Shown piece after piece: positions 1 through 64,000 of a stretch of DNA of 64,000 nucleotides. Below the pieces are notes generated by a model, which saw nothing but the letters and a program-made list of their open reading frames with translations, was not told where the DNA came from and did no database searches. Origin of the DNA: a virus; the IMG/VR virus record IMGVR_UViG_3300035665_000001, positions 62,001-126,000 of that record. One strand, given 5' to 3'. The position numbers were made by a program, and so were the translations under genes. Position 1 is the stretch's first letter. The number at the start of each line of letters is the position of its first letter.

Positions 1-1407
1 CTACAACCATCACCTATAGAGGCTGTAAAGCAAGGTGCGGAAAAATCTAACCTAGAAATAACAGATGCAACCAAACAATCTGATGAAAAAGCAAAAATGC
101 AGGCAACAATTGATGCTGCAATAGAAAAACAAACAAAAGCCAGAGCAGAACAGGTTGAAAAACATGGTGAAGATTCAACAGAAGTTAGAATGATTGATGG
201 AGATTTAAAAAGTCTCAATAAACAAAAAACTAATTTGGCAGATAGCACAATCATACCCACGATACAAAAAGATGCAGAAAATAAAGTTGGTGAGATAACA
301 AACACCACACCTAAGGAACATCATTTAGATGGAACAATAAAAGGATTAGAAAACGCAGCAAAAACTTATAAAGATCGTGGAATGAATGATAAAGCATCTG
401 AAATTGAATCTCAAATAGAGGCAATGAAAAATTTACGTGATGAGAGCATTGAAAGAGATAAAACCCCTGTTGAGAGAACAGCACCTAGAAATCCCACATC
501 ATATGGTGGTATAGGAGGATTTATTACTAGCCCATTGAACAGTAGTTCAGCAGATATAGGGAAAACATTAGCTAGTATGGGAAATAGTATGGCAGATGTC
601 GGAAATTTAATGACATCAACAATTTCGGATGCTTTTGATTTTAGTGGGGATGATATTTTAGACACTATTGCAGAATCCACAACTATTGATTCAAATGAAT
701 TAGGTTGTGACATTGGTGAAACAATGAGCAATGGCAGTTTTGGAGATACATTCACAAATATGTTTGAAAATTCAACAAATCAATCAGATTTATCAGACAT
801 GGGGTCATCTGACAGATTATACAGTGGTCCACTTGCACCAACAGGTGGTTCAGATATGATGTCTAGTATGAGTTCCGCAATTACTCCTAACTTTTTAGGT
901 TTTGAAAATGGTGGTTTAACACCATCACAACCAAACTCAATATTAGAAGCATTAACTGGTATGCAAGGTGCGGCAGGAATAGTTCATACAAATGAATTAG
1001 TAGTTCCACAAGGGTTAGTTGGAACTTTACAGAATTTAGTTGCTCCTAATGCAGCATCTACACCTGGCTATATTCCATCATCATCGGGAAGTACACCTAG
1101 TGCAATATCTGGAATAACTCCAGGGTTTAGTGCACCCGTAGCATCATCGGGGTTAGCTGCAAATAGTGCTGCTCCTGCAAATCAAAATAAAACTGAAAAC
1201 ACTACTAATTCGTCAAATACTGATAGACTATTAGGATTAATTCTAGCAGAATGTCAAAGACAATCTGGTTTCTTAGGCAGTAGTGCGAGAGAGGCAGCTG
1301 CACAAACTAAACAATCTGCTCAAACATATAAAACAGGTGTCGATAGATTGGATAACTCAAGACAAATGGACATTAATTCAAAAAGTGATAGTATTAGAAT
1401 GACTTAA
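1..1407 (+). CDS. Tail tape-measure-like protein, C-terminal part (5' cut by window edge)
   Basis: The reading frame is open from base 1, so the true start lies outside the window; the first internal ATG is at 97. The visible part begins with a charged, Gln/Lys-rich helical stretch. A Ser/Gly/Asn-rich low-complexity section follows. Further on is a segment reading FENGGLTP, then GIVHTNELVVPQGLV. Gly-rich 'ENGG...VHTNE.VVP' segments of this kind are typical of the C-termini of phage tail tape-measure proteins, which set tail length and are packed inside the tail tube. The C-terminus returns to a Gln/Ala-rich helix. It precedes the portal gene on the same strand with a 52-base gap. T4 gp29 does not sit next to gp20, so position does not help; the call rests on the motif alone. 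It could be another internal virion protein. Confidence 0.45.
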   Translation, partial: LQPSPIEAVKQGAEKSNLEITDATKQSDEKAKMQATIDAAIEKQTKARAEQVEKHGEDSTEVRMIDGDLKSLNKQKTNLADSTIIPTIQKDAENKVGEITNTTPKEHHLDGTIKGLENAAKTYKDRGMNDKASEIESQIEAMKNLRDESIERDKTPVERTAPRNPTSYGGIGGFITSPLNSSSADIGKTLASMGNSMADVGNLMTSTISDAFDFSGDDILDTIAESTTIDSNELGCDIGETMSNGSFGDTFTNMFENSTNQSDLSDMGSSDRLYSGPLAPTGGSDMMSSMSSAITPNFLGFENGGLTPSQPNSILEALTGMQGAAGIVHTNELVVPQGLVGTLQNLVAPNAASTPGYIPSSSGSTPSAISGITPGFSAPVASSGLAANSAAPANQNKTENTTNSSNTDRLLGLILAECQRQSGFLGSSAREAAAQTKQSAQTYKTGVDRLDNSRQMDINSKSDSIRMT

Positions 1408-1459
1408 TTTGTATAATTAACACTAAATAATTTATTATTATAATATAAAAAAGGACAAC

Positions 1460-4400
1460 ATGGAAATTTTGAATGAAAATTTAAACCATTATTTAAATGA
1501 AAATAACAATTACACACCTTTAAATGAAGCTGCTACTCCTATGTGGATGTCTTATATGGATGCGTTTAACGCTTTCATGGAGCAAAGTGGTAAAAGACTA
1601 GATAGATATACCACATATGATGAAATGGATCGGTATCCAGAAATACATTTGGCACTTGATATTATCTCAACAGAAATTTTTGTATTTGATCAAATAGCGA
1701 ATTCACCGTTTTTATTTAACACCAACGGAAAAATACCAGAACCAACATTAAATACATTAATTAAAAAATTTACAGATGTTTTAAAATTAAAAGAAACATT
1801 ACCCTACGCAGTAAGACAAGCATTAAAATATGGTGACAGTTTTTACTTTTTAGTTAAAAACAGTAATGGTAATATGGCTGGTTTAAGACGAATAGATAAC
1901 AAAGATATTGATTTTATCGAATATGATGAAGTAGGTATCGAACCTATGAATTATTACATTTCTAAAAAGAAAGTAGATGAAGCTCAAATGGGTAGTTATT
2001 TAACTTTTCTAAAATATCAAAATTTAGAATCTGCATCACAACAAAAATTAGCTGATGTGGCATCAAAAGATGGTGACGACTTTTATATTATCCAAAGAAA
2101 TCAAATGGTTAGATTTATGAATCATGGTCAAAATTCACAATTTTTTCCATTTGGTGAATCATACTTAGAATCAATTTTTCCATATTGGAAAAAAGTATCA
2201 CTTTTAGAAGATTCATTAATTATTTATAGAATCGTTAGAGCCCCTGAACGTCGAGTTTTTTACATTGATGTTGGTAAAGCACCTGCAAAAATTGCTGAAA
2301 AAGTAGTAATGCAGACAAAAGATGAAATCAAACGCAGAAGAACTGCGGCATCACAGGAAAATCAAGAAATGGGAATTGCCTCATCTTTTAATCCTTTATC
2401 CATGCAGGAGGATTATTTTTTCGCACAGCGTTGCTTATCTTTAGATACAAAAATACCACTTTTGGATGGAAGAACGTTATCTTTACAAGAACTTATAGGT
2501 GAATATACCGATGGTAAGAAAAATTACACTTATTCAGTCGATAGAAACACTGGTAAAATGATTCCAGGTGAAATTGAATGGGCGGGAATTACTAAAAAAG
2601 ATGCTGAGTTGGTTAAAGTTACGCTAGATAATAATGAAGAAATAATTTGTACACCTGATCATAAATTTATTTTGCGGGATGGTAGTTATTGTGAGGCAAA
2701 AGATTTAGACGGTAAAGAATTGATGTCATTGTATGATATTCGGAAATCTTTAGTTGTTGATGAACTCTCTTATAGAGAAGATGTTGGTTGTTTGACAATT
2801 AAAGATTCAGGAGAAAATCATAATTTTGCTATTGCAGCAGGAGTATATGTAAAAAACTCGGATGGGCGAGGATCAAGAGTAGAAACATTGCCTGGAGCGT
2901 GTTTGGCATTGGATACCAAAATACCATTGTTAGACGGTAGAGAATTGATGCTTTCAGAAATTATTGATGAATGGGATAATGATAAAGAAAAAGTTAATTG
3001 GGTTTATTCATGCGATCCACTAACTGGAGAATTAGCACCTGGAAAAATAACTTGGGCTGGCATCACTAGAAAAAATACTCAGGTAATGAAAATTACTTTA
3101 GATAATGGCGAAACAGTAACATGTACCCCAGATCATAAATTCCCTATTAGAGATATTGGTTTTGTTGAAGCTCAAGACTTATCTGTGGGTCAAAGTTTAA
3201 TCCCTTTTAGAAAAAGACTTGAGAAAGTTATGCCAAGAACTAAGGAATATGAACAAGTTTTTGATGTTTCTAAAAATAAGTGGGTATTCACGCATCGTAT
3301 AGTGAGTGAATGTCTACCGACAGAATTTGTTCATAATGTGGAAAAAGAGAAAAAATGCACTGTTCATCATGTAGATTTTAATAGATTTAATAACAATCCT
3401 ACTAACTTAGCTCGAATGAGCAATGATGATCATAGAATTTTACACCAAGATTTGACAGGGTTCGGTAATGAATTTTGGAATAGTATGTCTAAAGACGACT
3501 ATGATAGAATTTGTATGAAAATGTCAGAAGGTATTGCTGAAAAAAGAAAGGATACAAAATATAATGAGACTTTTTTAGAAAAGCAATTAAATGCAGCTAA
3601 AAAAGGTTCTAAAGCGAGAATTACAAAACAGAATTCTGATGGTGAGTTTAAAAAAGCAGTTTATAAAAAATCTGGTGATAGTTTAGCAAAAAGAATTCGT
3701 GATGATAAGGGTTATCAAGAACAGTTGTTAAATCATCTAGCAGATGTGCATCAACCTTGGAAAAATGCTGAAACAGTTTTTGATAGAACCTTGTTGGAAA
3801 TGACAATTTCAAGTATTAAAGAAAATAAAACCAACCATAAAAAAACGATTTTGTATAAATTGAGTACAAATACTGATTTTATGAATCATTTTCAAAAAAT
3901 AAATATTTTTGATGGTGGTGTTGATAAAAGAAAATTAGATACTTTCGGTAATCAACATATGGATAAATTGTTAAAAGAATTTAATTATCAAGGGTGGAGA
4001 GATTTTACAACTACAATTGAAAATTATAACCACAAAATTGTTAAAATCGAAGTATTGGACTATGGTATTGATGTGGGAACGATCACAGTTGATGGTAATG
4101 AAGAAATCCATAATTATCATACATTTGCATTGAGTTCGGGTGTTTTTACAAAAAATTCTAATCTTGGTGAAATTTCTGACGTCAATTACTTCTATAAAAA
4201 ATTAGTTGCAGGTTTAAGAATACCTCCAACCTATTTCAATCCGGAAGCACCACCAACATGGAATGATGGTAAAGTGGGTGCAGCTTTAGCAGAGGAAGCC
4301 AGATTTGGAAAATGGTTGACCGAAATAAGAGAACAATTCTTATGGGATTTTAAAATTTTATTTTTGGATTTCTTAAAAGAAAGAGGGGTCAATTTATTAG

Positions 4401-4627
4401 CAGATGATTTAGATATGCGTTGGAAAGAATCAATCAACGTTGCAGAAAATCAAGAACTGGATAAAATGGCACAGAGACAAACTATTTTCACTGGATTCCC
4501 AATGGAACAATTCTCACCACAATTCCTACAAAAGAAAATTTTAGGTTGGTCGGAAGAAGACATTCAAGAAAATATGACAGCGTTAATAAAATGGCAAAAA
4601 TTTAAGGATAGTAATAATTTAACATAA
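1460..4627 (+). CDS. 20: Portal protein (T4 gp20-like) containing two inteins
   Basis: This is the dodecameric portal vertex through which DNA is packaged and to which the neck attaches. The 1055-residue product contains two in-frame inteins, residues 325-466 and 481-899. Removing them leaves 324 + 14 + 156 = 494 residues, close to T4 gp20 (524). The joined extein reads YFFAQR, then SDGRGSRVETLPGA, then SNLGEISDVNYF, which continues like T4-type portals. The N-terminal extein has the WMSYMDAFNAFMEQSGKRLDRY and DRYPEIHLALDI region expected of gp20. The start is ATG 1460 after AAAGGA. Both inteins have Cys1, a block B TPDH, a terminal Asn and Ser+1, so post-translational excision is expected. 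It is followed by a minus-strand Rep gene rather than by gp67 as in T4. Confidence 0.9.
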   Translation: MEILNENLNHYLNENNNYTPLNEAATPMWMSYMDAFNAFMEQSGKRLDRYTTYDEMDRYPEIHLALDIISTEIFVFDQIANSPFLFNTNGKIPEPTLNTLIKKFTDVLKLKETLPYAVRQALKYGDSFYFLVKNSNGNMAGLRRIDNKDIDFIEYDEVGIEPMNYYISKKKVDEAQMGSYLTFLKYQNLESASQQKLADVASKDGDDFYIIQRNQMVRFMNHGQNSQFFPFGESYLESIFPYWKKVSLLEDSLIIYRIVRAPERRVFYIDVGKAPAKIAEKVVMQTKDEIKRRRTAASQENQEMGIASSFNPLSMQEDYFFAQRCLSLDTKIPLLDGRTLSLQELIGEYTDGKKNYTYSVDRNTGKMIPGEIEWAGITKKDAELVKVTLDNNEEIICTPDHKFILRDGSYCEAKDLDGKELMSLYDIRKSLVVDELSYREDVGCLTIKDSGENHNFAIAAGVYVKNSDGRGSRVETLPGACLALDTKIPLLDGRELMLSEIIDEWDNDKEKVNWVYSCDPLTGELAPGKITWAGITRKNTQVMKITLDNGETVTCTPDHKFPIRDIGFVEAQDLSVGQSLIPFRKRLEKVMPRTKEYEQVFDVSKNKWVFTHRIVSECLPTEFVHNVEKEKKCTVHHVDFNRFNNNPTNLARMSNDDHRILHQDLTGFGNEFWNSMSKDDYDRICMKMSEGIAEKRKDTKYNETFLEKQLNAAKKGSKARITKQNSDGEFKKAVYKKSGDSLAKRIRDDKGYQEQLLNHLADVHQPWKNAETVFDRTLLEMTISSIKENKTNHKKTILYKLSTNTDFMNHFQKINIFDGGVDKRKLDTFGNQHMDKLLKEFNYQGWRDFTTTIENYNHKIVKIEVLDYGIDVGTITVDGNEEIHNYHTFALSSGVFTKNSNLGEISDVNYFYKKLVAGLRIPPTYFNPEAPPTWNDGKVGAALAEEARFGKWLTEIREQFLWDFKILFLDFLKERGVNLLADDLDMRWKESINVAENQELDKMAQRQTIFTGFPMEQFSPQFLQKKILGWSEEDIQENMTALIKWQKFKDSNNLT
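2432..2857 (+). other. Intein 1 of the portal gene (mini-intein, 142 aa)
   Basis: The splicing element occupies residues 325-466 of the portal ORF. It starts with CLSLDTKIPLLDG (block A, Cys1) and has CTPDHKF (block B, TxxH). It ends GENHNFAIAAGVYVKN, followed by Ser+1 of the extein. There is no room for a homing endonuclease domain, so it is a mini-intein. The penultimate residue is Lys, not the usual His. Its first 100 residues are clearly similar to those of the second intein 42 bases downstream, which suggests the two are close paralogues. Confidence 0.9.
2900..4156 (+). other. Intein 2 of the portal gene with HNH-type homing endonuclease domain (419 aa)
   Basis: The element occupies residues 481-899 of the portal ORF. 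It starts CLALDTKIPLLDG, has CTPDHKF in block B, and ends NYHTFALSSGVFTKN before Ser+1. Between the splicing blocks lies about 280 residues, including CTVHHVDFNRFNNNPTNL near residue 633. That is an HNH-type endonuclease core (His-His, Asn, and a later DDHRILHQ). This domain could drive homing into intein-free portal alleles. As in intein 1, the penultimate residue is Lys. Only 14 extein residues separate the two inteins. Confidence 0.9.
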
Positions 4628-4650
4628 TTATCACCCAAATATTACTAAGT

Positions 4651-5844
4651 TCAGTCGTCAGATTCATAGTCAATTGAACTTAGTAAATTATTCATTAATT
4701 CAATGGTTTCCATTGGATTCTTAGTGTAAGCGTCATTTGAAAAAACACCTCTAATCAAATATCCATCAATATAAATGAATTGTTCATCACAATCATCCAT
4801 CGTTTTTGCTAATAATTCATAAATTTCATTTCTCACATCTTTGTGAGTATTTTTCAACCACTCATCAATTCTCATTTCAGCATCATATCTTTCTTCATTT
4901 TTATTAATATCAGTTTCAATCCACATTTCCTCATCAATAACTTTATATCCATTTTTCACTAATTTATCCAATTTATTTTTAGATTTACTGTAAAATTTAT
5001 TTGAAGTTATTGTCTGTTGTAGTAAACCAAGTTCTATTAATCTTGATTCCGGTTGTTTGGTTATATTGAATTTAACTTTAGTTACATTCGCCCTACCACC
5101 ATCCAATCGTTCTTTTATAGGTTCATATGTTACCCGAATATCGGATTTATCATTTATTTCATTTATCGCCTTTTTTAAAATGTCATTGTTGAAGTACGCA
5201 AATTTTTTATTTCTTTCAGAATTGGAATTTAATAAACCTAATACTAAATCATAATCGATGGTTTTAGTTTTTATATTTTCATAATCTTTGAGTAATTCAT
5301 ACAGCAATTTAGTTTGCTTCAATTGTAACGAATATTGAATTGATAAGTGCATTTTTGAAAAATAATTTTTAACATTCAAAACCATACCAATAATTTCACC
5401 ATCTATGAGCAGACTAACCCTTTGACGTTTTTCATATTTGTTACTGATAACCGATACCTTATGAACAAACGATGTGTATGATTTTACCAAATCTTTATTT
5501 TTTTGTAAAACATTTATCTTTACCTCCTTCATTCGTAAATCTCTAAGATGTCTGATAATAGATTCAAAATTACCGGAATCGTATTTTCCAAACGTTTTTG
5601 CAATATCCTTCAAATCCAAAGTAAGTTTAAATGAGGTTTCTTGATCATAAGGTAAATTATTAGAAATAATACTTTTACGTGACTCATACAAAATATAATT
5701 TATTAGATCAATTTCCATCGATGTTACCGTTGCAGTAATACCCTTACTATTTTCATCATAAAACAAAATTTGACAAAGTTCCGATGGTTTATTGATAGTA
5801 AGTCTTTCAGAAGTTACTAATCTTTTATGTTTTTTTTCTGGCAT
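4651..5844 (-). CDS. Plasmid-type replication initiator (Rep_3/RepB family)
   Basis: The 397-residue protein has the pattern of Rep_3-family initiators, two winged-helix domains that bind iterons and open plasmid origins. The clearest part is residues 165-265: SIQYSLQLKQTKLLYELL, a KTKTIDYDLVLGLL helix, FNNDILKKAINEINDKSDI and then VTYEPIKE with VTKVKFNI. This is the second winged helix of the family. The N-terminal part, around MEIDLINYILYESRK and RHLRDLRMKEV, fits the first domain. A C-terminal acidic tail of about 120 residues is of unknown function. It is transcribed opposite to the flanking virion genes. Its upstream region (5845-6606) contains three 32-bp direct repeats, as expected for an autoregulated iteron origin. 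I know of no equivalent in T4 itself. Confidence 0.8.
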   Translation of the reverse strand: MPEKKHKRLVTSERLTINKPSELCQILFYDENSKGITATVTSMEIDLINYILYESRKSIISNNLPYDQETSFKLTLDLKDIAKTFGKYDSGNFESIIRHLRDLRMKEVKINVLQKNKDLVKSYTSFVHKVSVISNKYEKRQRVSLLIDGEIIGMVLNVKNYFSKMHLSIQYSLQLKQTKLLYELLKDYENIKTKTIDYDLVLGLLNSNSERNKKFAYFNNDILKKAINEINDKSDIRVTYEPIKERLDGGRANVTKVKFNITKQPESRLIELGLLQQTITSNKFYSKSKNKLDKLVKNGYKVIDEEMWIETDINKNEERYDAEMRIDEWLKNTHKDVRNEIYELLAKTMDDCDEQFIYIDGYLIRGVFSNDAYTKNPMETIELMNNLLSSIDYESDD

Positions 5845-5940
5845 ATTATTACTCTTTTTTTGGATTTTATGTAATTTTATTTATACATATTTTACCAAAA
5901 AATAGTAATTTTTGAGGTTTTTTTCGGTCGAAATTTTTAT

Positions 5941-6030
5941 CGGAAAACATAAATGTTCAGTAATTTTCGGGTCGGAAAACATAAAAGTATAGTAATTTTC
6001 GGGTCGGAAAACATAAAAGTATAGTAATTA
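5941..6030. repeat. Three 32-bp direct repeats (iteron-like)
   Basis: Units start with CGGAAAACAT at 5941, 5973 and 6005, an exact 32-bp period (about three helical turns). Units 2 and 3 share CGGAAAACATAAAAGTATAG then TAATT; unit 1 differs in a few central bases (AATGTTCAG). A degenerate further unit may lie just upstream (AGTAATTTTTGAGG near 5903). Their place immediately upstream of the Rep_3 gene fits Rep binding sites. Confidence 0.8.
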
Positions 6031-6052
6031 TTGAAGACCGACACGAAAAAAG

Positions 6053-6068
6053 CCCTTATTAATAAGGC
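6053..6068. repeat. Palindrome GCCCTTATTAATAAGG, first of two related copies
   Basis: The core CTTATTAATAAG is a perfect 12-base palindrome, preceded by CACGAAAAAA. A second copy with the same CACGAAAAAA prefix lies at 6449-6460. The two bracket the 49-bp repeats. They may be protein-binding sites or short hairpins of the putative origin. Confidence 0.6.
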
Positions 6069-6167
6069 GAAAAAACGGATTTTTTTTGTTCTAAAGAATG
6101 ATTTTAAAGAATATAAAGAAGAGCCTCTTGAGGAAAATTGCTTTCAGCAATGAAGAGCAAAAAATTA

Positions 6168-6216
6168 TTGATTTCCTCTGAAAATGAAATCCAAAAATCA
6201 GAGCTTAATTCCATCA
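6168..6216. repeat. 49-bp direct repeat, copy 1 (copy 2 at 6288-6336)
   Basis: The block starting TTGATTTCCTCTGAAAATGA and ending TTAATTCCATCA is identical at 6168-6216 and 6288-6336, offset by exactly 120 bp. Each copy contains an internal inverted repeat, GATTTC...GAAATC. It does not resemble the iterons. Its function is unknown; its position suggests a part of the origin or a recombination remnant. Confidence 0.85.
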
Positions 6217-6287
6217 AGTCCAGAATCAAATTTTGAAAATTATTTTTTTCCAAAAATCAAGAGATGAAAATTAAGATCATATCTTAT

Positions 6288-6336
6288 TTGATTTCCTCTG
6301 AAAATGAAATCCAAAAATCAGAGCTTAATTCCATCA
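6288..6336. repeat. 49-bp direct repeat, copy 2
   Basis: Identical to 6168-6216. The 71 bases between the two copies also contain a partial echo (CCAAAAATCAAGAGATGAAAATTAAG-like DNA near 6250-6275, given here only by its pattern), which suggests older duplications. Confidence 0.85.
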
Positions 6337-6548
6337 TTTAGAATTAAGATTACAAAAGATAGATATTAATATTTTTTTGAAAATATGAACCGAAAAATTA
6401 GCCAAAAAGTCGAATATTCACAAATGACTATTTGGCACGAAAAAACCCCTTATTAATAAGCCATTCTAAAAAGGTCAAAATAAAATTTATTTGGGGGTCA
6501 AATTAAATGACCAGAAAAAACACCAAATTAATAAAAAAAAAGCTGGGT

Positions 6549-6556
6549 TATAAATA
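6549..6556 (+). promoter_or_regulatory. Late promoter TATAAATA for the tail tube gene
   Basis: Exact match to the T4 late promoter consensus TATAAATA, 51 bases before the tail tube start codon. A strong AAGGAG ribosome site lies just before that start. Function is inferred from T4. Confidence 0.6.
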
Positions 6557-6606
6557 ATTAGTACAAAAATATTTAAATATAAATTACCCTTGTAAGGAGA
6601 TATAAA

Positions 6607-7299
6607 ATGGCTACATGGTATAATGGCGACGACACCTATTTGGTAACTGGAAATATTACCGCTGCTGAAGCATACAAAGATTCACTTGCAGTAAATAAAA
6701 GTTTTGGTTCACCTGCATTAAATTTAGTTGGTGATGATGATGTTCATAACGCTGAGGATTTTGAAACCAAATTGGTTCACAGATTCAGAGTTAGATTTGG
6801 TGTTTTCAAACAAATCGGACAACATTTAAAAACTATCACTAAACCAAATGTAACATTTGCAGAAGTGGAAGTTCCAAAATTAAATACAAAAGTATATTTT
6901 GCTGGTAGAAAAACTCAGGATGCTATGAGTATTGAGATTGATGATTCGTTGGATAACGCAGTTGCAAAAGCGACTCAAACTCAATTGCAAAAACAAGCAA
7001 ACTTTGATACATCATTACATGCTAAATCATCTGCTGGATATTTTTTCAATGTAACAGCTGAAGAATTATCAGGTGATGGTACTGCTTTGTTGGCGTGGTA
7101 TTATGATAAATGTGTAGTTATGTCTTGTGATTACGGTACATTGGATTATTCTGATGATGGTGCAACTGCTAACGTAACATTAAGTGTTAGATATGCAAAC
7201 TTTACCACTTGGATTCATGACTTTCAATATGCTTCTGCTAATCCAACTGAAAAAGATCCAACTAATGCACAACCATCTGATCCAGGTTCATGGAAATAG
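6607..7299 (+). CDS. 19: Tail tube protein (T4 gp19-like)
   Basis: The 230-residue protein has the tail-tube pattern. An N-terminal arm is followed by RFRVRFGVFKQIG, then NVTFAEVEVPKLNTKVYFAG, DAMSIEIDDSLDNAV and a terminal strand pair (DYGTLDYSDDGATANVTLSVRY). This matches the order of strands in T4 gp19, whose 163 residues are shorter. It would polymerise into the inner tube of the contractile tail. The start is ATG 6607 with AAGGAG seven bases upstream. A strong terminator follows directly, so it is probably expressed as a single-gene, high-level late transcript. In T4 gene 19 precedes gene 20; here it follows the portal and is separated from it by the Rep cassette. It could instead be a tube paralogue. 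Confidence 0.7.
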   Translation: MATWYNGDDTYLVTGNITAAEAYKDSLAVNKSFGSPALNLVGDDDVHNAEDFETKLVHRFRVRFGVFKQIGQHLKTITKPNVTFAEVEVPKLNTKVYFAGRKTQDAMSIEIDDSLDNAVAKATQTQLQKQANFDTSLHAKSSAGYFFNVTAEELSGDGTALLAWYYDKCVVMSCDYGTLDYSDDGATANVTLSVRYANFTTWIHDFQYASANPTEKDPTNAQPSDPGSWK

Positions 7300-7323
7300 T
7301 TTAACGTTAGTTTTAAAACTTTT

Positions 7324-7357
7324 AAAAGGTGTAGATGTTTTTCTACACCTTTTTTTT
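7324..7357 (+). terminator. Rho-independent terminator after tail tube gene
   Basis: The stem AAAAGGTGTAG / CTACACCTTTT encloses an 8-base loop and runs into eight T residues. It ends the transcript of the tail tube gene. Confidence 0.9.
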
Positions 7358-7396
7358 GCCTTTTTGATTGAAAATGAATAATTAAACTGATATGCT

Positions 7397-7404
7397 CATA
7401 AATA
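7397..7404 (+). promoter_or_regulatory. Late-promoter-like CATAAATA upstream of the head operon
   Basis: One mismatch from TATAAATA, located 73 bases before the gp67-like start and just after the tail tube terminator. It would start the gp67-gp21-gp22 transcript. Confidence 0.45.
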
Positions 7405-7476
7405 AGAATTAAGGGCACTTATTTGTTTTGAAATCAAATAGGCATAATACTAAAAAAATTTTAAAAAGGAGTTCTT

Positions 7477-7731
7477 ATGACAGTAATAAGAAATATGATT
7501 GATGCATTGGCAGATGATGATTTTTCTGGTGCAAGAGAGGCATTGAAAACTACATTAGCACAATACATTAGTGGTACTAATTATGTTTCTAATGCGGATA
7601 TATTTGGTAATCGTTACCACAATCCAAATGATGAATCTGATTTATTAGATTACGATCGTGAATATCAAGTTAATACCGATGCTGGTAATGATGAGGATGA
7701 TGAATATAACAATTATGATGATGAGGATTAA
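7477..7731 (+). CDS. 67: Prohead core protein (T4 gp67-like)
   Basis: A small (84 aa) protein with an N-terminal helix (MTVIRNMIDALADDDFSGAR) and a strongly acidic tail (NDEDDEYNNYDDED). T4 gp67 has the same size (80 aa), the same helix-plus-acidic-tail design and the same place directly before gene 21. It is a prohead core component degraded by the gp21 protease. Only two bases separate it from the gp21 start. Sequence identity is too low to be certain, so the call rests on size, composition and synteny. ATG 7477 has an AAAAGGAG ribosome site. Confidence 0.65.
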   Translation: MTVIRNMIDALADDDFSGAREALKTTLAQYISGTNYVSNADIFGNRYHNPNDESDLLDYDREYQVNTDAGNDEDDEYNNYDDED

Positions 7732-7733
7732 AA

Positions 7734-8372
7734 ATGGATATTTTATTGTTTGAAACGTTAAATCCATCTGAAGCTAAATTGGTTGAGTCTACTAAAGATA
7801 ATAAACATTGGTATCTCGAAGGTATTTTTATGCAAGCTGAGAAAAAAAATGGTAATGGAAGAGTATATCCAAAATCTGTTTTAACCGAAGCAGTTGATAA
7901 AATGTCAGAAAAAATGTCAAAAGGTTATAATGTTTTAGGTGAATTGGAACATCCTGAGGCATTAACAATTAACTTAAACAATGTTTCACATGTTATTGAA
8001 TCATTGAGATGGGACGGTAATGATGTTATTGGTAAAGCTAAAATTTTAGATACTCCAAAAGGTGAAATTGTTAAAGCACTGATGAAAGAAGGTATTAAAT
8101 TGGGAGTTTCATCAAGAGGTAATGGTTCAACATCATATAAAGATGATATTACTCTAGTTGAATCTTTCAATTTAATCACTGTTGATATAGTTGCCACTCC
8201 AAGTGCACCTGAAGCATTTCCAACGAGTTTGAGAGAATCGATTGATGCAATTTACAACAATCCAAAAATAATTTCTTTAAGTGAGGCAGTTGTTGATGAC
8301 AAAGCAGCACAGAAGTATTTCGAGAAAGAAATTAAGAGTTTTTTAAATTCTATAATAAATAAAACAAAATAA
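7734..8372 (+). CDS. 21: Prohead core protease (T4 gp21-like)
   Basis: The 212-residue serine protease cleaves scaffold and capsid precursors during head maturation. Visible signature: GELEHPE with the presumed catalytic His73, and KLGVSSRGNG with the presumed catalytic Ser at 126/127, as in T4 gp21 (212 aa, identical length). The N-terminal part GIFMQAEKKNGNGRVYP is also characteristic of the family. It lies between the gp67-like gene (2-base gap) and the scaffold gene, as in T4. Confidence 0.9.
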   Translation: MDILLFETLNPSEAKLVESTKDNKHWYLEGIFMQAEKKNGNGRVYPKSVLTEAVDKMSEKMSKGYNVLGELEHPEALTINLNNVSHVIESLRWDGNDVIGKAKILDTPKGEIVKALMKEGIKLGVSSRGNGSTSYKDDITLVESFNLITVDIVATPSAPEAFPTSLRESIDAIYNNPKIISLSEAVVDDKAAQKYFEKEIKSFLNSIINKTK

Positions 8373-8402
8373 TACAAAAAGAGTTTGTTAAGGAGAATAA
8401 TA

Positions 8403-9602
8403 ATGATGCACGAAATCTTAAAACCATTGTTAGAAAATGATGTTTTAACTGATGAAGTTAAAGATTCTATCGAAATTGCGTTAACTGAAGCAATTAGAGC
8501 TAGAGAAGATGCAGTGAGAACTGAGGTTGAAACTTTGGCTAAGAAAAACTTTGAGGCTGCAAAAAATAAATTTGAGGAAACTTTTAATACGTTACAACAA
8601 ACTTATAAAGTTAAGTTAGATGAAGCAAAAGTTGAAATTGAAAAATTGGAATCAAAAGTTGAGGATTTGGAAACGAAACCATTTGTTAATGTTACTGAAT
8701 CTGATTTAGAAGCAGCTGAAAATAAATTAGTTGAAGAATTAGAAGAAAAATTTTCTTTTAAAGAAGAAAAATATAACGAAGTTTTTGAATTAATTCAAGA
8801 AGAAAATTCTCATATGCTTACAGAAATGACAGAAGTTATTTCTGAATATGAAGATATTATTGAAGGCTTAAACGAAGAAATTTCTGATTTAAAATCTGAA
8901 TTACACAACACTGTTAAAAAAGTAACAGGTATCGATATTAAAATTTCTGAAGCAGTAGCAGCTACTGAAGTGAAAATGAGAGCTGAAACAGATCAACGCA
9001 TTGAAACCCTTAAAGAAAATTTAGTTACTTCAACAGAAATTTTCTTAGAACAAGAGTTATCAGAAGTTAAAGCTGATAAAGAAGAAATGATGAAAGAAAC
9101 TCAAGGTAGAGAATTGTTAGAATCTATTAAAGGGTTAGTAAAACAATATTGGGATATTGATTCTGAGGTGGCTGCAGAATTGTTGGAAATGAAAAAATCA
9201 TCTGAGGCTAAAGTTGAACAATACAAAGATATGTTGAAAAAAGAACACCTAAGATTAGAAGAATCACAACAAACAGTTGAAAAATTGAAAAAACGAGTTA
9301 TCGTTGAATCAAAAGGTTCTGTTTTAACAGGTGACAAAAAAAATGCTTTAGAAAAATTGGCTGAAAATATTGAATCTGATAAACTTGAAGACCATATCGA
9401 TAGTCTCATGGAATCTGTAATCAATACTTTCAATGATGGATTCACTAAAGAAGAAGTTGTATCAAAAGTTAAAAGTAAATCGTTAACTGAATCTGCAACA
9501 CCTAGTAAAAAAACTACAATAAGTTCAGGTGATACTTATAAGAAAGATGTAGTTTCTGATGAATTGGCAGAACTTTTATCATTTGCTGGTGTAACTAGAT
9601 AA
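8403..9602 (+). CDS. 22: Prohead scaffolding core protein (T4 gp22-like)
   Basis: The 399-residue protein is almost entirely helical, rich in Glu and Lys, with long coiled-coil stretches. It ends in a Ser/Thr-rich section and a hydrophobic tip (ELAELLSFAGVTR). It forms the internal scaffold of the prohead and is expected to be cut by gp21 at [L/I]xE sites. The chosen start is ATG 8403, which has AGGAG seven bases upstream; an in-frame TTG at 8385 would place the ribosome site inside the gene. The order 21-22-23 is the T4 order. Confidence 0.85.
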   Translation: MMHEILKPLLENDVLTDEVKDSIEIALTEAIRAREDAVRTEVETLAKKNFEAAKNKFEETFNTLQQTYKVKLDEAKVEIEKLESKVEDLETKPFVNVTESDLEAAENKLVEELEEKFSFKEEKYNEVFELIQEENSHMLTEMTEVISEYEDIIEGLNEEISDLKSELHNTVKKVTGIDIKISEAVAATEVKMRAETDQRIETLKENLVTSTEIFLEQELSEVKADKEEMMKETQGRELLESIKGLVKQYWDIDSEVAAELLEMKKSSEAKVEQYKDMLKKEHLRLEESQQTVEKLKKRVIVESKGSVLTGDKKNALEKLAENIESDKLEDHIDSLMESVINTFNDGFTKEEVVSKVKSKSLTESATPSKKTTISSGDTYKKDVVSDELAELLSFAGVTR

Positions 9603-9658
9603 ATGTTTTTAAAAAATTCCTTATTTTTTTAAAAATAAGCATATTTTTTATAAATGTG

Positions 9659-9666
9659 TATAAATA
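9659..9666 (+). promoter_or_regulatory. Late promoter TATAAATA for the major capsid gene
   Basis: Exact TATAAATA 50 bases upstream of the gp23 start, in an A+T-rich gap after gene 22. It would give the capsid gene its own strong late transcript. Confidence 0.65.
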
Positions 9667-9715
9667 AAAATGAAATAACAAATAAATATTAAAAAATCTT
9701 TAAGGAGATAATAAA

Positions 9716-10948
9716 ATGGCAAGTGTACAACCAAAAATGTTAGTAGAATCATTGTTAGAAGGTGTTGCTGAAAATAAAAAAGATTCTATGAGAGTTATGT
9801 TAGAAAACGAAGCTCGTTACGCTGAAACTTTAAATGAAGCTACTTTCTCAGGTGCAATTAAATCTGTACCTAAATTAATCTTACCATTAGCAAGAAGAAT
9901 CATGACTAATGTTGTAGCTGATCAATTAGTTGGTGTTCAACCTTTAAAAGAAAGAACCGGTATCTGTATGGCTCTGAAATATGTATATGCTTCAGATTCA
10001 TCAATTGATTTGGGTGATATTAATATCGCTACTGCGGAATTAAATAGATATAACGCTTTAGTAACTAACGATCCAGATGCACCAAAAGCAACTTTAGATG
10101 GAACAACTGTAACTTACCCAGCTGGTTCTGAAGTTTCTTTTGTATCAGGCGTAAACCAATATGCTCAATTGTTGGCAACTGGTAGCGATGCTGCTAACGG
10201 TAAAAATGCTGAAAAAATGTCATTCACAGCTGCAGGTGCTGAACAATTCAGAGAAACAACTTTGAAATTCACTCAAACAACTATTACTGCGAAAACAAGA
10301 AAATTAGCAGCTCAATGGTCATTAGAAGCGGCACAAGACGCACAAGCTTCATTGGGTATCAATATTGAAAAAGAAATGATTACTGCATTGGCACAAACTA
10401 TTGCAAACGACATCGATAGAGAATTGGTTAATACTATTGAAACTAAAGTTGGTTATACTAATACTTATGATTATCATAATGTATCTGGTACCAACTCAAT
10501 GGCTGAAAAATATCAAGCATTGTATCAAAAAATCCTTGAAGTTGCTAACCAAATTGCTGTTAGAACAAGACGTGGTTCTGCAAACTGGATGATTGTTAAT
10601 CCAAATGTTTTAACAATTTTACAAACATTGAAATCATTCAATTTTGCTCCATCTTCATCTAGCTATGTTGATCCAACAAACATTGGTTTAGCTGGTACTA
10701 TTGAAGGTAGATTCAAAGTATTTACCGACATCATCAGAACATCTGATGACGTATTGTTAGGTTTCAAAGGAGCTTCTGAAACTGATACAGGTATCATCTA
10801 TATGCCATATGTTCCATTGGAAGTTAGCCCAACTATCTTAGATGGTAACTCATTTATGCCACGTGTTATGTTATCAACTCGCTATGCTATTGCTGATAAT
10901 TTGATGGGTGCTGATGCTTATTACGGTAAAGTTCATGTTCAACTATAA
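9716..10948 (+). CDS. 23: Major capsid protein (T4 gp23-like)
   Basis: The 410-residue HK97-fold capsid protein is recognised from SVPKLILPLARRIMTNVVAD, LVGVQPLKERTGICMALKYV and RRGSANWMIVNPNV, which match the T4 gp23 family. At 410 residues it is shorter than T4 gp23 (521). An N-terminal pro-segment is likely: LNE41 followed by ATFSGAI fits the gp21 cleavage rule [L/I]xE, which would leave a mature protein of about 369 residues. ATG 9716 has an AAGGAG site. No gp24 vertex paralogue is visible next to it. A strong terminator follows. Confidence 0.93.
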   Translation: MASVQPKMLVESLLEGVAENKKDSMRVMLENEARYAETLNEATFSGAIKSVPKLILPLARRIMTNVVADQLVGVQPLKERTGICMALKYVYASDSSIDLGDINIATAELNRYNALVTNDPDAPKATLDGTTVTYPAGSEVSFVSGVNQYAQLLATGSDAANGKNAEKMSFTAAGAEQFRETTLKFTQTTITAKTRKLAAQWSLEAAQDAQASLGINIEKEMITALAQTIANDIDRELVNTIETKVGYTNTYDYHNVSGTNSMAEKYQALYQKILEVANQIAVRTRRGSANWMIVNPNVLTILQTLKSFNFAPSSSSYVDPTNIGLAGTIEGRFKVFTDIIRTSDDVLLGFKGASETDTGIIYMPYVPLEVSPTILDGNSFMPRVMLSTRYAIADNLMGADAYYGKVHVQL

Positions 10949-10977
10949 TTTGTAAAAAAATTATAACAACATAAATC

Positions 10978-11010
10978 AAAAAAGGTTGATAGCAATATCA
11001 ACCTTTTTTT
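10978..11010 (+). terminator. Rho-independent terminator after the capsid gene
   Basis: Perfect 8-bp stem GGTTGATA / TATCAACC with GCAA tetraloop, flanked by A and T runs. It insulates the capsid transcript from the endonuclease gene. Confidence 0.92.
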
Positions 11011-11077
11011 GTGACCAATTTTTCTGTGAAATTGTTGTATAATTGTTTTATTTATTTTAAAAGGGTATAACAATAAC

Positions 11078-12856
11078 ATGGATGAATCAAAAATAATACT
11101 TTACTTGAATCATAAATCAACATTAACTAATCCATCACCTAATAGATTCAAACCGGAAGTGAAAGATTTTTTAGAAAGGTGGAGAACCACCAATGATATT
11201 AGTGAACAGAATGTGAAAATTACTTTCTTTATGTATATTCATAATATTAAAAAAGTCCCATTGTGTGAATATCCAAATTGTACCTCTAATGTAAGATATA
11301 ACACTTATTCAACTGGGTTTTCTGTTGGGTGTTGTCGTGATCATGCACAAAGAGCATCAAATCTTAAAAAGTTTGGTGTTGAGAAACCATTTCAATTATC
11401 CGAAATACGAAAAAAAGTATCAGCTACTTATTTAGAAAAATATGGTAATGTGAATCCATGTATGACTGCAAATTTCACTAAAGTTATGTTGGCTCGGTAT
11501 GGGTCAAAAACTGCAATGCAGTCACCAATTTTAAAGGAACGACTTAGAAAAAATTTAATTGAAAAATATGGTGGGATAGGTAATGCAAGTAAAACAATTT
11601 TTGAAAAACAAAAACAGACGATGATTTCAAAGTTTGGAGTTGAAACTTTTTTCACACATTCGGATTTTAATCATATTGTGATGGATACTTGTTTGGAAAA
11701 ATATGGGGTTGAACACCATTCACAATCTAGTAATGTTAAAGAAAAGAAACGGTTAGTTATGCAATCTCGGTATGGGGTTGATAATTGTGCCCAAATACCC
11801 CATATAGTAGAACGATGGCAACGAGAACGCAAAGAAAAATTATTTGATAATTATTATAATCATTGGATTAAATTTGTTGAGCTTAAATTTGATAAAGATA
11901 ATTTTGTTGATGCAGATAATGATTTGATTTGTATTTGCAAAACGTGTTGTGAGGAATTTGAATTTTCATTAAATAGTGAAAATAATATATATTGTCCTTT
12001 TTGTTCAAAAAATAAATCACTCCTTGAAAGGGAGATCTTTAATTTCATTGCTGATGATGGGAAAGTTTCAAATGACAGAACTATTTTGAATGGTAAGGAA
12101 TTGGATATTTACCTACCCAGTAAAAATGTTGCGATTGAGGTTGATGGGATTTACTGGCATTCGGAATTGAATGGCAAAGGAAAAAATTATCATTTGAGTA
12201 AAACTGCAACATGTTTGGAAAAAGACATTCAATTGATTCATATATTTGAAAATGATTGGATGCAAAAACCTTTAATTGTTAAATCCTTAATTAATACAAT
12301 ATTAGGAAAGTTTGAAAAAACCATATTAACTGAAAAATGTCAGGTTCGAGAAATAACAGTGGAAGAAAAAAATAGTTTTTTGGAAGAGAATCACCTCCGA
12401 GGGATAGATGAATCAACAATACGATTTGGATTATTATGTGAAACTGTGTTACTTTCCGTTATGACATTTATTATTTCAGAAAAATATCAATTTGAATTGA
12501 TTCGGTATTGTACTAAAGTTAATTATGATGTTGTTGATAGTTTTTCAAAATTATGGAATTTCTTTGTGAACACGTATAATCCAAAACAGGTAATTACTTT
12601 TGTTGATAGACGATATAGTAATGGTGATGTTTTTAAACATCACAATTTCACACAAATAGATATTACTTCACCAAAGTACCACTATTTTAAAAATGATTGT
12701 GTTTTAGTAGATGTTGATGAATTCAAAAAAAATAAATTTGAGTGTTTACCAACATTTGATACATCATTAACTGAATGGGAAAATATGCAACTTAATGGAT
12801 ATGATCGAATTTGGGATTGTGGTGAATTAGTTTTTGTGTGGCAATCAATCTCCTAA
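11078..12856 (+). CDS. Free-standing homing endonuclease, EDxHD/Vsr-like family (copy 1)
   Basis: The 592-residue protein has five parts. First is an N-terminal Cys/His cluster (CEYPNC...GCCRDH). Next are about seven 29-residue helical repeats built around 'KKFGV/EKYGV', probable DNA-contact modules. A CxxC...CxxC zinc ribbon follows (CKTC, CPFC, about residues 285-315). The nuclease core is at about 325-390, with ELDIYLP followed by AIEVDGIYWHSE (Glu354, Asp356, His361) and LIHIFENDW. A C-terminal domain completes it. The core resembles the PD-(D/E)xK-derived EDxHD homing nucleases related to Vsr. It is a full-length paralogue of the gene at 56714-58501. It sits directly after the capsid terminator and overlaps the convergent gp4 gene by 12 bases. 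Confidence 0.75.
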   Translation: MDESKIILYLNHKSTLTNPSPNRFKPEVKDFLERWRTTNDISEQNVKITFFMYIHNIKKVPLCEYPNCTSNVRYNTYSTGFSVGCCRDHAQRASNLKKFGVEKPFQLSEIRKKVSATYLEKYGNVNPCMTANFTKVMLARYGSKTAMQSPILKERLRKNLIEKYGGIGNASKTIFEKQKQTMISKFGVETFFTHSDFNHIVMDTCLEKYGVEHHSQSSNVKEKKRLVMQSRYGVDNCAQIPHIVERWQRERKEKLFDNYYNHWIKFVELKFDKDNFVDADNDLICICKTCCEEFEFSLNSENNIYCPFCSKNKSLLEREIFNFIADDGKVSNDRTILNGKELDIYLPSKNVAIEVDGIYWHSELNGKGKNYHLSKTATCLEKDIQLIHIFENDWMQKPLIVKSLINTILGKFEKTILTEKCQVREITVEEKNSFLEENHLRGIDESTIRFGLLCETVLLSVMTFIISEKYQFELIRYCTKVNYDVVDSFSKLWNFFVNTYNPKQVITFVDRRYSNGDVFKHHNFTQIDITSPKYHYFKNDCVLVDVDEFKKNKFECLPTFDTSLTEWENMQLNGYDRIWDCGELVFVWQSIS

Positions 12857-13306
12857 ACCTAATGTTTTTTCAGTCCATATATCGAAAATATATCCATTTT
12901 TTTCAGCCCACACTTTTGCATAAGTCCATTTATCATAATTTTTTTGAAATGTTAATAGGTTTTGATTGTACCGCTGCACTGCCTTTGGTGTTTTCTTGCT
13001 AGGCATTTTTGGGGGTATTGTTTGGTTGTATGGTTTAATTTCCACCAAATATCTTTTTTGAATTCCACTATTTTCATTTACTATAAAATTAACATCGACA
13101 TAATATCGGTGTATTTTATTATCAATTTGGCATTTGTACGGAATAATTATACTTTCACTCGCCCATTGTATGATTGCAGGGTTTGTATCTAAAAAATGAA
13201 ATACTCTATGTTCCCAACTGCTTCTATAAAAAATCGGGAGTGTCCCTACATATTTTGATTGATTTTTAAGTTCGTATTTTCCCTGTTTCCATGTACCACC
13301 AGCCAT
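12845..13306 (-). CDS. 4: Head-completion nuclease (T4 gp4-like)
   Basis: The 153-residue protein closely follows the T4 gp4 pattern: a basic N-terminus (GGTWKQGKYE), YRSSWEHRVFHFLDTNPAI, HRYYVDVNFIV, YLVEIKPYNQT and WAEKNGYIFDIWTEKTL. This is a TnsA/PD-(D/E)xK nuclease fold, with Asp in YYVDVNF and Glu-x-Lys in VEIKP as probable catalytic residues. T4 gp4 acts on packaged heads before tail joining. The chosen start is the ATG at 13306-13304, preceded by GAGGTGG; an in-frame GTG four codons upstream would overlap that ribosome site. It is convergent with the endonuclease gene. Confidence 0.85.
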   Translation of the reverse strand: MAGGTWKQGKYELKNQSKYVGTLPIFYRSSWEHRVFHFLDTNPAIIQWASESIIIPYKCQIDNKIHRYYVDVNFIVNENSGIQKRYLVEIKPYNQTIPPKMPSKKTPKAVQRYNQNLLTFQKNYDKWTYAKVWAEKNGYIFDIWTEKTLGLGD

Positions 13307-13415
13307 AATAAACCCCACCTCAGTATTATTAGTTATTTAATAATTGTTATTTATCTGAAAACAATGTAAAATATAGTAAATTAGTAGTAGAAATTTGAGT
13401 TGAAATGTAAATTAG

Positions 13416-13423
13416 TATAAATA
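13416..13423 (+). promoter_or_regulatory. Late promoter TATAAATA for the baseplate operon
   Basis: Exact consensus 39 bases before the gp6 start, embedded in TTAGTATAAATAG. It would drive gp6 and the giant gene behind it. Confidence 0.6.
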
Positions 13424-13461
13424 GAATAAATAAAGGAAATAAACTAATTGAAAGGTGTGTT

Positions 13462-16179
13462 ATGGCAGTTAAAACATTTGAAAGAGAAGTTAAGAAATTA
13501 TCATCGGAATTTACGAATATCATTGAAAATTATAATTTTGAACAATATGATTTTCATTCGATAAGACAAACTCTCCAGGATTATATTGAACAAACGTATC
13601 CAAATTTTAACGACTACTTTCGTTCAGATTATGTTATGATGCTGATTGAATTATTTGCATTTTATGGTGAAATGATGGCATATCGAATTGATATGAACAT
13701 GAATGAAGCCTATCTATCTACTGCCAAGGATAGACGAAATGTTATAAAAATTGCGGATATGCTTGGATACAAATATAATCGCATTGAACCATCGGTATCT
13801 ATTAGTAAAATTGATATTACTGATGCCACTGGTGGATCAAGATTGATTTCAAAGAAAAAAAGTCAAAGTTCGGTAAATGATATTTTGTCAAAAACCGCAG
13901 AAATTGTGTTTGAACCTATTGCTCACGATAGCAGTACATATTACCCATATAAATTGGATTATTTATTTAAATCTGTAACTGCTGAAGAATTTATTAATAC
14001 GCTTAATAATATTTTTCATAAGTTGGAAAATTTTTCTAATACTAATGGTATTAAAGTTAAACGAATTTTAGAAAATAATAATGAATATTTTGAACGTAGT
14101 ATTTTTGTAGATCGTTTTCAAATGCGTTTTCCACCTAATGAAAACGTATTTATTGATTATGTTGGATCCAGAAAGATGTTTGAAATTCAAAGTTTAAAAT
14201 TTGATGATATTGTTTATTTCAATACTGAAAATACTATTGAGGCTTTAACATATGATGCATATGGTTTGTATGATGATGTAGTTTCGTTGGGTTTTGAATT
14301 CGTTTTGAAGTATGACAAAGGTAATAATATTTTAGATAAAGACGTATATTTATATATGCCCATCATACAGGGTGGGACATTTTCAAGAGAAATCACAATA
14401 AAAAAGGCAATCAAAGGATTTAAGGATACAGCATATGAAAAAAACATTTTCAATAATAGAACTGTAGTTAAACAATATGATGAAAATAATACGCTGATTA
14501 GAAAATATAATGAGGTTGATGATTTAGCAAATAATCTCAATAGATATGCTTATGAAATTCATAACACCCCAGAGGGGTTTGTTGAATTGATTTTCGGTGA
14601 TGGTAAAAATTCTGAGGTTCTTTTACCTGCCGCTAAAACAATTATGTATTATCGAAAAAATGTGGATAATACCGATGAGGTGGTTAATGTTAAAAATGCA
14701 TCTGTTACCAGTTTAGTTTTACCAATACAATATTTTGATGCTAATGTTGGGCAAACCCAATCAACTTCAATTTCATTGTTACTGTTGGGAAATAATTTTA
14801 ATTCTTCTGGTGGATTACCTGCAGAAACAAACGAACAAATTAAACATATGGCGAGAAAAATTCGCAGTGTTCAAGATAGATTTGTTACAGCAAGAGATTA
14901 TGAAACTGCAGGGATGTTACATCCACGAGTGAGATATTCAACAGTTATTCTTCGAACCTATATTGGTAAAAATAGTGCTCGCATGAGTAATGATTATATC
15001 GATGTATTTTTTGATGGTTTAAAAAATCAGATAACTCCATTTATATTAAAAGACCCATATACTGGACTTGAATCTGAGTTTTATCTCATCGTACCAGCAG
15101 CATATTTCACAGAATCATCTGTTAGTGATAAATTTGACAGTATTAAATTTATTTCTACTGAAGATGAATATTACTTTACCATTTTTGATGCAGAAGCTAT
15201 GTCTGCGAATGAATGGTTTAAATATCCAACCGAAATGATTGATAGAAAAGGTAAAGGAACTGTTATAAGATTGATGAATAAAGTAGTTAGTGAGAAATTT
15301 TCATCTTTGTTGATTGATAAGATAATAATAAATAACATATTACCATTTGATTTTGCGATAGAAACGTTGACATATTCTGGTGGTACTAATTCAACGTTAA
15401 CATTTGATATAACCACTAATAAAGCGTTGGATATTAAAAAAGTTGAAGGGGATATTAATAAAAAATCTGCAGAAATATTGCAATCTTATAATTCTATTAT
15501 ACCTGATTTAAGTTTTGATGCAATTTCGGTTGTTAAAACATTTAGGGGGTTTACTGTTTTTTTAAAATATTCTACTAGAACAATTAAAATGCCTGAAAAA
15601 GATTTTTCATTTATATGGACACATTATAAATCTGATGATATGTATATTAATCCTAGTAAATCGAATATTATTGAAATATATGTTACCGGTATAAAGAAAG
15701 ATTTAAAAAGAGATATTGAGGTTTATTCACCATTAACAAGTTCTGAGATTAATAAGCTTGTTATTGAAATTGACAAGCGAAAAATGATTTCGGATATTGT
15801 GCAAGTTTATAATTCAAGTGTTTATGAAATAGAAACTGCTATTAAAGTTTACAAGAGTCATTCATATAGTATTACTGATGAGTTATTGAAATCTAAAATT
15901 GATGCTGCACTTGATAAGTTTTTTAATATTGTTAATATCCCTTTGGGTAATCATTTTTATATGTCTCGAATGATTGAATGGTTACACAATAATGTTAAAG
16001 AAATACAACATATAGAATTGATAAAATCTGATGATGGGGTAGGACATTGCCAAACTATAACTCCAGCATCAACTATTGAGGCATTGGGTGAAAGAGTTGT
16101 TTTTACTCAAATAATTGAAAAAATGCAAGTTTTGAATGGTATATCAGTCCCTCAAAGACGAATAGAAATTATAGCATAA
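13462..16179 (+). CDS. 6: Baseplate wedge protein (T4 gp6-like)
   Basis: The 905-residue protein begins with a region typical of T4 gp6: NYNFEQYDFHSIRQTLQDYI, YFRSDYVMMLIELFAFYGEM, DMNMNEAYLSTAKDRRNV and IADMLGYKYNRIEPS. The middle part has VRSVQDRFVTARDYE and VRYSTVILRTY-like strands of the baseplate J superfamily. The length is larger than T4 gp6 (660 aa), with the extra residues mostly in the centre and the C-terminal half. gp6 forms the ring that joins the baseplate wedges around the hub. The gene is followed after 42 bases by the giant gene in the place of gene 7. Confidence 0.85.
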   Translation: MAVKTFEREVKKLSSEFTNIIENYNFEQYDFHSIRQTLQDYIEQTYPNFNDYFRSDYVMMLIELFAFYGEMMAYRIDMNMNEAYLSTAKDRRNVIKIADMLGYKYNRIEPSVSISKIDITDATGGSRLISKKKSQSSVNDILSKTAEIVFEPIAHDSSTYYPYKLDYLFKSVTAEEFINTLNNIFHKLENFSNTNGIKVKRILENNNEYFERSIFVDRFQMRFPPNENVFIDYVGSRKMFEIQSLKFDDIVYFNTENTIEALTYDAYGLYDDVVSLGFEFVLKYDKGNNILDKDVYLYMPIIQGGTFSREITIKKAIKGFKDTAYEKNIFNNRTVVKQYDENNTLIRKYNEVDDLANNLNRYAYEIHNTPEGFVELIFGDGKNSEVLLPAAKTIMYYRKNVDNTDEVVNVKNASVTSLVLPIQYFDANVGQTQSTSISLLLLGNNFNSSGGLPAETNEQIKHMARKIRSVQDRFVTARDYETAGMLHPRVRYSTVILRTYIGKNSARMSNDYIDVFFDGLKNQITPFILKDPYTGLESEFYLIVPAAYFTESSVSDKFDSIKFISTEDEYYFTIFDAEAMSANEWFKYPTEMIDRKGKGTVIRLMNKVVSEKFSSLLIDKIIINNILPFDFAIETLTYSGGTNSTLTFDITTNKALDIKKVEGDINKKSAEILQSYNSIIPDLSFDAISVVKTFRGFTVFLKYSTRTIKMPEKDFSFIWTHYKSDDMYINPSKSNIIEIYVTGIKKDLKRDIEVYSPLTSSEINKLVIEIDKRKMISDIVQVYNSSVYEIETAIKVYKSHSYSITDELLKSKIDAALDKFFNIVNIPLGNHFYMSRMIEWLHNNVKEIQHIELIKSDDGVGHCQTITPASTIEALGERVVFTQIIEKMQVLNGISVPQRRIEIIA

Positions 16180-16182
16180 ATA
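16175..16182 (+). promoter_or_regulatory. Late-promoter-like CATAAATA before the giant gene
   Basis: One mismatch from TATAAATA, overlapping the stop codon of gp6 and 40 bases upstream of the next start. It could give the giant gene its own promoter. Confidence 0.4.
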
Positions 16183-16221
16183 AGACTTAACTAATAATTA
16201 AAATAATCCAGAGGATTTTAA

Positions 16222-19200
16222 ATGCCAAATCTATTAAAATCATTGCCACGTGAAATTCTTGAAAAAGAAGATTCAAAGTTTATTTACAATGTATTAAATC
16301 CTTTATTATTTGATAAGATAAAGGAAAGTGATGATGATACTACTGTTACTCATAGTGTATCATCATTATTAAATAAAGATTTACATTATTCAAAACAGTT
16401 TTTGTCAGAATTTAGATTGCCTTACAATATAAATTCGAGAGAATTTCATGTTTATATAACTGACGGGCAAGAAAAAGTTAAAATTGAACATTTTGGTGAT
16501 ACTAATCTGGTTAAAGAATTAGAAAATTTAAAAGAATATATTTTTTTCTACCTTAGTGTCGATGGATATGAATTTTTATTTGAGTTGATGCGTCAATATA
16601 ATAACATAAAAAATTTATATGATGATAATAAAGATCATTATGAGAAAAATTATAAAAAATATATTGCTGAACCCGATTTAGGAAAGAAAAAAATATATAA
16701 GTCCTCCTATGAATTTTTTAAGAAGGCATACGAACAATACGCAAATTTAAAAACTGAATTTGATTTGATACTTGCAGAATCATTTCAGTATGCGTCATAT
16801 AGTGCTAAGCAATTGGTGGATAATTATGCAACGGTAATTGGTGATAATTTAAAAATTAAAACTTTTGATAATGATATAATATTTTCGAAGAGTGTTTTGT
16901 TTAATTATTTACAAAGAACTATTGTTTTTAAACCTATTGTTAATAAGCATGTTTTTTCTGGAAAGAATATTGTATCTACAACATCGTATAATGTGCATAA
17001 TGTATTTGAATTAATTGCATTATTTGCTATGGAAATTTCAACCATTAATGCTAAATATACTGAATATTTGGAAATTTTAAATGATCATGGTCAAGGATTT
17101 TCATTATTTCGCAGTGATAATAAAGTTGTAAAAAATGAAATTTATGAAAATGTTAGTATAAACCTAGATAGTGATAATTTAACATATAACTTAGATGAAA
17201 ATAAAAATAAATTGGACATTTACGTATATTTTTTAAAAAATTTTAAAATAGATACAACTACTTTCAAACTTACCATTAATAATATTGAAATCCCTGTTTC
17301 CGTACACTCATTGAAAGGTACGTTAACTTATGGTTATACCATGTTTGAGTATTTTGATTCTGAAACCAAATATTATAAAATTACGGTCCATGATTATTTA
17401 GTATATGATCTTAATGGAGTATGTTTGAATCAAATTATTGATACCTTAGATTTAAAATGTTCTATGGTAAAAGAAACTCATACGTTACTAACATCATCGG
17501 CAGGATTGCATTTGGAAACAACTGGGTTCATTGACAATTTTTCATTATATAGAAAAAATAAACAGTCTGGATTCTTTGAATTATTTGAGGTACCATATAA
17601 ACTTAAAGTTTCAATTGATGAAAAAGAGGAAAGGTATGTAAGATCTTATGAATTTATTGGGATTAACAATGCAGCACAAAAAGCATTAATCGATGATTAT
17701 GACATAATTCTTAGTTGTTGTGATTATGATTACGTTTATGAACCAACACTTTATGTTGATTTTTTCAAATATATGAGTTATTCTGTTAATTTTAGATTTA
17801 ATACTATATTGCCATATGTGTTGATTGATGATGTAATGGATGAAGATTTTGAAATACCCTATTATTCAGAGATTAGTTTAATTGAATATAGCACTAATAT
17901 TCATAAAAATATTATTATGTATGATGGGGTAACATATCGCAAGTTGTTTGATGATATAAATCATATGCGTTTATTAAATCCATATAATGAATCTAATTAT
18001 GAATATGTATCACGCATAAGTTATTCAACATATTTAACTAGACAACATACTAACCCAGTTTTGGTTGACTCTGCAATTGCGAAAATACCTTTTAGAAATA
18101 ATTTGCGTATGTTGGAAAAATTACAATACGACGCTGAAAGAAATATGATAGTTTTCATGCATATGGGTGTTCAGAAAGTTGTTCCTGTAAATGAGGAAGG
18201 ATTACAACGTGGGTTAAATTATGAAAAACTTAGTTATAATTTACCAACTAATTCTATGCAGTATTGTGGACATGATTTATATCAGGATGGGTTTTTATAT
18301 TTATTAGATGGGATATACTTAAAAAACCCATTGACTGGTGAATTGGATATAATTGAGGCTACTCCTACGGAACAAATTAATTTAAGTATTCGTGAAAATG
18401 AAATATTTTTTGATGTTCATGAAATGGCACATTGTATTTTATTGAATAATAGAAAATATAAAGTATCGGGAATATATGTAGATACTTATATAAATGCGTT
18501 AAAAAATAAAGGTTCGGTTATTTTTATCGAATCAAAATATGGTATCCCCCGATATAAATCGTTAGCTGGTCATATTTTTGATATTGATTTTTCTAAAAAA
18601 ATTTCAACATTAGAAACTTATTCACATGATACATTTTGGTATGATTCTGTTAATGGTGTTTTAGCATTCAGACATAATGCAACTGAAACATATTCATTAC
18701 CTCTTGTATTGGTTGAAATTAAAACACAGAAGCATCGTCAGTTGGGATTGAGTGCATTTTCTATATTTTATTCGGGTAACGTCTTACCAGAAAATTCAAA
18801 CAAAACGTTTTTTGGTCGAGAAAACATTTATGGTTCAATGACTATACCTGATAGTATCTATAGTATTGGTCGAGTTGGTGATAACTATAATGATACTCAA
18901 CATCATGCTTTATTATCTGAGGAATTTGATTTAAGTTTTAAAGATTCTGAAAAATTTAATATGGAACACGAACCTTATTTGATGTATAAGTCTAAATCTG
19001 CATCGATGAAAGGTTTAGAATCGTATTTACTTTCAAGTTTAAAAGCTATTTCAAAAAAAGTTAAAGTTTCCCCAGTTTATTTGATTCAACGTAACAGATA
19101 TATTTCTGAATGGGCTAGAGTATCAAGTGTTGAGCCGGATTCATTTTATGGTGGTGATTCATTGAAAGATTTGGTTGCCGATTTGATGGAAACTAAATTG

Positions 19201-22200
19201 ATTAATAGTAATTATGATGATTTGATGGATATTTTTAAAAATAATGAGTATGAACATTTTTCAATTGATACCAATGATATTCATGGTATTTTAGTCCAGT
19301 ATATTTTACGGTTTTTGAAAAGTGAAGCATTGTTAGAAGATTACACTTATTATCTTATCCATAATGTATGGATAAATAACAATCGCAAAAAAATCATCGA
19401 TTTTATTAGAAATAATGGTAGTAAGAATGATATTCGTACTGTATCGGAACTAACCTTTACTACTAATTATGATAAAGAAAAACTATTTTATATTTTTGTT
19501 AATACCTTGTTTAAAGTACAAAATGTTATAATAGAATCTTATATTCCTTTATCGAATTATTCTGATTGGGAATTATATATTGAAAATAATGATGTTCATT
19601 TTAATAAACCATACAAGTATGAAGTAATTGATATTTCTGATTTTATTACTATGGCAGTTTATTGGGATAAACCCTTATATATGATTAGACCTTTGACAGA
19701 AGATGAGGTTTTTGTAAAACGCGATTTTAGATTTTTGGATATGTCCATAGCAACAAATTCACAAATAACCTATTTTGATTCGTATAATGAATATGTAGAT
19801 GAAATAAAAAATCGGATAGACAAAACTGTAAGTTTTTTGAGTGAAACTATGAATGTATTGAACGATTCATCGGTTGTTCATGGTTATGACGTAATGGGTA
19901 TTAATTTAGTTATAGTCAGATGGTTAGTTGAAAGATTTTTACCAACTTATATGACTCATAATGTAGTTGAAACTGTTGAAGAATTTAGAGAAATTATAAA
20001 AACTGAGTTGAATAGTGTTGAACATCCAAATTTGTTAGTTTCATATAATCGAATTAAGGAAACTGTTTTTCTTGGTGATTTAGGATCTTCGGTTTCTGAA
20101 ATTATCGATACCATTATTACTGGAAACTTAGTGATGAACTCAACCACTAAGTTAAATATATCATCGAGTACTGAACTTGCATATTTGGATAAAATTAAAA
20201 AACCTGTGGAACATTATTTTGATTATTTATTTTATGCAAAGCGTCATGATTTGGTTACTAAAATTTTGGCATTGTTTACTGAGGACGTTATTGCCACATC
20301 AATGTTAGATTTGTCACTTGCCATAAATCTTAAAAATGCGAAAGGTGACAAAACATTCGATATTTACGAACAAATGATATATGATATTTTTGATGAATTC
20401 TTACCATTTCATTCGGTTTTAGATAAAATTATTTTTACTTTTAATATTTTAGAAGGGCAATCTGCAGGTGCAGGAGGTAATGCTGATGGTAGTACCGATG
20501 GTGAATCATCGGATGCAATGGGAAAAGAGGTGGCAACAAATTTACTCGATACTCATTTTATTGATATTGTTACTGATTTTATTGAAAAAATTAAAATTCA
20601 AACATCTGATACTTCTATGTTCTCAACTTCTATGTATATTAGATCCGAAGGAATGAGTGGTTATATTTTACATGATGATATGCCCTATGATTATGATAGA
20701 ACAGTGTTAGTTGGTGGACACGATATACCTATGCACATGGATGATTATGAAACATTTGGTGTTGATGATGAATGGTATGTTATAAACAAAGATAGGTATC
20801 GTAATAGGGTGAACGATCTTTATACACCACCATATTTTGCGGAATTCACATATGATGATAGTCCAGTAGAAAAGAGTGTGTCAACCACAATAACTGAATA
20901 TTACAACATTAAAACCGATATATTTAATAAAGATGATAGAATTTTATCATATTTTATTGATACTATACCCGTTATTGATATTATGCAAGGGGTGAATGAA
21001 TCACATTCAATTGATGTTATAGAGGATTATTTGATTCATATTGAATCAGTATATAAAATAAATTTCTTTGATATGGATTCTATATTACATGATGAATTTG
21101 GTGTTGATGATTTCTCTGGTCCAGATAGTCAAATCTCATTGATTGGTATGTATGATCGTATGAAGCAAAATATTCTTCATGATTTTTACGATAAGATAAA
21201 CATTTCAGTAATTGATAGTATTTGGACTGATGTAGTTGTTGTTTATAACTTGGATGGTATTCCTGGACACGACACTTTTGGTATCGATGAATATTATCAT
21301 CAATTGTCACCAAATTTACTTGAACAAGAAATTTCTACAATGGTTTATGACAAGTTGATGACGACAACAATGGATTTAAATTTTGTTGATATGAGTGACG
21401 TATCTTTGATTGATACTAATATTGCTACCCAGGTGTTTATTGACTATAGAGGATTTTTATTAAACACTGTAGTTGCCGACGTATACCATATTAATATTGA
21501 TATTTGTACCACTAGAATATTTGATAGTGAAGGTCATTTTTTAAGAATGGGTCATGATGAATTTGTTTATGATGAAAATTATCATAATTCATCTTATTTA
21601 GATAGAATGGAACATTCGGTTGATATTCTTGTAGAAGATTTTGTGGGGTTAGTGAAGATTGATTTTGGTTTCATGCGTATGTTGCCATTCGACCCTTATG
21701 AACAGTTGATTCAACAAAAATTTTATAGAGCAAATTTACCAGGTTCAGAAATTCAAGCATCTATTATTAGGGATAAGTTCACAGCAGATATTCATTCGTT
21801 TAGTAAGGATATTATTAGAATTGGTTTAATTGATTTTTATACTTTGGATTTTATTGCTGAGGATTTGAGAAGGAAAATTTATGATGATATTGAGAAAGAA
21901 TCGTTTGGTGACAGTTATGTTGAATCATCAATAATAGATTCTATTTTCCATAGACATGTACATTTTGATTTTAGAGAGTATATCATTGCAATTGACAAAT
22001 ATACCTATATTCCAAATGATACTGATATTTTGGAAATTTATGGTGTTCGTGCTGCAGATATTGAACGAGATAAATTGTTTAAGATTGAATTTTCTGAAAA
22101 ATACTATACTAATATAAAGTTGAAGCAGGATGTTGAACGTTCTATGACAAAAATCGATAAAGATTATTTAAAATCGATTAAGGTTGAAGAAGAAAATTTT

Positions 22201-25200
22201 GTTCAATTTAAATATGTTGAAAATGAGATAGGTGTTAAATTCCATGAGATGTTGGGAAATCATTTTTATTTTTCAAATCGTTTGAATGTTAAGTTGACTG
22301 ACATTGATAAAATATTAGTTAAACAAATTAGCAAAGATACATCCATTAAATCTGAAATTTTAGATAAGGTACATTATGGACACATGTATGATTTTGAAAT
22401 TGATGGTATGCTTATTGCTGGTTCCGATAATTTGATTGAAATGTGGACAAATAAAATTTATAATGATTCAATGGTTGTAACTATGACTGATAGTTATAAA
22501 ACTGAAATCACTGTCAATAATATTTTTGGAAAAGAACGAGTTGAACAGTTACATGATTTATATGGTCATATGGGATATACTGATGAATCTATTGATAGGT
22601 TAGTTGATTTAAAACTTTCAGATTCATTGATTCAATTATCAAGAGAGTCTAGGTTATATAAATTAGATGCAACAACATATGATGGTTTAATGCATGATGT
22701 ACACCAACATTATGGTGATTTCATTGATGTTATTATTGGTGATTCATTGCATACTTATGTTCACATTGTTAAAAAACCATGGATTTTCCCAGAATTTGAT
22801 ATGTTTGGGCATAATGAGTACCCACATATGTATAATGGTGATTCTGATGAATTTAATGTTACTACACAATTGCGTGATAGTATAAAACAAGATACTTATG
22901 TGTCATTGTATGATGCAAATACATTGGTCCGATTATTTGAAAAAATCAATATTGGTTATATGAATTATGTTTCTGAGATTGATAGTATCAGTGTATCGAT
23001 GACTGATGATTTAAAAGTGGTGGATGTTGTTACTACTACAGCTGATACGATTTCATTAACATTTGGTGATTTGATAAAAGATGATAGATTGTTTAAAGAG
23101 CATATAACCGTTACCATAAGTGATAAAGTGTGGTATGGATATAAAATGCGTGACAATTGGGTTGATATTTCAACTTATGATACTGTTAGGTATGATTATT
23201 CTGAGAATGATTTGATGAAAGACAAATTACCTACATCGGTAAGAGATTGGTTACTCGTCGAATATATGTTTATTGATGATAAACCTAATATTAGATTATC
23301 TGATTCTGTATCCTATTCTGAATTTGGTATAACAAGTAGAGATTATGGTTTAGTTGCTTTACACGATACGTTGGAATATCAGGAATTAGATGTTTTTAAA
23401 TTGTTTGAAACGTCAAAAGTTTATATAACTGATAAACTACTTATTGGTGATAAAAAATATGATGAAGAAATATCGGTTGATTTCTTTTGGAAAGATAATA
23501 TTTCTGCATCTATACACGCTAAAAAGTTTGGTTATGGTCCAGGTAAAAAATTGTCAGATACTATAGCATCTGTTTTCCTTGACAATAGATTGTATATGGA
23601 TGATAAACCTACAACCGCAGTATTGCCAGTAGTTGACACGACCTTCTCTGAAGATTTTGGTGTGAATATTATTCATAAAATATTTAGGGATAATGTAGGT
23701 ATTGATACCTATGAACGAATGAAATTTGGACCTATTTTTTTGGATAAAACCAACGTCTTAACAAATGAAATGTTTGATTTCAGACAATTATGGTTGTATG
23801 GTAGAATGGGTGTGGATACGATATATCATGATGTTGGTGAATTAGAATTTCCAGCAGATTCATCAAACCAATCATTTGACATACATTCAAAAGATGATAT
23901 TAAACTTATAGATATTCATAGATTATATGGTGAAAGTCTAATTATTTTGTCATCTGATGAATTATCGATTGATGATAAAAAACTTAAAAATACAAATATC
24001 ATGACTGAAACTGATAAATTTGATGGGATTGTTTTAAGAAGCACGGATACTTTGATTTATGGTGAAGGGGTATATAAGTATATTTGGGATGCAAAACAAT
24101 GGGATAGACATGGATATTATGCTACCTATGAAGAATGGGTTGGACATATTCCACATGATGATTTTCCATATGATTCGATGGCACATTCCGATCAAGGTGA
24201 TGATTTATCACTTGTTTATACTGGTATTTCTGAAAGTTTATTATATCGTCTTGATTTTACATTTAAAGATGTGTTAAGTATATCTACTGCTGAAAATAAA
24301 TGGTTTGGTGAGTTTGAAGCAGATTTAATTTTTAAAGATTACATTACTGTACTGGTTAATGATAAATTGAAGATTAGTTGGGATTATAATCAGTTTACTG
24401 ATGATTCTATGGAATCTACAACTAGTGGATATGCAGAATATGAATTTGGTGTTGATGAAAAATCGTATGATCGATTAGTGTGGTTGAATGATAGATATGG
24501 GGTAGATTCAATTCCACATAATGATGATGCAATGGAATATTATAATGGTTCGATGGATAGATCTATTACTACGTCCATGAATGATATTATGATAGTAGAT
24601 ATTCATAGAACTTTTGGAGAAAGTTTAATTGTACTAACATCCAATCAATTGGAAATGATTGAAAATGAAACATCAAATGTTGATGGTGTAGTAATTAGTA
24701 GTCATGATAAATTGATGTATGGTATTGGTACATATATGCATATTTGGGATGCAAAAGAATGGAATAATCACGGTTATTTAGTACCTTATGAAAAATGGGT
24801 AGGACATATTCCTCATGATGATATACCATATGGTGATATGGAGCATTCAGACCAAGGTGATTTATCTCAAATTATTACCGGTATTACTGAAAATTTATTT
24901 TATGATTTGAATTTTATATTTAAAGATGTTTTGACCGTTGTAACTAACGACAATAAAGGATTTAATTTTTGGGGTTATCAATCTGTTTTTAGAGATAATG
25001 TTGGTGTTTATACTGATAGTAGAATGCAAGTTCGTTTAGAGAATCGTACCGATCCAAATGCAAGTAAAATTTTAAGAACTGATTCAATGACTATTAGCTA
25101 TGATTTTGATGATCCGACTAAATCACATATTAAATCAAAAATTGATAGTCAATCATTTGGAAATGTTTTAGAAGGAAACGACCAACATTATTATCGTGGT

Positions 25201-28200
25201 GATGAATTTAATGCTGTGTTGGCAGATGATATTAAAATAATCGATTTTACTCATACTTTTAAAGACAGTTTAACAATTTTGACCTCTAATCAGTTAGATA
25301 CTTATGAAATGGTTAAACAGTATCCTGATGGAATTGCTATTACAAACAATGATAGTATAAAATATTGTTCAGTCGGTATGTATGATTATGTATGGGATGC
25401 AAAGGAATGGGAGAAACATGGCTACGAGATTCCTTATGAAAATTGGGTTGGACAAATACCACACGATGAAATTCCTTATGATGCAATGGGTCATGGTGAA
25501 CAAGGTAACGATTTGTCGCAGGTTATAACTGATATTATAGAAAACGTTACCTATAATTTTAATTTTAATTTTAAAGATACTTTAACCACACATACTGTAG
25601 ATGGAAAATGGTTTACACAGACGATTCATCGTGATATTTTTGAAGATTACTCGGTTGTTTATGCTAATGAAAAAATAAGAATAGGTTGGAATAACTTAAA
25701 TTATGATAGGTTTGAATTGAATACGATGTCGGTCGGTGAAATTAGTTATGATTGTGGAAATCCCGATATAGCCCATGAAAGAGTTATGTGGTTGAGAGGA
25801 CGTTATGGTGTCGATTCTATTCCCCATGATGATGGTGAATTAGAATATTATAACAATTCAGCAAATAGATCTTTTGAAGCACTTATGTTTGATGATATTA
25901 AACTGATTGATATTCATAGAAAATTCACTGAAAGTTTAACCGTATTTACTGATAATCAATTGGAAACTGTTGGTGGTGGATTTGCTCTAACAAATGATTA
26001 TATCGGTTTATCTAGCAATGATAATTTAGTTTATGGTGAAGGAAAAGAGTTTTTACTTTGGGATGCTAAAGAATGGGAGGCTCATGGTTATTCAGTACCT
26101 TACGAACATTGGAGAGGACATATTCCACATGACGATTCCCCATTAGATGCAACTGAACATTCTGATCAAGGTGATGATTTATCACAAGTCGTCACTGGAG
26201 TTGTAGAAAATATTAATTACAAATTTGATTTTAAATTTAAAGATGCTATCATTGTGTTACCAACGGATGAAAAATGGTATCAAATAGTGGAATGCAGATC
26301 TGTTTTTAAAGATTATGCTGTGATTCATTATGCTGATAGATTCAAAATTAGTTGGGGAGTAGAAACAACTACGATGTCGAAGATGATTATCGATTATAAT
26401 TATGGAGATTTTATCAATTCTATTGAACACTTTATGTGGTTAAATGATAGATATGGAGTTGATGAAAATTTAAGTGGTTCAGATGAACTTGAATATTATA
26501 ATGATTCTGCTAGTAGATCTTTAGATACTATTATGAATGATTCGGTTAGTTTGATAGATGTTCACCAAAATTTTGGTGAAAGTTTGATTATTAAATCCAG
26601 TGATCAAGTTAAATATGGATTTGAAGTAGATTCAAAATCTGATGGTATCTATTTAGTAAGTAATGATAGTCTTATTTATGGTGAAGGAAAATACGATTAT
26701 ATTTGGGATGCCAAAGAATGGGAACGTCATGGTTATCATGCATTATATGAACAATGGCATGGCCATATTCCACATGATGAGTTTCCTTATGATGAAATGG
26801 CACATTCCGATCAAGGGGATGATTTATCCCAGGTTTCGACTGGTTTATATGAATCTGTATTATATGGTTTTGATTTTATATTTAAGGAAACATTATCTGT
26901 TGATACAGATGATAATAGTTTCTTCGATTATTATCAGTATCAATCTATTTTTAAAGAGAAAATTTTAATTTATGCAAATGATGAGGTTATTATCGGTTTA
27001 TCAAATACTGAACCCCCTATGGATTTGAATATTACTGATGATATTAAACTCATTGATATGCATTTTAAATTTACCGACTATTTAGTTATTCTCCCTGTTG
27101 ATAAATTATATGCAAATGATAACATCAATGGTACTAATTTTGAAACTACTATGTTGTTAGATACTATTTCTATTGGATCGACTGATAAGTTACAATATGG
27201 TATTGGTGTTTATGATCATGTGTGGGATGCAAAAGAATGGAATAGACATGGGTATTTAGTTCCTTATGAAAATTGGGTTGGCAACATCCCACACGATGAA
27301 ATTCCTTATGATGAAATGGAACATAATACTCAAGGTAGTATTTCACAAATAAGTACGGGTATATCTGAAAGTTTATTATCTCATTTAGATTTTAAATTTA
27401 AAGATACTATAAACATTCAACTTATCGATGATGATTTAAAAGGTATGATAGAATGTCACTCTATTTTCAAACATTATGTAGCAGTTTATGTAGGTAATAA
27501 ACTTAGAATTGAATGGAATACTGAATATGGGTTGGTCGATGTTATTAATCCCGAACATGATTTATGGGATTATAATGATACATTTACAGCCGTAACATGG
27601 AAAACATCAAGATATGGTATCGATTCAGTTGAACATAATGAGTTTGGTATGGAGTATTTCGATGATTCTATTGATGCATCAATAAGTTCGTCAATTGTTG
27701 ATGATATGAAAATTATTGACATACATCAAACTTTTAATGAAAGTTTAATTATTTTATCATCTGACCAGTTTAAAACTGAAAGTAGTTCAGTAGATAAAGA
27801 ACACAATGATGGTATTGTTCTTAGAGCAACAGACACACTAACGTATGGTGTTGGGCTATATCATTATGTATGGGACATGAAAATATGGGATAGTCATGGA
27901 TATACCGCCTCATATGAACGTTGGGTTGGTCATGTTCCACATGATGAATTCCCTTATGATGAAATGGAACATTCTGACCAAGGTGATTTAGCACAGATTA
28001 ATCTAGGTATATCTGATAATCTGTTGTACGGTTTCAATTTTTCATTTAAGGATTCATTGGTAGTTTCCACTAATGATAATAAACTTAGAATTAACGATAA
28101 TAATGATGGAACTAAAGTTTTCAGTGTTGATAGATTAAAACAATATGGAACCAGTGTTTATGATTATGTGTGGGATGCTAAATCGTGGAAAGAATCTGGT

Positions 28201-30327
28201 TATAACGCAACTAACGATAGTTGGATAGGACATATTCCACATGATGATTTTCCATATGATAGTATGCAACATGCTGTGCAAGGTGATGATGTGTCACAGG
28301 TTTCAACTGGAGTTATAGATACAGTATCTTATATTTTGAATTTTGTGTTTAAAGATACACTTAAAATACAAACAACCGATGGAAAATGGTTTACTACTAA
28401 TGATTTTGATACTATATTTAAAGATTATGTTACTACACTAGTAAATGATAGAATAAGAATAACATGGTATGATGATTATGATACCAATCTATCTGAAATA
28501 TCAGTTGCTTATGATTCGAGAGATTCAACTAAAGCACATTATAAAATGTTGTGGTTGAATGATAGATATGCGAATGATTCCATTCCCCATAATGATTTAG
28601 AGATGGGATATTATCATGGTTCATATGATAGATCGTTATCATCCATGCTTGATGATGGTATTAGAGTTTTAGATATTCATCTTACTTTTGGTGAAAGTTT
28701 AACTATTTTGCCATCTGATAAAATGGTATCAAATTTAAAACCGTTCAATGATAAAGACGGTATTGTTATTGGTAGTTTTGATACTTTGTTGTATGGTGAA
28801 GGAAAATATGATTATATTTGGGACGCAAAAGAATGGGATGTGCATGGTTATACTGCTGGATATGAATCCTGGATTGGAAAAATACCACATGATGAATTCC
28901 CATACGATGACATGGCACATGACCAACAAGGTGATTTATCTCAAATAACCACTGGAATGTCTGAACATTTTATGTATCGTATTGATACTGTGATTAATGA
29001 TATTAAGTTGATTTATAATCCACATGATGAATTCCCACATGATGAACTTAGACATTCTGATCAAGATAACGATCCATCCAGTATAGTTGCCGGTGTTGTT
29101 GATAATCTCACATACGGATATAGAAAAGTTTTTAAAGATTCATTGAATATTTCGATGGTTGATAGTAATTCTTTCGATATGTTTAGACGAAGAGCATTTT
29201 TTAAAGATAAAACTTACATTACTACTGTTGAACATTTGAAAATTGGTTGGGATGGTTTATCTGAAACTTATGTGACGATAAATCAGTCGAATGCTGAAAA
29301 CTTAATGTGGTTGGTTGAAAGGAATGAATCGTTGATTCATAACGATGGACCATTAGGATATTATAATGATTCATATATGTTATCTTTGGATACTTATATC
29401 TATGATGATGTTAAAATGATCGATATTAATTATAAGTTTACTGAAAGTTTAACGGTGATAACAACTGACAAGATTGTTAGTGGGACACATAATATGGTGA
29501 GTGATATTGTTAGTAATGCGTCTAAAAATGAACATATTTTGGTATCTAATAAGGATAATTTATTATACGGTATTGGTATTTACGATTATATCTGGGATGC
29601 AAAAACATGGGATAAGCATGGATATTTAACATCTTATGAACAATGGAAAGGTCATATTCCACATGGTGATTTCCCATATGATGAAATGGAGCATTCTGAT
29701 CAAGGTGACGATTTATCACAGATTTTCACAGGTATTAACGATCGAATGGAATATGAAATTGGGTATTCATTCAAAGATTTAATTAAAGTATCGATACATG
29801 ATGATAAATTACTTAACAAATTTAGATGTCGTCAATTTTTAAGAGGAAAAACATTAGTTTATGCAACTAATGTTGTTAAAGTTGAAACTGATGAAATTTT
29901 AAAACATAAAATTAAACCCGATTTTATAAATGAATTTTTAAATATTACCAGTAATTATGATACAACTACTAAATCATATAGAATGTCGATTGTTAATGAT
30001 TTAGTTACTAAGGAAGAAATAAATATTAGACATTCTACGACTAAACAATTAATTGATACAATCCTTCGCTATAGAACTTATGAATCTATAGATGAATCCA
30101 TTAATTCAAATTTATTTAACAGTGTATTGTTTAAGTTTGATGAAGAGTTTAGTTTGATTAATAAAAATAAAACTAAAATTGATTTATATAGATCGGATGA
30201 TTCTGGTAGAGTTACCAGATCCATGACATTGATTAAAGACCAAACATCCGCTCATATCGAAATGTTATTTTCGGATGTTATGCGTTCAACGTTGAAAGAT
30301 AAAGTGTATGTTGTTGAAATGTCGTGA
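16222..30327 (+). CDS. Giant 4701-residue tail/baseplate protein with about ten 216-residue repeats
   Basis: One uninterrupted frame of 14.1 kb, 22% of the window. Position directly after gp6 is that of T4 gene 7 (1032 aa), so the N-terminal 1000-1300 residues may be the baseplate-wedge part; I cannot show this by motif. Residues about 1480-2540 hold degenerate repeats with 'HDEFGVDD', 'GHDTFGIDEYY' and 'DSI' elements. From about 2540 to 4505 there are ten clear modules. Each contains an FKD...L strand region, RYGVDSIPHND, IDIHRTFGESLIIL, YGEGxYDYIWDAKEW, GHIPHDEFPYDEM and HSDQGDDLSQ. There is no signal peptide or membrane segment. A structural role, such as a long side fibre or extended wedge, is inferred. 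No internal stops or frameshifts break it, so it is probably expressed. Confidence 0.6.
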   Translation: MPNLLKSLPREILEKEDSKFIYNVLNPLLFDKIKESDDDTTVTHSVSSLLNKDLHYSKQFLSEFRLPYNINSREFHVYITDGQEKVKIEHFGDTNLVKELENLKEYIFFYLSVDGYEFLFELMRQYNNIKNLYDDNKDHYEKNYKKYIAEPDLGKKKIYKSSYEFFKKAYEQYANLKTEFDLILAESFQYASYSAKQLVDNYATVIGDNLKIKTFDNDIIFSKSVLFNYLQRTIVFKPIVNKHVFSGKNIVSTTSYNVHNVFELIALFAMEISTINAKYTEYLEILNDHGQGFSLFRSDNKVVKNEIYENVSINLDSDNLTYNLDENKNKLDIYVYFLKNFKIDTTTFKLTINNIEIPVSVHSLKGTLTYGYTMFEYFDSETKYYKITVHDYLVYDLNGVCLNQIIDTLDLKCSMVKETHTLLTSSAGLHLETTGFIDNFSLYRKNKQSGFFELFEVPYKLKVSIDEKEERYVRSYEFIGINNAAQKALIDDYDIILSCCDYDYVYEPTLYVDFFKYMSYSVNFRFNTILPYVLIDDVMDEDFEIPYYSEISLIEYSTNIHKNIIMYDGVTYRKLFDDINHMRLLNPYNESNYEYVSRISYSTYLTRQHTNPVLVDSAIAKIPFRNNLRMLEKLQYDAERNMIVFMHMGVQKVVPVNEEGLQRGLNYEKLSYNLPTNSMQYCGHDLYQDGFLYLLDGIYLKNPLTGELDIIEATPTEQINLSIRENEIFFDVHEMAHCILLNNRKYKVSGIYVDTYINALKNKGSVIFIESKYGIPRYKSLAGHIFDIDFSKKISTLETYSHDTFWYDSVNGVLAFRHNATETYSLPLVLVEIKTQKHRQLGLSAFSIFYSGNVLPENSNKTFFGRENIYGSMTIPDSIYSIGRVGDNYNDTQHHALLSEEFDLSFKDSEKFNMEHEPYLMYKSKSASMKGLESYLLSSLKAISKKVKVSPVYLIQRNRYISEWARVSSVEPDSFYGGDSLKDLVADLMETKLINSNYDDLMDIFKNNEYEHFSIDTNDIHGILVQYILRFLKSEALLEDYTYYLIHNVWINNNRKKIIDFIRNNGSKNDIRTVSELTFTTNYDKEKLFYIFVNTLFKVQNVIIESYIPLSNYSDWELYIENNDVHFNKPYKYEVIDISDFITMAVYWDKPLYMIRPLTEDEVFVKRDFRFLDMSIATNSQITYFDSYNEYVDEIKNRIDKTVSFLSETMNVLNDSSVVHGYDVMGINLVIVRWLVERFLPTYMTHNVVETVEEFREIIKTELNSVEHPNLLVSYNRIKETVFLGDLGSSVSEIIDTIITGNLVMNSTTKLNISSSTELAYLDKIKKPVEHYFDYLFYAKRHDLVTKILALFTEDVIATSMLDLSLAINLKNAKGDKTFDIYEQMIYDIFDEFLPFHSVLDKIIFTFNILEGQSAGAGGNADGSTDGESSDAMGKEVATNLLDTHFIDIVTDFIEKIKIQTSDTSMFSTSMYIRSEGMSGYILHDDMPYDYDRTVLVGGHDIPMHMDDYETFGVDDEWYVINKDRYRNRVNDLYTPPYFAEFTYDDSPVEKSVSTTITEYYNIKTDIFNKDDRILSYFIDTIPVIDIMQGVNESHSIDVIEDYLIHIESVYKINFFDMDSILHDEFGVDDFSGPDSQISLIGMYDRMKQNILHDFYDKINISVIDSIWTDVVVVYNLDGIPGHDTFGIDEYYHQLSPNLLEQEISTMVYDKLMTTTMDLNFVDMSDVSLIDTNIATQVFIDYRGFLLNTVVADVYHINIDICTTRIFDSEGHFLRMGHDEFVYDENYHNSSYLDRMEHSVDILVEDFVGLVKIDFGFMRMLPFDPYEQLIQQKFYRANLPGSEIQASIIRDKFTADIHSFSKDIIRIGLIDFYTLDFIAEDLRRKIYDDIEKESFGDSYVESSIIDSIFHRHVHFDFREYIIAIDKYTYIPNDTDILEIYGVRAADIERDKLFKIEFSEKYYTNIKLKQDVERSMTKIDKDYLKSIKVEEENFVQFKYVENEIGVKFHEMLGNHFYFSNRLNVKLTDIDKILVKQISKDTSIKSEILDKVHYGHMYDFEIDGMLIAGSDNLIEMWTNKIYNDSMVVTMTDSYKTEITVNNIFGKERVEQLHDLYGHMGYTDESIDRLVDLKLSDSLIQLSRESRLYKLDATTYDGLMHDVHQHYGDFIDVIIGDSLHTYVHIVKKPWIFPEFDMFGHNEYPHMYNGDSDEFNVTTQLRDSIKQDTYVSLYDANTLVRLFEKINIGYMNYVSEIDSISVSMTDDLKVVDVVTTTADTISLTFGDLIKDDRLFKEHITVTISDKVWYGYKMRDNWVDISTYDTVRYDYSENDLMKDKLPTSVRDWLLVEYMFIDDKPNIRLSDSVSYSEFGITSRDYGLVALHDTLEYQELDVFKLFETSKVYITDKLLIGDKKYDEEISVDFFWKDNISASIHAKKFGYGPGKKLSDTIASVFLDNRLYMDDKPTTAVLPVVDTTFSEDFGVNIIHKIFRDNVGIDTYERMKFGPIFLDKTNVLTNEMFDFRQLWLYGRMGVDTIYHDVGELEFPADSSNQSFDIHSKDDIKLIDIHRLYGESLIILSSDELSIDDKKLKNTNIMTETDKFDGIVLRSTDTLIYGEGVYKYIWDAKQWDRHGYYATYEEWVGHIPHDDFPYDSMAHSDQGDDLSLVYTGISESLLYRLDFTFKDVLSISTAENKWFGEFEADLIFKDYITVLVNDKLKISWDYNQFTDDSMESTTSGYAEYEFGVDEKSYDRLVWLNDRYGVDSIPHNDDAMEYYNGSMDRSITTSMNDIMIVDIHRTFGESLIVLTSNQLEMIENETSNVDGVVISSHDKLMYGIGTYMHIWDAKEWNNHGYLVPYEKWVGHIPHDDIPYGDMEHSDQGDLSQIITGITENLFYDLNFIFKDVLTVVTNDNKGFNFWGYQSVFRDNVGVYTDSRMQVRLENRTDPNASKILRTDSMTISYDFDDPTKSHIKSKIDSQSFGNVLEGNDQHYYRGDEFNAVLADDIKIIDFTHTFKDSLTILTSNQLDTYEMVKQYPDGIAITNNDSIKYCSVGMYDYVWDAKEWEKHGYEIPYENWVGQIPHDEIPYDAMGHGEQGNDLSQVITDIIENVTYNFNFNFKDTLTTHTVDGKWFTQTIHRDIFEDYSVVYANEKIRIGWNNLNYDRFELNTMSVGEISYDCGNPDIAHERVMWLRGRYGVDSIPHDDGELEYYNNSANRSFEALMFDDIKLIDIHRKFTESLTVFTDNQLETVGGGFALTNDYIGLSSNDNLVYGEGKEFLLWDAKEWEAHGYSVPYEHWRGHIPHDDSPLDATEHSDQGDDLSQVVTGVVENINYKFDFKFKDAIIVLPTDEKWYQIVECRSVFKDYAVIHYADRFKISWGVETTTMSKMIIDYNYGDFINSIEHFMWLNDRYGVDENLSGSDELEYYNDSASRSLDTIMNDSVSLIDVHQNFGESLIIKSSDQVKYGFEVDSKSDGIYLVSNDSLIYGEGKYDYIWDAKEWERHGYHALYEQWHGHIPHDEFPYDEMAHSDQGDDLSQVSTGLYESVLYGFDFIFKETLSVDTDDNSFFDYYQYQSIFKEKILIYANDEVIIGLSNTEPPMDLNITDDIKLIDMHFKFTDYLVILPVDKLYANDNINGTNFETTMLLDTISIGSTDKLQYGIGVYDHVWDAKEWNRHGYLVPYENWVGNIPHDEIPYDEMEHNTQGSISQISTGISESLLSHLDFKFKDTINIQLIDDDLKGMIECHSIFKHYVAVYVGNKLRIEWNTEYGLVDVINPEHDLWDYNDTFTAVTWKTSRYGIDSVEHNEFGMEYFDDSIDASISSSIVDDMKIIDIHQTFNESLIILSSDQFKTESSSVDKEHNDGIVLRATDTLTYGVGLYHYVWDMKIWDSHGYTASYERWVGHVPHDEFPYDEMEHSDQGDLAQINLGISDNLLYGFNFSFKDSLVVSTNDNKLRINDNNDGTKVFSVDRLKQYGTSVYDYVWDAKSWKESGYNATNDSWIGHIPHDDFPYDSMQHAVQGDDVSQVSTGVIDTVSYILNFVFKDTLKIQTTDGKWFTTNDFDTIFKDYVTTLVNDRIRITWYDDYDTNLSEISVAYDSRDSTKAHYKMLWLNDRYANDSIPHNDLEMGYYHGSYDRSLSSMLDDGIRVLDIHLTFGESLTILPSDKMVSNLKPFNDKDGIVIGSFDTLLYGEGKYDYIWDAKEWDVHGYTAGYESWIGKIPHDEFPYDDMAHDQQGDLSQITTGMSEHFMYRIDTVINDIKLIYNPHDEFPHDELRHSDQDNDPSSIVAGVVDNLTYGYRKVFKDSLNISMVDSNSFDMFRRRAFFKDKTYITTVEHLKIGWDGLSETYVTINQSNAENLMWLVERNESLIHNDGPLGYYNDSYMLSLDTYIYDDVKMIDINYKFTESLTVITTDKIVSGTHNMVSDIVSNASKNEHILVSNKDNLLYGIGIYDYIWDAKTWDKHGYLTSYEQWKGHIPHGDFPYDEMEHSDQGDDLSQIFTGINDRMEYEIGYSFKDLIKVSIHDDKLLNKFRCRQFLRGKTLVYATNVVKVETDEILKHKIKPDFINEFLNITSNYDTTTKSYRMSIVNDLVTKEEINIRHSTTKQLIDTILRYRTYESIDESINSNLFNSVLFKFDEEFSLINKNKTKIDLYRSDDSGRVTRSMTLIKDQTSAHIEMLFSDVMRSTLKDKVYVVEMS
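24058..29727 (+). repeat. Ten in-frame protein repeats (WDAK...HIPHD modules)
   Basis: The WD of the 'WDAK' motif (WDMK in copy 7) falls at 24085, 24745, 25393, 26059, 26704, 27223, 27871, 28171, 28819 and 29593. The spacings are 220, 216, 222, 215, 173, 216, 100, 216 and 258 residues. The modal unit is therefore about 216 residues. Copies 5 and 7 are followed by shortened units, and copy 9 by an expanded one containing an extra partial HDEFPHDEL. The DNA copies are diverged while the protein motifs are conserved, which points to selection on the protein. Confidence 0.9.
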
Positions 30328-30385
30328 TTAAACTGTATATTTTCGTAGTGTATGTGTTTTCTAATTTTTAAAAAATGAAATTTAG

Positions 30386-30393
30386 AATAAATA
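30386..30393 (+). promoter_or_regulatory. Late-promoter-like AATAAATA
   Basis: One mismatch from TATAAATA, 37 bases before the start of the 175-residue gene at 30430. Confidence 0.4.
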
Positions 30394-30429
30394 AAAGTAA
30401 AATAAGAATTGTTCAATGGAGAATTAATT

Positions 30430-30957
30430 ATGAGTATGAAAGAATTAACACAACCAAGCGTTATCGGAACTTTAAAAGTTTTTGATGATTTGGATTTAGT
30501 GGTTGAAAAGAAAAATAAAATTAAACTGGACAACTTTGTTAGAACTTTAGCATTTGGTGCTGTTCACGCAAATGTTGCAAATGCTGAATCATTCAGAATT
30601 TCTACAATTAGATTTGGTTCAGGTGGTGAAGATATTGATGGCAATGAAAAAACACCTGATGTTTCAACAGATTCTTTATTTGAACCGATGCATTCAGAAG
30701 ATGTTGTTGGTTCAGGAAATGGTATTAAAGTATTAGATATTATTGATGATGCAAATAATATCATCGAACCAAATTCAAAAATTATTGAGGTTAACGCCAC
30801 AATCAGTTCAACTGAAGCAAATGGTGTTAAATTTAACGAATTGGGATTGTTTGACGCTTCAAATAAAAAATTAACACATATTACATTTGATGGCATCACA
30901 AAAACCGAAAACAGAACACTGAGTTTTACATACCAAGTTGAGATTACTGTTTCTTAA
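30430..30957 (+). CDS. Small virion-type protein of unknown function (175 aa)
   Basis: The protein starts MSMKELTQPSVIGTLKVFDD and is rich in short strands. It contains TIRFGSGGEDIDGNEKTP and, later, NGVKFNELGLFDASNKKLTHITFDGITK. The 'FNELGLFD...' pattern recurs in phage tail-fibre-associated proteins, so a fibre or collar role is possible but not shown. The start is ATG 30430, preceded by GGAGA at 30418-30422; an in-frame TTG at 30409 has no ribosome site. It lies between the giant gene and a strong terminator. Confidence 0.55.
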   Translation: MSMKELTQPSVIGTLKVFDDLDLVVEKKNKIKLDNFVRTLAFGAVHANVANAESFRISTIRFGSGGEDIDGNEKTPDVSTDSLFEPMHSEDVVGSGNGIKVLDIIDDANNIIEPNSKIIEVNATISSTEANGVKFNELGLFDASNKKLTHITFDGITKTENRTLSFTYQVEITVS

Positions 30958-30976
30958 TAGACTCGATAAAAAACAT

Positions 30977-31015
30977 AAAATCACCAAAAATTTTTTAGTT
31001 TTGGTGATTTTTTTT
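30977..31015 (+). terminator. Rho-independent terminator
   Basis: Stem AAAATCACCAAAA / TTTTGGTGATTTT with a 9-base loop and a run of T. It closes the gp6-to-30957 block. The remaining gap up to 31183 has no gene, only a possible minus-strand gene scrap (see findings). Confidence 0.9.
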
Positions 31016-31183
31016 GCTAATTTATTTTAGCTCATCAATCATTACATAATTATCATAATCTAAAATTTTTGACATTCCACTGTTTTTGAAAATTTTTCTT
31101 TGAGTGTTCCATATTTAAAAGCTTTTTTTCATTTTGAAGTTTCATCATAATGGTGGTTTGGATAAATAGTTTTAATTAAATAA

Positions 31184-31191
31184 TATAAATA
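31184..31191 (+). promoter_or_regulatory. Late promoter TATAAATA
   Basis: Exact consensus 39 bases before the gene at 31230, after the terminator of the preceding block. It would start the 31230-33434 transcript. Confidence 0.6.
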
Positions 31192-31229
31192 AGGGTAATT
31201 ATTGCAACTTACTTAAAGGGTGTTCTTTT

Positions 31230-32237
31230 ATGGTTATATACACTGTAGATATGTTTGATATTTACAAAATTGAAGATCTTCATAAAGATTTGTTTATGCG
31301 TAAAGAAACATTAGAATTTCAGTTAAGAATATACCAAACTAAGTTTGACGAATTTATGAAACTTAACTGTAAGGAACTATTGATATTTGAACGTAAAAAA
31401 GAACAAACCTTGTTACAATTGATGGGTGCACCACGACCAAAATACCCAAACAACTTTGTACCTTTTAATAGTAGATGTGGAAATAATGTGTCGAAGGTTA
31501 ATACGAATACTGGGGATTTATTGCCCGATAACACGGTTATGTTACAAATGAAAGCAATCGCACTTGATCCGGCTGTAAAAGAATTTAAAAAAATAATTGC
31601 TGAACTTAAAAATGAGTTGGTTATTATAAATTCCAAAATAAATGGCATTTATAATAGGTTAAATAAAATGTTTTCATTTACAGAAATAAATTTGCGTAGA
31701 TATTTGAATTCACTGGTACAGTATTATTCTGGTAGATTAGCATTTGATGATGTAATGAAGGATATTTTTAATATTGAATTCAATAACACTGGTATGTATT
31801 TTGATGTTAAAGAAGCTAAAAACTATGATATGTTTAAGTTGCTAATTAAAAAAATTCCAAAAAGTTGGCATTCGATAGGTTTTATTATATATTTAGAATT
31901 ATTATATGTTATCCTCATAGAAGATTTAGAAAAAATTGATAGTGCTATAGCGTTATCATTTATTGAATCAGAAAAACAGAATAGAAAAAAGCGTATGGAT
32001 ATAATTTTGGATAAAGTAAAAACTCTTGATAGTCAAAAATTGGCTGCGGAAAAAACAAAGTTGGCATTAGATACATCATTATATGATAATTCATCAAAGA
32101 TAGCTTCTGAATTTTTATTGTCGAGAAAAGATAGACATGATGAAATAGTTAAAGCTGCTAACGACAGTGCTGAAAATAATCGTAATTTTGGTTACACACC
32201 ATCTGTTGCAAGTAGAATGATAAATCCAAATAAATAA
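31230..32237 (+). CDS. Unknown helical protein in the tail gene block (335 aa)
   Basis: I do not recognise the family. The sequence is predominantly helical, with charged stretches such as KDLFMRKETLEFQLRIYQTK, EFKKIIAELKNELVII and a long C-terminal helix (RKKRMDIILDKVKTLDSQK). One hydrophobic segment (SIGFIIYLELLYVILI, about residues 215-230) could be a buried or membrane-contacting helix. It is first in a three-gene set with short gaps (25 and 17 bases), together with the tube-like gene at 32263. This context suggests a tail or baseplate component or its assembly factor. ATG 31230 has an AAAGGG site. Confidence 0.55.
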   Translation: MVIYTVDMFDIYKIEDLHKDLFMRKETLEFQLRIYQTKFDEFMKLNCKELLIFERKKEQTLLQLMGAPRPKYPNNFVPFNSRCGNNVSKVNTNTGDLLPDNTVMLQMKAIALDPAVKEFKKIIAELKNELVIINSKINGIYNRLNKMFSFTEINLRRYLNSLVQYYSGRLAFDDVMKDIFNIEFNNTGMYFDVKEAKNYDMFKLLIKKIPKSWHSIGFIIYLELLYVILIEDLEKIDSAIALSFIESEKQNRKKRMDIILDKVKTLDSQKLAAEKTKLALDTSLYDNSSKIASEFLLSRKDRHDEIVKAANDSAENNRNFGYTPSVASRMINPNK

Positions 32238-32262
32238 AAATATTATATAAGGGAATAAAATT

Positions 32263-32880
32263 ATGGCATGGCAGGGTGATAATGAGGCTGGTGATATAAA
32301 ATTAGGTGGTGGCGGTGGACCGCCTCATTTTATATGGGATACAACCGCTTTTGCTGTACCTGGAAAATTCGAAGATGAAGTAGCAAAATTTCAATCAGTA
32401 CAACCTAAGCTGAAACATTGGTATCAGGGAGATTTCCCATCACATTTATCTAAAATGAATTGGATGATAAAAACAATGGATAAACCCAAGGTTGATATTG
32501 AATCCGTAACACAAATGCGTTTAAATACTCTTAGAAATTATCCAATAAAATATAATTTTGGTGATTTGAGTTTAACATTTTGGGATGATGTTGATCATCA
32601 TGCAATTCTAGCAATAGATAAATATTTTCAGGGTGATGTATGGTCACATGCAAAACCAAAAAAAGGTCCGGGTATGTTTCATTTGCGAGACAGTATTGTT
32701 ATCCCACAGTTTCATATTACTGAATATACCGTTGAGGGTAAAAGACCTTTAAAATTTACGTACTATAATTCGGTGTTAAGTAGTTATGATTTTGATGCTG
32801 TTGATGATGAAGGCGATGAAGCAATTTATACTTTGAACATGACCTTTAAAGTAGAAGGTTATAGTGTTAAAATAATTTAA
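32263..32880 (+). CDS. Tail-tube-fold protein, candidate tube initiator (gp54-like)
   Basis: The 205-residue protein has an unusual Gly-rich start (KLGGGGGPPHF). Next comes a section reading MDKPKVDIE, then NTLRNYPIKYNFGDLSLTFW, DDVDHHAILAIDKYF and later FHITEYTVEGKRPLKFTYYN. The order 'KPKVD... NYP.KY.FGDLSLTFWDD' is like that of tube and tube-initiator proteins of contractile tails, for example T4 gp54 and gp19. A tube initiator joins the baseplate hub to the tube. Placement among baseplate genes favours the initiator over a second tube protein. The assignment is by fold-level pattern only. Confidence 0.45.
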   Translation: MAWQGDNEAGDIKLGGGGGPPHFIWDTTAFAVPGKFEDEVAKFQSVQPKLKHWYQGDFPSHLSKMNWMIKTMDKPKVDIESVTQMRLNTLRNYPIKYNFGDLSLTFWDDVDHHAILAIDKYFQGDVWSHAKPKKGPGMFHLRDSIVIPQFHITEYTVEGKRPLKFTYYNSVLSSYDFDAVDDEGDEAIYTLNMTFKVEGYSVKII

Positions 32881-32897
32881 AAAAAGGTTTTAAAATT

Positions 32898-33434
32898 ATG
32901 TCTATTTTAAATGATTTATTAAATGTATCGAATGATGTGGTTTTTACAACTACAGATTTTAAGTATAGTCGAGATAATATTTTATTTCTAGGTGGGAATG
33001 CAAAAAACAATGAAATAAGTGAATATGTTATTGATGAAAATACAAATAAATCAATTTCTGCACCAAATGATATTGTTGATAGTGATCCAAATGGTTTATT
33101 AAATAATGATATTACATCAAGAAATATAAAAAATGCTGCTATTGGTGTTAATACGTCATTGAAACAAATTGGTAGTATTATAGAATCTACTATTCATGAT
33201 GGTTATGGTAGTGCAATCAACGTCTTTGGATTGACAGCAATTGTAAATTCGAATGGTGATTATAAAAACTATTCAAATAATATTAACTCCTACATGGGAG
33301 TTAACACTAAATTGTCTAATGTATTACCTACTGATGATAAAATTAAGAAAACGGTACCGGTAAAAACTATTAATCCTATATCTGATGCGAGTAGTTATCT
33401 CGCATCAGCAAAAAGTATAATTGGATCAATCTGA
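32898..33434 (+). CDS. Unknown protein (178 aa), last of the 31.2-33.4 kb set
   Basis: Not recognised. It is an Asn/Ser/Asp-rich sequence with SKFNST-free, soluble composition and no membrane segment. It starts MSILNDLLNVSNDVVFTTTD and ends ASSYLASAKSIIGSI. It follows the tube-like gene by 17 bases with only a weak AAAGG site, so translation may depend on the upstream gene. It converges with the minus-strand gene at 33439, four bases away. A small baseplate or tube-end component is plausible from context. Confidence 0.5.
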   Translation: MSILNDLLNVSNDVVFTTTDFKYSRDNILFLGGNAKNNEISEYVIDENTNKSISAPNDIVDSDPNGLLNNDITSRNIKNAAIGVNTSLKQIGSIIESTIHDGYGSAINVFGLTAIVNSNGDYKNYSNNINSYMGVNTKLSNVLPTDDKIKKTVPVKTINPISDASSYLASAKSIIGSI

Positions 33435-33438
33435 TACA

Positions 33439-34143
33439 TTATTCGTATCTTATTTTATATTCCGCTTCATATTGAAAAATTTTAGACTTGTATCTTCTTG
33501 GTACGATGATTTGTGTCACTGCATCATTAACAAGTTGTAATGGTGATCTTACTATAACTAATTCATCATCTGAACCTAATGAATGAATATACGATTCAAA
33601 TGAAATATAATTTGGATCATAGATGTAATTTTCAATTTCATATGGATCAAATTCAGATAATAGTTTTTTTAAATCTAATGAAAAACCGTCTAAGTATTCA
33701 TCAAAGAATCTTTTTGAAAAATTATCTGTGTTTGCCCAGTTAACTCTATGGTAATTTGTTGAAAAATAATCTTTAGAGTTTGAATATTCACCTTTTGTAA
33801 CAAATTTTGTAATGCTTGGTCTTTCATCTAGCCATTTTGTGGAAAATTTCACAATGTAAACTTCATTGGTTTCTTTTAACAATTCTTTGTCAAATGTCAC
33901 TTCACATGGTCCATATTCTGTTAAATATTGGTTGATATTAGAACTTCTTTTAGTTGTTAATGCTATCCAATTTTTACCATCATCTTTGTCTTCAATTTTT
34001 TGATCTCGCATAGAAACGTCATACGAAAATACTTTTCCATCTTTTAATAAGTCAAGAATCCATTCAAATGTGCAGTACTTGTATAATTTATTTTCATTCT
34101 GATCTCTGGCTTCATATAAACTTTTTAGTTGTGAAAAATTCAT
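33439..34143 (-). CDS. Unknown protein, possibly ADP-ribosyltransferase-like (234 aa)
   Basis: It begins LYKYCTFEWILDLLKDGKVF, continues NWIALTTKRSSNINQYL, then EVTFDKELLKET and ends DAVTQIIVPRRYKSKIF. This order (a 'Y.Y...E.IL..G' opening, a 'T.KRS...N' turn, a strand with 'VTFD...L', and a late 'RSP.Q' element) resembles a large group of phage proteins. That group has been compared with the ADP-ribosyltransferase/DarT-like fold. I cannot identify a full catalytic set. It sits with a late-type promoter on its own, divergent from nothing and facing the tail genes, so it is probably an accessory gene. Function is a guess. Confidence 0.4.
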   Translation of the reverse strand: MNFSQLKSLYEARDQNENKLYKYCTFEWILDLLKDGKVFSYDVSMRDQKIEDKDDGKNWIALTTKRSSNINQYLTEYGPCEVTFDKELLKETNEVYIVKFSTKWLDERPSITKFVTKGEYSNSKDYFSTNYHRVNWANTDNFSKRFFDEYLDGFSLDLKKLLSEFDPYEIENYIYDPNYISFESYIHSLGSDDELVIVRSPLQLVNDAVTQIIVPRRYKSKIFQYEAEYKIRYE

Positions 34144-34176
34144 ATTGCTATTACTCCATATTTTTATTATTGAATG

Positions 34177-34184
34177 TATTTATA
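34177..34184 (-). promoter_or_regulatory. Late promoter TATAAATA (minus strand)
   Basis: TATTTATA on the plus strand, an exact minus-strand consensus 34 bases upstream of the start at 34143. Confidence 0.55.
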
Positions 34185-34188
34185 TTTT

Positions 34189-34674
34189 TTATTTATTTTC
34201 AACTGAATTACATGCAAGGAAATATGCATCTGTAACGTCAGTTAAACCAGATGATTTTTTCCATTTTTTTTCTTTGGTAAAATGTTCATATACTTCTGGT
34301 GGTAAAGCGTTTATCATATCTATTTTTGATGCCCTTCCACTACCTGTAGCAAATTTCTTTAGTGTTGGTGGTGCAATTATTTCAATATCCATTTGCAAAA
34401 TGAATTTTATTTTTGTTATAATACTAAATTGTAAACCCGCTAAATCTCTAGTTGCGTTTCCGGTCATTGAAAATGCGAGTCCTTCGATTGATAATTTACA
34501 CTCTGGGTATTTTTTAATTTCGGTTAATATATTCTCACTCATTTCCCAAGCACGTTTAAAAATATCATCATTTTTAGATGAGGATAATATTTTACTTTCG
34601 ATGATGTTTTTATTATCATCGACAACAACGAACCCAGTAGATGTATAACTTTGGTCGATACCAATATAATTCAT
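34189..34674 (-). CDS. ruvC: RuvC-like Holliday-junction resolvase
   Basis: The 161-residue RNase H-fold nuclease matches RuvC in length and in its four acidic residues: Asp7 (YIGIDQSYT), Glu64 (SIEGLAFS), and Asp146 and Asp149 (TDVTDAYFLA). A Lys-rich APPTLKKFATGSG loop precedes a KIDMI helix, as in RuvC. T4 uses endonuclease VII (gp49) to trim branched DNA before and during packaging; this phage may use a RuvC-type enzyme instead. Its start lies beside a palindromic promoter shared with the divergent gene at 34748. Confidence 0.8.
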   Translation of the reverse strand: MNYIGIDQSYTSTGFVVVDDNKNIIESKILSSSKNDDIFKRAWEMSENILTEIKKYPECKLSIEGLAFSMTGNATRDLAGLQFSIITKIKFILQMDIEIIAPPTLKKFATGSGRASKIDMINALPPEVYEHFTKEKKWKKSSGLTDVTDAYFLACNSVENK

Positions 34675-34697
34675 AAATTTCCCTTTTCTATTTTTAA

Positions 34698-34709
34698 TAT
34701 TTATAAATA
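34698..34709. promoter_or_regulatory. Bidirectional late promoter TATTTATAAATA
   Basis: The 12-base element contains TATAAATA on the plus strand (34702-34709) and on the minus strand (34698-34705). It lies between ruvC (start 34674) and the plus-strand gene (start 34748), 24 and 38 bases from the two start codons. One site could serve both divergent genes. Confidence 0.55.
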
Positions 34710-34747
34710 AAATGAATAAATAATGAAAAGTTTTATGGATAAGGATT

Positions 34748-35464
34748 ATGCAATATAAAGATTTGATTTATAAGATAACTACAAACAACACTGATACTCC
34801 TGTACCTCCTGTTGAGATGAAAAATGATACCAATACGGTTGATTTAAATGTTGCTAAAAAATCCGTACAGATTAAAGATGTATTGATTGGCGTAATGGTT
34901 GGAAAAATAGTATTAAATGCTGGGATAACTACAGCATTAAAAAATGAGGTTGAAAGAACATTAACTGTACTGTTTGATAGCCCTATATCGGATTCTTTTG
35001 CTTTTTTACCTTACGACAAGACCACATTGCTATCTATGTTAGATTTATTTCCAGATAGAACTCATTATTTTATTACAACTAAAGAAGATGCTCCTACATT
35101 AAAGCCTGTTAAGGTGTCAAAATTAAATTTAAAAACTGTATATATCAATGATGATGTGAATGAAGATTTTGTTAGCAAAATTGATTATTTGGTAACTGTA
35201 AATATTGATTCTCTTGAACCAACTTTAAAAGCTAAATTGGATCAGAAAAAAGTGTTAATTTTACCAATGGTTTTTAGAGGTACTGAACAGTTATCACAAA
35301 AAGAAAAATTAGTTGTTCCGGATCCAACTGGGTGGGTTTATAATTCTGCTAGTGGTATATGGTCTAAAAATTGGGGTCGTGATGGTTCGCAGGAATTACC
35401 AAGCTGGAAAGCACCTGCCGATTGGAATCTAAACCCCGATCCAAACGCACAAACTGGTGCTTAA
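34748..35464 (+). CDS. Unknown protein (238 aa), probable virion component
   Basis: Not recognised. Residues 1-60 are polar. An alpha/beta region follows, with VQIKDVLIGVMVGKIVLNAG, KNEVERTLTVLFDS, DRTHYFITTKEDAP and KIDYLVTVNIDSL. A Trp-rich C-terminal stretch (GWVYNSASGIWSKNWG, then SWKAPADWNLNPDPNA) is the oddest part and looks like an extended binding segment. Late promoter and AAGGA ribosome site are present. Its stop overlaps by four bases the stop of the convergent gene at 35461. Confidence 0.5.
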   Translation: MQYKDLIYKITTNNTDTPVPPVEMKNDTNTVDLNVAKKSVQIKDVLIGVMVGKIVLNAGITTALKNEVERTLTVLFDSPISDSFAFLPYDKTTLLSMLDLFPDRTHYFITTKEDAPTLKPVKVSKLNLKTVYINDDVNEDFVSKIDYLVTVNIDSLEPTLKAKLDQKKVLILPMVFRGTEQLSQKEKLVVPDPTGWVYNSASGIWSKNWGRDGSQELPSWKAPADWNLNPDPNAQTGA

Positions 35465-36276
35465 AATGTAATTCCTCGCATTTTTCCAGGTGTTGGTGGT
35501 GCAACATCTAAGGAAGGTTTATTTTGAGCACTTGCAATAGAACTATAAGCTGCCTGATATGCCTCATCATCCATATTTGGAAAAATTTTCTCTAAATTTA
35601 TACTTTTATCTAAATACCCATTTGTAGGTAAAATGCTCGGTGATTTACCACTGGTAATGTCTCTTAAATGGTGTTTTATTTCCGCTACAGTCATCATAGG
35701 TTGGTCATCTTCACTGGTAACTTCTGTTGGTCTATTCGAAAATGGTGTATGATGATTTACTGGAATTCCTAAATCACTGTTAGTAGACATAGTCTCAGTG
35801 ATTGTTGTATCAATACTATTTGTTTTGATAATTGGTTGACTGTTATTTTGTACATTTGTGGTTATTTGTGGTGAATTGTTCTGAATTAATTCTTCTAAAC
35901 TTGCCACTCTATTGTTGAGTTGAGTAACAACATAGATTAACTGATTTAATTTTTCAAAAATTTCGGCAGGTGCAAATTTATCAAAAACATTTTTTATTTC
36001 TTGTTTTGTATCATTTGAAAATTTTTTGATACTTTCAGTTACTTCTGCTGATTGTTCATACACTAATTGAATATAATCTTCATCATCTATAGCATCTTTT
36101 GGAGATCTGAATTCTTTGGTTGGTGTTAATAACTTTCTTGTGTTTTCGTCTATTTGTGAACTATTGGTTAAATTATCGGCAGACGGTACTACATTTTGTT
36201 CTGTTCTTAAACTACTTTGTATGGATTCTGCGTGAGATAAAGAAACGTCTACATCATTAGTAAAGTATTTGCTCAT
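35461..36276 (-). CDS. Unknown coiled-coil protein (271 aa)
   Basis: Not recognised. The N-terminal 80 residues are polar. A central coiled coil follows at about residues 75-125, including QSAEVTESIKKFSNDTKQEI, QLIYVVTQLNNRVASLEELI. The rest is Thr/Asn/Gln-rich, with a C-terminal PTPGKMRGITF. The layout suits a trimeric fibre-associated or chaperone protein. It is expressed from the minus strand downstream of a CATAAATA element and is separated from the 36396 gene by that gene's terminator. Confidence 0.45.
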   Translation of the reverse strand: MSKYFTNDVDVSLSHAESIQSSLRTEQNVVPSADNLTNSSQIDENTRKLLTPTKEFRSPKDAIDDEDYIQLVYEQSAEVTESIKKFSNDTKQEIKNVFDKFAPAEIFEKLNQLIYVVTQLNNRVASLEELIQNNSPQITTNVQNNSQPIIKTNSIDTTITETMSTNSDLGIPVNHHTPFSNRPTEVTSEDDQPMMTVAEIKHHLRDITSGKSPSILPTNGYLDKSINLEKIFPNMDDEAYQAAYSSIASAQNKPSLDVAPPTPGKMRGITF

Positions 36277-36295
36277 ATTTTATCCTTTTTATGAT

Positions 36296-36303
36296 TATTT
36301 ATG
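36296..36303 (-). promoter_or_regulatory. Late-promoter-like CATAAATA (minus strand)
   Basis: One mismatch from consensus, 20 bases upstream of the start at 36276 and beyond the terminator of the upstream minus-strand gene. Confidence 0.4.
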
Positions 36304-36340
36304 CTTATCTTTTTAGAACGCACTAATATTTTCGCAAAAA

Positions 36341-36374
36341 AAACCCCATCCAACATACATTCAGAATGGGGTTT
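36341..36374 (-). terminator. Rho-independent terminator of the minus-strand fibre gene
   Basis: On the minus strand the stem AAACCCCAT / ATGGGGTTT ends in a run of T residues, 22 bases after the stop of the 36396-40403 gene. Confidence 0.9.
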
Positions 36375-36395
36375 TTGATCTGTTAAATAATAAAA

Positions 36396-39300
36396 TTATT
36401 TTCTAACTATAATTTTAACTACTTGACCTTTAGTAAGTTGTTTTGTGAATAGAATTCTATTATTTGCAACTTCGATATAGTCTTCACCTGACCATTGAAC
36501 AACTTTATTTACATATACGTCTAATGCTCCTGCATTAACTGTATAAGTTTCGTTGCTAGGTAAGAATATGTCAAATGTACCATCGGCAACAACAGTAACC
36601 GATAAAGTAACAGTTGAAATATTTTTATCAGATGCAGTAAATTGTTGAACTCTTAATTTTCCACCAACTTTCCAATCGTTAATAATAACGGATGCAGAAT
36701 TATTATCAACAGCATATTGGTCTAATAATCTTAATGTGCCTGTAGAGGTTCTATAAGTATCATTTCCAGTTGAATCTAATTTTCTATCGATAATCAATCC
36801 ATCTTGGAAAATCATTGTTAGATTTGACAATTGTTTGAATTTAGTAGTGTAAATTCTTTGAATGTTGTTAATAGGTAAAATCTCATTATGTGTTGAAGAT
36901 GTCAAACTGTTAATATTTGCAACTTTTTTGTTAAATTCATAAATTGAGATTTGTTCACCAGCAACAACATTATCCAAACTGAATGCAAGAATATCGGTAT
37001 AGTTGTCAGGATCAACGTTGATTACTGGTTGTCCTCTATTATCGATAATTGGTCTACCAGTTGGATCTAAAGCTGGTTTAGTGTTATTGTAAACACGTTC
37101 CGCATATACTTGGAAAGTATTGATTTGTGATTGAACAACTGATGTATCTTCAGGTTGTCTTCTTGTAACCAATTGACCATTTTTAAACACCAACATGAAT
37201 TCATCTTTGATGAATTGAGTGTTTTGTAATTGGTAGAATTCTGCACCTGTTTTAGTTGCAGTGATAACTTCACGAGTAGCTGTTAAATCATCAAGAGCAG
37301 CAGCATCTTTTGTAAAGAATTGATACACGATGATTGCATCGCCTTTAGCGTTTGGATTTTTAGCTAATTCTGCAATTGTCGGACCATTACAACCAGCAAC
37401 AATTAATTTACCTGCATCATTTACATAGTAGTCGTTTTGATCTGCTTCTAACTTCATACCATTTCTAAATACCAAGAAAGTTTTATTTTTTGTGATATTT
37501 TTGAATGTGAACGTATTAAAACCGTTGGCGACCGCGTTAAATTCTTCTAAGTATATATTGTATATGCTTGATTGTGCAACTTGCATAATGGTAACAATAT
37601 CACCAATTCTGATACCACTAACAGACTCGCCATTTGTTTCAGCATCACCAAACACTTGAACTTTTCGTACACCATCAACAGTATATGTTATACCATTTGC
37701 ATCAACCAATTTTTCAGATGTAATTACGTTAACATTACTTTTTTGTTGTAACATACCATTTCTAAATACAAGTAATGGTGCAGTTAAATCGAAATCCATA
37801 TTTAAATCTAATGTAAGCCAACCATTAGCTTTCGCTAAACCTTCTTTATAGTTAAATTCAACTGGAACATAGTTGTGTGGTAAGTAAAATTGGAAGAATC
37901 TAATATCATCTTGGTCATTTGCAAACATTGATAATGTTTTATTATGACTGTCAACCACATAATTTGTTGGTGAAATGAATACATTATTTCTAGTAACAAA
38001 GAAATGATAGTTTGTATCAATATCGATTAAATCAAAAGAAACTCTTTTAGTAGCAGCACTATATGTATAATGTACACTTACTTTACCATATGATTTGGTA
38101 TCTTGTGATGCTGCTTGTAAGAGATCATTCATCATCTTACCTTTAACAGCATTTTTAGAAGCGACATTATCTACTACTTCACCAATTTTAAACGCATATT
38201 CTTTTGAAAAGAATGATGATTTATAATCAGTTCCAGCAATTAATTGCACAATAGTGAATGTTTCACCCACATTAGTGTTTGGAATAACTATAGTATTTTC
38301 GTTAGATTCGTTCAAAGTTAAACTAGAAGTAGGAATAAATACCCCTTCTTTGAATACCATAACCCCACCTAATGAAAGGTCGGCAATGTTATTACTTAAT
38401 TTTACTGGGAAATTTGCTTCGATGGCTTTTAATCTTGTCCAATCATCTGCTAATAAATCGCTTTGTGAAGCAGTTGAACCACCTCTAAGTGCTAATAATT
38501 CTTTCATCAAAGCATCATACTGTACTTTTACCACATTGTATGCTTCTTGCTCGTCAGTAGTTCTAGTATAATTGGTAATAGTGAAATTACCACTAACATT
38601 TGATGTGAAGTTTTTAACTAAATAATTGATTGATACATCACCATTAAACTGCATGATGTCGATTGCATCATCACCTTGTGATTGGTATAAAACTAAGTCT
38701 TTGTTATCAACTTTCCAATCATCGGTGAATAAACCATTTTTAAATACAAAGAATTTTCTATCTAAGTTAATTTTTTGAATATTTAAAATTCTTCTTTCAC
38801 CTTCAGCAATAGTTGGATGAATAACCTCAACTAGATCTGATGTAATACCAACGTTTTCAACAATAACATCTCTTTTAACTGCCAATGGTACACGTTGAAC
38901 CACACCATTTGATGTAATGGCGATCTCATGAGATAATTCATCATAAGTTACTGAAACATTTGACCCAGATGTTGAATTGTCAATACTGATGTTAATATCT
39001 TTCCATGCAGTACCATTCCAGATTTTTAATGAGTTGTTAACATATGCCATGTCACCATTTTTTGGATTGGTTGGTAATGCTAAGTAAGCTCTTGCATTTT
39101 CTGGTAATGATGCCCATCTACCATTCATTTTAACTTTAAGTTCAGAATCAATGGTGTCAATCCAGAATTGACCATCTTTTGCTGCAATAGGAGTTGTGTA
39201 TGAAATAATAGTAGCTAAACTATTAACTTTTGTCCACAAGGTACTAGTCCAAATTTTCAATTCACCATTTAGATTGTCATACCAAAGTTGACCAGTAGCT

Positions 39301-40403
39301 GGTGATAATGGAGCAATACCATATTCAACTAATCCAACATTTTGTACATTTTTCCATGTGGTACCAACTTTAACTTTCATTGCACCAGAAACGGTATCAA
39401 ACCATACCATACCTTCTTTCGCATTTGCAGGCATTGTGTTTGAAATGAATGAAATTGCTGTTTCGTCAATATCGACCCATTTTCCATTTTTTCTAATTTT
39501 TAGTACATTTGATCCGTTCAACCAGAACATACCATCTAATGCTCTTACAGGTTCATTAACTGATGAAACTGCACCACCAAATTCTGGAATTTCCACCCAA
39601 ACTGGACTTGCTTTAGAACCTTTATTAACATAAAGTATGGTTGATGTTCCACTACGTGTTATATGTAATGCCCCTGTGCTAGCAACTTTAGGAAGAGCAT
39701 TTCCTTCTGATACTGTATCTGCACCAACCTCTTTCCAATAATTTACACCTGTTGATGGTTCTTGTGTGTAAATAAACATTTGGTTTGTAGATGTATTTGT
39801 CCACCATTGACCAATGTGAGCATCGATAGGTTGTGATACACTTTCAATAACTGAAATTAATCTTTGATAAGTATCACCATCAAATACTTTCATACCATCG
39901 ATGTTTCTATCATACCAAAGGTCAGATGCTTTTGGTTCAGGTGGTTGAATGTATGATGCCGCTGAATTGAATCCAAAAGAAACCCATTCAGTACCATTAA
40001 ATACTTTAAATACATTTATATTGGTATCGAACCATGTTTTACCTGGTTCGGGATTTTCAGGTGGAGCATGTCCAGCTGAACTTCTACTAATTTGATTAAC
40101 AATATTATCAAATTTAGCTTCAATATCTGTATCTTTATTAATAATTTCCCAGGTTTTTTTAGTAGTGTAAACGAGTAATGAACCATTACTTGTGTTATAC
40201 CAAATTTGACCAACTTGTGGTGCTTGTGGTTCATGCGAACTAGCGAAATTTTCGAGTAAATGCACGAAATTATTAATATATGCCTCACCCCAGTTTAATA
40301 CACCTTTACCAGGCAATCTCAAACTTGTAGACACATCATCGTAGGTCTTATTCTCAATATTAAGAAATTCACTGCCATCTGCGTGTTTAACAATTAAACC
40401 CAT
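36396..40403 (-). CDS. Long fibre-like structural protein with GQ-W-YDT and VFRNG repeats (1335 aa)
   Basis: The N-terminus (LRLPGKGVLNWGEAYINNFVHLLENFAS) is a type seen in large-myovirus virion proteins. It is followed over residues 60-470 by nine repeats of about 45 residues with a 'GQIWYNT...LLVY...W' core (GKTWFDT, SDLWYDR, GMVWFDT, GQLWYDN, GQFWIDT and so on). The second half, about 540-1250, has at least six repeats ending in 'FxVFRNGMxxxxxDY' (FFVFKNGLFTD, LLVFRNGMLQQ, FLVFRNGMKLE, FMLVFKNGQLV). This two-part repeat design fits a tail-fibre shaft or a baseplate-attached fibre. The gene heads nothing; it is third in a minus-strand run after the hub and spike genes. Confidence 0.6.
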   Translation of the reverse strand: MGLIVKHADGSEFLNIENKTYDDVSTSLRLPGKGVLNWGEAYINNFVHLLENFASSHEPQAPQVGQIWYNTSNGSLLVYTTKKTWEIINKDTDIEAKFDNIVNQISRSSAGHAPPENPEPGKTWFDTNINVFKVFNGTEWVSFGFNSAASYIQPPEPKASDLWYDRNIDGMKVFDGDTYQRLISVIESVSQPIDAHIGQWWTNTSTNQMFIYTQEPSTGVNYWKEVGADTVSEGNALPKVASTGALHITRSGTSTILYVNKGSKASPVWVEIPEFGGAVSSVNEPVRALDGMFWLNGSNVLKIRKNGKWVDIDETAISFISNTMPANAKEGMVWFDTVSGAMKVKVGTTWKNVQNVGLVEYGIAPLSPATGQLWYDNLNGELKIWTSTLWTKVNSLATIISYTTPIAAKDGQFWIDTIDSELKVKMNGRWASLPENARAYLALPTNPKNGDMAYVNNSLKIWNGTAWKDINISIDNSTSGSNVSVTYDELSHEIAITSNGVVQRVPLAVKRDVIVENVGITSDLVEVIHPTIAEGERRILNIQKINLDRKFFVFKNGLFTDDWKVDNKDLVLYQSQGDDAIDIMQFNGDVSINYLVKNFTSNVSGNFTITNYTRTTDEQEAYNVVKVQYDALMKELLALRGGSTASQSDLLADDWTRLKAIEANFPVKLSNNIADLSLGGVMVFKEGVFIPTSSLTLNESNENTIVIPNTNVGETFTIVQLIAGTDYKSSFFSKEYAFKIGEVVDNVASKNAVKGKMMNDLLQAASQDTKSYGKVSVHYTYSAATKRVSFDLIDIDTNYHFFVTRNNVFISPTNYVVDSHNKTLSMFANDQDDIRFFQFYLPHNYVPVEFNYKEGLAKANGWLTLDLNMDFDLTAPLLVFRNGMLQQKSNVNVITSEKLVDANGITYTVDGVRKVQVFGDAETNGESVSGIRIGDIVTIMQVAQSSIYNIYLEEFNAVANGFNTFTFKNITKNKTFLVFRNGMKLEADQNDYYVNDAGKLIVAGCNGPTIAELAKNPNAKGDAIIVYQFFTKDAAALDDLTATREVITATKTGAEFYQLQNTQFIKDEFMLVFKNGQLVTRRQPEDTSVVQSQINTFQVYAERVYNNTKPALDPTGRPIIDNRGQPVINVDPDNYTDILAFSLDNVVAGEQISIYEFNKKVANINSLTSSTHNEILPINNIQRIYTTKFKQLSNLTMIFQDGLIIDRKLDSTGNDTYRTSTGTLRLLDQYAVDNNSASVIINDWKVGGKLRVQQFTASDKNISTVTLSVTVVADGTFDIFLPSNETYTVNAGALDVYVNKVVQWSGEDYIEVANNRILFTKQLTKGQVVKIIVRK

Positions 40404-40431
40404 TTCATTTCTCCCATCTTTGTAATATTTT

Positions 40432-40439
40432 TATTTATT
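40432..40439 (-). promoter_or_regulatory. Late-promoter-like AATAAATA (minus strand)
   Basis: TATTTATT on the plus strand, 29 bases upstream of the fibre gene start and overlapping the stop codon of the next minus-strand gene. Confidence 0.4.
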
Positions 40440-41325
40440 TATTGTTTAAATTATTTTTTGCAATCAATACAGAATTAAGATTCTCATAAACATTTGGAAA
40501 TCTAACTTTCATTGTGTTTAAAATGTCTTCAAGTATGTATAATTTCATATTATCTATATTTATTACAAAAATGAAATCCTCAATAGTATCAACTAAATCT
40601 TTGTAATATATTGGATTTATATTGCCATTGGTCAAGGTGTATAACTTTTTTAATCCAACAGTAGATTTTATTGATGCAAATAACTCTGGTGGTACGTCAG
40701 CCTTCTCTAAAATATACTTTAATGTTCCATCGGTAATATCTAACTCTCCATTCATATTCTGTAGTATAAATCCAGGCTGATTAAGTTTTATCAGTTCACC
40801 ATAAACATCTTGACAACCATTCAACCATTTAAATACTAATTTTGGATACCTCGAATAAATTTGTATTATTGCATCGGAAATTTTTAATTTTTTTGCGACT
40901 TCCATGTATAAATTGACATCATTTACTAGTATTAAATTGGTAACGAAATCCTCTAATGTTTCAATTTCATCATTTAATAATTGTTTTGCATAATGTCTGT
41001 AAAAATGTATTTTAAATTTGTGTTTTGCATCATTATCCAACCAAGGTTTAATTTTTTTGTAAATTGTAAAATCTAGTGAATCATTAAATTCATTTAATAA
41101 TCCCTTGTAATGTTTAATAGTATTTAGAGAACGCTCAATATGTTCAAATTCAATATTATCAACATTATCAATTACACTATTGTATAATGTGGGTGTATCA
41201 ATAAGGTTGAAATGTGCAAATAGATCTTTTAATTTTTTACTCGGTTTTGGATTGTATGGTGTGAGGGCAAATTCACTGTCAACATCATTCAATAATACAT
41301 TTGTAACTTTTTTTAAATTATCCAT
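40435..41325 (-). CDS. Unknown helical protein in the hub/spike gene run (296 aa)
   Basis: Not recognised. The sequence is mostly helical and soluble: LKKVTNVLLNDVDSEFAL, a His-rich FKIHFYRHYAKQLLNDEIE region, VAKKLKISDAIIQIYSRYPK and a C-terminal VENLNSVLIAK-type helix. It lies 15 bases from the spike gene and 31 bases from the fibre gene, so it is probably co-transcribed with both. A baseplate component or assembly factor is plausible. Confidence 0.5.
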   Translation of the reverse strand: MDNLKKVTNVLLNDVDSEFALTPYNPKPSKKLKDLFAHFNLIDTPTLYNSVIDNVDNIEFEHIERSLNTIKHYKGLLNEFNDSLDFTIYKKIKPWLDNDAKHKFKIHFYRHYAKQLLNDEIETLEDFVTNLILVNDVNLYMEVAKKLKISDAIIQIYSRYPKLVFKWLNGCQDVYGELIKLNQPGFILQNMNGELDITDGTLKYILEKADVPPELFASIKSTVGLKKLYTLTNGNINPIYYKDLVDTIEDFIFVINIDNMKLYILEDILNTMKVRFPNVYENLNSVLIAKNNLNNK

Positions 41326-41340
41326 GTTTGATTTTTTACC

Positions 41341-43194
41341 TCAACTTGGGTCATATTTATTTATTAGACTTCCTTCAGTTACACTTATTTTTGTGCCTAC
41401 CGAACCTCTAACTGCTTCTGGAACTGCACCCGCACCACATACTGATGTATGACTAATTCCACAGGCAGTAACCGCATAACTTCCACCAGATGATTGTATA
41501 TCGTAACCGCTATCTGCACGCATTATAATCATATTTTTTGCATGTAACGTAATGTTATTTTTTGCGTAGATACTTACATTATTGTTGTGATTTGTAATTA
41601 TGATATTTTTACCTTTCTCATCCATTAGAATTTGTTCTTTTTTATCAGATGTGGTAAATTGAATTTTTCTACCAAAACTTGAATTATCTAAGAATAATGC
41701 CTCATGACCACCTGTCGTATGTACATGAATTCTTGGACATTTACCACTATCTGCCAACCAAATTTTTTGGGCTTTTTCAGTTTGAATAAGTTGAAATGTT
41801 GAACCATCTCCTTGATTTGGGTCCACCATTTTATGTCTTTCCTTACCTTTGTCATCAACTAGGAATGGTGCTGCCATATGATCGACAAATACCATATGGT
41901 GTTTTTGTGATGCTACCCATAGATTTTCATAGTTTCCAGGTGCAGAATCTTCCATATAGATGAATTTTCCTCTGTGTGAGTTTATTAGTAATTTTTCATC
42001 CTTATCAATGTCTGACATGACAATTTGGTGACCCTTTGCAGTAGCCAACATTGCTCTTCTTTTAAAAATGGTGTTTGATAGAGTTAAAAAATGACCAACA
42101 TTAAAATGTTGGGCTTTTGGGTCATAAGGTTTCCCAGTATCTTCAATCCATTTTTTAACTTTAAATCTGTATGGGATTGAAGCATCCCAAGGTTTTTCAC
42201 CTTCTTTATCCTGATAATATCTATCTGGACCCATCGCATGTTTCAATGTTTGGTATGTTGGGCAATATGTTTTGGATGTTTCATGTGCACCATCCGATTC
42301 TCTATTGTCTAATCTTACCTCACCACGTACTAAATCAGGGTAATCTTTACCAGTATCTTTCCAATCTGCATCCTTTTTATCACATCCTCTATCTCGATTT
42401 GCACCCATACTGTTGTTTGTAGCTAATTTGATATAATTGGATTCGTTGGTTTTTGGTGGTTTATCTGTTCTTTCTGTCCAAAACTCTCGGTTGATAGTAA
42501 ACCCTTCCCATAAATCACGGTAATCGGTTTGTCTAACTGGTGAATATTTTTTTGAATTTTTTCCATCAATACCAGGTTTTGTATTGAAGTTACCAATGTC
42601 AACCAACTGTAAAAAGTTATTTTCTGCAGATCTAAATTCCATTAGTTTTGCAGCAGAATGCTCTTGCTTACCTATTTTCGTGGTGTTGTACATGAGAATA
42701 TCATTTCTTCTCCAACGTTGAAGAAATGATGCTGGTTGATAAACATCACCAATTTTGGGTTCTTTTAGATGATACCCTTTTTTATTTAGATCGGGCCAAT
42801 GGGAAACATTGTATTCTGTACCATTTTCTTGCATGTTTTGTGCTTCTACTGGTATATTCATTGCCGCATATTCCCATGACGGGTTTACTACACTACCTAT
42901 AATAAACGTCCCCATTGGTAATTTTGTAAATAAAACAAAATCTCCAAATTCAGGAGCACAATATATTCCATGATTTTCACCTTTTGCCATTGACAATGTT
43001 TCAGCAAATGGATATTCCTCTACATGGTTGTTTTCAATGTATTTGAAATCTTTGGTTTCACTTAACGGATATATCCGTACTCTAGTTTGGTTGGTATCAT
43101 CATTTCTACCAATAACTCGTGCCATTCCAAAAATACCATCACCAGAAATACTAAAACTTTTCTGAATGCTATCAACAATTGTATCCGATGCCAT
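41341..43194 (-). CDS. 5: Baseplate central spike protein (gp5/VgrG-like, no lysozyme domain)
   Basis: The 617-residue protein has an N-terminal OB-fold region, about residues 20-115: FGMARVIGRNDDTNQTRVRI, then APEFGDFVLFTKLPMGTFII and GSVVNPSWEY. This is the pattern of gp5/VgrG spikes. A large middle domain is followed by a C-terminal beta-helix-like part with short strands (IIITNHNNNVSIYAKNNITL, MIIMRADSGYDIQSSGGSY). T4 gp5 carries a lysozyme domain between OB fold and helix; I see no lysozyme motif here. The spike would puncture the outer membrane. It is adjacent to the gp27-like hub gene, the usual partner. Confidence 0.75.
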   Translation of the reverse strand: MASDTIVDSIQKSFSISGDGIFGMARVIGRNDDTNQTRVRIYPLSETKDFKYIENNHVEEYPFAETLSMAKGENHGIYCAPEFGDFVLFTKLPMGTFIIGSVVNPSWEYAAMNIPVEAQNMQENGTEYNVSHWPDLNKKGYHLKEPKIGDVYQPASFLQRWRRNDILMYNTTKIGKQEHSAAKLMEFRSAENNFLQLVDIGNFNTKPGIDGKNSKKYSPVRQTDYRDLWEGFTINREFWTERTDKPPKTNESNYIKLATNNSMGANRDRGCDKKDADWKDTGKDYPDLVRGEVRLDNRESDGAHETSKTYCPTYQTLKHAMGPDRYYQDKEGEKPWDASIPYRFKVKKWIEDTGKPYDPKAQHFNVGHFLTLSNTIFKRRAMLATAKGHQIVMSDIDKDEKLLINSHRGKFIYMEDSAPGNYENLWVASQKHHMVFVDHMAAPFLVDDKGKERHKMVDPNQGDGSTFQLIQTEKAQKIWLADSGKCPRIHVHTTGGHEALFLDNSSFGRKIQFTTSDKKEQILMDEKGKNIIITNHNNNVSIYAKNNITLHAKNMIIMRADSGYDIQSSGGSYAVTACGISHTSVCGAGAVPEAVRGSVGTKISVTEGSLINKYDPS

Positions 43195-43237
43195 TTATCG
43201 TTTCCTTTAAAAAATTATGAAAAAATTAGTTTACAAT

Positions 43238-44812
43238 TTAAGTACCTGATACACTTAAATGAGATAATTTTATTTGTGTTGTATTACCATTTAACCCGAT
43301 ATTGTGCGTTACTAATGTTATTCTATAGTCAGTGCTTATAACATCTACTTTTTCAAGTATTTCACACCATGAATCAATATACCAATAGAATTGTAATTCG
43401 ATACCTTCTTCTACAGCAAATGCCCCATTTCCCGCGTCAGTTGCATTTTTTAATACCCCTCCAAACCATTCTGGAGTAAATGCAAAAGTATATGGTAGTT
43501 CTATATCTAATGTAAATTGAGATAATTTATATTTTTGTAGTAATGACGCAAAATTATTCCAACCGTCATAGGATGGGTTGTTTCCTGCTGGCATACCCAC
43601 ACTATAATCTACTGACGCTAATGATTGTTTTTCTTGTTTATCAGATGCACCCACTTCATCTTTTTTAACATTTATAGTATCATTCTCAGTATTACCAACT
43701 TGTGATGGATCACCCGATGATGAATGCTTTTCATTGTTAATTTTATCTAGGGCTAAATTAGTTATTATACCGTTGAAATCCATTCCAACTAATTGTGCTC
43801 TGTATGGTTGACCAAAACAGTTTAAATCTGACCCAATACATACTTGTCTATGTTGCGTGGTTTTATAATTTTTATTTTTTAATAATAGTTGAACATCAAT
43901 GTAACTTACACCACCTTTATTTTCTTTAAATGTTACTAACAGTGATGAACCTGCAAGTATATCCTTGGTATCTTTACTTTCTTTAACTGCAAATCTTTCC
44001 AACCATAATTTTTGGAGAAAAGACTGAATATTTTCACCTGCTTGAAATTCGATAGATTGTAGTCTTGTTACTGGATCACCTGCATCGAGTTTTTGCCCTT
44101 CACCTGGTTTTTCAGTTAAGTATGGTACGGTTTTTAACATTTGTTCGGTTGTACTCAAACTTGTATCCCAAACAAATTTTATTAATGCAGTTCCTTTTTT
44201 TTCTTTGTCCTGTGCTATCGAATTTTGCCATTTCTGTTCAATTTCCTCTAAATAAGATTTAAATGTGTTATCATGTTTAACACTTTTTTGGTTTTTTGCA
44301 TCTAAACCATTGATTGTTAAATTTGCAGGCGACATAAAAAGTGGGGTATTGGTTAATTGTGCTATTGGTGTCCCTACAAATGTATATGAAAAACCTTGTG
44401 TTGGTGAAAATTCAACCTTACAATTGTCTTTCACTGGTTGGTATTTCATAAATTTACCCGATACCCATAATTCACCATCGGACATAGGACCCATGAAAAA
44501 TATTATTGTTGAAAGTCTGCGAAGATCAATAAAATCTGCCAGAGTTTTACCAGCAATATCATGTAGTGTAAATTCTATGAATGACGATTCTTTGTCATTT
44601 GGGGCACTTTGTACATTGAAAAACCCCCATTTAATGTCTGACAAAGATACACCAGTTTCAAATGATGTAGTATGTGCTATTATTTTGCTGGGGGCATCAC
44701 TATGTAAATCACCAAAACCAATTTGGTAGTGCATTTTTATGACTTCACCATGACCAGTTGGATTAAGGAATGTTGGTATCGTAGTACTGGTTGGTATTAA
44801 TCCATCAAACAT
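43238..44812 (-). CDS. Baseplate hub protein (gp27-like by position)
   Basis: The 524-residue protein precedes the spike gene by 43 bases on the same strand. It begins with an arm (MFDGLIPTSTTIPTFLNPTG). Strand-rich blocks follow, including SFIEFTLHDIAGKTLADFI, ELWVSGKFMKYQPV, SIEFQAGENIQSFLQKLWLE and FTLDIELPYTFAFTPEWFGG. 'GENIQSFLQKLW' resembles the tail-hub gpD/gp27 fold, in which the hub forms the torus the spike docks into. No direct T4 gp27 identity is visible, so the name rests on context and fold-level pattern. Confidence 0.5.
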   Translation of the reverse strand: MFDGLIPTSTTIPTFLNPTGHGEVIKMHYQIGFGDLHSDAPSKIIAHTTSFETGVSLSDIKWGFFNVQSAPNDKESSFIEFTLHDIAGKTLADFIDLRRLSTIIFFMGPMSDGELWVSGKFMKYQPVKDNCKVEFSPTQGFSYTFVGTPIAQLTNTPLFMSPANLTINGLDAKNQKSVKHDNTFKSYLEEIEQKWQNSIAQDKEKKGTALIKFVWDTSLSTTEQMLKTVPYLTEKPGEGQKLDAGDPVTRLQSIEFQAGENIQSFLQKLWLERFAVKESKDTKDILAGSSLLVTFKENKGGVSYIDVQLLLKNKNYKTTQHRQVCIGSDLNCFGQPYRAQLVGMDFNGIITNLALDKINNEKHSSSGDPSQVGNTENDTINVKKDEVGASDKQEKQSLASVDYSVGMPAGNNPSYDGWNNFASLLQKYKLSQFTLDIELPYTFAFTPEWFGGVLKNATDAGNGAFAVEEGIELQFYWYIDSWCEILEKVDVISTDYRITLVTHNIGLNGNTTQIKLSHLSVSGT

Positions 44813-44871
44813 ATGTTATATCCCTCTGTTAATTTTTTTTGATTTCGGTTGATTTAATTATTAGTATATTA

Positions 44872-44879
44872 TATTTATT
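44872..44879 (-). promoter_or_regulatory. Late-promoter-like AATAAATA for the hub-spike run
   Basis: TATTTATT on the plus strand, 60 bases upstream of the hub gene start. It lies in the 183-base divergent gap before nrdA. Confidence 0.35.
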
Positions 44880-44995
44880 CCCTATCGACTGATATAATTT
44901 GATTGAAATGATGTTAAGGAAAATAATTTTATTTTTTTTGTAAAATTTAGGAATATATATCATTTATAAAACACTGAAAAAGGAACTAATTTAAA

Positions 44996-46756
44996 ATGGC
45001 TAAACATTATAAGATTGTTAAGAGAAATGGGGAAATCGTTCCCTTGGACATTACAAAAATAAGACAGGTTATTGAATGGGCTGCAGTTGGTTTGGATATA
45101 AATCCCATTGAGTTAGAGTCTAATTTACATATGCGTTTTAGAAATGATATGACTACCAAAGAGATTCAGGAAAATATTATTGATACCGCATTACAGTTAA
45201 CTTCAATAGATTCACCCGATTGGAGAATATTAGCTGCAAGATTAAAACTTATGGATCTATATAAGGATATTAAATTTGAAAAAGGTTATGATACCTTTGG
45301 CTATGATGATTATTTGCGTCATGTCACAACATCCGTAGAACAGGGTTTATATGATGCAGCATTATTATCATTATACACAAATGATGAAATTTCAACTGCT
45401 GGTACATTTTTAGATATGCGTTACGACATGGATTTTGATTATGCTGGTGCTAATATTATGATTCACAGATATTTGATTACCCGCGAAAATTCTCCTTGGG
45501 AATTGCCTCAGGAAGCATTTTTGACTGCCGCAATGTTGATTGAACGATACCAACCAAAAGATATTCGGTTAGATTTGGTTCGAGATACATATGAAAAAAT
45601 GGCAAAAAGAAAATTATCATTGGCCACACCTATGTTGATGAATTTAAGAAAACCATTTGGTAATTTATCATCATGTTTTATTGTTGCATTTGGTGATAGT
45701 AGAGATTCAATCTTTTATGTTTTAGATCAGATTGCAAAAATTAGTAAAAATGGTGGTGGTGTAGGAGTTAATGTTTCGAGAGTGCGGTGTAAAGGATCGT
45801 GGATTAATGGAACACCAAATGCATCTGGTGGGGTAATTCCGTGGATTAGAAATATTAATGATGTTGTTGTTTCTGTAAATCAACAGGGTAAAAGAGCTGG
45901 TGCTGCAACAGTAGCATTGGATTCGTGGCATATGGATATTGAAGATTTCTTAGAACTTCAAACTGAAAATGGTGACCATCGAATGAAAGCATTTGATATT
46001 TTTCCACAGGTGGTATTATCGGATGAATTTATGCGTCGAGTTGAAGCGGATAAATTGTGGACTTTAGTTGATCCTCATGAAATTAAAATTAAATTTGGTG
46101 TGGACATCGCTGAAATATGGGGTACTGAATTTGAAAAATTGTATCAACAAATTGAAAATCTTATTTTTGATCATGGCAAAAAATTCAACGTTGATTTAGA
46201 AAATCTCAGTGTGGAAGATTTTGAAAAAGAGTATAAAGAGTTGTTGATTGGTAAAGATGTTGGAAGTTTAACCGATCACACCTGTTTAAAAATGATTAAA
46301 CGCATTAGTGCAAAAAATCTTTTCAAAACGATTATGAAAACACAGGTTGAAACTGGTATGCCTTACTTGACCTTTAAAGATGCAATGAACAGAGCAAACC
46401 CAAATAAACATGATGGCATGATTGGTAATGGAAATCTGTGTTTATCTGGCGATACTATAGTGAATGCAAGAATTGATGATAGTTTTGTTGATCTAAGAAT
46501 GGAGGAGCTAGTTGAAATTTACAAAGAAAATAAGAATATTTCGGTTAAATCATTTGACCATGAAACTGATACCACAGAATACCAAACTTTAACTGATGCG
46601 TTTTTAACTTATGAAAAATCAAATGTTATGAAATTAACAGATAGTGAAACAGGAAATTATGTTATTTGTACACCAGATCATAAAATTTGGACTGAAAACC
46701 GAGGATATGTACAAGCTAAGGATTTGGTTTCATCTGATCGTCTTAAAATACAATAA
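44996..46756 (+). CDS. nrdA: Ribonucleotide reductase large subunit, fragment 1 of 3, fused to a split N-intein
   Basis: Residues 1-481 are the N-terminal part of a class I NrdA. An ATP-cone comes first (HYKIVKRNGEIVPLDITKIR), then SLATPMLMNLRKPFGNLSSC with the first redox Cys (Cys227, E. coli Cys225). NGGGVGVNVSRVR and the loop ending GNGNL follow; Asn480 corresponds to E. coli Asn437. Residues 482-586 are an N-intein: CLSGDTIVN (block A), ICTPDHKIWTENRGYVQAKDL (block B), end LKIQ. The enzyme reduces ribonucleotides to deoxyribonucleotides for phage DNA synthesis. ATG 44996 has an AAAGGA site. The N-intein resembles the NrdJ-1 split intein type. No NrdB is in the window. Confidence 0.92.
   Translation: MAKHYKIVKRNGEIVPLDITKIRQVIEWAAVGLDINPIELESNLHMRFRNDMTTKEIQENIIDTALQLTSIDSPDWRILAARLKLMDLYKDIKFEKGYDTFGYDDYLRHVTTSVEQGLYDAALLSLYTNDEISTAGTFLDMRYDMDFDYAGANIMIHRYLITRENSPWELPQEAFLTAAMLIERYQPKDIRLDLVRDTYEKMAKRKLSLATPMLMNLRKPFGNLSSCFIVAFGDSRDSIFYVLDQIAKISKNGGGVGVNVSRVRCKGSWINGTPNASGGVIPWIRNINDVVVSVNQQGKRAGAATVALDSWHMDIEDFLELQTENGDHRMKAFDIFPQVVLSDEFMRRVEADKLWTLVDPHEIKIKFGVDIAEIWGTEFEKLYQQIENLIFDHGKKFNVDLENLSVEDFEKEYKELLIGKDVGSLTDHTCLKMIKRISAKNLFKTIMKTQVETGMPYLTFKDAMNRANPNKHDGMIGNGNLCLSGDTIVNARIDDSFVDLRMEELVEIYKENKNISVKSFDHETDTTEYQTLTDAFLTYEKSNVMKLTDSETGNYVICTPDHKIWTENRGYVQAKDLVSSDRLKIQ
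46439..46753 (+). other. Split N-intein 1 (NrdA site before the active-site Cys)
   Basis: 105 residues starting with Cys1 and ending at the stop codon. It contains block B CTPDHKIW. It ends where classical split N-inteins end, directly after the 'VQAKDL...DRL' strand. Its partner is the 33-residue C-intein at 46856-46954. Confidence 0.88.
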
Positions 46757-46762
46757 AATTTA

Positions 46763-46800
46763 AAACATCTGTGATTATATTATTATAGATGTTTAATTTT
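46763..46800 (+). terminator. Terminator-like hairpin between NrdA fragments 1 and 2
   Basis: Stem AAACATCT / AGATGTTT with a 16-base loop, followed by AATTTTTTT. It could reduce transcription of fragment 2 and so set the ratio of the two halves. The stem is A+T-rich and the loop long, so it may be weak. Confidence 0.45.
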
Positions 46801-46855
46801 TTTAAAAAAAACAATTGAAGCGTTAAAATACAAAACGATAATACAGGAAAGTAAA

Positions 46856-46954
46856 ATGATAGAAATAGAATATTTAAATGTTGAAATTCCAGTTTATGAT
46901 ATAAATGTTAAAAAAAATAACAATTTTTATGCAAATAATATATTGGTGCATAAT
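46856..46954 (+). other. Split C-intein 1 (33 aa)
   Basis: Contains VPVYDINV-type block F (read as IPVYDINVKKNNNFYANN) and block G ILVHN, with penultimate His and terminal Asn, then Cys+1. Length and motifs are those of natural split C-inteins. Confidence 0.88.
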
Positions 46955-47890
46955 TGTCAGGAATCCTATTCAAATTTTAAACCATCAACAGTTTTAGACA
47001 GTAGAATTGAGGAAGCTGATGGAAAATTCAAAATAGTTGGTGAGGTTGATGCTGGTTTAGTGCATGTTTGTAACTTAAATAGTATTAATTTGTCCAACAT
47101 TACCGATAATGATGATTTGAAATCTGTTTGTGAAACCGCTGTTCGTTTATTAGATAATGCTATTGATTTTACTGATGTTCCAATTCGAGAAGGTGAAATT
47201 CACAATAATTTATATAGAACTATTGGTGTTGGTAGTATGGGTTTAGCTGATTATCTTGCAAAAAGACAAATTCAGTATGCTAATTCAACAGAGGTGGTCG
47301 ATGAATTATTTGAAAATATTGCTTACTACACTATTAACGCATCAATCCAATTAGCTAAAAAATTGGGTACATATAAAAAATATGCTGGTTCGGAATGGTC
47401 TAAGGGTTTAATTTTATGTAGAGATAGAGATTGGTTTAAAAATAACACGAAAGATCCCGCAAGATGGATGAAAACTTTTGATGATTTGAAAAAATATGGT
47501 ATTCGCAATAGTCATATTCATATGATTGCACCCAATTGCCAAGATCCGAATAATAAAATCAGAACTAAAAATGGTGTTAAATCTATTTATGATATTTTAG
47601 TCGAACAAGGGTTTGATATTGCTACTATTGAGAACAATGATCCTCATTGGGTAGATTTAAAAACTCCTATTGAGGTTGATACTTTAAATGGTGTGGATGT
47701 TTGTGACCGAATTTGGTTTAATGGAAAACAGGATACCATAAATATTGAATTTGAAGATGGTAATACCTATACTTATACTTTAAATCACAAGTTGTTAGTT
47801 TCTCGAATTGACGGAACGACCGAATGGGTTCGAGTTGATGAGTTGCAAGAAGGTGATGAAATTGTTAATCAAGATGCTGTAATTAATTAG
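46856..47890 (+). CDS. nrdA: Ribonucleotide reductase large subunit, fragment 2 of 3, with C-intein 1 and N-intein 2
   Basis: Residues 1-33 are a C-intein ending NNFYANNILVHN. The extein starts at Cys34, which is both the +1 nucleophile for splicing and the thiyl-radical Cys (E. coli Cys439) in the joined NLCQE. Glu36 equals E. coli Glu441 and Cys72 (LVHVCNLNS) equals Cys462. Extein residues 34-227 end HMIAPN. Residues 228-344 are a second N-intein: CQDPNNKIRTKNG (Cys1), YTLNHKLLVSR (block B), end NQDAVIN. A good AGGAAAG ribosome site precedes ATG 46856. The protein must splice at both ends to form part of a working NrdA. Confidence 0.92.
   Translation: MIEIEYLNVEIPVYDINVKKNNNFYANNILVHNCQESYSNFKPSTVLDSRIEEADGKFKIVGEVDAGLVHVCNLNSINLSNITDNDDLKSVCETAVRLLDNAIDFTDVPIREGEIHNNLYRTIGVGSMGLADYLAKRQIQYANSTEVVDELFENIAYYTINASIQLAKKLGTYKKYAGSEWSKGLILCRDRDWFKNNTKDPARWMKTFDDLKKYGIRNSHIHMIAPNCQDPNNKIRTKNGVKSIYDILVEQGFDIATIENNDPHWVDLKTPIEVDTLNGVDVCDRIWFNGKQDTINIEFEDGNTYTYTLNHKLLVSRIDGTTEWVRVDELQEGDEIVNQDAVIN
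47537..47887 (+). other. Split N-intein 2 (NrdA IAPN site)
   Basis: 117 residues from Cys228 of fragment 2 to its stop. Block A is CQDPNNKIRTKNGVKSIYDI; block B has TYTLNHKLLV with the usual Thr/His pair. Its sequence is distinct from N-intein 1, as expected for two splicing reactions that must not cross-react. Confidence 0.87.
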
Positions 47891-47976
47891 ATTAACATCT
47901 GCAGGTCTTAATGTTGTTTTAAGTTGAATTAAAACCATCATAAATTATTTTAAATCAAAAATTGAGAAAATGTTAA

Positions 47977-48084
47977 ATGAAAATTAAAAAGATAACTAAA
48001 AATGTTGAGAAAACAATAACCTATGATTTTGAAGTAAAAAATCAGCATCATTATTTTATGGAAAATGGTGTTGCATCACATAAT
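47977..48084 (+). other. Split C-intein 2 (36 aa)
   Basis: Starts MKIKKITKNVEKTITYDFEV, ends GVASHN with penultimate His, and is followed by Thr+1. It pairs with N-intein 2 at 47537-47887. Confidence 0.88.
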
Positions 48085-48468
48085 ACGAGTTCTAGTTTGG
48101 TGCAAGGTTGTTCTGCTTCGGTATTACCAATATTTAGTAAATTTTATGTTGATAAAAATTCTAAAGGTTCTGTGCCCATTATGCCTCCATATATCAAGGA
48201 TAACTTTTGGTACTATCAGGAATTTAAAAATATTCTTCAAAAAAATGTAGTTGATGTTATTTCGAGAATACAAAAATGGACTGATACCGGTATTTCGATG
48301 GAATTAATCATTAATTTAAATTTACCAAATGTGAACGCGAAGTATATTTACGAAACTTTGATGACCGCATGGAAAAATGATTTGAAAACAGTGTATTATA
48401 TTCGATCTGTCCAAAAAAATTCATCTGATGTATCTGCTAAAGAGGAATGTGCCAGTTGTTCGGGTTAA
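47977..48468 (+). CDS. nrdA: Ribonucleotide reductase large subunit, fragment 3 of 3, with C-intein 2
   Basis: Residues 1-36 are a C-intein (TYDFEVKNQHHYFMENGVA, ending SHN). The extein starts at Thr37 (TSSSLVQGCSASVLPIF), which completes IAPN-TSSS, a conserved NrdA segment. It carries the radical-transfer tyrosines (Tyr140-Tyr141, E. coli Tyr730/731) and the redox-active tail CASC (Cys158, Cys161). Joined exteins total 481 + 194 + 127 = 802 residues, against 761 in E. coli NrdA. The gap from fragment 2 is 86 bases, and the frame differs from that of fragment 2. The ribosome site is weak. Confidence 0.92.
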   Translation: MKIKKITKNVEKTITYDFEVKNQHHYFMENGVASHNTSSSLVQGCSASVLPIFSKFYVDKNSKGSVPIMPPYIKDNFWYYQEFKNILQKNVVDVISRIQKWTDTGISMELIINLNLPNVNAKYIYETLMTAWKNDLKTVYYIRSVQKNSSDVSAKEECASCSG

Positions 48469-48821
48469 TTTTTTAGAATAAAAAATATTTTTGTCATTTA
48501 TATTATCCGGGTTAAATATTTTTTTCCTGGATAATTTCACGTTTATACCAAATAATTTTTTTCTACCATCAAAAAATAAAAAATAATTATAAATATTTGG
48601 GTATATTGTTCATGTCTTAGACATTGCATGTTTTATGTATAGTTTATTTACAGTCATCAAATACAAACATGGTAAAAGACATAATCGCTGTTAAAAAAAT
48701 ATGGGGTGTGAATAAATATAATTAGTAAAAATGTCTAATTTTTCCGTTTAACATTTTGATATGTTAAATTTAAAATAATGATAAATAAAAAGGTAATTTA
48801 TAAATTAAAGGAGTTTTAAAT
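48469..48821. other. Gene-free gap between nrdA fragment 3 and the fibre gene
   Basis: A 353-base A+T-rich stretch with no credible gene. It holds an imperfect hairpin ATTATCCGGG / CCTGGATAAT (about 48513-48545 region start, following the stop) that may end the nrdA transcript. It also holds an inverted repeat ATGTCT-T-AGACAT at 48612-48624 and a late-promoter-like GATAAATA at 48780-48787 for the next gene. Confidence 0.5.
48780..48787 (+). promoter_or_regulatory. Late-promoter-like GATAAATA
   Basis: One mismatch from consensus, 35 bases before the fibre gene start, which has an AAAGGAG ribosome site. Confidence 0.4.
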
Positions 48822-51800
48822 ATGACTAAAATTAAACTGCATAATCCAGTATTAGCTGAAAACAGTACATTTGGTAATTTTTCTGTTGAAAGTTTAGCTA
48901 CTGACCCAAATTTGACCAGTGTGTTGTCAACAGGTAGAATTTGGTTTAATAGTGCTGAAAAAAGATTCAAAGGTGCGTTTTTAAATACTAACAGCACCTC
49001 TGTTGATATTATGTATTTAGCACAACATACTGATATTATCAATATCAATAACACTATTACCACACTGGAAGCTAAATTAGATAGTACGACTGGTGCACTT
49101 ACAGATTTAACTACAACTGCAAAAAACAATTTGGTTGCTGCAATTGATGAGTTAGATGGAGAAATTGGTGATTTATCTGCATTAACTACAACTGCAAAAA
49201 ATACTATTGTTGCTTCTATCAATACATTAGATTTCTTATTAGGAAAAGTTGCATTACCTACTACAGCAACTACTGTAACTGGTGCAATTGCTGAACATGA
49301 ATCTGATATTGGACATGTTCAAAACTTAACTACTACAGCAACAAACTTAACATCTGCTGTTAATGAATTGGATTCATTGTTAGGTAAAGTAGTATTAACT
49401 ACTACTGCACATAAAGTTACTAACGCTGTTAACGAATTAGATGCATTATTAGGTAAATCTGTATTAACCACAACTGCAACTACAGTTACTGCAGCATTAG
49501 TTGAACATGAATCGGATATTGGACATGTTGAAAGTTTAACTACTACAGCAAAAAATTTAACTGATGCTGTTAATGAAATAAACACAGCTAAAGTTGCGAG
49601 AATTGATATTGTTGGTAAAACAGTTGGTTCGAATACTCTTATTCCTGTTATTACTTATAATAACCAAGGTCAAATTACGGCTACAACTACAGCACCTGTA
49701 ACTATTGATTTACAAGGTGTTACTGATATTGGTAATACATCTAATAATGAAATCATTTTAACTGATGGTGTTGCTGGTACAACTGCAGGTTTAACTGCTG
49801 ATTTCTTAACTACTTCACACGCTGTTAGTGCTGGTTCGTTAGGTGTTACTGCAAACGCACACGTTGGTGGAACTTTAGACGTTACTGGAAATGCAACTGT
49901 TGGTACACTTACTGCTGGTGTTACTACTATTCTTTATGGTGATACTACTATCGCTAATGATGGTACAAATAAAGGTAACTTGATTATTCAAGGAAATTTA
50001 ACTGTTAAAGGTGCAACAACTACAGTTGATACAGAAATCTTAAAAGTTGCAGATAACATTATTACTTTAAATTCTAATGCGGTTGGTGCTCCAACAGAAA
50101 ATGCTGGTTTAGAAGTAAATCGTGGTAATTTAGGTACACAAACTATCATTCAGTTCAATGAAACAACTGATACTGTACAGGTTGCTGTTTGGAACAAAAA
50201 CACATCACAATTTGAAATGATTGATGTTGCTAGTGCAAACAACAATAAAGACATTCTTGATGAAATTGATGCAGTAGAAGCATCATTAGGTTTTGGTGGA
50301 CCACTAGGTACAGTTTATACTGCAACTAGCAATAATTACATTGCTGGTTTAACTGTTACTGCGGACGTTTCTAAATTAGATACAGAATTGAAAAGAGTTG
50401 AGAATGGTGCAGGAAATTGGTTATCATTAACAACAACTGCTAAAACATTAACAACTGCTGTTAATGAATTAGATGCTGAGTTAGGTCCATTAGGTGATTT
50501 AACAACTACTTTGAAATCTACATTTGGTGCAGCTATCAATGAAGTTGATCAACATGCTAATAACTTATACACTACAATCGGTTCATATGTTACTACTGAC
50601 GCAACATCATTAAATATCACTGGTACAAATTATTTGAATTCTGCTACTACAATTTCAACTGCTTTATCTACATTAGATACAACATTGAAAACTAGAGCTG
50701 ATAATTTAGGTGTTGCTGCTGGTACAGTAGGTGACGTATATACTGCTGATGCAGCATCACATTATTTGAAAGCAACTGCATTCACTGCTGCTAGTAAAAC
50801 GGCATCATTATTCAATGCGGATTTATTGTTAGATACACAATTATTTAACACTAATACAAATATTGGTGTATTAACTAATTTAACAACTGATACACAAACT
50901 ACTATTGTTGCTGCTATTAATGAAGTTGATTTACATGCTAACCATATTTACACGGCATTAGGCACAGCAATTGCTCAAGATGGTACCGTATTCACAGTTA
51001 GTGGAACAACTTATCTTGGTGGTGCTACAACTGTTGCTGAAACATTTAGTGCAATTGACACTAATTTGAAAAGAGTTGAAGATGGCGTTGGTGATTGGAC
51101 TACATTAACCACAGTTCATAAAACAGTAACTACTGCAATCAATGAATTGGATGCATTGTTAGGTAAAACTGTATTATCAACAACTGCGAAAACAGTAACT
51201 CCAGCAATCAATGAATTAGATACAAGATTGAATGCTGAGGTATTGAGAGCGACAACTACTGAAGGAACTTTAGCAAGTTTAAATACTACTGTTAAAACTA
51301 ACTTAGTTGCGGCTATTAATTCTGAAGTAGCAAGAGCTAATACTGCTGAAAGTAACTTAACTACTAGATTGAATAAAGTTAACACTGCTGCTGGTATTAC
51401 TAATGACACTTATACTGCTAATGCAACAACAAATTATTTAACATCTGCAACATCATTGTTTAATGCTGATGAATTGTTGGATGCTAAATTAAAAGCAACA
51501 ATCGTAGCTTATGCAGGAACAACAAAATTAACACAAGGTACATCTTTAATTGGTTATAAAGGTTATACTGAAACTGATCTTAATATTGTTAACCCAACTG
51601 TTGAAATCGTAGCTGGTACATTAGAATCTGCTATTGATGACATCGTATCATCTGTTAACCTTAAAATTCATGAATTGGAAAACAGATATGTTAAAGCTGA
51701 AGTTGCACAATCTGAAAAATCAGATACTTACACAGTTGTTCATAACTTAGATACATTGTTTGTTGACGTATCAGTGCAGGTTTATGATGAAACTGATTTA

Positions 51801-51911
51801 GCTTGGCGTTTTGATTTAGTTGTTGTTGAAGTTGTTGACGCTAATACGGTTACAATTTCATTGGCAGCTGGTATCGCACAACAAATCAGATATGTTGTAC
51901 ATGGTTACTAA
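48822..51911 (+). CDS. Fibre-like repeat protein (1029 aa)
   Basis: The protein is built from many repeats of a 'LTTTAKNLTDAVNELDALLGK' type (shown as LTTTAK...AVNELD...LG), spaced about 28-45 residues. Such 'TTxKTxxxxAINELD' repeats are common in trimeric coiled-coil shafts of phage fibres. A central domain (about residues 260-480) has GNATVGTLTAGVTTILYGDT and NLIIQGNLTVKGATTTVDTE, a beta-prism-like segment. The C-terminal part ends SDTYTVVHNLDTLFVDVSVQ and IRYVVHGY, which looks like a tip domain. Low Cys, high Thr/Ala/Asn. It is probably a side or tail fibre that contacts the host. A terminator follows. Confidence 0.65.
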   Translation: MTKIKLHNPVLAENSTFGNFSVESLATDPNLTSVLSTGRIWFNSAEKRFKGAFLNTNSTSVDIMYLAQHTDIININNTITTLEAKLDSTTGALTDLTTTAKNNLVAAIDELDGEIGDLSALTTTAKNTIVASINTLDFLLGKVALPTTATTVTGAIAEHESDIGHVQNLTTTATNLTSAVNELDSLLGKVVLTTTAHKVTNAVNELDALLGKSVLTTTATTVTAALVEHESDIGHVESLTTTAKNLTDAVNEINTAKVARIDIVGKTVGSNTLIPVITYNNQGQITATTTAPVTIDLQGVTDIGNTSNNEIILTDGVAGTTAGLTADFLTTSHAVSAGSLGVTANAHVGGTLDVTGNATVGTLTAGVTTILYGDTTIANDGTNKGNLIIQGNLTVKGATTTVDTEILKVADNIITLNSNAVGAPTENAGLEVNRGNLGTQTIIQFNETTDTVQVAVWNKNTSQFEMIDVASANNNKDILDEIDAVEASLGFGGPLGTVYTATSNNYIAGLTVTADVSKLDTELKRVENGAGNWLSLTTTAKTLTTAVNELDAELGPLGDLTTTLKSTFGAAINEVDQHANNLYTTIGSYVTTDATSLNITGTNYLNSATTISTALSTLDTTLKTRADNLGVAAGTVGDVYTADAASHYLKATAFTAASKTASLFNADLLLDTQLFNTNTNIGVLTNLTTDTQTTIVAAINEVDLHANHIYTALGTAIAQDGTVFTVSGTTYLGGATTVAETFSAIDTNLKRVEDGVGDWTTLTTVHKTVTTAINELDALLGKTVLSTTAKTVTPAINELDTRLNAEVLRATTTEGTLASLNTTVKTNLVAAINSEVARANTAESNLTTRLNKVNTAAGITNDTYTANATTNYLTSATSLFNADELLDAKLKATIVAYAGTTKLTQGTSLIGYKGYTETDLNIVNPTVEIVAGTLESAIDDIVSSVNLKIHELENRYVKAEVAQSEKSDTYTVVHNLDTLFVDVSVQVYDETDLAWRFDLVVVEVVDANTVTISLAAGIAQQIRYVVHGY

Positions 51912-51952
51912 TAAAACCGTTGTTTGAACTTTATTGTTTGAACGATTATTTA

Positions 51953-51986
51953 AAACCTATGGTGGGAAACTATCATAGGTTTTTTA
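51953..51986 (+). terminator. Rho-independent terminator after the fibre gene
   Basis: Stem AAACCTATG / CATAGGTTT with a 12-base loop and a T run, 42 bases after the stop. Confidence 0.88.
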
Positions 51987-52288
51987 ATGACTTTAAAATT
52001 AATTTTGAACTATGACACTCTAAAGGATGTGTTTTCTAATACGTGTTTCAATCGTACTATTTTGGGGTGAGTTCGAGTCATTATTTTCCGTGTGAGAGCA
52101 CTTTTGATGTTGACAGGCGTAAATCGTTTGTTTTTGTGGCTATTATCGCACACCGGATTTGGTTTTTTGTATAATTGTACTACAATAATTTAATTATTTT
52201 GATTCTCTGCATTTCCAACCTACAGGGTGGGGTTCTTGTAGAGAAACTAGAAAAATTTAAAATTGATATAATTTTTTGAGGTAAAGAA
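51987..52288. other. Gene-free gap between the fibre terminator and the early-type gene cluster
   Basis: About 300 bases without an ORF that I would call. It has slightly higher G+C patches (TTTTGGGGTGAGTTCGAGTC near 52060-52079). A TTGTATAATTGTACTAC stretch at about 52166-52182 could be a -10 type promoter for the small genes at 52289. A TTGAGGT ribosome site lies at the end. I could not fold the GTTCGAGTC piece into a tRNA. Confidence 0.4.
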
Positions 52289-52465
52289 ATGGACGCACCT
52301 ATCACTAATCCTAGACAAACAACATTGAGAGAAATATCTACAATATTGCGAGAATTCGATTTTGAAAATTTTAATCCTAGAGAGGATAAAATGGCACTTA
52401 TGAATGAATTACAATTAATTAATTCAAAACTTGGTAAAATATTAGGAGGGTTTGACAATGGCTGA
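52289..52465 (+). CDS. Small unknown protein (58 aa)
   Basis: Reads MDAPITNPRQTTLREISTIL, then an acidic helix and NELQLINSKLGKILGGFDNG. ATG 52289 has a GAGGT site eight bases upstream. The C-terminal codons overlap the next start by eight bases, with the next gene's AGGAGG site inside this gene, so the pair looks translationally coupled. This layout supports a real gene despite its size. Function unknown. Confidence 0.6.
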   Translation: MDAPITNPRQTTLREISTILREFDFENFNPREDKMALMNELQLINSKLGKILGGFDNG

Positions 52466-52655
52466 GATGCACCAGAAACAAAACGATCAAATTGAATTAT
52501 GGTTACAATTAGTTGCAAATTTGGCAGATTCAACCGCTGATAAACCAGAAGCAGAGATTACTAAGAAGGATATTGTTAAAATAGCTAGAAAAATCAATGA
52601 TATAGTAAATGTATTATATGGGAAATCAAAAATTTCTGGTTGGAGAATAAATTGA
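52458..52655 (+). CDS. Small unknown helical protein (65 aa)
   Basis: MAEMHQKQNDQIELWLQLVA is followed by a Lys-rich helix (KKDIVKIARKINDIVNVLYG). ATG 52458 is chosen over an in-frame TTG two codons upstream because AGGAGG (52444-52449) is then eight bases away. It overlaps the preceding small gene. Possibly a small regulator or host-takeover protein; no motif supports a specific role. Confidence 0.6.
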   Translation: MAEMHQKQNDQIELWLQLVANLADSTADKPEAEITKKDIVKIARKINDIVNVLYGKSKISGWRIN

Positions 52656-52666
52656 TTTATTTTTTA

Positions 52667-52676
52667 TAGTATAATA
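52667..52676 (+). promoter_or_regulatory. Extended -10 type promoter TAGTATAATA
   Basis: One of three exact copies of this 10-mer in the 52-63 kb region (also 54183 and 62804), always in gene-free DNA. It resembles a host sigma-70 extended -10 element rather than the late TATAAATA. Confidence 0.45.
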
Positions 52677-52775
52677 TTTTTTTAAATTGAGGTAAATAGA
52701 GTATATTTGAATTTTACACTGATAATTGATTTTAAAAATAAATATTTTTTTTATTTAATTTCGGTTATAATACAT

Positions 52776-52821
52776 AAAGAGTACCAATATAGAAAGAAGT
52801 CTTCAGGTAGGTAAACTCTTT
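52776..52821 (+). promoter_or_regulatory. 5'-leader stem-loop before the 77-aa gene
   Basis: AAAGAGTACC pairs with GGT-AA-ACTCTTT (10 bp with a 2-base bulge), enclosing a small GAAG/CTTC hairpin. A TTATAAT box ends at about 52771, so transcripts could begin almost exactly at the stem. A terminal stem-loop may protect the mRNA or control the weakly signalled start at 52848. Confidence 0.45.
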
Positions 52822-52847
52822 AACATTTAATTAACTTTTAGAATGAT

Positions 52848-53081
52848 ATGACACACAATACAAAATTAGAATTAGAAATCAAAAATTTAATTTCAACCTT
52901 AACAAATGATGAAGTATATTCCGAATATGGAATTATTATTAACGCAGATAAAACTGTTTTTGATGATGTAAATCATAGAACTTATCCAAATATAACTGAT
53001 TGGGTCTATGATTATGTTAATGATACTGGTTCAGAATTTGAAAAATTTCCAACGAGTTATGGGTATGATGATGATTATTGA
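52848..53081 (+). CDS. Small acidic unknown protein (77 aa)
   Basis: MTHNTKLELEIKNLISTLTN is followed by an acidic, Tyr-rich half ending FPTSYGYDDDY. No membrane segment or known motif. No Shine-Dalgarno sequence precedes ATG 52848; the structured leader at 52776-52821 may matter for expression. Probably an early accessory protein. Confidence 0.5.
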   Translation: MTHNTKLELEIKNLISTLTNDEVYSEYGIIINADKTVFDDVNHRTYPNITDWVYDYVNDTGSEFEKFPTSYGYDDDY

Positions 53082-53144
53082 TTGATTCAATTTACCCTGT
53101 GTATTTTTAAGTAGTTAACTCAAACATCTCACCAATAAATTCTT

Positions 53145-53375
53145 ATGATAACTAAGTTACCTGATGGTAGAATATTCGAAACAACTCCAATATTAACAAT
53201 TTTGTATGATGCAAATGAACCTGTTTATAAGTACACGTTTACTACTATTGATAGATCTGTGAAATCTTCAGCTAGACATAATTGGGTGGTGTGGAACAAA
53301 TTGTTGAAAGATGTTGATTTAGTTAAGATGGATTCTATTGATACTAATATTCATGAATTGTTGCTTCAAAGATAA
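53145..53375 (+). CDS. Small protein resembling part of an intein (Hint block B region), 76 aa
   Basis: The core reads EPVYKYTFTTIDRSVKSSAR-HNWVVWNK followed by DVDLVKMDSID. This parallels intein block B, where a strand is followed by TxxH, a 'WVxW/K' strand and a 'xxDLVxxD' turn. In place of Thr-x-x-His it has Ser-Ala-Arg-His. There is no Cys1 block A and no terminal HN, and in-frame stops close the frame just upstream, so it cannot splice alone. It may be a decayed or orphan Hint domain, or a three-piece intein part. No ribosome site is visible. The likeness is by eye. Confidence 0.4.
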   Translation: MITKLPDGRIFETTPILTILYDANEPVYKYTFTTIDRSVKSSARHNWVVWNKLLKDVDLVKMDSIDTNIHELLLQR

Positions 53376-53388
53376 TTACATCAATCTT

Positions 53389-53398
53389 TAGTATAGTA
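53389..53398 (+). promoter_or_regulatory. Promoter-like TAGTATAGTA
   Basis: One mismatch from the TAGTATAATA element, about 100 bases upstream of the 190-aa gene. The leader behind it contains a CCTTTAGG hairpin with TTTA loop at about 53451-53470. Confidence 0.35.
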
Positions 53399-53496
53399 TA
53401 TGATATAGGTGGGTATTACTACGCAATTTTTATCCCTCGCTCTACCGAAAAACTCAGTCCTTTAGGTCTGGGTAATTGACTTAATTTTGTAAGTGG

Positions 53497-54069
53497 ATGG
53501 AATCAAATATTATGAAAAAAATTAAACTGAAAAGTTACCTATTGCTAGATTTATTGGCAAATTATCAACATATCCATAAAACTATGGATGATTACCTTAC
53601 ATGTTTTTTTACTGAAAATGAAAATCGAATTGATGTTTATAAAGTTAAGAAAAAATTTTTATTTTTTAAAACTTATCATTTAGTTTATCGAGTCCCAGCT
53701 AATTTTTCAAAATTGCGCGACATTGATGATGGATGTTACGATCTAAATACCGATGAATTGATTGGTTTGGTTGATAAAACGATGAAAGAGTATTTCAACT
53801 TATGTAAGTATTTTAAAAATGAAGGGTTTGAGTTGTTAGATTATCGTGCTACGTATATCCGTGGTATCGATGGAACAATTATTGATTTTTCTAATTTTAT
53901 GACATATTATATTGAGAATACTAGTTGTGAGTATGATAGAATCAGATTTAATAAAGCACTCATACCTGAAAATGATGATTATGAGTATATTGTTAATTTA
54001 TGTTTAACAATTTTACAAAAACATAGATTTGATAAGTATTTAGAATCGCATGAAGATTTTATAAAATAA
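53497..54069 (+). CDS. Unknown protein (190 aa)
   Basis: Not recognised. It is rich in Lys, Tyr, Phe and Asp, with KKFLFFKTYHLVYRVPANFS in the first half, YNLCKYF-type helices, and a Tyr-rich YIRGIDGTIIDFSNFMTYYI stretch. It has no clear membrane helix. The start may be ATG 53497 or ATG 53512; the sequence GTGGATGG covers the first ATG and could be a ribosome site for the second. It lies in a run of early-type genes before clpP. Confidence 0.5.
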   Translation: MESNIMKKIKLKSYLLLDLLANYQHIHKTMDDYLTCFFTENENRIDVYKVKKKFLFFKTYHLVYRVPANFSKLRDIDDGCYDLNTDELIGLVDKTMKEYFNLCKYFKNEGFELLDYRATYIRGIDGTIIDFSNFMTYYIENTSCEYDRIRFNKALIPENDDYEYIVNLCLTILQKHRFDKYLESHEDFIK

Positions 54070-54074
54070 CATTA

Positions 54075-54167
54075 AGATTTTATCCATGCCTTTAGGTGAA
54101 GGAGTAAATTAAAATCTATGTAAGTCCAAGTAATTGGTATTAGAAACACCAACCTAAAAAGTGGTGT
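54075..54167 (+). promoter_or_regulatory. Structured non-coding leader before clpP
   Basis: Three inverted repeats in 93 bases: AGATTTTA / TAAAATCT (54075-54082 with 54110-54117), CCAA-GTAA-TTGG, and ACACCA / TGGTGT (54146-54151 with 54162-54167). The first stem encloses a CCTTTAGG hairpin like that before the 190-aa gene. It may be a small RNA, attenuator or remnant of a mobile element end; no family is recognised. Confidence 0.35.
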
Positions 54168-54182
54168 CGTTCACAAAATATG

Positions 54183-54192
54183 TAGTATAATA
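54183..54192 (+). promoter_or_regulatory. Extended -10 type promoter TAGTATAATA for clpP
   Basis: Exact copy of the 10-mer, 38 bases before the clpP start, which has an AAAGGA site. Confidence 0.5.
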
Positions 54193-54230
54193 TTCATACT
54201 AACCAATTTTTAAATTTATAAAGGAATTTT

Positions 54231-54836
54231 ATGTCATATGCACCAATTGTAATTGAAAGAAGTGGTAATGGTGAAAGAGCTTACGATTTACCATCAAGAC
54301 TATTGAAAGATAGAATTATTATGTTAAATGGTGAGGTAAATAGTCATTCTGCAAATTCGATTATTATGCAATTATTAGTTTTATCAGCAGAGGATTCTGA
54401 AGCAGATATTCATTTTTATATTAATTCACCAGGTGGTAGTGTAGTTGATGGTTTGGCTTTATTTGATACTATGTGTGCAATCCCAAATGATGTGGTAACT
54501 ATTTGTTTAGGGAGTGCGGCTTCAATGGGTTCTTTTTTATTGTCTGGTGGAACACAGGGAAAACGATATTCATTACCAAATAGTAGATTGATGTATCATC
54601 AAGTTATGAGTGGTATTTCTGCAGGAACTCAATTTGTTGATATGGAAACATCTGTAAATGAAACAAAAAAACTTTATGAAAAATTAAATAGTTATCTTTC
54701 AAAATTTACTGGTGGCAAGATTAATTTTGAAGAAATGAAAAAAAGAACCGACAGAGATTGGTGGTTATCTCCAGAAGAAGCTATTTCTGAAGGTTTTATT
54801 GATAAAATCATTACCAACTTAGGTGATGTAAAATAG
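54231..54836 (+). CDS. clpP: ATP-dependent Clp protease proteolytic subunit ClpP
   Basis: The 201-residue protein matches ClpP along its whole length. Catalytic Ser98 is in GSAASMGSF, His123 in RLMYHQ and Asp176 in TDRDWWLS; NSPGGSVVDGLALFD is the conserved substrate-groove region. The N-terminus PIVIERSGNGERAYDLPSRL matches the loop that docks to Clp ATPases. No ClpX or ClpA is present in the window, so the phage subunit may work with host ATPases or join host ClpP rings. Lacks a visible propeptide. It lies among early-type genes rather than virion genes. Confidence 0.95.
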   Translation: MSYAPIVIERSGNGERAYDLPSRLLKDRIIMLNGEVNSHSANSIIMQLLVLSAEDSEADIHFYINSPGGSVVDGLALFDTMCAIPNDVVTICLGSAASMGSFLLSGGTQGKRYSLPNSRLMYHQVMSGISAGTQFVDMETSVNETKKLYEKLNSYLSKFTGGKINFEEMKKRTDRDWWLSPEEAISEGFIDKIITNLGDVK

Positions 54837-54867
54837 TTTAAAAAACACAATTATAGGAAACTTATTT

Positions 54868-55314
54868 ATGACAGAAACAACACTTTTAAGAAATCAATTT
54901 ACAATTTCTGACGCTCTTAACCCATTGGTTAGATTCAATGGTGATATTATTATTACCGATCCAGGCTATGTTATTAAGTCAGAAGATTGGAATGGTGGTA
55001 ATTATGATAAAGAGTATTTTGGCACACATATCGCAAGAAGTAATGGTTGTGGTGATTGGAATTGTATTACAGTTGACACTGATAGCAATACTGTCTTGGG
55101 ACAGTTTTCTTCGGAAACTGGTATGGTTGGTGTATTTTTATTAGATGAAGTATTAAAATACAATCCAACGTTTGATAAACATCTCACACAACCCGAAACT
55201 ACAACTTTGATTAAAAGTTTTACTGGGAATATTGGATTTGTAGTTCACACAAATGATGTTTATGTTGTTGGTGATGGTACTACTAAGTTTCAAACACAAC
55301 AAACTGAACAGTAG
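54868..55314 (+). CDS. Unknown conserved-type phage protein (148 aa)
   Basis: The protein contains GDIIITDPGYVIKSEDW, GCGDWNCITVDTDSNTVLGQ and GMVGVFLLDEVLKYNP. This 'TDPGYV...DW...GDW.C...LG.F...G.VGVFLLDEVL' pattern recurs in phage hypothetical proteins, but I know of no proven function. It starts 31 bases after clpP with an ATAGGAAA site and is probably co-transcribed. It is soluble and strand-rich. Confidence 0.6.
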   Translation: MTETTLLRNQFTISDALNPLVRFNGDIIITDPGYVIKSEDWNGGNYDKEYFGTHIARSNGCGDWNCITVDTDSNTVLGQFSSETGMVGVFLLDEVLKYNPTFDKHLTQPETTTLIKSFTGNIGFVVHTNDVYVVGDGTTKFQTQQTEQ

Positions 55315-55464
55315 TTTTAAATTTGTAATTGGGGTTTGTCGTATAGTATAAACCCCATCTAAAATTAGAAATAATTGACTTATATCTGGTTTTCCGACAT
55401 AGTATGGATAAAAAAATTGTAAAATAAAATCAACTCAACCTAATTTTGGAAAAAATAATTGAAT

Positions 55465-55611
55465 ATGTATATTAAAAATTTAAATTTAGATGATTATGAA
55501 TTAGTGTCTATTGATTCGATAACAAAAACAAATAACTTCATTCAAATGAATGATATTCAAGTTGAAGATAATGAAACTTTTTTTCTTGCAAATGGTATCT
55601 TAACACATAAT
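55465..55611 (+). other. Split C-intein 3 (topoisomerase EGD/SA site), orphan in this window
   Basis: 49 residues including YELVSIDSITKTNNFIQMND (linking strand), VEDNETFFLANG (block F) and ILTHN (block G), followed by Ser+1. The matching N-intein must be encoded elsewhere in the genome. Confidence 0.85.
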
Positions 55612-56697
55612 AGTGCTATTAGTTCATTTACCGAAATTAGAAATCCCGAAACACAAGCTGGAATGCCGTTGCGAGGTAAAGTTCTAAATGTCTATGGAAA
55701 AGCACCAATTGACGCAATGGAAAATGCTGAAGTTGCTGATATGGTTACTGCATTAAATTTAGAATTTAATGAACAGATGGGTGATTGGGTTATTCCTAAA
55801 GGTACAGGTGTGTACGATGTGACGTATGAATCAGTATTTGAGGTAGATAAGGAAGGAAACTCAATTATTAAAAATGCAACTGTATTAGGTTGCGATAAAT
55901 TTCATATTAATAAGCGTTGGGTTACTATTGATAAGTTATTTGGGCATCCAGATTCTTATCGTGGTTATATCGTTTCTATTACTGAATCCGATAAAAATAT
56001 TAGTGAAATTACGCATCCAGATTATTTTCATTTTCGTAGATTATGGGATTTTAGAGGTTTTCGTAAAGTTGGGACATCATATAAAATTACTATTGGTAAG
56101 AAATCATTTTTTTGTAATGATGTTGATGACATTTATGTTGATGGTAAATGGCAAAAAGTTTCATTATTTTTGAAAAAACCTCCTAAAACTAAAGATGAGG
56201 TTTCTGTAGAGAAAGTTGATACTGATATTGAACTTACACGCTTCAATAAATTATTAAAACCTGCGTTTGATACAAAATTAAAATTTTCCAAAGTTTTCTT
56301 GGCAACTGACGCTGATCCCGATGGTTCCGCAATTTGTAATTTAGCTGTAAATTTATTTCACGAATATTTCCCTGAATTATTTTGGGATAGTGAAAATGCG
56401 TTTATCAATCGAATTACCTTCCCGATGATTGCCGCAACTAAAGGTAAAAAAACCATTTATTTTGAAAATAGACCACTATTTGATAAAGCTAAATCGGAAG
56501 GTAAAGTTGACGATTCATATAAAATAACCTATTTTAAAGGGTTGGGTTCTATGGAGAAAGAAGATTGGGAACATGTATTTGAAAATTTAGATGATTACTC
56601 ATTTAAGATTACTGATGATGGTCATTTAGATGAGTTGATGCAAATATTTTTTGATTCCGATGCGAGTGTAAGAAAAAAATGGTTGGCAATAAAATAA
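55465..56697 (+). CDS. Type II DNA topoisomerase large subunit, C-terminal part, preceded by a split C-intein
   Basis: Residues 1-49 are a C-intein ending FFLANGILTHN. The extein starts Ser50 (SAISSFTEIRNPETQAG, MPLRGKVLNV), which is the second half of the TOPRIM EGD-SA motif, so splicing would restore EGDSA. The Mg-binding DxD is in TDADPDG (Asp282, Asp284). The part from FSKVFLATDADPDG to KGLGSMEKEDWE and the end FFDSDASVRKKW closely follows T4 gp60, the C-terminal topoisomerase piece. Between GKVLN (about residue 71) and DxD there are about 205 residues, against about 50 in E. coli GyrB. The ATPase part with its N-intein is not in this window. ATG 55465 is preferred; a TTG lies two codons upstream. 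Confidence 0.88.
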   Translation: MYIKNLNLDDYELVSIDSITKTNNFIQMNDIQVEDNETFFLANGILTHNSAISSFTEIRNPETQAGMPLRGKVLNVYGKAPIDAMENAEVADMVTALNLEFNEQMGDWVIPKGTGVYDVTYESVFEVDKEGNSIIKNATVLGCDKFHINKRWVTIDKLFGHPDSYRGYIVSITESDKNISEITHPDYFHFRRLWDFRGFRKVGTSYKITIGKKSFFCNDVDDIYVDGKWQKVSLFLKKPPKTKDEVSVEKVDTDIELTRFNKLLKPAFDTKLKFSKVFLATDADPDGSAICNLAVNLFHEYFPELFWDSENAFINRITFPMIAATKGKKTIYFENRPLFDKAKSEGKVDDSYKITYFKGLGSMEKEDWEHVFENLDDYSFKITDDGHLDELMQIFFDSDASVRKKWLAIK

Positions 56698-56713
56698 AAA
56701 TGATTCTGTTTTT

Positions 56714-58501
56714 ATGATCGCACCTAAAAATATTCAAGGAGAGATTGAAAAATATCTCTCTAAGAAAAATGTCTATTTTGGTAATTTTTCCAATGAATTA
56801 GTAACATTTTTAGAAATTAATTTCCCACACGTTAATACCATCCGAGCAAAATGGTATATGTTTGTTCATGGTATGAATGAATTACCCATTTGTTTGTACC
56901 CATCATGTGAGACGTCTGTTAAATGGAATGAAGGGTTAAAAAAATTTAGTGATGGATGCTGTATTGATCACAATAAAAAAATAACCTCTCTTAAAAATTT
57001 TGGCGTTGACCACCCAAATAAATCTAAAAAACAACAGCGAAAAGTTAAAAAATCGATGCAAGAGAAATACGGTGTCGATTATATTACGCAGACTGATATT
57101 CATAAGACGAGTGTTATGCACAGTGTAATGGAATCTTATGGTGTTGATAATGTATTAAAATCTCCAAAAATTCGAGAAAAGATTAGAAAAACGAATTTGG
57201 AAAAGTATGGTGTCGAGGAATGTATTTCTGCACCTATAATAAGAGAAAAAAGTAAACAGACCAATCTTAAAAAATTTGGTACTGAGTGCAGTTTGTCGTC
57301 TGTTGAAGTTAGGGAAAAGGCATATAAAACGAATTTGTTCAGATATGGTTCAATTTTTCCAATGCGTAATGAAGAATTGTTGGAAAAAAGGTTACAAACT
57401 ATTATTGGTAGATATGATTCGCACGGTGTATTAGGTGATAAGAATATAGCCGATAAAGCTAGAAAAACACATTTTGCTAAATATTATAATAACAAGTTAT
57501 TGAAAAATAAATTTGTATCTCCATTGTTTACCTTAGATGAATATCAGGGTACAAAACGAGTTAAAGATTATAGTTGGGAGTGTAAGAAATGTTATACTGA
57601 ATTTATCGATAATGTTGACAATGGACATCTACCAAGATGCCCCACATGTTTTCCAAAAGATATTAAAGTTTCAAATGATGAATCGTTGTTATTCTCATTG
57701 ATAAATGTTAAAAACAAACTTCAGACTAATAGAGGTCTAATACCAAATTATGAAATTGATATATATTTACCTGATTATAAGACAGGTATAGAGTATAATG
57801 GTATGTTTTGGCATTCTGAAAAAATGGGGGTTGATCAATTTTATCATTTAGATAAAACATTAATGTCAGAAAATTCTGGTATTTTTTTGATTCACATTTT
57901 TGAATCCGAATGGGTAAAGAGAAGGTTACAAACTATAGGAATGGTTCATAGAAATATTGGTATTTTTGATATAATCATATCTATTCAGGACATTGAAATA
58001 AAGGAAATTTCGGATATAATAACCAATGATTTTTTAGAAGCCAACACCATTCATTTATTTGACAGTGTTTCTGAAAAACGAATTGGTGCTTATCATGGTT
58101 TAGAATTAGTTGCCATCATGACAACCAAACAATTTAAAAATAAAACTGTAATTACTAAGTTTTATGAAAAGATGGGTTATGGGTTTGAAGGGAATCTGTT
58201 TCAAAAAATGGTGAATAATTTTGATAATAGTTTACCTATATTTTATTATCCTGATAGACGGTACAATAAAGTTGACCAACAATTTTTATTAGATTGTGGG
58301 TTTACTTTTGAAGGTGGTACTGAACCAGAGTTAATATATAGCCGAAATATGAGTTATATTCCTGCAAATCATATTAATAAACATAACATTTTAAATTACG
58401 TTACTGATTATGATGATAAATTATCTGTTTATGAGAATATGATTGTTAATGGTTATTTAACTATTTGGGATTGTGGAAAATTAGTTTGGAAAAAAAGTTA
58501 G
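56714..58501 (+). CDS. Free-standing homing endonuclease, EDxHD/Vsr-like family (copy 2)
   Basis: The 595-residue protein is a paralogue of the one at 11078-12856 with the same order of parts. An N-terminal CLYPSC...GCCIDH cluster is followed by seven 'KNFGV/EKYGV' repeats and a zinc ribbon (CKKC, CPTC). The nuclease core then follows: NYEIDIYLPDYKTGIEYNGM-FWHSE with Glu360 and His367, then FLIHIFESEW. The Asp of copy 1 (Asp356) is Asn362 here. It begins 16 bases after the topoisomerase fragment with no ribosome site, so it may be translated by coupling. Being next to a gene broken by a split intein fits the reported link between this nuclease class and fractured genes. Confidence 0.75.
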   Translation: MIAPKNIQGEIEKYLSKKNVYFGNFSNELVTFLEINFPHVNTIRAKWYMFVHGMNELPICLYPSCETSVKWNEGLKKFSDGCCIDHNKKITSLKNFGVDHPNKSKKQQRKVKKSMQEKYGVDYITQTDIHKTSVMHSVMESYGVDNVLKSPKIREKIRKTNLEKYGVEECISAPIIREKSKQTNLKKFGTECSLSSVEVREKAYKTNLFRYGSIFPMRNEELLEKRLQTIIGRYDSHGVLGDKNIADKARKTHFAKYYNNKLLKNKFVSPLFTLDEYQGTKRVKDYSWECKKCYTEFIDNVDNGHLPRCPTCFPKDIKVSNDESLLFSLINVKNKLQTNRGLIPNYEIDIYLPDYKTGIEYNGMFWHSEKMGVDQFYHLDKTLMSENSGIFLIHIFESEWVKRRLQTIGMVHRNIGIFDIIISIQDIEIKEISDIITNDFLEANTIHLFDSVSEKRIGAYHGLELVAIMTTKQFKNKTVITKFYEKMGYGFEGNLFQKMVNNFDNSLPIFYYPDRRYNKVDQQFLLDCGFTFEGGTEPELIYSRNMSYIPANHINKHNILNYVTDYDDKLSVYENMIVNGYLTIWDCGKLVWKKS

Positions 58502-58589
58502 ATTTTGCTAAAAATATTGTAAAATATAACTTAATAAAACGGAGACAAATTGGGCGGTTGAATTAAAAAATCATTTTTTTTAATTTGAC

Positions 58590-58597
58590 TATAAATA
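58590..58597 (+). promoter_or_regulatory. Late promoter TATAAATA
   Basis: Exact consensus 35 bases before the gene at 58632, marking the return to late virion genes. A T-rich hairpin (AATTAAAAAA / TTTTTTAATT, about 58561-58586) just upstream may end the preceding transcript. Confidence 0.6.
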
Positions 58598-58631
58598 AAA
58601 TTGAAATTGAAACACACTAAAGGGGATTAAA

Positions 58632-61600
58632 ATGAGTTTAATACGCTTAAATCAGTTACACACTGAAATTCTTGCAAAAGTTGATGAAAAAGACGTTGCC
58701 ATCAAACAACAAATTGAAACAACTTTGCAATACACTGTTGGACCAACTGCACCATCATCTCCATCTATCGGTTATAGATGGTTTGATACAGCTTCATCAT
58801 TGATGAAAGTTTGGAATGGCGTTGGTGCTGGAGCAGATTGGGAAATTACAAATGCTAACGCAATTTACCTTCCAGGTAGAAATGCGATTGATTCTGCATC
58901 ATCAGCAATGAAACAAATTACAACTGGTTCTGGATTCTTAGAATTTGGTGGTAGAATTAAATCACCAAAAACTGTTAATAGAGCATTGTTAGCTAATTCA
59001 GGTATTCCTAGATTAGCTGGTATCGTTGGTGAAGGTGATGCTGGAATTAAAAAATTCTGGTTTGAAAATTTCTTCCTATTGAATGCTAATGGCTATACAG
59101 AAGAAACTTTAGATCCATCAACTGGTGAAATTTCTACAATTTTAGTAGATGGTATTCCCGTTAGTTTACAAGGTACTTTACCTAATACAAGTGTTATCAA
59201 CAGTAAAAAATTGATGGCTGTGAATTTACCAGAAGCTCCAAAAACTACAAGTGAATTAAACAGAGATGAAATCGTATTTTTAGAAGTTTGGAGAGAAAAA
59301 ATCAGTGATTCTGGTTATGTTTTCCCTTATGGTAACGTACAATTTACAGGTGATGATGCTGATGGTATCAAAACATCACAATATAAAGGTGATGTTGGTT
59401 ATTGTGCATCGTTTAAAGGCGATAATGTATCAATTACTGCTGCTGATAGCAATGGTGTATTAACAACAACTGAACAACCAAAAGGTAAAGGTTGGGTTTG
59501 GAGAGATATTCAAACATCACAAAAAAATACTATTGCTGCAAATTATAAACATAACATTTATGTTGATGGTGATAATTTAGTTCAAATTAGATATAGAATC
59601 AGAGTTTCAACATTTAGTAATCTTCCAGCTACACCATTAACAAATACAACTGTTTTAGGTTATACTGCTGATAATGATTCAACTACATTTATCAGAGCAC
59701 AAGGTAAACTTAGTGCATTGAATACTACTGATAACAATTATAAAATTTTAGCTCCATTTAACCTAGATAATATTCATTCATTGAATGGTACATATTCTAC
59801 TAAATATGTAAGTGATTTATCCCATGATGGTTTCGTATTTGCTTCACCATTGGTTGTAGTATCAAGAAGAAACCAAGGGGTATTTGATACTATTTTCAAT
59901 CCAAATGGTTCTGCTAGATTCCGTGATGGTTTGAGATTAGTTGCTGATTATGATGCAAGTGATGATATTATCGGTTTTGCGTTAATGGATAAAGAAAATG
60001 CAACATTGGCATCATCTACAACTGGTTCAACATGGGCTGAAAAATATAAAATCATGATGACATGGTTGTTTGATAGAAAAACTATCTTAACAGCTTATGA
60101 TAACGCACAAGGTTTCGTTATTGGTGGTGATATGAACTCAGGTATCTCTGGAAGATATGATGGTTTATATTATGATGAAGTTAATGAAGCAGACGTAAAT
60201 GATTTAAGAGTTGATATTAATAAACAGTTAGATTTAACTTATGTATTAGAAAAAGAATTCAATAAATTCATTCTTGGTGAACAAAGAGGCTGGAACCAAG
60301 AAAATCATTTATACTACTGGACTGGTAACGTAGGTACTAATGCTAAAGCTGAATATTTAGATGCTACGGGTAAAAGACAACCATTAATGAGTGGTGGTAA
60401 ACAAGTTACTGGTTATGGTTATGTAACTGAATTACCAATTTATTATAAAATGGCTAATAGTAGTATTATTAATGGTATTGATACTGATATTGCAACCAAA
60501 ATCACTGCTGGTTATACATCAACAATTTCAATTAGATCTGGAAATCGTATTGATCCACAAACTTCAGTTGCGAGAACGTTATTTTCTGATAAATTCTTCA
60601 AAAGAGTTCAAGTATCATTAGAACCAGTTTTAGATGCAGCTGGTAATACACAAAATGACATCAATGGTAACTTAGTACAAAAAATCGTTATTCACGATGG
60701 TGAAGTATATGTAGATGAAAAAACTGAAATTGTATTAATTTCACCTAAAGGTAGAACATCACGTAAAACTCAATTACATGCGGATATTATTGGTGATCCA
60801 GCTGGTAACTCATATAAATTTACAACATCAACTAAAGTGTTGAATTTACCTGATAACGTAGTTTTAGAAAATGGAAATATCGTATTCTCTGGTCAAAACT
60901 ACTTTGTTTACAAAGGTATCAGAAAAATTAAATCATTAATTGATAAAGATCCATCTGGTAACTTTAAAATTGATGAATCAAACACTAACGATTGGTTGAA
61001 TGTAACCGGTAAAGGTGGTTATTCTGAAGGTTGGAAAATGTATGGTAACTTGGGATCATCTTTGTTAGTTGATGAAGAAGGTATCTCAACACTTCCTAGA
61101 GACGTGGTGAGTGGTATTGATTTGGGTGATGGTACAGGTTTAGTTAAGAAAAATACTAAATTCTTTAAATTGTCGAAACCAGCAAAAACAATTAGTAAAG
61201 TGATGGTAACTACTGATAAAAAAGCTGGAAAAAGAGCGTTCTTAACGCAAATTACATCAACTAAAGATGTTACTGTTGGTGGTGTTACAACTACACAATC
61301 TATTTTAGACCAAGTAGATGCTACTCCTTCAACTTTCGCATATGAAAATTCAGTTACTTTAACTAATAACAATATGATTGCTATTAACTGGTCTGCATTT
61401 ACTGATGATGCTATTATTGAAATTTATTATGAAGTTGATTCTAATCCTACTACTATTACATCTTCAACCCGAGTTGAAATGTTAGGTGATATTTGGGTAG
61501 GTAATTCATTGTATCATAACTTAGGTTGTAAATCAATTAGTAATCTTATTAATAAAGTTCCTACTTATAATGCAGCCCAAAGTTCAAAAGGTGCAGCAAA

Positions 61601-61946
61601 ACGTATTCCTTTATCAACCTATTTGGTGAATAAAGGTGATGATGGTGCTATCTTGAATTCACAATGGTCAGTTATTAACCATGCACCAGTAGATTTGTCA
61701 GGTACTGGTCCTGCGATTAAAATGTTACCATACATTACATCTGTTAGAGGTGAAATGTTCTTGAAAGTTCTTTATAAAGAATTGGATAAATCGGTATCTT
61801 TAGGAAAAGCATATACAAAAGATAATAGTTCATTTACTGTTCTTGATGGTGAAACAACAACTGATATGGGTGTTGATAAAGGTACTTTGATTAAAATTGG
61901 TCAAAGAAAAATTAGATTACCATACTACTTTGGAGATGTAGTTTAA
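58632..61946 (+). CDS. Large fibre/baseplate-type structural protein (1104 aa)
   Basis: The N-terminal 80 residues include SIGYRWFDTASSLMKVWNGV, one unit of the 'GxxWFDT...LKVW' repeat seen nine times in the protein at 36396-40403. Then comes a long strand-rich body with no simple repeats. It includes KRYDGLYYDEVN-type (GRYDGLYYDEVNEADVNDLR), QENHLYYWTGNVG and NDIVKKGYSEGW-like segments. The size, the late promoter and a strong AAGGGG ribosome site favour an abundant virion protein, perhaps a fibre attachment or receptor-binding protein. It shares a transcript with the 249-aa gene. Confidence 0.6.
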   Translation: MSLIRLNQLHTEILAKVDEKDVAIKQQIETTLQYTVGPTAPSSPSIGYRWFDTASSLMKVWNGVGAGADWEITNANAIYLPGRNAIDSASSAMKQITTGSGFLEFGGRIKSPKTVNRALLANSGIPRLAGIVGEGDAGIKKFWFENFFLLNANGYTEETLDPSTGEISTILVDGIPVSLQGTLPNTSVINSKKLMAVNLPEAPKTTSELNRDEIVFLEVWREKISDSGYVFPYGNVQFTGDDADGIKTSQYKGDVGYCASFKGDNVSITAADSNGVLTTTEQPKGKGWVWRDIQTSQKNTIAANYKHNIYVDGDNLVQIRYRIRVSTFSNLPATPLTNTTVLGYTADNDSTTFIRAQGKLSALNTTDNNYKILAPFNLDNIHSLNGTYSTKYVSDLSHDGFVFASPLVVVSRRNQGVFDTIFNPNGSARFRDGLRLVADYDASDDIIGFALMDKENATLASSTTGSTWAEKYKIMMTWLFDRKTILTAYDNAQGFVIGGDMNSGISGRYDGLYYDEVNEADVNDLRVDINKQLDLTYVLEKEFNKFILGEQRGWNQENHLYYWTGNVGTNAKAEYLDATGKRQPLMSGGKQVTGYGYVTELPIYYKMANSSIINGIDTDIATKITAGYTSTISIRSGNRIDPQTSVARTLFSDKFFKRVQVSLEPVLDAAGNTQNDINGNLVQKIVIHDGEVYVDEKTEIVLISPKGRTSRKTQLHADIIGDPAGNSYKFTTSTKVLNLPDNVVLENGNIVFSGQNYFVYKGIRKIKSLIDKDPSGNFKIDESNTNDWLNVTGKGGYSEGWKMYGNLGSSLLVDEEGISTLPRDVVSGIDLGDGTGLVKKNTKFFKLSKPAKTISKVMVTTDKKAGKRAFLTQITSTKDVTVGGVTTTQSILDQVDATPSTFAYENSVTLTNNNMIAINWSAFTDDAIIEIYYEVDSNPTTITSSTRVEMLGDIWVGNSLYHNLGCKSISNLINKVPTYNAAQSSKGAAKRIPLSTYLVNKGDDGAILNSQWSVINHAPVDLSGTGPAIKMLPYITSVRGEMFLKVLYKELDKSVSLGKAYTKDNSSFTVLDGETTTDMGVDKGTLIKIGQRKIRLPYYFGDVV

Positions 61947-61994
61947 TAGCTTCGGCTATTAAACTTTCTTAAATATATTGAGGAGAAATAACAA

Positions 61995-62744
61995 ATGATT
62001 ACAAAATACACATACAGTATTGTTGCCGGTAAAGTAACTAGACAACCTGCATATACATTCACAGCACTTGAAGATTTATTTGATAGATTGAGCACAATTA
62101 GTAACATTGATACAATTAATGGTATTGCTTCTAGAACACTTCAAGGTGAATCTGAAAGACCATTGATTGATAAAGAAGATGCTTGGTTTAAAGTACAAAC
62201 AAGCATTCAAGATATGGATGCGGAACGTGTTTCATTAGAAGCAAAATTAAAAAGTGGTGATGCTTCTGGTAATCCACTTTCACCAACATTACAAAAAAAT
62301 GTTGCTGCTCGTATTGCTGATTTAAAAGCTGGTAGTATTACAGTTACTAAACAGTTCTATAACCACTATACTCGTCAAACTATGTCTGTTGAAGAAGTGG
62401 TTCAAACATCATACACTGTTTCTTTGGAAAAAAGAACTGATCTAGAACAAACAACACCATATTTAGCTGGTTTAAGAGGTATTTCTGCGGCTCCAACAAG
62501 ACCAGCAGTTACTTTAGATCCTGCTAAAGATGCTGAAATTAGAAAAATTCTAGTTAGACAAAAAATTGGTGTTACCGTTGGTGATGACAAAGATATTATT
62601 GCCGATTTGGCAAATGCTTTTAACGCTATTATCAAAAAAGTTGGTGGTCAAGCAGTAACACCTGTGGAAGAAGCACTTATCACTAAATATAGTGCACGTC
62701 AAGCTCAAATTGCTACTATTTTAGCAACTGACTATAAAAAATAA
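61995..62744 (+). CDS. Unknown virion-type protein (249 aa)
   Basis: Not recognised. It is helical and charged in the middle (VQTSIQDMDAERVSLEAKLK), with NHYTRQTMSVEEVVQTSYTV and a C-terminal AIIKKVGGQAVTPVEEALIT. It lies 48 bases after the 1104-aa gene with a GAGGAG ribosome site and just before a strong terminator. A fibre-assembly chaperone or fibre-associated protein is possible from position only. Confidence 0.5.
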   Translation: MITKYTYSIVAGKVTRQPAYTFTALEDLFDRLSTISNIDTINGIASRTLQGESERPLIDKEDAWFKVQTSIQDMDAERVSLEAKLKSGDASGNPLSPTLQKNVAARIADLKAGSITVTKQFYNHYTRQTMSVEEVVQTSYTVSLEKRTDLEQTTPYLAGLRGISAAPTRPAVTLDPAKDAEIRKILVRQKIGVTVGDDKDIIADLANAFNAIIKKVGGQAVTPVEEALITKYSARQAQIATILATDYKK

Positions 62745-62763
62745 AATTTATAGTTAAAAAGTT

Positions 62764-62793
62764 AAAAGGTGGGTTTTTACCCACCTTTTTTTT
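62764..62793 (+). terminator. Rho-independent terminator
   Basis: Stem AAAAGGTGGG / CCCACCTTTT with a 6-base loop and a run of T. Confidence 0.93.
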
Positions 62794-62803
62794 GCCAAAA
62801 ATT

Positions 62804-62813
62804 TAGTATAATA
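62804..62813 (+). promoter_or_regulatory. Extended -10 type promoter TAGTATAATA
   Basis: Third exact copy of the 10-mer, 34 bases before the GTG start at 62848 and just after a terminator. Confidence 0.5.
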
Positions 62814-62847
62814 ATTTAAATTTTTTTAAATATATTGAGGTATTACC

Positions 62848-63780
62848 GTGGATTTACAAACCAACACTAAACACCGATTCATTAAAGATTTTTCTTTGCC
62901 TATTCAGGTAATTCAAGAACCAATGTTTATGTATTATATTGATGAATTGGATAGTTATTATTCAACTATTAAAAAACTTCAATATTTGAAAGATGCAATA
63001 AATCTGTTAGGTAGTGAAGATAAAGTTTTTAGTGAATTCAGTAAAATTAAAGATAGTTTGATTGCTGCAGTTACCGAACAAAAAAAATACCAAGAATTAA
63101 GTGTTGATTCACTTGAACAATATACCGTGAAAAATGGTGTTACACAAAAAAATATTTATAGTTTGGAAAATTCGAATAAAGTTTTTATTTCTATCGATTT
63201 AAAACATGCAAATTTTAATGTTTTGAAAATGTATGATAGTAGTTTAGTTTTAGAATCTGAAAATTATGAAGATTTTGTTGGTACTATGACTGATGTGGAA
63301 TATTTTAAAAAATCAAAATATATTAGGCAGTTTATTTTTGGAAATTTGTTACCTAAGAAGCAGCAAAAGTTACAGCATTGGGTTATAGATTCTATAGTTC
63401 AAGTTTTACTTTCATCGGGATTAAAATTACCAGAATTTAATTCTGCTTCAGCTGATGAAATTGTGATACACGTGGATAAAAATCGTGTTGATGATGTTTT
63501 CAATCATATAAAAAATGAATTAAAGACGAATGTAAAAACCTGTGGTTTCTATGAGTGGTTGAAAATAGAAATGTTTGTATTAAAGTCAATTGGTGGTAAA
63601 AGTTATTTTGTAAAAGAAAATATGTTAGATGGTTCGATAGAGTTTAAAGCAATACCATCATTTATCTTCATGCAAGTCTACAAAAAATATGTTGGTAACC
63701 CTGTAGAATATTTTGATAGAATATTTTTTCATGAGGGTTATCTGGCTGAATTTAAACAACCTGTATTTAGTGAGGGGTAA
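62848..63780 (+). CDS. Unknown protein (310 aa)
   Basis: Not recognised. It starts with GTG at 62848, supported by TTGAGG seven bases upstream. It has an N-terminal helical half (YYSTIKKLQYLKDAINLLGS) and then a strand-helix part (SNKVFISIDLKHANFNVLKM and FVGTMTDVEYFKKSKYIRQF). The C-terminal half has KNRVDDVFNHIKNELKTNV. 'ISIDLKHANFNVLK' followed by 'SKYIRQFIFGNL' has the look of a polymerase-like or nuclease-like phage protein family, but I cannot name it. The early-type promoter suggests a non-virion role. Confidence 0.5.
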   Translation: MDLQTNTKHRFIKDFSLPIQVIQEPMFMYYIDELDSYYSTIKKLQYLKDAINLLGSEDKVFSEFSKIKDSLIAAVTEQKKYQELSVDSLEQYTVKNGVTQKNIYSLENSNKVFISIDLKHANFNVLKMYDSSLVLESENYEDFVGTMTDVEYFKKSKYIRQFIFGNLLPKKQQKLQHWVIDSIVQVLLSSGLKLPEFNSASADEIVIHVDKNRVDDVFNHIKNELKTNVKTCGFYEWLKIEMFVLKSIGGKSYFVKENMLDGSIEFKAIPSFIFMQVYKKYVGNPVEYFDRIFFHEGYLAEFKQPVFSEG

Positions 63781-63783
63781 AGA

Positions 63784-64000
63784 ATGTTTGTAGGTGGGAG
63801 TTTTTTTAATATAGAAAATAAATTTTGGGAATTTCAAGTTGAACGATATTCTGAATGGGAAACATATTTTAATTTTCAAATTTGTTTTAATCGCAAATGC
63901 GATCATGCCGGTTTAAGATGTAATGCAGAAATTTGTGGTTATTGGGTCGATTTACAGATTTACGATTGTCGACACTGGGATTATGACCACGATAAATGGT
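63784..64000 (+). CDS. Unknown protein, 3' end cut by window edge
   Basis: The open frame begins at ATG 63784, three bases after the preceding stop, and runs off the window (72 codons visible). It starts MFVGGSFFNIENKFWEFQVE and continues with an aromatic-rich stretch containing CFNRKCDHAGLRCNAEI and YDCRHWDYDHDKW. Four Cys and several His residues suggest possible metal binding. It is probably coupled to the 310-aa gene. Confidence 0.55.
   Translation, partial: MFVGGSFFNIENKFWEFQVERYSEWETYFNFQICFNRKCDHAGLRCNAEICGYWVDLQIYDCRHWDYDHDKW

Follow-up and report, generated by a model that had tools for sequence, protein, structure and literature searches.

A plasmid-type Rep_3 initiator gene and phased iterons as the candidate main replication origin of a T4-like jumbo phage

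Genes and repeats between the portal and tail tube genes

The window analysed here is a stretch of 64,000 nucleotides, positions 62001-126000 of the 306,333-base IMG/VR record IMGVR_UViG_3300035665_000001 (G000), which we compared with the records G002, G004, G005 (290 kb), G007 (172 kb) and G008; all of the evidence comes from sequence. G000 carries T4-type head genes (Pfam matches: Portal_T4, 7.7e-63; Gp23, 6.7e-80; Peptidase_S77, 3.3e-34) and T4-type tail genes; its MCP stands at ~33% against jumbo T4-likes.

Between the genes for portal (gp20) and tail tube (gp19) lies rep1, antisense to both of these late genes, as an earlier note on this DNA had pointed out (Table 1). Together, rep1 and its upstream DNA separate the two late genes by 1,979 nt, whereas in G005, G004 and G007 the same gap is only 78-84 nt; these empty sites in the relatives bear out the note's claim that the module was inserted here. 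The note had also remarked that the order of genes 20 and 19 is reversed relative to T4. The reversal holds but was not caused by rep: because genes 20 and 19 are adjacent in the relatives, the order is the lineage's own. The insert consists of rep and ori alone: genes for an integrase, packaging or capsid interference are absent between gp20 and gp19. The late-promoter-like octamer TATAAATA is retained on the gp19 side of the insertion. The portal gene is itself interrupted; the second of its intein-like segments contains an HNH endonuclease, and the portals of the relatives are uninterrupted, at ~495 aa.

Table 1. Features of the rep1 locus and its flanks (window coordinates)
Feature	Position	Strand	Basis
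Portal gp20, interrupted by two intein-like segments	1460..4627	+	Portal_T4 7.7e-63, Intein_splicing
rep1, Rep_3 (WH1-WH2) replication initiator, 397 aa	4651..5844	-	Pfam Rep3_N/Rep3_C; AF2 model
Inverted iteron copy over rep1 5' end, operator-like	5811..5835	+	23-nt arms 87% complementary to iterons; 18/23
Least stable 50-bp duplex in 1.5 kb, candidate unwinding element and/or rep promoter	5864..5913		Nearest-neighbour stability
Iteron 1 (32 bp)	5940..5971	-	Repeat search and shuffle test
Iteron 2 (32 bp)	5972..6003	-	Repeat search and shuffle test
Iteron 3, only a partial match in its last part	6004..6035	-	Repeat search and shuffle test
Conserved origin-associated element, two ATTCTTTA motifs (6092-6099, 6105-6112)	6028..6129	-	Match at rep2
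Terminator-like hairpin GCCTTATTAATAAGGGC-TTTTTT, within the element common to rep2	6052..6068	-	1 found, 0.4 expected
68-nt repeat, copy 1	6149..6216		Repeat search
68-nt repeat, copy 2 (88%), copies 120 bp apart	6269..6336		Repeat search
TATAAATA, T4-type late-promoter-like octamer of tail tube gene	6549..6556	+	Sequence; G005 has matching leader
Tail tube gp19	6607..7299	+	phrog_4542 tail tube 8.5e-27

The three repeats previously described upstream of rep lie in exact phase at 5940-6035, with start-to-start distances of 32 and 32, and the regularity of this upstream DNA beat 300 of 300 dinucleotide shuffles in an autocorrelation test. A further copy, in inverted orientation, covers the start of rep1, and its 18/23 match was equalled by none of 500 shuffles. 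Plasmid Rep_3 genes (RepE, pi) repress themselves through an inverted iteron copy of this kind at the rep start, and by analogy we infer that 5811-5835 is an operator-like site for autoregulation. Between the iterons and the rep1 start sits the least stable duplex of the region. At three related loci treated below (L009, L010 and L015) the least stable stretch falls at the same place (-60 to -75), so that overall it lies between the iterons and the rep start in four of five loci.

On the far side of the iterons, the 102-nt element at 6028-6129 has its sole other match in the 306-kb record at the same relative place upstream of a second rep gene, rep2 (77%, E 1.5e-12). We considered its ATTCTTTA motifs as an unwinding element and rejected them: duplex stability there is unremarkable (46th-82nd percentile), and the lowest stability is found between the iterons and rep. 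The upstream DNA is A+T-rich and holds further repeats, as the note had stated, namely the two 68-nt copies and three copies of a 25-nt GAAAAAACCCCTTATTAATAAG element (at 6042, 6436 and 6511); the 68-nt pair and the GAAAAAACCCCTTATTAATAAG repeats possibly mark a small transcript with terminators. A search for DnaA boxes with up to one mismatch to TTATCCACA found none at rep1 and a single site, with one mismatch, at rep2; the need for DnaA at plasmid origins varies with the host (PMC4980987). An Rfam scan of window positions 4500-7500 returned nothing.

The Rep protein, its second copy and its relatives

Both winged-helix domains of Rep1 scored above the curated Pfam cut-offs (Rep3_N, WH1: E 1.4e-7, 32.5 bits against 22.4; Rep3_C, WH2: E 3.1e-10, 40.6 bits against 21.1), and PHROGs likewise calls the protein a replication initiation protein. 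We modelled Rep1 with AlphaFold2 from nine phage homologues (mean pLDDT 72.7). The model matched the F-plasmid initiator RepE54 bound to iteron DNA with Z 21.9 (rmsd 2.5 A over 210 residues), with lower scores for the R6K pi protein (Z 16.9) and for the initiator of Vibrio chromosome 2, RctB (Z 10.4). Residues ~13-266 thus form a RepE-like two-winged-helix part with the fold of RepE54 and pi. Searching PDB sequences with phmmer gave no match to Rep1; the kinship came from the comparison of folds. Going by profiles and model, Rep1 is a true Rep_3 initiator of the RepE fold.

Residues 263-397 form a conserved, phage-specific C-terminal domain that lies outside the matches to RepE54, pi and RctB. 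It has no Pfam match and, when predicted alone by AlphaFold2, gave a poor model (pLDDT 47). The proteins encoded by rep1 and rep2 are 50% identical over their whole length, 35% in WH1 and 69% in the C-terminal domain, a distribution from which we infer that DNA specificity diverges among the Reps whilst a partner-binding part is held constant.

The second gene, rep2 (G000:185781-186956, + strand), has iterons of its own, TTCATTTTCTATTGGGA, which are spaced ~31 bp apart and differ from those of rep1. Their core ATTTTCTATTGGG occurs five times in G000, each time at rep2 (reversed control, 0), and a perfect 33-nt inverted iteron copy covers the rep2 start. In the shuffle test for inverted copies, rep2 (17/17) and L010 (14/17) were each equalled by 0 of 500 shuffles; L009 showed no such operator copy.

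The Rep family was found on seven further IMG/VR contigs, in different jumbo phages. Two ATTCTTTA motifs lie 276-311 nt upstream of the rep start in L009, L010 and L015 (the last of these in G008). The arrays of L009 and L010 have a 32-bp period and a sequence that differs in each phage, and that of L015 is mixed (22/32/30 bp). Iteron sequences vary, and four or five modules retain the ~32-bp phase and the flanking element. The reps of a second group, clade B (L012, which is the rep of G005, with L011, L013 and L014), have ~26-nt copies ~90 bp apart and a half copy near the start; these repeats showed no significant phasing in the shuffle test. A further Rep_3-type protein, only distantly similar (~24% identity), is encoded in L015 (L015:15086-16306, G008 ~211-212 kb), ~7 kb from the first rep and on the opposite strand. 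The Rep tree gave no settled branching among rep1, rep2, L009, L010 and L015, and so duplication and separate acquisition of rep1 and rep2 both stand. Taken together, the profiles, fold, phased repeats, operator-like copy, second copy with different iterons and comparative anatomy uphold the original description of a Rep_3 initiator with an iteron origin.

Searches of 50,697 phage records, and pattern and tblastn searches of 72,556 plasmids and 84,980 bacterial or archaeal genomes, found no close relatives of these Reps; the search for homologues on plasmids that the earlier note had called for yielded nothing beyond ~30% partial matches. This result bears on the note's suggestion of a phage-plasmid state, in which the module would mainly keep a low-copy extrachromosomal genome (in a carrier or lysogenic condition, segregated by an actin-like protein, ALP), leaving lytic replication to T4-type means. 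The Rep/iteron/operator anatomy does resemble that of low-copy plasmids, and a plasmid replication gene does reside in a phage genome. G000 also has an ALP/ParM-type actin gene (G000:266.6-267.6 kb; L050:9581-10552), with another in G008, and a match to the phrog_691 'partition protein'; an actin-like gene of this kind makes a plasmid-like carrier state conceivable. Against this, resident copies might be expected among the bacterial and archaeal genomes and plasmids, where only the partial matches appeared. Actin-like genes occur in lytic phages too, and G002, G005 and G007 had no ALP match (these records may be incomplete). A resident form could still be missing from these collections. We regard a module devoted mainly to plasmid-like maintenance as unlikely, and the suggestion as it was made as possible but unsupported.

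Strand skew and the site of initiation

We took strand skew from fourfold-degenerate sites, entering gene strand as a covariate, and compared the likelihood ratio (LR) of each change point with permutations of gene order. In G000 the best change point had a total LR of 174-178, against a maximum of 45 in 200 permutations, with support at 63-70 kb; rep1 and its iterons occupy 66.65-68.61 kb, inside this interval. The + strand is G/T-rich to the right of the switch and C/A-rich to the left, with plus and minus genes in agreement. Plus genes alone switched at 63 kb (support 46-65), minus genes at 67.5 kb, and the plus genes within 44-125 kb alone at 65.5 kb. The GC component alone peaked at 48 kb (bootstrap 46-68 kb), and the position of the switch therefore rests mainly on the AT component.

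Switches also coincided with rep in two relatives: at 119 kb in G005 (rep at 118.1-119.4 kb; LR 77.5 against a permutation maximum of 52.6) and at 133 kb in G007 (rep at 132.2-133.5 kb; LR 33.1 against 18.1). Since G005 and G007 are closely related (96% identity in Rep), G000 and this pair amount to about two independent cases. In all three the polarity is of the origin type, with a leading-strand-like G/T excess pointing outward. G002 showed no origin-type switch (a weak change of opposite sign lies 6 kb from its rep), G008 showed none beyond chance, and G004 is uninformative because strand and position are fully confounded. An origin at rep2 was considered and rejected by the same measure, there being no switch at that gene. 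The best second change point in G000, at 145-172 kb, is seen in AT only, merely weakens the skew and is not at rep2. A terminus near 220 kb, to be expected were G000 circular, was not seen.

The relatives provide a natural relocation. G000 1-124 kb is collinear, in inverted orientation, with G005 154-53 kb (capsid protein 83%, portal 76%). The reps of G005, G004 and G007 are divergent members of clade B, and that of G005 lies at a boundary homologous to ~44.4 kb in G000, where G000 has no rep. If the origin follows rep, the replication polarity of the orthologues at 44.4-66 kb should be reversed between G000 and the relatives, and this was observed. Using a leading-strand index (G+T minus C+A) for the intervals left of, between and right of the two origin sites, we obtained -0.16/-0.03/+0.16 for G000 and -0.06/+0.06/+0.05 for G005. 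Relative to the right interval, the between interval was shifted in G000 compared with each relative (permutation p of 0.0002 for G005, 0.0014 for G007 and 0.0016 for G004); relative to the left interval there was no difference (p of 0.98, 0.82 and 0.65, respectively). As the genes and their orientations are identical, transcription is not the cause of the change in polarity. The intermediate value of the between interval in G000 would fit an origin that moved some time ago.

Could the switch sit at rep by coincidence, owing to gene orientation, gene class or imported DNA? The G005 switch does fall at a change of the main gene direction, and the confounding in G004 is complete. However, gene strand was a covariate, plus and minus genes of G000 agree in sign, the G000 genes flanking rep1 share one direction, and the same orthologues are opposite in polarity in G000 and the relatives according to the position of rep. 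Coincidence is consequently a rather improbable explanation.

We therefore favour a reading in which this T4-like jumbo phage has its main bidirectional origin in the module at 4651-6130, an exchangeable cassette working in the manner of F/pSC101-type iteron origins; judged on sequence evidence, this has a probability of roughly 0.75. It modifies the proposal that a Rep/iteron module could supply a second initiation mode: the role in initiation stands, but the skew places rep1 at the main long-term bidirectional origin and not in a side device.

Two further readings fare poorly. Were rep1 and rep2 the remnants of small inserted replicons, that is a captured satellite or parasite, dispensable whether firing or not, then two copies at non-orthologous places in G000, an empty gp20-gp19 site in the relatives and a Rep family spread over different jumbo phages would all be unsurprising. 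The insert carries only rep and ori, though, without an integrase, packaging or capsid-interference gene, and skew across the whole genome centres on rep1, as it does on the reps of the relatives, a pattern that an idle passenger would not yield; we think this origin of the module very unlikely, and the satellite suggested earlier is not favoured. Least probable of all is that the Rep fold belongs to an ordinary winged-helix regulator, named beforehand as the finding that would undo the origin reading, which only represses itself or neighbouring late genes or excludes related phages via their iterons (incompatibility): the inverted copy over the rep1 start and the antisense position among late genes would fit, but a repressor would not need three phased direct iterons, a shared flanking element and a skew switch. 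Rep1 has also kept its two winged-helix domains, and its C-terminal domain is well conserved; the anatomy of the locus does not point to an ordinary regulator.

Possible working of the module and its known counterparts

In the origin reading, Rep1 monomers would bind the three phased iterons and the nearby A+T-rich DNA at 5864-5913 would melt. A phage or host helicase would then be loaded, probably via the conserved C-terminal domain, and forks would run both ways from the module. Rep1 would also occupy the inverted copy at the start of its gene and thereby repress rep1. The replication genes of G000 include a family B polymerase, a UvsX-like recombinase, SSB, gp46/gp47-like nucleases and a UvrD-type helicase; Pfam found no DnaB_C helicase in G000, where a divergent helicase is possible. 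Because T4-type recombination genes (UvsX, gp46/47-like) are present, a recombination-dependent route probably exists beside initiation by Rep and follows it. In G000 the module appears to have been replaced or relocated to the gp20-gp19 site, perhaps in that direction, and the start of replication would have moved with it.

A broader proposal, for which we consider the odds even, is that T4-like jumbo phages use Rep-iteron cassettes as master origins that can be interchanged. Such cassettes would spread between unrelated giant phages, with iteron specificity diversifying (winged helix ~35%) and the replisome-facing C-terminal domain being kept (~70%). A landing cassette would reset the replication map and, over time, strand composition, and two cassettes that do not cross-react could coexist in one phage.

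The module resembles F ori2/RepE and pSC101-type origins in its WH1-WH2 fold, in the order of iterons, promoter/inverted operator and rep, and in its helix-phased direct repeats. It differs from them in the iteron period (31-32 bp here, about three helical turns; F-type plasmids usually have ~22 bp), in the extra C-terminal domain of Rep1 (about 130-135 aa), in the lack of a clear DnaA box and in its setting, a phage of 306 kb whose head and tail genes are of T4 type. Phage P1 likewise carries a plasmid-type iteron initiator, RepA with its ori, which serves prophage maintenance beside a separate lytic replicon; in the present T4-like jumbo phage, for which no prophage state is known, the skew instead points to the Rep site as the main origin over the long term. 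With T4 itself G000 shares the late genes 20, 19, 21, 22 and 23, UvsX, gp46/47-like proteins and the family B polymerase. T4 initiates from RNA-primed R-loop origins and by recombination, and it is not known to have a Rep_3 protein or iterons. RctB, the structural relative with Z 10.4, is also an iteron initiator of a large replicon, but it serves a bacterial chromosome and has different accessory domains.

Closer to phage infection is the PLE satellite, whose RepA/iteron origin is a plasmid-type initiator with iterons active during infection by phage ICP1, which itself replicates bidirectionally from one origin (PMC7145576). Unlike Rep1, PLE RepA is of the RepA_N family, not Rep_3, and is borne by the satellite rather than the phage (PMC7145576). 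In about 30% of huge phages the skew points to bidirectional replication (Al-Shayeb et al. 2020, PMC7162821); the portion of that paper drawn on here names no initiator or iteron locus as the origin, and we propose one. Within the open-licence literature, the portions drawn on of the jumbo-phage overview PMC7824862 and of PMC13282480 and PMC13037316 mention no iterons or replication origins, which does not prove priority.

The novelty would lie in the setting, in that a T4-like jumbo phage of lytic type has a replaceable cassette as its apparent main origin; the initiator belongs to the known Rep_3 family. In two lineages the skew switch is linked to a particular protein and DNA site, with the natural relocation as an internal control, and initiation in T4-like jumbo phages becomes directly testable. 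The module also links the replication biology of plasmids with that of lytic phages, and the combination of a Rep_3 gene, ~32-bp iterons and a skew switch offers a signature for origins in uncultured giant phages.

Elsewhere in the window, the large subunit of ribonucleotide reductase is split over two ORFs (44996-46753 and 46856-47887), with an intein N-part at the end of the first and an intein C-part at the start of the second, which resembles a split or interrupted intein. DUF7487 proteins are encoded at 11078-12856 and 56714-58498, and many further homing-endonuclease-like ORFs occur elsewhere in G000.

What the first reader, a model, noticed from the sequence alone, without database searches (positions are those of the whole stretch)
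44996..48468. Ribonucleotide reductase encoded in three genes and joined by two different split inteins
Fragment 1 ends in an N-intein. Fragment 2 has the matching C-intein at its start and a second N-intein at its end. Fragment 3 starts with the second C-intein. Joined exteins give an 802-residue NrdA. The first break falls directly before the thiyl-radical Cys, so that Cys is also the +1 splicing nucleophile. Asn437, Cys439/Glu441/Cys462 and Tyr730/731 plus the tail Cys pair (E. coli numbers) lie on three different chains. Activity should need two ordered or independent trans-splicing events on one middle piece. Split-intein NrdJ-type fragments are known from metagenomes; a three-piece, two-intein NrdA in adjacent genes is at least rare.
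Basis: partly seen in the sequence, partly recalled or inferred. Interest (0 to 1): 0.92.

Follow-up and report, generated by a model that had tools for sequence, protein, structure and literature searches.

The report
Three-piece phage NrdA, two split inteins
A large phage encodes its ribonucleotide reductase as three separate proteins whose ends are halves of two different self-splicing inteins, so one enzyme is predicted to be stitched together after translation; the same phage breaks at least five other key genes in the same way.

Summary
Three ORFs (44996-46756, 46856-47890, 47977-48468) encode NrdA pieces of 481, 194 and 127 residues (802 joined, 91.6 kDa), flanked by N-intein1/C-intein1 (105/33 aa) and N-intein2/C-intein2 (117/36 aa). 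Two related phages carry an intact 798-aa nrdA at the same place with both sites empty, which fixes both junctions. Intein 1 folds as a Hint domain closest to the NrdJ-1 split intein. The first junction lies immediately before the radical cysteine (C439). The best explanation is two protein trans-splicing events. Splicing is inferred, not shown.

Klebsiella phage KP13-7 and an IMG/VR contig (L154) also have NrdA with two split inteins at about the same two sites, but with homing-endonuclease ORFs between pieces. Here both gaps (99 and 86 nt) hold no endonuclease. I found no paper describing such a NrdA.

The larger finding is the genome: 12 inteins, 10 of them split, including RecA in three pieces and terminase large subunit in four pieces scattered over 61 kb on both strands. 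The contig is incomplete and lacks nrdB.

The parts
44996..46438 (+). NrdA extein 1 (481 aa): ATP-cone, all-alpha domain, first part of barrel; C225 and N437 equivalents
46439..46753 (+). N-intein 1 (105 aa), C1, block A CLSGDTIV, block B CTPDH
   Evidence: (TIGR01445 7e-7)
46757..46855 (+). 99-nt gap, no ORF; AGGA Shine-Dalgarno-like sequence before F2
46763..46803 (+). 13-bp hairpin followed by seven T (terminator-like)
   Evidence: z -4.5; not called by the G+C-based scan
46856..46954 (+). C-intein 1 (33 aa) ending ILVHN, +1 residue Cys = C439 equivalent
   Evidence: TIGR01443 3e-7
46955..47536 (+). NrdA extein 2 (194 aa): C439, E441, C462 equivalents
47537..47887 (+). N-intein 2 (117 aa), C1, block B TLNH
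   Evidence: (3e-5)
47891..47976 (+). 86-nt gap, no ORF; weak GAGAAA Shine-Dalgarno-like sequence
47977..48084 (+). C-intein 2 (36 aa) ending VASHN, +1 residue Thr
   Evidence: 9e-5
48085..48465 (+). NrdA extein 3 (127 aa): Y730/Y731 equivalents and C-terminal CASC
55459..56697 (+). Topoisomerase II (GyrB-type) C-terminal piece starting with a C-intein (THN|SAISSFTE); partner piece not on this contig
2432..2857 (+). Contiguous (cis) intein A in the portal protein
2900..4156 (+). Contiguous (cis) intein B in the portal protein, with HNH-like insert

Best explanation
The three genes make three polypeptides. N-intein 1 on F1 and C-intein 1 on F2 associate into one Hint domain and ligate extein 1 to extein 2, placing the radical cysteine (+1 Cys) next to Asn-Leu. 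N-intein 2 on F2 and C-intein 2 on F3 do the same at Asn|Thr. The product is a normal 802-residue class I NrdA. Each split intein most likely descends from a mobile contiguous intein at a known NrdA site that was broken by a homing-endonuclease gene, since lost. Shown: gene anatomy, intact splice motifs, exact junctions, predicted Hint fold for intein 1, intermediate states in other phages. Inferred: translation of all three pieces, trans-splicing, orthogonality, loss of the endonuclease, enzyme activity.
For: Intact empty-site relatives with exactly the joined sequence. Both inteins keep C1, block B T..H and C-terminal His-Asn followed by Cys or Thr. AlphaFold of intein 1 read through the two stops gives pLDDT about 92 for both halves and about 44 for the never-translated linker; the best PDB match is the NrdJ-1 split intein fusion 8UBS (Foldseek E 3.2e-12). 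The break gives about 105 + 33 aa, close to the usual natural split of about 100 + 40 aa (PMC11923092). Same-region alleles form a series: empty (L012/L013; phiKp_21 at site 1), contiguous (CP220 and F336 at site 2; L180 at site 1), split with extra ORFs, mostly endonuclease-like (TG1, CP20, CP21, KP13-7, L154 gap 1, L180 site 2), split without (this phage; L151 site 1). dN/dS of exteins against L012 about 0.16. The same phage group keeps split inteins at the same TerL, GyrB and helicase sites in two diverged phages.
Against: No RNA, protein or splicing data. The F3 Shine-Dalgarno is weak, and a terminator-like hairpin lies between F1 and F2. No NrdB was found on the contig, so activity needs a partner from the missing part or the host. 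dS is near saturation and may date mostly from before the fracture. Relative-rate tests are mixed (p 0.006 to 1.0 with four outgroups), so slight relaxation on this branch is possible. C-intein 1 has Asn instead of the usual block-F His (own knowledge of the motif).
Confidence: 0.86

Rival explanations
1. Decaying gene: the pieces no longer splice and the phage relies on host RNR.
For: No nrdB on the contig; slightly faster evolution on this branch with some outgroups; a Campylobacter phage nrdA with similar interruptions was annotated as a pseudogene.
Against: All three frames open with start sites; every catalytic and splice residue kept; dN/dS about 0.16; TerL, which tailed phages need for packaging, is broken the same way in the same phage.
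Confidence: 0.07
2. The pieces assemble non-covalently without splicing, as in Aeromonas phage Aeh1 NrdA-a/NrdA-b.
For: Split class Ia NrdA stays functional without intron splicing in Aeh1 (PMC3653736).
Against: Here matching intein halves cap every break; the radical Cys would carry a 33-aa N-terminal leader.
Confidence: 0.03
3. Assembly or sequencing error, or stop-codon readthrough giving one protein.
For: F1 and F2 are in the same frame with only one TAA and one TGA between them.
Against: Identical second contig; F3 is in another frame; the linker is predicted with low confidence while both intein halves are confident; the gaps contain Shine-Dalgarno-like sites and a strong hairpin.
Confidence: 0.02
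4. Splicing occurs but the two pairs cross-react, giving F1-F3 skip products or circular F2 as well as NrdA. This is a modification of the best explanation, not exclusive with it.
For: Both pairs share one fold and one split position; cross-reactivity between split inteins is known (PMC3443213, title).
Against: Only about 25% identity over the aligned part, and the C-inteins differ in net charge, -2.4 and +1.8.
Confidence: 0.1

Closest known systems
Klebsiella phage KP13-7 nrdA (OP617745.1)
   Same: Two split inteins in one NrdA, second site equivalent and first site one residue away; three intein-joined pieces
   Different: Extra ORFs in every gap (GIY-YIG in one, HNH in another), a further break near SCSQG, nrdB adjacent; annotated only as nrdA_1, hypothetical proteins and nrdA_2
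IMG/VR contig 3300026484_000248 (L154)
   Same: NrdA split at both sites
   Different: DUF7487-type endonuclease-like ORF in gap 1; intein 2 itself appears to be in three pieces
Yersinia phage TG1 nrdA (KP202158.1)
   Same: Split intein at the identical NL|C439 site; N-intein 40% identical
   Different: One split only, HNH endonuclease gene between the pieces
NrdJ-1 natural split intein (PDB 8UBS)
   Same: Closest solved relative of intein 1 by sequence and fold
   Different: From a class II reductase with +1 Ser (own knowledge); Cys here
Fractured genes of Dassa et al. 2009 (paper not held; cited in PMC3653736 and PMC6892783)
   Same: Conserved phage enzyme gene broken by a split intein
   Different: Defined there with a free-standing endonuclease between two pieces (own knowledge of the abstract); here three pieces and no endonuclease
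Campylobacter phages CP20, CPt10, IBB_35, CP21, CP220
   Same: Inteins at the same two NrdA regions in various states
   Different: At most one of the two sites is split in each

Membership tests
Class I ribonucleotide reductase large subunit (NrdA) | ATP-cone, all-alpha and barrel domains in order | tested here: met
Class I ribonucleotide reductase large subunit (NrdA) | C225, N437, C439, E441, C462, Y730/Y731 and C-terminal Cys pair | tested here: met
Class I ribonucleotide reductase large subunit (NrdA) | Cognate NrdB in the genome | tested here: inconclusive
   no match on the contig, but the contig is incomplete
Natural split inteins (class 1 Hint) | C1, block B T..H, terminal His-Asn, +1 Cys/Ser/Thr | tested here: met
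Natural split inteins (class 1 Hint) | Both halves together form one Hint fold | tested here: met
   intein 1 by prediction; intein 2 only by sequence because its halves are in different frames
Natural split inteins (class 1 Hint) | Trans-splicing activity | not testable with these tools
   needs expression
Fractured genes (Dassa 2009) | Conserved enzyme gene broken by a split intein | tested here: met
Fractured genes (Dassa 2009) | Free-standing endonuclease gene between the pieces | tested here: not met
   gaps of 99 and 86 nt without ORF; such ORFs do follow the GyrB and TerL3 pieces elsewhere in the record
Group I intron interruption | Intron RNA at the breaks | tested here: not met
   no Rfam match except a chance-level sRNA hit

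The most novel reading that the evidence does not exclude
A single phage in which at least ten natural split inteins must work side by side without cross-talk, assembling NrdA and RecA from three chains each and the terminase large subunit from four chains encoded up to 61 kb apart on both strands. The nrdA locus is the endonuclease-free end state.
Probability: 0.6. Interest if true: 0.82.

Novelty: new variant of a known kind. Interest (0 to 1): 0.64.

Why it matters
Three-segment tandem trans-splicing is so far described as an engineering scheme (PMC12707363); here nature appears to use it on a central enzyme, with the catalytic radical cysteine as the splicing nucleophile. The series empty, contiguous, split with endonuclease, split without endonuclease at the same two sites makes the origin of split genes directly testable. 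One phage with ten split inteins is a ready-made test of natural orthogonality and a source of new split-intein pairs.

Tried and rejected
Intron hypothesis: Rfam scan of the locus negative. Uniqueness: an alignment-based scan of IMG/VR returned 79 NrdA loci, of which only the same virus was interrupted, but intein-based searches then found KP13-7, L154, TG1, L180, L181 and Campylobacter phages, so the NrdA-based scan was biased towards intact genes. The G+C-based terminator scan did not call the A+T-rich hairpin. Missing partners of the GyrB and helicase pieces and NrdB were sought and not found on the contig. Folding intein 2 was not possible because its halves lie in different frames. Reading Dassa 2009 failed, not held. 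A first TerL query had wrong coordinates.

Full report
Observation. The window is bases 62001-126000 of a 306,333-base IMG/VR virus record. Three + strand ORFs at 44996-46756, 46856-47890 and 47977-48468 encode consecutive parts of a ribonucleotide reductase large subunit, each break capped by intein halves. F1 and F2 share a frame with one TAA and one TGA between them; F3 is in another frame. Extein lengths are 481, 194 and 127, joined 802 residues and 91.6 kDa; chain masses are 67.3, 39.3 and 18.8 kDa.

Junction evidence. Two related phages, L012 and L013, have one intact 798-residue nrdA at the syntenic place between homologous neighbours, reading straight through both junctions. A second contig of the same virus, from another metagenome bin, is identical over 13.4 kb.

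Active site. In an alignment of six intact phage NrdAs, the equivalents of N437, C439, E441, C225, C462, the Tyr pair and the tail Cys pair are invariant. The first break is between L438 and C439, so the +1 residue is the thiyl-radical cysteine. N437 is on F1, C439/E441/C462 on F2, and the Tyr pair and tail cysteines on F3.

Inteins. N- and C-terminal intein profiles match all four halves: N-intein 1 at 7e-7, N-intein 2 at 3e-5, C-intein 1 at 3e-7, C-intein 2 at 9e-5. Intein 1 is closest to the NrdJ-1 split intein by sequence (E 1.8e-16). Its AlphaFold model, read through the two stops, is confident in both halves and not in the linker, and its best structural match is again NrdJ-1. Intein 2 matches Npu DnaE and VidaL inteins weakly in the PDB and Campylobacter phage NrdA inteins well (48%). 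The two inteins are only about 25% identical where alignable.

Precedents. tblastn with the two N-inteins against named phages found same-region alleles. Klebsiella phage KP13-7 has SNLC|CVTG...VHN|CEID and MPGE|CQSW...SHN|TSSQ in separate ORFs with further ORFs between, one of them GIY-YIG, plus a further break upstream with an HNH ORF. Its relative phiKp_21 has site 1 empty and site 2 split. L154 is split at both sites. TG1 is split once, at exactly our site 1. Campylobacter phages show contiguous and split forms. L180 has a large contiguous intein at site 1 and a split one at site 2 with a further ORF in the gap. So two-split NrdA is rare but recurrent. The window differs in having no endonuclease at either gap. 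In the literature held here I found multiple inteins in one phage NrdA (IBB_35, PMC3322345) and two-piece split genes (PMC3653736, PMC6892783), but not a three-chain, two-split NrdA. Dassa 2009, cited as reporting seven intein-interrupted nrdA in ocean data, is not held, so a case there cannot be excluded.

Genome context. A survey of the record finds 12 intein C-termini: 10 split, 2 contiguous in the portal gene. Record coordinates: NrdA (two); RecA/UvsX in 241177-241470, 241522-242856, 243946-244614 (two); TerL in 184957-185298(-), 169358-170110(-), 230010-230798(+), 200201-201511(-) (three); an AAA ATPase in 3413-5032(-) and 1110-3140(-) (one); GyrB-type topoisomerase and a helicase-like protein, only the C-terminal pieces on the contig (two). 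Family searches support TerL, UvsX, AAA ATPase and topoisomerase II; the helicase name rests on my reading of the sequence only. In the relative G001, TerL pieces 1 and 2 are one continuous protein, which gives the exact first TerL junction; the AAA ATPase, portal and NrdA are uninterrupted; the other two TerL splits, GyrB and the helicase piece are split at the same sites. Split inteins are therefore partly shared and older and partly recent, including both in nrdA. Eight other phage records with inteins had 1 to 5 C-terminal matches with the same profile (E up to 0.01), where this record has 9.

Mechanism. The likely route is invasion by mobile inteins, breakage by an endonuclease gene, then loss of that gene, leaving independent translation units. 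F2 carries one half of each intein, so it must take part in two splicing events; the sequence gives no order. The hairpin with a T run after F1 could lower F2/F3 transcription relative to F1; this is untested.

Selection. dN/dS between window exteins and L012 is about 0.16 with dS about 1.2. Relative-rate tests with four outgroups range from p 0.006 to 1.0, with no consistent acceleration. This fits a working gene, but much of the divergence may predate the fracture, so it is not proof.

Verdict. A real, clean, unusual natural three-segment protein, a variant of the known split-intein fractured gene. The genome-wide scale is the more surprising part. Interest 0.64.

Noticed in passing
record G000: 184957-185298(-), 169358-170110(-), 230010-230798(+), 200201-201511(-) (L019, L022, L020): Terminase large subunit in four pieces joined by three split inteins, scattered over 61 kb and both strands; the N-inteins are short (about 32-46 aa), an atypical split.
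   Followed up: partly
record G000: 241177-244614 (L022): RecA/UvsX in three pieces with two split inteins; the first break is inside the Walker A motif (FGDSG|SGKS) and the first N-intein is only about 18 aa.
   Followed up: partly
record G000: 1110-5032 (-) (L014): AAA ATPase split inside a Walker A motif (GEPGIGK|T) with a 29-aa N-intein and a roughly 139-aa C-intein; the relative G001 has it intact.
   Followed up: partly
window 1460-4627: Portal protein with two contiguous inteins 14 residues apart, the second with an HNH-like insert; absent in the relative G001.
   Followed up: partly
L154:5987-7981: NrdA intein 2 appears to be in three separate ORFs, the middle one (7245-7502) being intein only, without extein: a natural three-piece split intein or a decaying one.
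   Followed up: partly
L151:3224-6859: Two-piece ribonucleotide reductase split at site 1 with only 15 nt between the pieces, followed by a small-subunit-like gene containing a contiguous intein.
   Followed up: no
window 56714-58501; L022:4807-5970; L019:2116-3351: Endonuclease-like ORFs (DUF7487/Vsr-like, restriction-endonuclease-like, GIY-YIG) directly beside the GyrB, TerL3 and TerL2 pieces.
   Followed up: partly
whole record G000: No NrdB match on the 306-kb contig although NrdA keeps the class I radical-transfer tyrosines; contig incomplete or host NrdB used.
   Followed up: partly
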